22,880 nt of DNA from a virus: the IMG/VR virus record IMGVR_UViG_3300002835_001160, positions 1-22,880 of that record; one strand, written 5' to 3'. The translations under genes and the position numbers were made by a program. This document shows, piece after piece, positions 1-22,880 of the stretch. Positions within the stretch are counted from its first letter, which is position 1, and every line of letters starts with the position of its first letter. The notes beneath the pieces are model-generated. The model was not told where the DNA came from. It worked only from the letters and a program-made list of their open reading frames with translations, and did no database searches.

Positions 1-46
1 GACGCTAGGCAGGCTCGGCGATCCGCCAGAAATATATGCATCGTGA
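1..46 (+). CDS. possible 3' end of an upstream gene (small terminase position)
   Basis: The frame starting at base 2 is open from the window edge to a TGA at 44-46, reading TLGRLGDPPEIYAS, and ends 9 bases before the terminase ATG. A gene in this position next to a large terminase would normally be the small terminase subunit or a DNA-binding packaging protein. Only 14 residues are visible, too few to recognise a family. The frame starting at base 1 is also open here and runs on to 270 inside the terminase gene, so the choice of frame rests only on the neat stop before the next start. This is a weak call. Confidence 0.25.
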   Translation, partial: TLGRLGDPPEIYAS

Positions 47-55
47 GCGGCGCTA

Positions 56-2134
56 ATGGCGAAGCAGTCCACACCCAAAGCCAAGGCAAAATACGCAGCC
101 CGCAAAGCTCAGTCCGCGTCGTGGAACAAGCGGCAGTCTGCAGCGGGCCGGGACATCGGCGAGATCCCAGCAGTTGCCGACGCCAAACGTCACAAAGCGT
201 GCCGCGAGGACTTCCGGCTGTTCTGCGAGACCTACGGTTCCGAGTCGTTCCCGCTGGCGTGGAGTGCTGACCATCTGCGTGCCATCGACAAGATTCAGCG
301 TGCCGTCCTAGCCGGCGAACTGTTCGCCTTCGCCATGCCTCGCGGCTCTGGAAAATCGACGCTCTGCGAGTGGGCGTGCCTTTGGGCCATGCTATACGGG
401 CACCGGCCGTTCGTGATGCTCGTGGGTGCTGACGCCGCCATTGCCGGCGGGATGCTAGACAGCATCAAAAGCCACCTGGAGCAGAACGACCTGCTGGCCG
501 ACGACTTTCCGGCGGCGTGCTGGCCGATCAGGGCGCTGGAGGGCATTTCGGCCCGTGCCCGTGGTCAGACGTGCGGCGGCAGCCCTACGCACCTTGAGTG
601 GCTCGCCGACAAGATCACGCTGCCGTGGATTGAGGGGGCACCGTGTGCCGGTGCGGCTGTGCGGGTTGCCGGAATCACGGGCCGCATCCGAGGCGTGAAA
701 CACACCCGCCCAGACGGCGTTACGGTGCGACCGTCGCTGGTGCTCTGCGACGACCCGCAGACCGACGAGAGTGCAGCTAGCCCATCACAGGTGGCCACCC
801 GCGAGCGTGTCCTGTCCGGTGCCATACTCGGGCTCGGCGGCCCAGGCGTGCGGATGTCAGGGCTTTGCACGATCACGGTCATCCGTCCCGACGACCTGGC
901 CGACAGGCTCTTGGACCGCACGAAGCATCCGGCGTGGCAGGGCGAGCGGTCGCAGCTGGTCTACGAGTGGCCGACGGACGAGGACTTGTGGGGGCAGTAC
1001 GCCGAGATCCGTAGGCAGGGCCAGCGTAGCGGGGAGGGGACGGCTGCTGCTGACGAGTTTTACCAGCAGCGGCAGGCAGTCATGGACGCCGGCTCTCGCG
1101 TGGCCTGGCCGGAGCGTAAACACGAGGACGAACTCACGGCGATTCAACACGCATGGAACTTGCGGATCGACCGTGGTGAGGCGGCGTTTTTCGCCGAGTA
1201 CCAAAACCAGCCGCTAGCGGACGACATCGCCAGTGAGAAGCTCGACCGCAAGCATCTAGCGACCAAGGTTGTCCCTCTGCCTCGTGGCGTGGTGCCGCTC
1301 GGACACAACACGCTGACGGCGTTCGTGGACGTGCAGGAGCGTCTCCTGTATTGGCTGGTCTGCTCGTGGGGCGAGTCGTTCGGCGGGCACGTCGTGGCCT
1401 ACGGCACCTACCCTGACCAAGCGGCAAGCGTGTTTGAGGCGTCGTCGGCAAAAAAGACGCTGGCAAATGTTAGCAAGCAGGGTTTTGAGGCGGCGCTGCG
1501 GGCCGGGCTCGACAAGACAGTGGAGTTGCTTCTCGGGCGTGACTGGAAGCGCGAGGACGGCGCCGCCGTACGTATTGACCGTCTGATGGTCGACGCCAAC
1601 TGGGGGCGGTCCACGACGACGGTGCGGACGTTTTGCCGGCAGACTCCGTTTGCGGCGTCGATCTACCCGTCACACGGCAAGGGCATCGGTGCCTCATCGG
1701 CGCCGCTTGCCGAGAAAGGTGCGCGTGGCGACAGGCTCGGTCTTAATTGGCGAGTCGGGCAGATAAGCGTCGGCCAGCGATCCGTGACGTTTGATACGAA
1801 TTTCTGGAAATCCTTCGTGGCGGCTCGTCTCCGCATGGGTGTAGGGGCACCTGAGACGATCACACTGCACCAGGGCGACCACGAGTTATTGCTGCAGCAT
1901 CTGACGAGCGAGTTTCCGGTGAGGACGGAAGCCCGTGGCCGAGTCGTTGACGAGTGGAAATCGGCCGGCAAGGAAAACCACTGGCTCGATGGCTTGGTGG
2001 GCTCTGCCGTGGCTGCGTCGATTGCAGGCGTGCAGCCTACGGCAACAGAGGCGGGAGGCCGCCAGCGGAAGCGTGTCGTGATCCCAACGAACGCCCAAGG
2101 CAAGAAGGTCATCACAGTGAAGAGGTTGGCATGA
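56..2134 (+). CDS. phage terminase large subunit, GpA family
   Basis: This is the packaging motor: an ATPase that drives DNA into the empty prohead and a nuclease that cuts the concatemer. The 692-residue length suits the GpA family of lambda-type terminases. A Walker A loop, MPRGSGKST, lies near residues 94-102, and a hydrophobic Walker B-like strand ending in acidic residues, LVLCDDPQ, lies near 228-235. The second half has the nuclease-type acidic strands: AFVDVQ near 421-426, VDANWGR near 511-517, and the C-terminal HWLDGLVGSAVAA near 641-653, matching the N-H-x-x-D pattern typical of GpA. The N terminus is basic and Lys/Ala rich. The ATG overlaps a TAA (TAATG) and lacks a strong Shine-Dalgarno sequence. 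The stop overlaps the next start as ATGA, so the two genes are translationally coupled. Confidence 0.93.
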   Translation: MAKQSTPKAKAKYAARKAQSASWNKRQSAAGRDIGEIPAVADAKRHKACREDFRLFCETYGSESFPLAWSADHLRAIDKIQRAVLAGELFAFAMPRGSGKSTLCEWACLWAMLYGHRPFVMLVGADAAIAGGMLDSIKSHLEQNDLLADDFPAACWPIRALEGISARARGQTCGGSPTHLEWLADKITLPWIEGAPCAGAAVRVAGITGRIRGVKHTRPDGVTVRPSLVLCDDPQTDESAASPSQVATRERVLSGAILGLGGPGVRMSGLCTITVIRPDDLADRLLDRTKHPAWQGERSQLVYEWPTDEDLWGQYAEIRRQGQRSGEGTAAADEFYQQRQAVMDAGSRVAWPERKHEDELTAIQHAWNLRIDRGEAAFFAEYQNQPLADDIASEKLDRKHLATKVVPLPRGVVPLGHNTLTAFVDVQERLLYWLVCSWGESFGGHVVAYGTYPDQAASVFEASSAKKTLANVSKQGFEAALRAGLDKTVELLLGRDWKREDGAAVRIDRLMVDANWGRSTTTVRTFCRQTPFAASIYPSHGKGIGASSAPLAEKGARGDRLGLNWRVGQISVGQRSVTFDTNFWKSFVAARLRMGVGAPETITLHQGDHELLLQHLTSEFPVRTEARGRVVDEWKSAGKENHWLDGLVGSAVAASIAGVQPTATEAGGRQRKRVVIPTNAQGKKVITVKRLA

Positions 2135-2544
2135 ACATCGCCGTACTGGCTCTGGACTCAGTTGACCCTCGTGATCTGCTGGCGATCCGTTGCCGCATGA
2201 CCAGGGCGGACAGCGAATGGCAGGCAGAGGTGTCCGACGTATTGCGGGGCGAAGCCAGCAGCATCACGCCGGTGGCGTTGTGCCATCGTGATGGCGGGCT
2301 TGTCGGCTGGTCTTGCTCGCACGTCTGGCGTGACACGCAGACGCTGGAGCAGTGGGTGGACGAGAAATGGCGTTGCCGTGGTATAGCCTCGGCGCTATCA
2401 AGTGCCCTGATTGCCCATGGCACGCTGGACCGTGGGAAGCCGATTGCCGTGTTCAGCGAGCCGACCCATACGATTGCCGTCCGCCTCGGGTTTGACGACG
2501 TGCGTCACTACCGACGAGACGGTGCCGACTGGGTGCAAGTCTGA
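2131..2544 (+). CDS. GNAT-family N-acetyltransferase
   Basis: A 137-residue protein with the acetyl-CoA binding motif of GNAT enzymes: a beta strand, then RCRGIASAL near residues 81-89 (the R/Q-x-x-G-x-G/A loop), followed by a helix. Near the C terminus, TIAVRLGFDDVRHYRR matches the conserved stretch in which an aromatic Gly-Phe pair follows the acetyl-CoA pocket. Members transfer an acetyl group to amines of small molecules, proteins or sugars; the substrate cannot be read from sequence. The start is chosen at the ATGA overlap with the terminase stop; a longer in-frame reading from 1954 would run deep inside the terminase gene. Sitting between terminase and the head-joining gene is unusual, and this looks like an accessory gene carried in the packaging operon. 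The domain call is fairly secure, the role unknown. Confidence 0.78.
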   Translation: MNIAVLALDSVDPRDLLAIRCRMTRADSEWQAEVSDVLRGEASSITPVALCHRDGGLVGWSCSHVWRDTQTLEQWVDEKWRCRGIASALSSALIAHGTLDRGKPIAVFSEPTHTIAVRLGFDDVRHYRRDGADWVQV

Positions 2545-2587
2545 CGCCACACCCCCTCTCGTCTGCCGTGACTCGCCCGTAGTTTCG
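2541..2587 (+). promoter_or_regulatory. copy A of a bipartite intergenic motif (possible late promoter)
   Basis: CTGACGCCACACCCCCTC at 2541-2558 is followed after 19 bases by CGTAGTTT at 2578-2585. The same two blocks with the same 19-base gap occur at 17116-17160. Here the motif overlaps the stop codon of the acetyltransferase gene and ends 7 bases before the gpW-like ATG, which has no clear Shine-Dalgarno sequence. It does not fit a sigma-70 promoter. A phage-specific or activator-dependent late promoter, an RNA processing site, or a recombination boundary are all possible. Confidence 0.45.
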
Positions 2588-2592
2588 TCCCA

Positions 2593-2805
2593 ATGAGCGA
2601 CGAACTGCGGGACAAGATCTCCGAGGTTGCGCAAGGCCCGAAGCGTGTCCGTACGGACGCGGGCGAGGTCGAGGCGCAGGACATCGGCGACATGATCGAG
2701 GCCGACAAGTATTTGTCGGGCAAGTCTGCCGTCTCGCAGACGTCGACCAGGAAGAACCGTGGGCTGCGGTTTAACCGGTTGATTCCTCCGGGTGGCGGCT
2801 CCTGA
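2593..2805 (+). CDS. gpW-like head-tail joining protein
   Basis: A 70-residue protein in the place where lambda carries gpW, between large terminase and portal. Its layout resembles gpW: a short N-terminal helix (ELRDKISEVAQG), a beta hairpin of charged residues (KRVRTDAGEVEAQ), a second helix (IGDMIEADKYL), and a basic, flexible tail ending in RLIPPGGGS. gpW plugs the portal after packaging so that the tail connector can bind. The identification rests on size, position and pattern, not a strict motif; other small head-completion families are possible. The stop and portal start overlap as TGATG. The start codon follows copy A of the repeated bipartite motif almost immediately. Confidence 0.6.
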   Translation: MSDELRDKISEVAQGPKRVRTDAGEVEAQDIGDMIEADKYLSGKSAVSQTSTRKNRGLRFNRLIPPGGGS

Positions 2806-4253
2806 TGGGCCTGTTCGGCGCATTCTTTCGCGGCAAGCGGCAGCTACAGCCTGTGGCCATGCCGCTGCGCGTGCGTGCCCGCTACGACGCCGCCAGCGAA
2901 GGCGACGACCGCAAGCATTGGGCCAACGCCGATGCGTTTGCTGCGGATACGGCGCTCTCGCCGATGGTGCGTCGGCAGATCCGCAACCGCGCCCGCTACG
3001 AACGTGCAAACAACTCGTATCTCGCCGGGATTGTTGAGACGCGGTCAAACGATTTGGTCGGCACCGGCCCACGGCTGCAACTCGACACGGGCTCGCCTGA
3101 CGTCGACCGGCAGGTGGAACGACTGCTGTTCGATTGGTCGTGGTCAATCGACCTGCCCGGCAAGCTGCGGACGATGGCGGATGCCAAGACCATCGACGGC
3201 GAAGCGTTCGCCTTGATGATCTCGAATCCACGTCTGCCGGGCGTGCAGCTTGACCTGCGGCTGGTCGAAGCCGAGATGGTCGCCACGCCGACTGAGCTGA
3301 TGTCGCAAACGGTGACGCCCGACGGCAGCACGGTGGACGGCTTGGAGTTCGACGCCGTCGGCAACGTCGTGGCGTACCAAGTGCTCAACTACCACCCCGG
3401 CGCGAATCATCGCGTCAACACGTTTGAGTTCCAGCGTGTTCCGGCGTCGCAGATGGTGCATTGGTTCAGGGCACAACGTGCCGGCCAGCATCGTGGAATC
3501 TCCGAAGTCGCACCGTCGCTCAAGCTCTTTGGGCAGCTTCGCCGGTACACCGAGGCAGTGTGTGCGGCTGCGGAAACGGCTGCGGATTTCGCCGGATTTC
3601 TGCGAACGAACAGCCCGGCGGCGGAAATCGACGAAGTCGATGCGTTCGCCGAAATGGAGATCCAAAAGCGTGCGATGGTCACGCTGCCCGACGGCTGGAC
3701 TTTCGAGCAGCTCAAGGCGGAGCAACCGACGTCAACCTACGCGATGTTCAAGCGCGAGATCGTCAACGAGATGGCGCGTTGCCTGCAGATGCCGTTCAAC
3801 GTCGCTGCGTTGGATTCATCGTCATACAACTACGCCAGCGGGCGGATGGATCATCAGGTCTACGACAAGACCCTGCGTGTCATGCGTGACGAGGTCGAGC
3901 GTGTGATGCTCGACCGCGTCTTCTCCGCGTGGGTCAACGAAGCCACGCTTGCCGGCATCCTGCCCGACGGTCTCCCGCCCTTCTCCGAGTGGAACTGGGC
4001 GTGGGTATGGGACGGCAAAGACCACGTCGACCCGGCGAAGGAAGCCAACGCCGCCGAGACGAGGTTGCGGACGCACACGACCACGCTTGCTGCCGAATAC
4101 GCCAAGGCCGGCAAGCAGTGGGACGTCGAACTGCGTCAGCGTGCCGCCGAGATCGCGCTGATGAAGGAACTCGGTATCTGGGTTGATCTCACGCCGGAAG
4201 TGAACTACGGCGGAACGCTCGATGAGAACGGCGAACCAATGGGGGCGCAATGA
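2805..4253 (+). CDS. phage portal protein, lambda family
   Basis: This 482-residue protein forms the ring at the special capsid vertex through which DNA enters and leaves. The N-terminal part contains the family pattern RARYERANNSYLAGIVETR followed by NDLVGTGPRLQ, near residues 61-91. The middle holds the stretch KREIVNEMARCLQMPFNVAA, followed by SSSYNYASGRMDHQVYDK, near residues 310-350, which is highly typical of lambda gpB-type portals. Length fits the family. It starts in a TGATG overlap with the gpW-like gene and ends in an ATGA overlap with the protease/capsid gene, so all three are probably translated from one message. Confidence 0.92.
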   Translation: MGLFGAFFRGKRQLQPVAMPLRVRARYDAASEGDDRKHWANADAFAADTALSPMVRRQIRNRARYERANNSYLAGIVETRSNDLVGTGPRLQLDTGSPDVDRQVERLLFDWSWSIDLPGKLRTMADAKTIDGEAFALMISNPRLPGVQLDLRLVEAEMVATPTELMSQTVTPDGSTVDGLEFDAVGNVVAYQVLNYHPGANHRVNTFEFQRVPASQMVHWFRAQRAGQHRGISEVAPSLKLFGQLRRYTEAVCAAAETAADFAGFLRTNSPAAEIDEVDAFAEMEIQKRAMVTLPDGWTFEQLKAEQPTSTYAMFKREIVNEMARCLQMPFNVAALDSSSYNYASGRMDHQVYDKTLRVMRDEVERVMLDRVFSAWVNEATLAGILPDGLPPFSEWNWAWVWDGKDHVDPAKEANAAETRLRTHTTTLAAEYAKAGKQWDVELRQRAAEIALMKELGIWVDLTPEVNYGGTLDENGEPMGAQ

Positions 4254-6121
4254 ACGCACTCAAGCTTGATTCAGGCGTCACGTTTCTGCAGGCCGCCGAA
4301 GGCGATTCAGCGCCGGCTGGCAAGAAGTTTCGCATCGTCGCGTACACGGGTGCCCAAATCCGACAGGGCTGGAGCCGCGAGCCGGTAGTGATCGACATGG
4401 CTGGCATGCAGCTGCCGGCGACTGTGCCTGTGGTGCTGGGGCACGACTACTCGCTCGGGTCGATCCTCGGGCAAGGCCGCCCGTTCATCGAGGCCGGGCA
4501 GTTGATCGTGGAAGGCGAGATCCTCGCCAGCAATGGCAACGCTGACCAGGTCGCGGCACTCGCTGCGGCGGGCTACCAGTTTCAGGCGAGCGTCGGCGCC
4601 GATGTTCGTCGGCACCAGAAGTTTGATGCCGATGCCGCCGCAACCGTCAACGGGGCAACCCACGTCGGGCCGCTCCGAGTCGTCAAAGCCTCCAGTCTGC
4701 GGGAGGTTTCGTTCGTAACTCTTGGCGCTGATTCGCAGACCAGCGTCGCCATTGCCGCCGAAGAGGTGGCAGAGGAGTCTCCTATGGCGCACGACGCCAA
4801 CTCGACGCCCGACCAGGCTACTGCCAAGTCGGAAGCCCCGGCGATTGTCGCCGGCGGTGCTCCCATCAACGAAACGCTGCCGGTCAACGCCAAGGGCGGC
4901 GACGGTGCCAGCCTGGGCGACAACCAGCCCGCGATGGATGCTCTGCGTAAGCAGATCGTCGCTGACATCCGTGCCGAGTTCCTCGGCGTGGCTCGCAGCG
5001 AGCGGCCTGCCGCTCCAGCGGTTCATGTCGTCGCCAACGTGGCGCCGACCGCCGAGGTGATCGAAGCGTCTTTTGCCCTTCAGGGCAGCCTGCCCGGTGT
5101 GGAATCCCAGTACGACGCGAAGGTGCTCGAAGCGGCCCACAAGGCGCGGCGGGAGCTTTCGCTCGGCGAGGTGATCGTGCAGGCGGCCGTGGCCAACGGT
5201 TACGACGGGGCGCGTCGGCTCAACGCCGCCACGCTGCGTCCGATCCTGGCTGCCGCGTGGGCGACCCACTCCATCAGCGGCATCCTGAGCAACACCGCCA
5301 ACAAGTTCCTCTTGGCCGGATTCAACGGCGTGGAGAGCGCGTGGCGGTCGATCAGCACGGTGCGTTCGGTCAACGACTTCAAGACGTTGACGAGCTACCG
5401 GCTCAACGGCGGCTTCAAGTTCGACAAGGTCGCCAACGGTGGCGAACTCAAGAACGCTTCCGCCAGCGAGGAAAGCCGGACGATCAGCGCCGAGACCTAC
5501 GGCATCATGACTTCCGTCACCCGTACGGATCTGATCAACGATGACCTCGGTGCCCTGACCGCTGTTCCGCAGCGGATCGGCCGTGGTGGTGCGTTGAAGT
5601 TGAATGACGTTTTCTGGGCCGACTTCGTGGACGATGCGTCGTTCTTCACGAGCGGCCGTGGCAACCTGTCTGCGGGATCGCTGGCGCTGTCGCTTGCGAA
5701 CCTCAAGGCGCTGGCCACGAAGTTCAGGAAGCTCAAGGATCCCGACGGCAACCCCGTCGCGGTCGAGCCGCGGATTCTGCTCGTGCCGGTCGATCTGGAG
5801 CTCGCCGCTGCCGAGATCATGGGCTCGACCCTGATCCAGAGCGGTGCAACCGGCGGCCAGCCGGATCGGAACGTGCTCGCCGGTCGGTATCAGGTGGTCG
5901 CATCGACCTACCTGACCAACACGACCGATTACTACCTCCTCGCCTCGCCGGCCGACATGCCGGTGATGGAGGTGGCGTTTTTGAACGGCGTGCAGAGCCC
6001 GATCGTCGAGACGGCGGAAGCCGACTTCAACACGCTCGGCGTGCAGATGCGTGGGTATTTCGACTTTGGCGTGGCCAAGGCCGAGTACCTCGCCGGCGTG
6101 AAGTGCGATTCGGCTACGTGA
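4250..6121 (+). CDS. prohead protease / major capsid protein fusion
   Basis: One 623-residue frame contains two usually separate proteins. Residues about 25-165 resemble an HK97-type prohead protease: a conserved His in VVLGHDYS (His 65), a Ser in YQFQASVGA (Ser 114), and the late strand LREVSFVTLGA (about 150-160). Residues about 170-270 are Ala/Pro/Glu rich and could act as scaffold or delta domain. Residues about 270-623 form the capsid shell part; the final stretch with NGVQSPIVETAEADFNTLGV and MRGYFDFGVAKAEYLAGV is typical of major capsid proteins in such fusions. Self-cleavage during maturation is expected. An internal ATG at 4784 with a strong ribosome binding site could also make a 445-residue capsid-only product. 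Fused forms are known in phages, so the call is secure; the cleavage point is not visible. Confidence 0.88.
   Translation: MNALKLDSGVTFLQAAEGDSAPAGKKFRIVAYTGAQIRQGWSREPVVIDMAGMQLPATVPVVLGHDYSLGSILGQGRPFIEAGQLIVEGEILASNGNADQVAALAAAGYQFQASVGADVRRHQKFDADAAATVNGATHVGPLRVVKASSLREVSFVTLGADSQTSVAIAAEEVAEESPMAHDANSTPDQATAKSEAPAIVAGGAPINETLPVNAKGGDGASLGDNQPAMDALRKQIVADIRAEFLGVARSERPAAPAVHVVANVAPTAEVIEASFALQGSLPGVESQYDAKVLEAAHKARRELSLGEVIVQAAVANGYDGARRLNAATLRPILAAAWATHSISGILSNTANKFLLAGFNGVESAWRSISTVRSVNDFKTLTSYRLNGGFKFDKVANGGELKNASASEESRTISAETYGIMTSVTRTDLINDDLGALTAVPQRIGRGGALKLNDVFWADFVDDASFFTSGRGNLSAGSLALSLANLKALATKFRKLKDPDGNPVAVEPRILLVPVDLELAAAEIMGSTLIQSGATGGQPDRNVLAGRYQVVASTYLTNTTDYYLLASPADMPVMEVAFLNGVQSPIVETAEADFNTLGVQMRGYFDFGVAKAEYLAGVKCDSAT
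4772..4786 (+). promoter_or_regulatory. internal in-frame ribosome binding site and ATG in the protease/capsid gene
   Basis: GAGGAG at 4772-4777 stands 6 bases before an ATG at 4784 that is in frame (codon 179) with the protease/capsid fusion. It lies exactly at the junction after the protease domain. Initiation here would give a 445-residue protein made of the linker plus the capsid domain, much like lambda Nu3 starting inside gene C. Confidence 0.55.
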
Positions 6122-6127
6122 TCTAGC

Positions 6128-6160
6128 CCCGGTGGGCTGGGGCCAACCCAGCCCACCGGG
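6128..6160. terminator. perfect 14-bp hairpin between capsid and decoration genes
   Basis: CCCGGTGGGCTGGG at 6128-6141 pairs perfectly with CCCAGCCCACCGGG at 6147-6160 around a 5-base loop. No run of T follows on either strand, so it is not a classical intrinsic terminator. It may slow or partly stop transcription, or protect mRNA ends next to the highly used capsid and decoration genes. Confidence 0.6.
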
Positions 6161-6196
6161 ATCTTCAAACTCCAACAACAGAAACGAGGTGATCTG

Positions 6197-6514
6197 ATGG
6201 CTTCTTATGTTCAGGACGGTGCTCTGCTCAACCACACGCCCGGATCTGCCGTGGCGGCTGGCGAGGTGGTCGTGATCGGCTCGCTCGTGGCGGTTGCTCC
6301 GCGTCCCATCGCCGCCAACGCGCTCGGCTCGTTGGCGATCGAAGGCGTGTGGGCTATGCCGTGTGCTACCGGTGCGACCGGCGCGCAGGGCTCCGCGATC
6401 AACTGGTATGCGACGTCGGGTGTGGCGCACGCCACGACCGGCACCGCTGCCGGCAAGCTCGCCAAGGCTCGGCTGGCCGACGACACCGAAGTGCATGTCG
6501 TTATCAACAAGTAA
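6197..6514 (+). CDS. capsid decoration (cement) protein, DUF2190-like
   Basis: A 105-residue protein right after the capsid gene. The pattern is that of DUF2190-type cement proteins: DGALLNHTPGSAVAAGEVVVIGSLVAVA at the N terminus, a middle segment EGVWAMP, and a C terminus with AAGKLAKARLADDTEVHVVIN. Such proteins bind the outside of the expanded capsid and stabilise it against internal DNA pressure, comparable to lambda gpD in role. GAGGTG at 6186-6191, 5 bases before the ATG, is a good ribosome binding site. The gene is bracketed by two strong hairpins, which fits a separately tuned, abundant message. Confidence 0.75.
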   Translation: MASYVQDGALLNHTPGSAVAAGEVVVIGSLVAVAPRPIAANALGSLAIEGVWAMPCATGATGAQGSAINWYATSGVAHATTGTAAGKLAKARLADDTEVHVVINK

Positions 6515-6531
6515 TCCGGCCCACCTGCAAG

Positions 6532-6572
6532 CCCCCGGCGGCGGCGTTTCACCCTTTCCGCCCCGCCGGGGG
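6532..6572. terminator. 10-bp GC-rich hairpin after the decoration gene
   Basis: CCCCCGGCGG at 6532-6541 pairs perfectly with CCGCCGGGGG at 6563-6572, with a 21-base loop. TCTTGT follows on the + strand, only a weak U-rich tail. It sits between the decoration gene stop and the head-closure gene and may be a partial terminator or RNA-stability element. Confidence 0.45.
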
Positions 6573-6598
6573 TCTTGTGGACTCAGGAGACTCCCTCC

Positions 6599-7288
6599 GT
6601 GGCCGACTTGCTGCGCTCAGGTGCCGCTTGGCTGACAGACCGGCTCGTTGAGTCGGCGGCAGTTCCATGCACCTACATTCGCGGCAACACGTCCACCCAG
6701 ATCACGGCGTGCATTGGGCGGTCGATGTTTGAGTCGGCGACGCAGTCTGGCGTGGTCGAACAGTGGGAAAGCCGCGACTACATCGTAAAAGTCGGCACGT
6801 TGCCATATGCGGAGCCAGATCGAGGCGACCGCATCGTCGAGACCTACGGCAACGTATCGACAACCTATGACGTCTCGGCTCCACGCGGCGTGCCACTCTG
6901 GCACTACGCTGACGCTTTTCGCACGAGCGTAAAGATTCACACCGTGGCGGCTTCCGAGAGCGCGGCTGTGCCGGGCACGCTGCTGGCCAGGGCGGCCGGC
7001 ACGTTCGCCGGTGCAACGATCACCGACGGACAGATCACGTCTTCGCTCACGGTGGATCTGGCGACCAACCGTGCATTGACTCGCACGCTGACGCCGTCCG
7101 CGGCGTATGTCTACATTGTGCTGCCGACGTCCTACGGCTCGCCGACGCTCAAGGTCAACGGCATCGTGTCAACGGCGTGGGAAACCACACAGCGGTCAAT
7201 CACGTTCACGGGTCAGGTGGCGCGATCCTACACGATCTACCGTTCTACGTACGCGGTTACGGGCACGCTCAACCTTGAGGTGGCGTGA
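6599..7288 (+). CDS. head-tail joining / head-closure protein with extra C-terminal beta domain
   Basis: The start chosen is GTG at 6599, with AGGAG at 6585-6589 nine bases upstream, giving 229 residues; an in-frame TTG at 6575 lacks this support. Residues 1-115 look like a gpFII-type head-closure protein: a helix (LLRSGAAWLTDRLVESA), an SH3-like beta set with RDYIVKVGTLPYAEPDRGDRI, and a late TSVKIHTV. Residues about 125-229 form a separate beta-rich region (ITDGQITSSLTVDL, YVYIVLPTSYGSPTLKVNG, YTIYRSTYAVTG) of the kind seen at the ends of phage fibre and structural proteins. The fusion suggests that the neck ring displays an exposed domain. The stop overlaps the next ATG as TGATG. Confidence 0.6.
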   Translation: MADLLRSGAAWLTDRLVESAAVPCTYIRGNTSTQITACIGRSMFESATQSGVVEQWESRDYIVKVGTLPYAEPDRGDRIVETYGNVSTTYDVSAPRGVPLWHYADAFRTSVKIHTVAASESAAVPGTLLARAAGTFAGATITDGQITSSLTVDLATNRALTRTLTPSAAYVYIVLPTSYGSPTLKVNGIVSTAWETTQRSITFTGQVARSYTIYRSTYAVTGTLNLEVA

Positions 7289-8409
7289 TGGCAGAGATCA
7301 AAGGCCAGAACGTCATCGCGCCGGTCGTGCCGTTTTCAACAACGGATGCGTACCCGTCGCATCTTGCACAGTACGGAAAAGGTGGCTTGCGGAGCGTGGT
7401 TACGCTCGAGGAGCGTGACGCTATCCCGGCCTTGCGCCGAGAGGCTGGGATGCTCGTGTACGTGGCGAGCGGAGACGCCTATTACCAGTTGGAATCTGAC
7501 CTCACCTCCTGGTCATCGTTTGCGATCCAAGGACCAACGGGGCCGGCGGGCGTGGCGGGGGCCGCAGGCCAGGCTGGCGTAACAGGTAGCACGGGCGCGG
7601 CGGGAGTGGCCGGAGAGGCAGGAAGCACGGGGCCTACAGGAAGCGTGGGACCGGCGGGGCCGCATGGGTCTGTTGGAGCAGCTGGCGAGCAGGGCGCAAC
7701 CGGCCCGCAGGGCGAGGTCGGCCCTACCGGCCCACAGGGCGTGGCTGGGTCCGCAGGCGTTGCCGGAGTAACCGGCCCGCAGGGTTTGCAGGGAGTTGCC
7801 GGAGAGCGAGGAGATACAGGCCCAGCCGGCGAATCAATCGTCGGGCCTACCGGCGAACGAGGTGCGACCGGAGAACGCGGCGACACTGGCCCTGCTTCGA
7901 CTGTGCCGGGGCCAACCGGCCCTTTCGGCGCATCAGTAGTTGGGCCTACCGGCGAGGCTGGCCAATCCATTGTCGGCCCTACTGGCGAGCGCGGAGCAAC
8001 CGGCGAGCGCGGCGACACGGGACCAGCCGGCCAATCTATCACGGGTCCAACGGGCGAGGCCGGTCAGTCAATCGTCGGGCCTACCGGTGCCGCGGGCAGT
8101 GTAGGTGCCACCGGCAGTCGCGGAGATACGGGGCCAGCAGGCGCCGCCTCGACAGTTACAGGGCCTACTGGCGCGGCGTCGACTGTGCCCGGACCGACTG
8201 GCAGTACCGGGCCAAGTGTGACAGGCCCGCAAGGCACAGCCGGAAGCCTTGAGTTCTACATTACCGGCCCGACCGCGCCAGCGTCTGGAGGCACGGGCTC
8301 GCTCTGGTTTGACGACTCTTCGGGACGGTTGTTCTTCCGCACGTCAGGGCTGTGGGTGGAAGTCGCTCCACGGCAGCCGCTCACGCTCAACTGGCTGGAT
8401 CTTGGGTGA
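7288..8409 (+). CDS. collagen-like phage fibre protein 1
   Basis: A 373-residue fibre. Residues 1-80 form an N-terminal anchor common in phage fibres, with VVPFSTTDAYPSHLAQYGKG and then ERDAIPALRREAGMLVYVASGDAYYQL. Residues 82-319 are collagen-like Gly-X-Y repeats with eleven GPTG units and short interruptions such as ESIV, QSIV, ASTV. Residues 320-373 form a small C-terminal cap with SLWFDDSSGRLFFRTSGLWVEV, probably the trimerisation or tip domain. Such proteins usually make triple-helical rods. A GTG three bases upstream is also in frame; the ATG is preferred because it forms the TGATG overlap with the previous stop. Its position next to head-closure genes rather than after the tape measure leaves open whether it attaches to neck, capsid or tail. 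Confidence 0.85.
   Translation: MAEIKGQNVIAPVVPFSTTDAYPSHLAQYGKGGLRSVVTLEERDAIPALRREAGMLVYVASGDAYYQLESDLTSWSSFAIQGPTGPAGVAGAAGQAGVTGSTGAAGVAGEAGSTGPTGSVGPAGPHGSVGAAGEQGATGPQGEVGPTGPQGVAGSAGVAGVTGPQGLQGVAGERGDTGPAGESIVGPTGERGATGERGDTGPASTVPGPTGPFGASVVGPTGEAGQSIVGPTGERGATGERGDTGPAGQSITGPTGEAGQSIVGPTGAAGSVGATGSRGDTGPAGAASTVTGPTGAASTVPGPTGSTGPSVTGPQGTAGSLEFYITGPTAPASGGTGSLWFDDSSGRLFFRTSGLWVEVAPRQPLTLNWLDLG
7531..8244 (+). repeat. Gly-X-Y collagen-like repeat region 1
   Basis: About 80 triplets, mostly [12 protein letters not shown] and GDT, broken at intervals by two- to four-residue inserts (SIV, STV, SVV). The 18-residue unit GPTGERGATGERGDTGPA occurs twice, at 7843-7896 and 7975-8028, identical in protein but with synonymous changes in 12 of 18 codons. 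Confidence 0.85.
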
Positions 8410-8412
8410 CGC

Positions 8413-9321
8413 ATGCCGCTATCGTTTCCAGCCAACCCAGCCCTCAGCCAGATCGCCTACACGGGCGGCCGAGTGTATCAATGGTCGGGCCAAGGCTGGA
8501 TAGTCTTCGGTGGTGATTCATCGCGCAGCGTGCGGTATCTCGTGGCGGGTGGCGGCGGCGGTGGCGGTGCTGGCTCGCGCGGCGGTGCTGGTGGAGCAGG
8601 TGGCTATCTCGCTGGCACGTTGATAATCAACCTCGGCACTGACTACAGCGTGACGATTGGCGCTGGTGGAGCAACGTCTACCTACTCAAACTCCACGAGC
8701 GACCTGCGGCCGGGTACGGCTGGAAGCCGGTCGCAGTTTTTTGCAATTGTCGCCGCTGGTGGTGGCCCCGGCGGCGGCAACTCAGCCTCGGGGTCTGGCG
8801 CGAGTGCTGGCTCGCCGTTTGGCGGCCTATTGGCTGGTGCGTCACTTTCGGCGTCGTTCGGCGTCGGCGGCTCCGGCAGCGCCGCCGGGGCGTCAGTAAA
8901 CGGCGGGTCGTTCGGCACCGGCGGCGGCGGCGGTGCTGGAGGCGCTGGCGGTGCGGCGACATCGAGCGTGCCGGGAAACGGCGGCGCGGGCGTGATCAAC
9001 GACATCACTGGCAGCAGCGTCACCTACTGCGGCGGCGGTTCCGGCGCGAACTTCAACTCAGGCACGGCGGGAACGGCGACTGGTGGTGGCGGCGTCGGCG
9101 ACAACCGATCGAGTGCCAACCAGTCGACGACTGCCGGAGCCGCGAACACCGGAGGTGGTGGCGGCGCGTTCGGCAGCGGCGGTTCCGGCGTTGTCATCCT
9201 CCGCTACGCTGCGGGGCTAACGCTCACGGCTTCTGCGGGCCTGACCACGTCCACGACCACAAGCGGGAACGACAAAATCACGACCATCACCGCCGGCACC
9301 GGCACAGTGACGTGGAGCTGA
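8413..9321 (+). CDS. glycine-rich phage adhesin / tail-fibre protein
   Basis: A 302-residue protein. The first 35 residues (IAYTGGRVYQWSGQGWIVF) are a short structural head found in fibre proteins. From about residue 40 it matches the glycine-rich domain pattern: RYLVAGGGGGGG, GGAGGYLAG, YSVTIGAGG, VAAGGGPGGG, closing with GGSGVVILRYA near 260-270. Poly-glycine loops of this sort form the receptor-binding sandwich of T-even gp38-like adhesins, where the loops between glycine motifs contact the host. The last 35 residues are Thr/Ser-rich beta strands. It starts 3 bases after the collagen-like gene stop (TGACGCATG). Binding of a host surface structure is inferred from the domain type. Confidence 0.75.
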   Translation: MPLSFPANPALSQIAYTGGRVYQWSGQGWIVFGGDSSRSVRYLVAGGGGGGGAGSRGGAGGAGGYLAGTLIINLGTDYSVTIGAGGATSTYSNSTSDLRPGTAGSRSQFFAIVAAGGGPGGGNSASGSGASAGSPFGGLLAGASLSASFGVGGSGSAAGASVNGGSFGTGGGGGAGGAGGAATSSVPGNGGAGVINDITGSSVTYCGGGSGANFNSGTAGTATGGGGVGDNRSSANQSTTAGAANTGGGGGAFGSGGSGVVILRYAAGLTLTASAGLTTSTTTSGNDKITTITAGTGTVTWS

Positions 9322-9323
9322 CG

Positions 9324-9584
9324 ATGGCACACTACGCATTCCTTGACGAGCAAAACGTCGTTGTCGAAGTGATCGTGGGACGCAACGAAGGAGACGGCGT
9401 CGATTGGGAACAGCTTTACGCCGAGGTGCGCGGCCTGCCATGCAAGAGAACGTCCTACAACACGCGAGACGGCGTGCACTTGGCCGGCGGCGTGCCGTTT
9501 CGCGGAACGTATGCCGGTATAGGGTTCCGGTACGACCCGACGGCGGACGTTTTCGTTCCTCCAGAACCCCAGCCCGAATCTTGA
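9324..9584 (+). CDS. small conserved phage virion-type protein
   Basis: An 86-residue protein. The ATG at 9324 is chosen over an in-frame GTG at 9312 because GGAG at 9314-9317 stands 6 bases before it and it follows the previous stop by 2 bases. The pattern MAHYAFLDEQNVVVEVIVGR, then KRTSYNTRDGVHLAGGVPFR, YAGIGFRYDPTADVFVPPEP, is one I recognise from many phage structural clusters, usually beside fibre genes; its function has not been settled to my knowledge. It lacks membrane segments or catalytic motifs. Context suggests a minor virion or fibre-associated part. Confidence 0.7.
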   Translation: MAHYAFLDEQNVVVEVIVGRNEGDGVDWEQLYAEVRGLPCKRTSYNTRDGVHLAGGVPFRGTYAGIGFRYDPTADVFVPPEPQPES

Positions 9585-9619
9585 CACCCTTGCAACAATC
9601 AACGTCACAGGAGTGAGCC

Positions 9620-10003
9620 ATGGCAAATCCCAACATCGTCAACGCCACCGCAATCTATGCCGGGTCCACTGGCATTCGGCTATTGCCAACCGGCACCAAC
9701 ACGATCATTTCCAACGCCTCCAGCAGCGGCAAAGTCTTTTTTGTCGAGACGCTGGTCGTCGCCAACACTGACACCACGGATGCGGTCGACGTGACGGTGA
9801 CGGCGTGGAACAACGCAACGCCCGGCGCGACAGGTGCCACTGGCGTGGCGATTGCGTCGACCATCACCGTGCCGGCGAAAGCGTCGCTGGTGGTCATCTC
9901 AAAGGACGCAACGCAGAATCTGATGGAGAACCAGAGCATCAGCGCGACGCCTGGCACGGCTGGCAAGCTCGACATCAGCTGCGATTACAAGGAAATCTCC
10001 TAA
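9620..10003 (+). CDS. small beta-rich phage structural protein
   Basis: A 127-residue protein with a good ribosome binding site (AGGAG at 9610-9614). It is nearly all predicted beta strands: IYAGSTGIRLLPTGTNTIIS, SSGKVFFVETLVVANTDTTD, VTVTAWN, TITVPAKASLVVISKDATQNL, LDISCDYKEIS. Proteins of this type sit next to fibre genes in a range of phages and look like small jelly-roll or Ig-like virion parts. The mid-section has a brief collagen-like ATPGATGATG. Function is not known; a decoration or fibre-collar role is an inference from position. The stop overlaps the next start as TAATG. Confidence 0.6.
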   Translation: MANPNIVNATAIYAGSTGIRLLPTGTNTIISNASSSGKVFFVETLVVANTDTTDAVDVTVTAWNNATPGATGATGVAIASTITVPAKASLVVISKDATQNLMENQSISATPGTAGKLDISCDYKEIS

Positions 10004-11694
10004 TGCGCGACCGAAGGGGCGGATTTATCGGCAGCGCCACGGGGCCGGCAGCAGCCGGCTCCAACTCTGCGGCCAGCGGCATTTGGACGCTGCGCGAGGC
10101 CGAGTCGCTCAAACGGGCTGGGACGTGGCCCGCAACTTTTTACGATCCGACCAGCATCACCGGCCTGCAACTCTGGCTCGACGCCTCCGACGCCCAAACG
10201 CTGTACGACGCTACGTCTGGCGGATCGCTTGTGGCGGCGGATGGCGGCGTGGCGCGATGGGAGGACAAGTCGGGCAACGCGCGACACTTCACGCAGTCTA
10301 CGAGCGGCAGCAGGCCGGCGCGGAAGACAAGTCAGCAAAACGGAAAGGACACGTTGCTATTTGCCGCTGGCGCTGGGGCTAGTCGCGGCGATGATATCTT
10401 GATCGGTTCCGATTTTGGCGATTACTTGCAGTCAAGCCAAGCGGTAACCGTGTTTGCTGTGCTCAAGACGCTCACTACAGGCGTGCGACACGAGATAATT
10501 AACAAACAGGACGCAGCTGGCGGATGGCGGTTTCTTGTCGAGAGTGACAATAAAGCGAATTTGTTTTTCGACAATGACAATGCAAGCCGTACAACAGTAG
10601 CCACTACAGGCACGGTTTCTTTGAGTTCCTATGCGGTTTTGGCGTTCAATGCGTCTGGTGGTTCTTTATCCTCGGCCGCCATCTACCGAAATGGAACATC
10701 GCTGGCAGTGTCCGCGTCCGGTTCAGTTCAAAGCGTGTCCGACAACTCTGCCTCCGTTGAGATTGGCGGCGCAACATCCGCAGGGATTGTGTACGACTCG
10801 TTGGATGGCAACATAGCTGAAATCATCATGTACGACTCTGCGCTCAGTAGCACCGACCGCGCCGCAGTGGAGAGCTACCTGATCGCCAAGTGGGGGATCG
10901 CGCCTGCCCCTGTCCCCCAGACGATTGCTGGCCTTCAACTCTGGCTTGACGCCTCCGACGCCAGCACACTTTACGACGCGACCACCGGCGGCTCGCTCGT
11001 CGCGGCGGATGGCGGCGTAGCGAGGTGGGAAGACAAATCTGGCAACGCGAGACACGCTACGCAGGGCACCAGCGCGAATCGGCCAGCGAGGAAGACGGCA
11101 GTGCAGGGCGGCAAGGACGTGCTGCGGTTTGATGGGAGCAATGACTCTCTATCTATCCCAAGCAGCACGGAGACGTTTAAGTTTTTGCACAGTGCCGATA
11201 GCACAGTGTTTGTAGTGCTTACGCGATCCACAACAGACAACAGCGCCATTATTGATAATTGCGACGACGGTAGCTCAGCAGTCGGTTTTTCGTTGCGCTT
11301 CTTAGATGGCTCTGGCACTAGCGACGTACTGGTTCACCGAATAAGGCGCGGCGTTTCTGCAACCTCTGCTTTATCCAATGTTTCCGCAAACGGGTTTATG
11401 CCGTCTGGCTGGAGCGTGCTGTCATCGGTCGGCAGGCCAGGAAATGCAACCGCGTCCAATCGTTCTTCCATGCGGCTTAACTCTGGCACAGCAGTTACAA
11501 ACAACACTGATACAAACGCTGTTTCAACAAGCAATGCTGCAAATGATTTGTGTATTGGAAGGTTTGTAACGAGCCCGAGCGCCAACACACATGGCGGCGA
11601 CATCGCCGAAATCATCATCTACAACTCTGCACTCTCCGACACCGACCGCGCCGCAGTGGAGAGCTACCTGATCGCCAAGTGGGGGATCGCATGA
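10003..11694 (+). CDS. tandem LamG/concanavalin-like lectin-domain virion protein
   Basis: A 563-residue protein with two copies of a lectin-like beta-sandwich domain. A short N-terminal attachment segment (GIWTLREAESLKRAGTWP, about 27-44) resembles those of phage fibres. Domain 1 spans about 52-300 and domain 2 about 306-563; both open with GLQLWLDASDA, then DGGVARWEDKSGNARH, and both end with [17 protein letters not shown]. This fold usually binds polysaccharide or glycan, so a host-surface binding role is likely. The ends of the two copies are nearly identical even in DNA, while their cores differ and are AT-richer than neighbouring sequence. The start is the ATG in the TAATG overlap; a longer frame upstream to 9805 would only overlap the previous gene. 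It ends in an ATGA overlap. Confidence 0.78.
   Translation: MRDRRGGFIGSATGPAAAGSNSAASGIWTLREAESLKRAGTWPATFYDPTSITGLQLWLDASDAQTLYDATSGGSLVAADGGVARWEDKSGNARHFTQSTSGSRPARKTSQQNGKDTLLFAAGAGASRGDDILIGSDFGDYLQSSQAVTVFAVLKTLTTGVRHEIINKQDAAGGWRFLVESDNKANLFFDNDNASRTTVATTGTVSLSSYAVLAFNASGGSLSSAAIYRNGTSLAVSASGSVQSVSDNSASVEIGGATSAGIVYDSLDGNIAEIIMYDSALSSTDRAAVESYLIAKWGIAPAPVPQTIAGLQLWLDASDASTLYDATTGGSLVAADGGVARWEDKSGNARHATQGTSANRPARKTAVQGGKDVLRFDGSNDSLSIPSSTETFKFLHSADSTVFVVLTRSTTDNSAIIDNCDDGSSAVGFSLRFLDGSGTSDVLVHRIRRGVSATSALSNVSANGFMPSGWSVLSSVGRPGNATASNRSSMRLNSGTAVTNNTDTNAVSTSNAANDLCIGRFVTSPSANTHGGDIAEIIIYNSALSDTDRAAVESYLIAKWGIA
10851..10901 (+). repeat. 51-bp direct repeat, copy 1 (end of lectin domain 1)
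   Basis: These 51 bases are identical to 11640-11690. They encode the [17 protein letters not shown] end of the first lectin-like domain. Perfect nucleotide identity, including third codon positions, indicates a recent duplication or gene conversion. Confidence 0.9.
11640..11690 (+). repeat. 51-bp direct repeat, copy 2 (end of lectin domain 2)
   Basis: Second copy of the repeat at 10851-10901, encoding the C-terminal end of the second lectin-like domain, directly before the ATGA start of the next gene. Confidence 0.9.
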
Positions 11695-11831
11695 CCGACC
11701 TCCTGACAACCGCCGCCGTCTCCTTCGCCGCATGGCTGGCCTGCTGCGTTGCGCTGATGCAGGCGTTGCGTTGGCTGACCAGCCCGGAGGCGGTGCAGGT
11801 GATCGAGCAGGTCGCAGAGATGACGAGGTAG
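11691..11831 (+). CDS. 46-residue single-span membrane protein
   Basis: The frame from the ATGA overlap at 11691 gives 46 residues: a short polar start, a hydrophobic stretch [19 protein letters not shown] (about 8-26) long enough to cross a membrane once, and a charged amphipathic tail ending EQVAEMTR. A longer reading from 11550 would overlap the lectin gene and is unlikely. No family is recognised. A single-span peptide of this size could be a small holin-like protein or a host-membrane effector, but nothing proves it. The tight coupling on both sides (next ATG 4 bases after its stop) supports it being a real gene. Confidence 0.5.
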
Positions 11832-11835
11832 CGCG

Positions 11836-12501
11836 ATGCCGTTCTTTAGCCTGCCATCCGGCGCGTCGCCGATCTTCGCCGGTCCCACTGCGCCAACCGG
11901 CGGCGTCGGCCAGGTCGGCGATCTTTTTATCGTCAAAGGACCGACCGGTGCTGGCCTGCTCTATGGCCCGAAGGATGCCGTCAGCGGGTGGCAGGAACCG
12001 ATTAATTTTGCCCTTGCTCCGACTGGAAATACGGGAGCAACCGGCAGCACAGGCCCGACCGGCGCTGCCTCTACCGTGACCGGCCCGACCGGAAGCACTG
12101 GCCCAAGCGTGACTGGCCCGACCGGCGCTGCGTCTACGATCACAGGCCCTACCGGGTTCACCGGCCCAAGCGTGACAGGCCCTACGGGGGCTACTGGGGC
12201 TGCGTCAAATGTCACTGGCCCAACGGGCAATACGGGCTCTACCGGAGCGTCTATTACTGGCCCGACCGGTGCGGCATCGACTGTGACAGGCCCGACGGGC
12301 GCTACAGGTCCGCTTGGTCCTGTTGGCAGCACTGGGCCAGAAGGCGGCCCAACTGGCCCCACGGGATCGACAGGCCCTGCTGGCGCTGATGGCTTTGTTG
12401 GAAGTAATGGGGCGACCGGCCCGACTGGTCCATCAGGCGGCCCGACCGGCCCGACAGGCCCCGCTGCGTCTGCCATCGGCCTGATCCTCGCACTCTCATG
12501 A
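11836..12501 (+). CDS. collagen-like phage fibre protein 2
   Basis: A 221-residue protein. Residues 1-60 form an anchor with [21 protein letters not shown] and [13 protein letters not shown], a common head of phage collagen-like fibres. Residues about 61-210 are Gly-X-Y repeats dominated by GPT, GST and GAT, with regular inserts of the form [10 protein letters not shown] and PSVTGPTG. It ends with a short hydrophobic tail, [12 protein letters not shown], instead of a folded tip domain. It shares insert types with the collagen-like protein encoded at 7288-8409, suggesting common descent or matched assembly. Threonine density in GPT triplets is striking and makes it a candidate substrate for the glycosyltransferases that follow. 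The stop overlaps the next start as ATGA. Confidence 0.82.
12016..12465 (+). repeat. Gly-X-Y collagen-like repeat region 2
   Basis: About 50 triplets with more than ten GPTG units and recurring inserts of STVTGPTG or SVTGPTG type. On the opposite strand the same codons give an open Pro/Val-rich shadow frame. Confidence 0.82.
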
Positions 12502-13562
12502 TCGACCACCTGTCAGCGATCATCCAGCACGCCTACTACTGTGGCGAGCTTGATGCCGGCCGCCGTGCGTGCGAGCGTGCGCTGTCGCTGCCTCCAGTCG
12601 AAACCGTGGAGGAAACCATTCGCGCAAACCGCACGTGGTACACGGAGCCGCTCGCCGGCCTCGTTGATGTGTCGTTTCAGCGGTTCGACATTGAGCCAGC
12701 GTACGAAGGCTGGTCGCTCTTCAACCCGTCCATCATGGCCCACGAGGGCCGTCTACTCGCTGTCGTGCGCAGCAGTAACTATCGAATCGTCAATGGCCAG
12801 TACGTGATGCCCGACGCAGACGCTGGCGTCATCCGCACGGCAAACATCCTGTGCGACGTTGACGCTGCCATGGGCGTCAGCAACGCCCGCACCATTGCCG
12901 ACGTCGCCTACCGCAAGAGCGGCTATCCGGTCGACGGGTTTGAAGACTGCCGCCTACGGCATACCCAAACTGGTATAGGCGTGTCTGCGACCGTGCGAAA
13001 CATCGCCGGGCTCGACGGGCGTTGCCGTATTGCCACTGCGGATCTGGACGTCGAGTCGGCCACGTTGTCGAACATGAAGGTCATGACCGGCGTCAGCCCG
13101 CAGGACCACGAAAAGAACTGGATGCCGTGGCAACGGGGCTGGGCCTATTCGTGCAGCCACGACGGGCACGTCGTGACGGTAGAGCCAGACCCGGAACTCG
13201 ACGGCGGGTGGCAACTGTGCCAGCGGTCAACATCGCCGCCGATTGCTAGGGCATTCCGCGGCGGCTCGCAGCTCGTGCCGTTCCACGACGGCTGGCTCTG
13301 CCTGGTCCACGAGGTGGCGTGGCTCGGTGACAGGCGGGCGTACGAGCACCGGTTCGTCTGGTTTGACACGCACATGACAATCGCACGGGTGTCGCCGCCT
13401 TTCGCGTTTCGGGAAACGCAGGCGATCGAGTTTGCCGCCGGGCTCGCGCAGCTAGGCGACGATCTCTACGCGACGTTCGGCGTGAGGGACGCCGAGGCGT
13501 GGATGGCTCGCGTGGATGCGGATGACGTATGGCGACTCTTGTCACCGGCTACGTGCGGCTAG
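12498..13562 (+). CDS. GH130-like five-bladed propeller protein (glycoside phosphorylase/glycosidase-like)
   Basis: A 354-residue protein. Residues about 5-35 ([19 protein letters not shown]) resemble one TPR unit. From about 55 onward the pattern is that of beta-propeller enzymes related to GH130 mannoside phosphorylases: [19 protein letters not shown] (73-91), [11 protein letters not shown] (144-154), HEKNWMPW near 205-212, then [20 protein letters not shown]. Each blade repeats an acidic or aromatic strand pair. Such proteins often occur with glycosyltransferases in surface-polysaccharide clusters, and the activity of this subgroup is uncertain; it may trim, transfer or simply bind sugar. 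It is the first of four overlapping carbohydrate genes. The next gene starts inside its last 34 bases. Confidence 0.6.
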
Positions 13563-14224
13563 ACAGCGGGCATAGGGCACACTCTCGGTATGTCGGCCTC
13601 GGCCGCAGGCTCCTTGACCTGTGCCTGCCGACTGTTGCGTTTTACGACGGCGACCCGGCACCGTTCGATCCGCCCACGCAAACAGAAATCCGGCCAGCCC
13701 GATTGGATTTGTGCTGGCTCTATCAGGCGTCACGTACAGCCAGCCAGCCGCCGGGGCGGTCAGACAAAGACACGGTCAATTACTGCGTCGTCCAGCACCA
13801 AAAAAGCCTATGGCTGGCGGATGCCGCGCGCATCGCCGGCAGTCACGTGGTGTGGATTGATTTCGGGATTTTTCACCTCACCGACGTCAAAGAGCGGCAC
13901 GTGCAGCAGCTGCTGGCGAAGGTCGAGCAGTCACCTCCTGACAGAATCACGCTTCCGGGGATCTGGCCGCTTGACGGTCGCCCTACGATCAACTTTTTGT
14001 CGCCAGCGTGGTACGTGGCTGGGGGCGTGGTCGTCATGCCGCCACGACTGGCGGACTGGTTCCACGAGACTGCCATGTGCTACGCCACGCTGCAGCTAGA
14101 GCAAAGCGGCAGAACAACGTGGGAAGTCAACACGTGGTCTGCGATTTATCGTGACCACCCAGAGAAGTTCCACGTGTATCAAGCTGACCACAACGCCACG
14201 CTCTTCACGGGATACCTGTCGTGA
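13529..14224 (+). CDS. HtrL/YibB-like putative glycosyltransferase
   Basis: A 231-residue protein with the opening pattern [29 protein letters not shown] and the middle VVQHQKSLWLADAARI followed by HVVWIDFGIFHL (about 106-117). This acidic WID-x-Gly pattern after a Lys-Ser helix is what I know from HtrL/YibB-type proteins, thought to be GT-A-fold sugar transferases found in lipopolysaccharide clusters; activity is mostly unproven in the family. Further on, FLSPAWYVAGGVVVMPP fits an acceptor-side loop. It overlaps the upstream propeller gene by 34 bases and the next gene by GTGA. The family match is by pattern from memory, so moderate confidence. Confidence 0.55.
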   Translation: MATLVTGYVRLDSGHRAHSRYVGLGRRLLDLCLPTVAFYDGDPAPFDPPTQTEIRPARLDLCWLYQASRTASQPPGRSDKDTVNYCVVQHQKSLWLADAARIAGSHVVWIDFGIFHLTDVKERHVQQLLAKVEQSPPDRITLPGIWPLDGRPTINFLSPAWYVAGGVVVMPPRLADWFHETAMCYATLQLEQSGRTTWEVNTWSAIYRDHPEKFHVYQADHNATLFTGYLS

Positions 14225-14976
14225 GAATTTCGGCGATTGTCACCACCTATCGACGCTTCTGGAAGTGCTGCAGGGCAATCGACTCGATCCTTGCACAGAC
14301 GCATCCTGTAGACGAGGTGGTGGTTGTCGATAATGGCTCGCCGGAACCAGAGTATCACTCGCTGCATGACCGCTACGCGGATACTGCGGTGCCAATCACC
14401 GTTGTGCGGCTGTCACGTGGCACGCACACGCAGGAACCACTGCGCGACGACGCCGGGCGGGAAATTTCCATCGCGTGTCGAGACACCACAAACGTCGGAT
14501 TTTGCCTCGCGCGTGGCGACTGGTTCGCGATGTGCCACGATGACGACGAGTGGATGCCACACCGCATCGAGCGGCAAGTGCAGGCAATGCAGCGGCATCC
14601 AGAATGCCTGCTTTTTAATGCCAGCATCATCAACAGAACCGAAGACGGTTGCGTTCACGGCATACACCACGACTACTACGGGCCGCACGGAGTGCAAGCG
14701 TCAGAAGGCGTGACAGACGTGACTGGGTGCGTGCCGCACTTCAACCCGATGGCAGTGTCAGCCCTGCTTTTCTCCAGAAAGCTGACAGACGCGCTCGGCG
14801 GGTGGCAGCACTGGGTGCCAGACGATCTTGGCATGGCTATGCGACGGCTGGCGGCGAGTGACTGGGATTTCTACCGGCGTGCTGCCACTACAACGCGACT
14901 GCTACGCCTAGACGAGCCGCTTGTCTACTACGAAGTCGGCAACGTCAAGCACGAGGGGCATATGAGCTATGCCTAA
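14221..14976 (+). CDS. family 2 glycosyltransferase
   Basis: A 251-residue GT-A-fold enzyme starting at GTG 14221 in a GTGA overlap. The nucleotide-sugar half is clear: SAIVTTYRRF (4-13), DEVVVVDNGSP (31-41), TTNVGFCLARGDW (89-101) and the acidic metal-binding cluster CHDDDEWMPHRI (105-116). The C-terminal half has HFNPMAVSALLFSRKLTDALGGW, a typical acceptor-side segment, and ends with the helix SDWDFYRRAA. Family 2 members add a sugar from UDP-, GDP- or TDP-sugar to a growing glycan, lipid or protein; donor and acceptor are unknown. There is no membrane segment, so it should act in the cytoplasm, as expected for modifying virion proteins before or during assembly. Confidence 0.85.
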   Translation: MRISAIVTTYRRFWKCCRAIDSILAQTHPVDEVVVVDNGSPEPEYHSLHDRYADTAVPITVVRLSRGTHTQEPLRDDAGREISIACRDTTNVGFCLARGDWFAMCHDDDEWMPHRIERQVQAMQRHPECLLFNASIINRTEDGCVHGIHHDYYGPHGVQASEGVTDVTGCVPHFNPMAVSALLFSRKLTDALGGWQHWVPDDLGMAMRRLAASDWDFYRRAATTTRLLRLDEPLVYYEVGNVKHEGHMSYA

Positions 14977-16027
14977 AGTCGGCATTTACGCTCTGGCACA
15001 AAACGAGGCAAAGCACGCCGCCGCGTGGGCGGAATCATGTGCGGATGCCGATGTGCGGGTAGTGACCGACACGGGCTCGACCGACGGCACGCAGGGTATC
15101 CTCGTGCAACAGGGTGTGACGGTGTGCAACGGGTACGTCTGCCCGTGGCGTTGGGACGACGCCCACAACCTGAGCCTCAACCACCTGCCGCCCGACATCG
15201 ACATCGCCATCCGGCTGGATCTGGACGAGCGAATCCTGCCCGGCTGGCGGGAGGCTGTCGAAAGAGCGTGGACGGGCGATGTGAACAACCTCCGCTACCG
15301 CTACGCCTGGTCGCTCAAGCCAGACGGGTCTCCGGGTCTGGTCTTCTACTGCGACCGGGTGCATGCCAGGCATGGCTTTCGGTGGGCGCAGGCAACGCAC
15401 GAGGGGCTGATGTGCTGGACGGGAGACAAAGTGCAGGCAATCGCCGAGGGGCTTGAGGTCCACCACCACCGCGAGCCCGGCAAGGTCCACAAATCCGACC
15501 TGACGCTATTGCGGGTGGCGGTTCGAGAGGCACCAGGAGACGCTCGTGCCCAGTGGTATCTGGCACGTGAGATGAGCTACGCCGGGCTGCCCGAAGCCGC
15601 TGCGGAGTTCTTGGCGTATCTCAAGATGCCAGGCGGGCAGGCGACGGAGCGTGCCTACGCCCGCCGGTATCTCTATCTTGTGACGCAGGACGAGCGGCAG
15701 CTGCACCAGGCGACCGAGGAATGCCCCGGAGAGCCTGACGCTTGGGAGGCGTTGTCGCTGGCCCGCTACCGCCAGCAGCGGTGGCAGGAGTGCTACGAGT
15801 TCGCCACGCGAGCTATAGAGGCAGGCGACCCCGGCACCCATGCCACAGACCCTGATGCCAAAGGCCGGGCGTATGACCTCGCCAGCGTCTCTGCGTGGGA
15901 GCTAGGCAAACGTCCCGAAGCCCTCACGTTGGCACGGCAGGCGGCGACAATGCTGCCGGCGGACGTTCGCATACGGCAAAACGTCGCCGCCATGGAGCGA
16001 CATACCGATGGCTTCGTATCTGCGTGA
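14969..16027 (+). CDS. family 2 glycosyltransferase with TPR-like C-terminal region
   Basis: A 352-residue protein. Residues 1-180 form a GT-A domain: YALAQNEAKHAAAW (7-20), VVTDTGSTDGTQGI (31-44) and the acidic LDLDER (83-88) where the metal and sugar donor bind, then HGFRWAQATHEGL and the sugar-site histidines in LEVHHHREPGK. Residues about 185-345 are helical pairs of TPR type (APGDARAQWYLAREMSYAGL, EPDAWEALSLARYRQQRW, SVSAWELGKRPEALTLARQA). GT2-TPR proteins include SunS-like enzymes that glycosylate peptides, where the TPR part holds the protein acceptor. That makes a protein substrate plausible here. It overlaps the neighbours by 8 and 20 bases. Confidence 0.8.
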   Translation: MPKVGIYALAQNEAKHAAAWAESCADADVRVVTDTGSTDGTQGILVQQGVTVCNGYVCPWRWDDAHNLSLNHLPPDIDIAIRLDLDERILPGWREAVERAWTGDVNNLRYRYAWSLKPDGSPGLVFYCDRVHARHGFRWAQATHEGLMCWTGDKVQAIAEGLEVHHHREPGKVHKSDLTLLRVAVREAPGDARAQWYLAREMSYAGLPEAAAEFLAYLKMPGGQATERAYARRYLYLVTQDERQLHQATEECPGEPDAWEALSLARYRQQRWQECYEFATRAIEAGDPGTHATDPDAKGRAYDLASVSAWELGKRPEALTLARQAATMLPADVRIRQNVAAMERHTDGFVSA

Positions 16028-16475
16028 GATCGCCCAAGGCGTAGCCGATGGCCTGGACGCCGCCACGTTCGCCTCTGTGGCCACGCAGCCTACGGTGGAG
16101 CGTCGCAACTGGGCTCGGGTCGATGCGGCTGACATGGCCGATCCGGTGGTGTTTGTGACGCCCGGCCAGGCCGACACACAACGCATCAGCCGGGGCGTGA
16201 CGCAGGTCGACTACCAGGTACTCGTCTACATCGGCCGGCGTGTGGAGACTGAGGCAGACGCCGACGACATGCTGGATCTCGCCGACGAGATCCTGCTGTA
16301 TGTCCGGGCGCACTCATGGGGCGAGCAGGTGCAGTTTCCAGAAGACGTCACAAGCCCGCAGACGGTGTCGATTGCAATCAACCCTGACGACGCCCTGAAT
16401 GAGCGTAACGTGTGGCGGGCTGTCATCACGGCGAGCTACCGGGTGTTTCAGGCGGACGAACTGCCGGAGGCGTAG
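16008..16475 (+). CDS. tail terminator / gpU-like tail completion protein
   Basis: A 155-residue protein with the feel of the minor tail protein U family: an N-terminal helix (LREIAQGVADGLDAA), strands VVFVTPGQADTQRISRGV and VDYQVLVYIGRRV, a helix of acidic residues (ADADDMLDLADEILLYV), then beta strands ending in ITASYRVFQADELPEA. Such proteins cap the finished tail tube and bind the head connector. It is the first structural gene after the sugar island, so the usual order head closure, neck, tail terminator is interrupted only by that island. The family call is by layout and position. Confidence 0.6.
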   Translation: MASYLREIAQGVADGLDAATFASVATQPTVERRNWARVDAADMADPVVFVTPGQADTQRISRGVTQVDYQVLVYIGRRVETEADADDMLDLADEILLYVRAHSWGEQVQFPEDVTSPQTVSIAINPDDALNERNVWRAVITASYRVFQADELPEA

Positions 16476-17119
16476 TGGCACGCTTCAAGGGCAAGACCAA
16501 GTTCAACTGGGACAAGCCGGGGCTCAAGCGGCTCGTCGGCGAAGCAGCCGCCAAGGCACTGCAAAACGCCGGCATGGACTGCCGCAGGTCGGTGCAGCGG
16601 CAGATGGTTGGCAGCTCGACTCCCAGCGGTCGCCGGCCGCGAAAGAATCCGGTCTTTCGGCAGTACGGCACGAAGGACGGCATTCCGCTGGTTGGGGCTA
16701 TCTACCGCGTCGCCAGGGAAGACAAAGTTTCGTCATGGGCGCCGATGGCGTTCCTGCGAAACGACATACAAACGGATTACGACAACACCACCAAGTCAGT
16801 GGTCATCGGCCCGTCAAAAGAGCCGTGGATCAACCAGTTGCATGAGTTCGGCGGCACGGTACATGTGTACGTCAACCACGGCCAGTACCCGTCGAAGACG
16901 TTCAGACGCCGCAAGCTGCCACGAAGTCTGCAGGGGAAAAACGGTGCGTACGTGGGCATGCTGTCCAACGTGCCGTACGGGACAAACAGCACGTACATCG
17001 GCACCCGCAGCGTCAACGGGCGCGGCTACATGGAGATCGGGCTGCAAGCCATGATCCACCGCATTCCGAGACAGTTTCAGGACACCATCCGCAGCAGCGG
17101 TGGAAGTCTCGGACGCTGA
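16475..17119 (+). CDS. HK97 gp10 / gpZ-like neck or tail-completion protein
   Basis: The start taken is GTG at 16475 overlapping the previous TAG, giving 214 residues; an earlier in-frame ATG at 16412 would extend into the tail terminator gene. The protein begins with a very basic stretch (RFKGKTKFNWDKPGLKRL), then an Ala-rich helix, a loop with STPSGRRPRKNPVFR, and a strand set KSVVIGPSKEPWINQLHEFGG (about 108-128) that is a hallmark of gp10/gpZ-like proteins, which join connector and tail. The C terminus has a basic, Gly/Arg-rich middle (SKTFRRRKLPR) and a final helix. The stop codon lies inside copy B of the bipartite motif. Confidence 0.55.
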   Translation: MARFKGKTKFNWDKPGLKRLVGEAAAKALQNAGMDCRRSVQRQMVGSSTPSGRRPRKNPVFRQYGTKDGIPLVGAIYRVAREDKVSSWAPMAFLRNDIQTDYDNTTKSVVIGPSKEPWINQLHEFGGTVHVYVNHGQYPSKTFRRRKLPRSLQGKNGAYVGMLSNVPYGTNSTYIGTRSVNGRGYMEIGLQAMIHRIPRQFQDTIRSSGGSLGR

Positions 17120-17162
17120 CGCCACACCCCCTCAAGGAACGCTGTTGGCAGTCGTAGTTTGG
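17116..17162 (+). promoter_or_regulatory. copy B of the bipartite intergenic motif (possible late promoter)
   Basis: CTGACGCCACACCCCCTC at 17116-17133, a 19-base gap, then CGTAGTTT at 17153-17160, identical in both blocks and spacing to 2541-2585. As at copy A, it overlaps the stop codon of the gene before it. It lies 30 bases before the first tail-tube-like gene, which here has a strong ribosome binding site (GGAGG at 17176-17180). Confidence 0.45.
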
Positions 17163-17190
17163 CGACATCCCCCCCGGAGGATCGCCAGAC

Positions 17191-17517
17191 ATGCCTTTTA
17201 CCATCGTGCTCGGCAAAGACGTCACCATCTCTGGTGTCGCAAATGCCCGCAGCGTCACCGTCTCGTCCAGTGCGTCGGAAATCGACGTCACCAAGTTCGG
17301 CGACACGGCTCGGAAGTTTCGCCGAGGCTTGATTGAGCAGACCGTCGAGGTCGAGTGCATCGATTCCCCCGGCGTGTCTGCCGGCGGCACGTTCACTCTC
17401 GGCGGCACCGAGACCGGCGATGTGACGTACGTCGTCACGAGCGTCGCCCAAGACCAGCCGCTCGACGACATCATCACTTTCTCCGTTTCTGCCCGCCGCG
17501 TCACCGGCCCAGCCTAA
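17191..17517 (+). CDS. tail-tube-like protein A
   Basis: A 108-residue beta-rich protein, first of three tandem paralogues. It opens with FTIVLGKDVTISGV, has FRRGLIEQTVEVECID in the middle and closes with VTSVAQDQPLDDIITFSVSARRV. The same three pieces, in the same order, recur in the gene at 17842. The pattern of strands and a central loop resembles small tail-tube proteins. It follows the bipartite motif and a strong ribosome binding site, which suggests heavy expression, as needed for a major tail protein. Confidence 0.6.
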   Translation: MPFTIVLGKDVTISGVANARSVTVSSSASEIDVTKFGDTARKFRRGLIEQTVEVECIDSPGVSAGGTFTLGGTETGDVTYVVTSVAQDQPLDDIITFSVSARRVTGPA

Positions 17518-17535
17518 CCAGGAGCAACACGACAC

Positions 17536-17838
17536 ATGGCGATTACGCTCGGCCGCAACGCGGCCACCGCGCCTCCGGTCGGAGGCAACATCATCTCGGC
17601 CGTCTATACCTCCGAGTGCGACACGATTGACATTTCCGACCGCACCACGGGCCAGTACCGCGCGACCGCGGCCGGGTTCACCACGAATATGTGGGAGATC
17701 GAGTGTCACGATCCCGCCAACCTCATGACGGAACTCGGCACGGTTGAGACGTCTGGATGGCAGGTCATGTCGGTCACGGAAAACATCACGCTCGACGGTG
17801 CCGTCACGTATCAGGTGACGCTCAAGGAAGTGTCGTAG
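17536..17838 (+). CDS. tail-tube-like protein B
   Basis: A 100-residue beta-rich protein, second of the tandem set. It begins AITLGRNAATAPP, nearly the same as the start of the third, and closes with SVTENITLDGAVTYQVTLKEVS, matching in place the VTSVAQDQPLDD or VTNVTNNQPLDD ends of its neighbours. It has a ribosome binding site (AGGAG at 17519-17523). It is the most divergent of the three: the middle strand reads NMWEIECHDP, still keeping the E-x-E/E-C acidic pattern. It may be a tube variant or a partner ring. Confidence 0.55.
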   Translation: MAITLGRNAATAPPVGGNIISAVYTSECDTIDISDRTTGQYRATAAGFTTNMWEIECHDPANLMTELGTVETSGWQVMSVTENITLDGAVTYQVTLKEVS

Positions 17839-17841
17839 TGC

Positions 17842-18192
17842 ATGGCCACCATCACGCTGGGACGCAATTGCACTCTCACGGCCGGGGATCACTCGGCCGG
17901 CGTCCGTAACGTGACGGCCACCGAGACGACGCAAGAAATCGAGGTGCGGCCATACGGCTCACGCGAGATCCATTCGTACACCACGGGCTACAGCGTCGAG
18001 GTGCAGGTCGAGACGATTGACGGCGATTTCGTGGATGCGGCGGTGACAGCGTGCGAGGCAGGTGATGAGGTGGAAGTAAGCGGCACCGGTTTCGCGTTCA
18101 CGGGCGTGGTGACAAACGTGACGAACAACCAGCCGCTCGATGACGTGTGTTCGTACACGATCACGTTCAAGAAAACGGGGAGCTACAGGTGA
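17842..18192 (+). CDS. tail-tube-like protein C
   Basis: A 116-residue beta-rich protein, third in the set. It opens with ATITLGRNCTLTAGD, has TGYSVEVQVETIDGDF in the middle and closes with VTNVTNNQPLDDVCSYTITFKK, close to the first copy. The spacing is very tight: the ATG begins 3 bases after the stop of copy B, and its own stop overlaps the next GTG. No strong ribosome binding site is seen, so translation is probably coupled to copy B. Confidence 0.58.
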   Translation: MATITLGRNCTLTAGDHSAGVRNVTATETTQEIEVRPYGSREIHSYTTGYSVEVQVETIDGDFVDAAVTACEAGDEVEVSGTGFAFTGVVTNVTNNQPLDDVCSYTITFKKTGSYR

Positions 18193-18728
18193 GAGAGTTC
18201 CGAGACGATCAGGGTAGGCCGTGGCAGGTGGCGTTGACTGTCGCAGCAGCCATGAGGGTGAAGGATGCAGTCACGGTGGAAGTCGACGGCGAGAAAAAGC
18301 CGTTTGACCTGGTCGACGTTGCCAGCATCTCGCAGACGATGCAGGTGCTGCGTGGGCAATACACCACGATTGCAGAGACGCTCTACGCCATCCTGCAGCG
18401 GCAAGTCGCCGACAAGAAGCTGACCAAGGAGGATTTCCTTGACGGCCTGCGTGGCGATGCACTCGACGCTGCGGCGAAGGTACTTGAGCAGGAGCTAGTC
18501 GATTTTTTCCCGCTCCGGCTGCGACGAATGGTCGGCCTGCTCGCAGCCAAGATGGACGAGGCAACGACGGAACTGCTGCAACGGGCCGAGGAAGCGATGG
18601 CAGCGGCGACGACGAGCGACCTGCTTGCTCAGTCTGGAATGCCATCTGGGCAGCCGCAGGCATCATCGGCGTCTACCCAGGAGAGTGGACCTTCCGACAA
18701 CTCGCCGCAGCCCGCGATGGCCGCTTAG
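18189..18728 (+). CDS. tail assembly chaperone, gpG-like
   Basis: A 179-residue protein starting at GTG 18189 in a GTGA overlap; an earlier in-frame ATG at 18147 would overlap the tail-tube gene. It sits between tail tube and tape measure, the place of lambda gpG. The N-terminal half is a small beta/alpha domain (REFRDDQGRPWQVALTVAAA, then VDGEKKPFDLVDVAS), followed by helices to about residue 148 (ATTELLQRAEEAMAAATTSDLL). The last 30 residues (from GMPSGQPQASSASTQ) are low-complexity and look as though the true message has moved to another frame. gpG coats the tape measure during tail assembly and helps set tail length. Confidence 0.65.
   Translation: MREFRDDQGRPWQVALTVAAAMRVKDAVTVEVDGEKKPFDLVDVASISQTMQVLRGQYTTIAETLYAILQRQVADKKLTKEDFLDGLRGDALDAAAKVLEQELVDFFPLRLRRMVGLLAAKMDEATTELLQRAEEAMAAATTSDLLAQSGMPSGQPQASSASTQESGPSDNSPQPAMAA
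18503..18509 (+). other. candidate slippery heptamer for -1 frameshift
   Basis: T TTT TTC at 18503-18509 fits the X XXY YYZ rule in the gpG-like frame (GAT TTT TTC). It is the only canonical heptamer I found in the second half of that gene. A -1 shift here enters a frame open to TGA at 18896. Codon use suggests the visible switch of coding frame is later, near 18617-18635, so the actual site is unsettled. Confidence 0.4.
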
Positions 18729-18898
18729 AGGCGGACTGGTGGCACACCAGCAACTTGATGGCCCAGTTCTATAACGCAAACAAACCCAAAGAGAAGCCGA
18801 CGGTCGACGCCTACAAGTTTCACCCTTACGCGAAGAAACCACGGCCCAAGGCCAGGCAGGCGACGCCGGAAGACCTAAAGAGATTATTCGGAGGCTGA
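18509..18898 (+). CDS. gpGT-type extension of the tail chaperone, -1 frame
   Basis: In the -1 frame relative to the gpG-like gene, the sequence is open to TGA at 18896-18898. From about 18635 it reads WNAIWAAAGIIGVYPGEWTF, then RQLAAARDGRLEADWWHTSN, then LMAQFYNANKP and FHPYAKKP, a clear protein-like pattern matching the T half of tail chaperones (Trp-rich, with a helix holding W-x-x-T-S and a final F-H-P). Codon third positions here are mostly G or C, as in real genes. No standard start codon precedes it until TTG 18752 or ATG 18755, so expression most likely needs a frameshift. If made by slipping at 18503-18509, the total product would be 236 residues. It stops 3 bases before the tape measure ATG. 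The T part in lambda recruits tail-tube subunits to the gpG-coated tape measure. Confidence 0.65.
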   Translation, partial: PAPAATNGRPARSQDGRGNDGTAATGRGSDGSGDDERPACSVWNAIWAAAGIIGVYPGEWTFRQLAAARDGRLEADWWHTSNLMAQFYNANKPKEKPTVDAYKFHPYAKKPRPKARQATPEDLKRLFGG

Positions 18899-18901
18899 CA
18901 A

Positions 18902-21286
18902 ATGGCATCTGCCGGCGGCATCCGAATGGGCAAGGTCTTCGTCGAGATCGGCGCAGACTCCGCGAAATTCTTTGCCGAAGTCAACCGCATCAACAAGCAG
19001 GTTGGCAAGATCGGCGCGTCGATGTCGAAGTTCGGCACTCAGATGATGGGAATGGGTGCCCTCATCGGGGCGCCCGTCGGCTTGGCGGTGCGGCAGTTCG
19101 CCAAGTTTGACGACGCCATCCGAGCGACGGCCGCCGTAACAGGCTCGCTCGGGCCGCAGGGTGCCGCAGCGTTCGCCATGCTGAACGACAAGGCACGCGA
19201 GCTCGGCGCCACAACCAGCTTTACGGCGGTTGAGGTCGCCAACCTGATGACGGAACTCGGGCGTGCTGGCTTCAAGCCGGACGAGATCAACGCCATGACC
19301 GGGGCGGTGCTCGACCTGGCACGGGCCACGGGCACTGACGCGACGCGATCTGCCGGCATCATGGCGGCCACATTGCGTCAGTTCGGGCTGGGCGCCGAGG
19401 AGGCCGCCAGAGCTGCGGACGTCCTCACGTACACCGCCAACAACACCTTCAACACCGTTGACAGTCTCGGCGAATCGCTCAAGTACGCCGGTCCAGTCGC
19501 CAAGAGTCTCGGCATGTCGCTCGAGGACACGGCGGCGATTCTCGGCGTTCTTGGCAATGTCGGCATTCAAGGAAGCGAAGCCGGCACGGCGTTGCGGCGG
19601 TTGAGCGTGATTTCGGCAGGCACAGGCGAAAAGCTCAACAAGCTGTTTGGCATCGACAACATGGACGCCGCCGGCAACCTGAAGCCGCTCGTGCAGATTC
19701 TCGACGAAATCAACACTGCAACCACATCCATGCCGGTTGCTGAGCGAACGGCCAAGATGGCTCAGGCGTTCGGGCTGCTTGGCATCACGTCTGCCAACGT
19801 GCTGTCGCAGACCGCCGGAGGCGTGCGGAATCTTCGCGCTGGCTTAGACACAGCGGCCGGCACTGCCAACAACACTGCCAAGGCTATGGATGCCGGACTA
19901 GGTGGTGCATTGCGTATCATGCTGTCAGCCGTAGAGGGCACCGCCCTGGCGATCGGCGACGCACTGGCGCCATCATTGATGAACGCCGTGAACTTCATGG
20001 AGCGCGCATCAACTGCTGCAACGGCGTTCGTCAAGGCTAATGGCGATGTAGTGCTGTCGGTGGCGGCTGGAGTGCTCCAGTTCTCTGCGATGGGCGCCGC
20101 ACTGTTTGTCGTCGGCAAGGGGGTGGCGGCAGCCAGTGCTGTTTTCGGCACTTTGCTATCTGTCGCTGCGGGTGTCGCTGCTGCGTTCATGGGTGTCGTG
20201 ACGACACTTGCCGGAATCCTTGCAGCTACAGCGTCTGCCATAGTCGGTATCGTGTCCTACGGCGCGGCCAGCGTCGCGGCAGCCGTGGCGTCTGGTGCGG
20301 CATGGTTGCTCGCCAACAGCTTGATACTCGTGCAAATTGGTCTGCTTGGGCTGGCGGTTGCGGACCTGTTTCGCTACCTCGGCGGCGTAGAGCTTGTCTC
20401 TGATGGCATCGCAGGTCTTGCCGCAACCGGGCGAAATGCCATTGGCGTGCTGTCGCAAATCGGCGTCATTGGCCGCGAAGCGTTTGCGTCAATCTACGAA
20501 TCCATCATGGCAGGCAACCTCGAAGGCGCAATGTCTGTCGCATTGCGAGGCATGGAAGCCGCCTTCCGCACGTTCTCTGCCAATTTCATGAACATGGTCG
20601 ACGAGTGGGGCGCTAATCTCGTTAACGCCTTTGACTACTGGATCAGCAACATCCCATTTTTGCGTTTTGCGGCGTTCGACAAGTTTGAGTTCTCTCTGTT
20701 TGGCTCAAGCGAGAATGCGCAGACACCGGGCCAGCGTGCGGAAGAGCGATTGCGGAAGGTGCGTGAGAACACGCAAGAGCGAAATACTGGGCTGAAGGAC
20801 GCTAGCCAGCGGTTTCAGTCCGAGTTGGGCACGCAACGGACGAGAAACGTCCTGATGTCGCAGACAAACGACGTCATCGGTGGTGTCGAGGCAGCCAAGA
20901 CACTGGACGACCTTCGCTCAATCGCCGACGAGTTCTTCACGCTCAAATCCATGGGCGGCGTGTCTCCAGAGCAGGAGAAGCGATACATGGACGCCGCCAA
21001 TCAGGCGGCTGAAAAGCTGACGCCGACAGCAGTAGGCGAAGAGTCGCCAGCCGCCACAAAGAAGCCACAAGTCGAGAGCCCAGAAGAACGCGCCCAGAGG
21101 CTCGCCGAGGAGCGTATGGCTTTGCAGGACCAGATCTCTCGCCAAGCAGAGACCGTCGGCACGTTCTCTGCGCAGGCTGCGTCTGGCATGGGCTTTGGCG
21201 GCACAGTGTTTCAAGAGCAGCTAAAGGAACTCAAGGCGATCCGCAAGGAGCTTGAGGAAGACATCAAAGACGAGGTTTTAGCCTGA
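18902..21286 (+). CDS. phage tail tape measure protein
   Basis: A 794-residue protein with GGAGG at 18890-18894, seven bases before the ATG. The opening KVFVEIGADSAKFFAEVNRINKQ and the segment about 85-290 (SFTAVEVANLMTELGRAGFK, SLKYAGPVAKSLGMSLED, GIQGSEAGTALRRL) match the conserved TP901-type core. Residues about 383-490 are strongly hydrophobic with several Ala/Val/Gly-rich helices, the segment thought to help DNA cross the host membrane. The C-terminal 180 residues are charged helices and coiled coil, the probable chaperone-binding part. At the usual 0.15 nm per residue, the tail would be near 120 nm, an inference. No lysozyme or peptidase motif was seen. Confidence 0.92.
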   Translation: MASAGGIRMGKVFVEIGADSAKFFAEVNRINKQVGKIGASMSKFGTQMMGMGALIGAPVGLAVRQFAKFDDAIRATAAVTGSLGPQGAAAFAMLNDKARELGATTSFTAVEVANLMTELGRAGFKPDEINAMTGAVLDLARATGTDATRSAGIMAATLRQFGLGAEEAARAADVLTYTANNTFNTVDSLGESLKYAGPVAKSLGMSLEDTAAILGVLGNVGIQGSEAGTALRRLSVISAGTGEKLNKLFGIDNMDAAGNLKPLVQILDEINTATTSMPVAERTAKMAQAFGLLGITSANVLSQTAGGVRNLRAGLDTAAGTANNTAKAMDAGLGGALRIMLSAVEGTALAIGDALAPSLMNAVNFMERASTAATAFVKANGDVVLSVAAGVLQFSAMGAALFVVGKGVAAASAVFGTLLSVAAGVAAAFMGVVTTLAGILAATASAIVGIVSYGAASVAAAVASGAAWLLANSLILVQIGLLGLAVADLFRYLGGVELVSDGIAGLAATGRNAIGVLSQIGVIGREAFASIYESIMAGNLEGAMSVALRGMEAAFRTFSANFMNMVDEWGANLVNAFDYWISNIPFLRFAAFDKFEFSLFGSSENAQTPGQRAEERLRKVRENTQERNTGLKDASQRFQSELGTQRTRNVLMSQTNDVIGGVEAAKTLDDLRSIADEFFTLKSMGGVSPEQEKRYMDAANQAAEKLTPTAVGEESPAATKKPQVESPEERAQRLAEERMALQDQISRQAETVGTFSAQAASGMGFGGTVFQEQLKELKAIRKELEEDIKDEVLA

Positions 21287-22164
21287 TGCCCGTCACATTC
21301 GTCGAAGACAACGAGTCACGTTCCGCCACGATCGTCCGCAAGGGGCTGCGCGGCGACTCGACCTATACGAAGTCATGGAAGGCATTTGGCACGAGCGACG
21401 ACAGCGAACTGCACCTGGCGATCAACACGCAACTGTCACAGCTCTACGGCTGGCAGTATCCGAATCAGCCGGGCGCGCAGCTGTGGGTCGAGAGCTATAC
21501 CGTCAGCTACTTGGGCGACGAGGCGTGGCAGGTCACGGCCAATTACAAGAAGACTGGCATCGAGAACGACGAGCAGCGCGATCCGCTGAAGCGGGCGCGG
21601 CACTTTGACACGACCGGCGGCACGCAACACAAGACGCAGGCCGAGGACGAGATAGCTTACGGAACAAATCCCCCAAACCAGTACAAAGCCATCGGCGTGG
21701 ACGGTGACAGCGTCTCTGGCGTGGACATCGTCGCACCGGCGCTGCAGTGGACCGAGGAGTACGAGGTGCCGGCGAGCTACGTCACCGCCGGGTACATCAA
21801 GGAAGTCGCTCGCTTGACTGGCACCGTCAACAATGCGTCATTCCGCACGTTCGCCACTGGTGAGGTGCTGTTCGTCGGCTGCACCGGCTCTCAGGAGTGG
21901 GACGACCAGCGCGGCCACGGGCCGTGGAAGCTCTCATACAAGTTCGTTGCCAGTCCGAATGCAGGATCGGGGCAGACGCTGCCCGCAATCATCGTCGGCG
22001 GCATTTCAGGCATCGAAAAAAGGGGTCATGAGTACATGTGGGTGCGTTATGAGGCCGAGTCTGACAGCGCGTCAAAGACGCTTCTCAAGCGCCCGAAGTA
22101 CGTGTACGTCAACAAGGTCTACCGGGAAGCAAGCTTCTCCGGCCTCGGAATCGGGGTGGCCTGA
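21286..22164 (+). CDS. distal-tail or baseplate candidate, unrecognised
   Basis: A 292-residue protein right after the tape measure, where distal tail proteins usually lie. It has no motif I can name. Visible parts are: an N-terminal region with KGLRGDSTYTKSWKAFGTSD, an aromatic and acidic stretch WVESYTVSYLGDEAWQVTA, a middle with GVDIVAPALQWTEEYEVP, and a beta-rich end FATGEVLFVGCTGSQEWDDQ, RGHEYMWVRYEAESD, RPKYVYVNKVYREASF. The many alternating aromatic residues point to beta sheets. It starts in a TGATG overlap with the tape measure, ends in a TGATG overlap with the next gene, and is likely essential for tail-tip assembly, but this comes only from context. Confidence 0.55.
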   Translation: MPVTFVEDNESRSATIVRKGLRGDSTYTKSWKAFGTSDDSELHLAINTQLSQLYGWQYPNQPGAQLWVESYTVSYLGDEAWQVTANYKKTGIENDEQRDPLKRARHFDTTGGTQHKTQAEDEIAYGTNPPNQYKAIGVDGDSVSGVDIVAPALQWTEEYEVPASYVTAGYIKEVARLTGTVNNASFRTFATGEVLFVGCTGSQEWDDQRGHGPWKLSYKFVASPNAGSGQTLPAIIVGGISGIEKRGHEYMWVRYEAESDSASKTLLKRPKYVYVNKVYREASFSGLGIGVA

Positions 22165-22880
22165 TGGCTCGCTCCGACGGCCGGATCGAAAAGGGGCAAT
22201 CGCTCCGCTCGGCTATTTCGGCCCGTGCGTGGAACCGGGCGCAGGACGCCGCCGACCTGGTCCTCGGCGCGCAGCCGGGATTTGAGGCCGACGGCATCCG
22301 TGGCCCCGCAGCGCCTTACACGGCAGTGTATTGCAAGGCATCAGCCGACGTCGACCGCTGGGGCGTGCTGGCGATCTCTGGCATGGAATCGACGCCTAGC
22401 GGTCCTGCCGGGCAGTTCCACGAAATGCCCGTGCTACAGGGCTCCACACCAACAACTGGCACGACGGCATTCTGCGTCGCTGTAGAGCCGATCAAGTCAG
22501 GCAGCCTCGGGAAAGTAGCCGTCGCCGGCGTCGTGCAGGTCAAGCTCGACGTCAAGAGCGAAAGCCACCAGTACGCCAAGTGCAAGGCCAGCGTCGTCGA
22601 GCTTGAGACGGCGTCGAGCGGCGAAGCATTCATACTGTGGAAGGAATCTGGCACCGGGGCCGGGAAGTGGGGGCTCGTGCGGATGGGTGGTGCGCGTCCG
22701 GTCGTTCGTGGCACATTCACCGCCCCCTGGCCAAAAGGGTCGACGGCGACTGTTACTGACGCCGCTGGCTCTGTGACGTATTCTGCGACGAACTACTTTG
22801 CCAGCTTGACCGGCAGCGGCAGTAAGGCGTGTGCAATTGCGTACGCTAATGGCGAGTGGATTCTGATCGCTGCGGAGTGC
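22164..22880 (+). CDS. structural protein, truncated at the window end
   Basis: The frame opens at ATG 22164 (TGATG overlap) and is still open at the last base, giving 239 residues so far. It starts with a helical segment, RIEKGQSLRSAISARAWNRA followed by QDAADLVLG, that looks like an attachment helix, followed by beta-rich domains (WGVLAISGMESTPSG, GKVAVAGVVQVKLDV, KASVVELETASSGEAFILWK, and KGSTATVTDAAGS onwards). Acidic catalytic patterns are absent. The layout suits a tail-tip or fibre base protein. No family is recognised; the function is a guess from position. Confidence 0.55.
   Translation, partial: MARSDGRIEKGQSLRSAISARAWNRAQDAADLVLGAQPGFEADGIRGPAAPYTAVYCKASADVDRWGVLAISGMESTPSGPAGQFHEMPVLQGSTPTTGTTAFCVAVEPIKSGSLGKVAVAGVVQVKLDVKSESHQYAKCKASVVELETASSGEAFILWKESGTGAGKWGLVRMGGARPVVRGTFTAPWPKGSTATVTDAAGSVTYSATNYFASLTGSGSKACAIAYANGEWILIAAEC

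Follow-up and report, generated by a model that had tools for sequence, protein, structure and literature searches.

The window analysed here, a 22.9-kb IMG/VR virus record, carries two copies of a bipartite DNA element, one immediately before the head genes and one before the tail-tube genes, and each copy is very probably, on the strength of its sequence, a late promoter of the phage group to which the virus belongs. The sequence, spacing, position, strand and conservation of the element are observed. This phage group is large, uncultured and mostly freshwater, and near-complete relatives have three or four such sites each.

The repeated element in the window

Direct reading of the window placed the 18-mer CTGACGCCACACCCCCTC at 2541-2558 and again at 17116-17133, followed in both places, after a 19-nt gap, by CGTAGTTT, which ends at 2585 and 17160, respectively. 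With up to three mismatches allowed, the 18-mer had exactly two matches in the window against a shuffle mean of 0.01, and the bipartite pattern had two against none in the shuffles. A position-weight scan trained on the relatives returned the same two sites with a score of 24.5 and no further site in the window, the next best score being 12.5 compared with 12.3 in the reversed control. Each copy of block 1 shares bases with the stop codon (TGA) of the gene before it, namely 2542-2544 for the gene at 2131-2544 (site A) and 17117-17119 for the gene at 16475-17119 (site B). Comparison with relatives narrows the conserved units to [GC]CA[CT]ACCC..T[CG] and [TG]ANNNT with 20-22 nt between them; both window copies read [GC]CA[CT]ACCC..T[CG], 21 nt and TAGTTT, an arrangement expected by chance near zero times. 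The longer identity between the two copies beyond these units is partly lineage-specific. The features concerned, all on the + strand, are as follows.

2547..2558, +: block 1 of site A (CCACACCCCCTC), putative activator site at about -46 to -35; the conserved stretch in the window runs from 2541
2559..2579, +: site A spacer of 21 nt, variable in sequence and fixed in length (21-22 nt among relatives)
2580..2585, +: putative -10 element TAGTTT of site A, 7 nt before the ATG at 2593; T1, A2 and T6 invariant among relatives
~2592-2593, +: predicted leaderless mRNA start of site A, from the hexamer-ATG spacing, the lack of a Shine-Dalgarno (SD) sequence and the TANNNT rule of PMC3160421
2593..2805, +: first gene of the head operon, a 70-aa protein in the gpW position (no Pfam match), then portal and capsid
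2805-4253, +: portal, lambda family (Pfam, 8.7e-59)
4250-6121, +: capsid (PF25209, 1.1e-38)
17122..17133, +: block 1 of site B (CCACACCCCCTC); the conserved stretch runs from 17116
17134..17154, +: site B spacer of 21 nt, unrelated in sequence to that of site A
17155..17160, +: putative -10 element TAGTTT of site B; predicted mRNA start at ~17167
17161..17190, +: site B leader region, with GGAGG at 17176-17180 inside a predicted hairpin at 17161-17186
17191..17517, +: tail-tube-like protein, first gene after site B (PHROG 'major tail protein', E 3e-4)

Two more tail-tube-like genes come after the last of these. An earlier sequence-only reading of this DNA had described a repeat with identical 19-base spacing whose copies overlap the stop codon of the preceding gene and stand before a key structural block, and the direct read, the mismatch scans against shuffles, the two TGA codons and the genes downstream bear it out on each point. 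The gap sequences of the two sites proved unrelated when both copies were read, so that its further claim, that this is not a simple duplicated segment, also holds.

The late region of the window also encodes collagen-like proteins of Gly-X-Y repeats, as well as one containing two diverged copies (75-88% alike) of a LamG-like unit, at 7288-8409, 11836-12501 and 10003-11694, beside glycosyltransferase-like genes at 12498-16027; a part in adhesion or capsid decoration is likely for the collagen-like and LamG-like proteins.

Conservation and placement among relatives

An exact pattern search yielded six further contigs with near-identical flanks, and a looser one gave 17 records, in each of which the motif precedes a gpW-like or tail-tube gene except for L018, set aside as a chance pattern match without late context. 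The relatives were also sought independently of the motif, using the 70-aa gpW-like protein after site A as the query; 80 of the 189 relatives were taken as loci, and in nearly all distinct sequences the block pair lies within 75 bases upstream of the gpW-like ATG. Using the protein after site B as the query, 29 loci were obtained, again with the element upstream. The box occurs in two types, CCA[CT]ACCCCCT[CG] (CC-type) and GCA[CT]ACCCGGTC (GG-type). The pattern GGCAYACCCGGTC-N21-TANNNT gave at least 120 matches in viral contigs; the 79 that were read among those listed were classed by script as 33 A sites, 8 B sites and 38 others, the latter representing 27 distinct sequences, 26 of which read as B sites while L236 alone is neither A nor B.

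The conservation of the A sites is partly due to common descent, which weakens it as support for the promoter reading. Two loci (L012 and L015) have an unrelated upstream region, yet their element is unchanged, and the position of the window's gene at 2131-2544 is filled in relatives by a GNAT acetyltransferase, a small membrane-like protein or no gene, with the predicted promoter after it staying in place, a retention that speaks for the promoter reading. This gene, between the terminase and site A, is interchangeable among relatives. A chromosomal repeat or host regulon was rejected as an origin of the motif, the CC-type pattern in genome contigs amounting to one unrelated Prevotellaceae match that is not before a late gene. 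Blastn of site A returned no known phage relatives, portal identity to the best listed cultured phages is below 30%, and literature searches of open-licence papers produced no earlier description of the element in this phage group.

Genome context was taken from 16 relatives fetched in tiles. The sites in near-complete relatives are all on the late strand and before genes, in the following places.

Site A, late strand: before the gpW-like, portal and capsid genes (head)
Site D, late strand: before a mid-late gene whose product starts MxxFSLLPGQLDVTFV
Site B, late strand: before the tail tube gene
Site C, late strand: before a far-late operon

A relaxed regular expression detected all four sites in G025 and G028, and A, D and B in G026, for which a weaker C was added by the weight-matrix scan; relaxed matches inside genes are mostly GAnnnT forms, as chance would give. 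The close relative G002, which has site B in common with the window, carries site C at 18454, 11.6 kb after its own B, and the matching position falls beyond the window's end. In this relative (L149:18454-18620), CCCTAGTCTGGCGGCATG is followed about 100-110 nt on by GCCCTACTCTGGCGGCATG, each directly before a start codon, and the pair probably represents tandem C promoters.

Block 2, predicted transcript starts and leaders

When sites were anchored on block 1 alone, 163 non-redundant matches were obtained, of which 44 have TAnnnT beginning 21 nt further on and 9 have it at 22 nt; every other offset has 0-2, save offset 0, where the nine cases are the TAG directly after GGTC in B and C sites. 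The columns that never vary across 19 diverse sites are C2, A3, A5, C8 and T11 in block 1 and T1, A2 and T6 in block 2, positions 3-5 of the latter being free (TAGCGT, TACCGT, TAGTTT, TAGTCT, TATCGT, TAATCT and others). As read from these alignments, this profile of variation is that of a sigma70 -10 hexamer, and if the hexamer occupies -12 to -7, block 1 would lie at about -45 to -34. No TTGACA-TATAAT pair was found in the window between 2000 and 18000, against 2.8 expected in shuffles; near the integrase of G002 there are two weak TTGACA/TATAAT pairs against 0.4 expected.

Further observations count against the promoter reading. The hexamers of D sites, and of site B in distant relatives, begin with G (GACAAT, GACACT, GAAACT, GATCTT), and G at position 1 of a -10 element is unusual. 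Furthermore, two A-site sequences (L099 and L111) keep block 1 and are without TAnnnT. Almost abutting the ATG of the gpW-like gene, these two have a perfect hairpin, CCTCCAC-GCATT-GTGGAGG, in place of the -10 region, which may show how a leaderless start turns into something else.

Leaderless genes have been described as marked by TANNNT some 12 nt ahead of the start codon, and TAGCGT is among the hexamers of the documented leaderless genes of S. coelicolor (PMC3160421); in mycobacteria the main promoter form is TANNNT with no -35 motif (PMC3898074). At sites A and C, 6-9 nt separate the end of the hexamer from the ATG and an SD is lacking, which would be the signature of leaderless mRNA, predicted on this ground for both sites. 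An SD-like 4-mer was present in none of 37 non-redundant leaderless-type sites compared with 511 of 817 genes of these phages, a share somewhat inflated by the small bonus that the gene calls gave to SD sequences; complementary 4-mers were present in 101 of the 817. The leaderless-type pattern itself had 22 matches in 17 genomes and none in the reversed control. Sites B and D, by comparison, have 20-47 nt from hexamer to start codon and hence leaders. In most relatives the site B leader contains a hairpin, which the prediction would place at the 5' end or close to it, and the hairpin of the window (17161-17186) has a predicted folding energy of -12.5 kcal/mol with the full stretch. GG-type phages (L194, L229 and L249, for example) have a nearly invariant site B leader, GAGCGAACCAGCCGCACCGCTGGCACTCGC, with a CCAGC/GCTGG hairpin after the -10 box; the hairpin of the window's site B differs from theirs and holds the SD. 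The site B leader possibly stabilises the mRNA of the tail-tube gene or controls its translation.

Proposed mechanism, activator and known systems

In the mechanism proposed, TAnnnT (GAnnnT at some sites in relatives) would serve as the -10 element melted by the host sigma70-type RNA polymerase; there being no -35 hexamer, block 1 would be the site for an activator, probably phage-encoded, which would compensate for the lack of a -35 and for a weak -10. The presence of an activator on block 1 is rather likely, though less assured than the promoter assignment itself. The three or four copies would start the late operons in turn: A the head, D the mid-late gene, B the tail tube and C the far-late operon. 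The start point at A and C would coincide with the start codon, giving leaderless mRNAs, while B and D would give leaders with ribosome-binding sites. The bases expected to be essential for promoter activity are CCACACCC together with T1, A2 and T6 of TAGTTT, and not the gap sequence. Transcription from the element, polymerase reading block 2, a protein binding block 1 and late timing are all inferred from sequence conservation. The sequence-only reading had suggested a late promoter or two-contact protein site, for which the -10 signature and the placement of block 1 at the position of a class-II-type activator or a -35 replacement now argue, and the conservation of blocks and spacing before structural modules, once looked for, was strongly positive.

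An alternative sigma factor, of phage or host, might instead, unaided by any activator, read block 1 as an unusual -35 across a long spacer. A spacing tolerance of 1 nt between two fixed contact blocks would fit a holoenzyme; however, none of 12 phage genomes has a sigma domain-2 match (PF04542), which bears on a phage-encoded factor and not on one of the host, the 20-22 nt from block 1 to the -10 exceed the usual 16-18 nt, and block 2 has an ordinary sigma70 -10 profile, so that this explanation is unlikely. Still less probable is an RNA element serving the processing, antitermination or translational control of a read-through late transcript. The sites do overlap stop codons and stand just before start codons, all on the coding strand, but the 19 diverse sites show no conserved fold and no covariation, no Rfam family matches, block 2 shows the conservation pattern of a -10 hexamer, and the sites stand 6-9 nt from the start codon at A and C but 20-47 nt from it at B and D; the RNA processing site that the earlier reading had also entertained is disfavoured on the first two of these counts. 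Its other suggestion, a module-exchange boundary (or a duplicated segment at a recombination hot spot) with no regulatory role, draws on the swapping of the gene upstream of site A while the motif stays, and is scarcely credible given that the gap is unrelated between copies and varies at fixed length, the -10 core persists around variable inner bases, sites A and C retain the 6-9 nt to the ATG, and the element occupies up to four different places per genome in the same orientation.

With no TTGACA/TATAAT pair between 2000 and 18000 of the window, and neither sigma domain 2 nor a Mor/C family protein (PF08765) in the 12 genomes, host polymerase acting on a -10-only promoter with an activator would be the most economical arrangement. 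The best activator candidate is a protein of about 100 aa with a GcrA-like helix-turn-helix (HTH), whose gene lies directly after that of the phage beta clamp in nine genomes. It scores against the GcrA family with E values of 1e-5 to 8e-4, below the cut-off, in 5 of 12 genomes, and matches the GcrA DNA-binding domain with an E value of 0.009. In the AlphaFold model of the protein, high confidence is largely confined to the HTH, and the model has no significant PDB match; most copies end in a conserved aromatic tail, YSWDGFRFxG. As its recognition-helix residues do not track the CC or GG box subtype, the protein stays only a candidate and was rejected as the specificity factor. It is improbable, to much the same degree as the RNA element, that this protein binds block 1, contacts host sigma70 and, through the clamp, ties late and partly leaderless transcription to replication. 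A LexA-like phage protein was likewise rejected as the specificity factor, the copies from G029 (GG-type box) and G002 (CC-type box) being 88% identical, as was a domain linking the HTH candidate to proteins of the distant relatives G007, G017 and G024, which came down to an 18-column match. The same three encode proteins that look CsrA-like by eye (MLCLSRKESESLVLPG...), at 6348-6584 (L143), 36285-36521 (L147) and 27167-27469 (L133), respectively.

For this large, uncultured and mostly freshwater phage family, its size being gauged from the 189 relatives found for the gpW-like protein and from at least 120 contig stretches matching one form of the motif, the element maps the late operons at sequence level. 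It predicts exact transcript starts, as well as head-gene mRNAs that are leaderless, both checkable in lake metatranscriptomes, and the search for a new late activator is narrowed to a few small early genes. Since the box is so conserved, it should also be of use in recognising late modules, and in putting them in order, where viral contigs are fragmented.

Among known systems, the C-activated late promoters of phage Mu (Plys, PI, PP and Pmom) are comparable in that several late promoters have a common upstream activator site and non-consensus -35 and -10 elements, the C site lying upstream of or overlapping the -35 region (PMC4461284). The likeness, a conserved box apparently replacing a good -35 at several late operons, is one of position and repetition only; unlike Mu, the 12 genomes lack a Mor/C family protein, the box sequence differs as far as it is comparable, and first genes would be leaderless here. 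The TANNNT leaderless promoters of high-GC bacteria are alike in having TAnnnT 6-9 nt before the start, no SD and a free middle (PMC3160421, PMC3898074), but they have no conserved upstream box, whereas here a 12-nt box is always present at a fixed distance and marks only late phage operons. The late promoters of T4 (gp55/gp33/gp45 sliding clamp) resemble those proposed here in the -10-only core recognition at late genes (PMC2988020), and a sliding clamp is encoded by these phages too. T4 uses an 8-bp TATA box, in contrast to a TAnnnT -10 plus an upstream sequence box, and, unlike in T4, no sigma domain-2 (gp55-like) protein was found in the 12 genomes. In lambda PRM, finally, the activator is placed at the edge of the -35, the -10 is weak and the cI mRNA is leaderless; this promoter serves a single repressor gene from a dyad operator in a lysogenic role. 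The element described here would share with it the activator beside a poor -35, the weak -10 and the leaderless transcript, its role being late.
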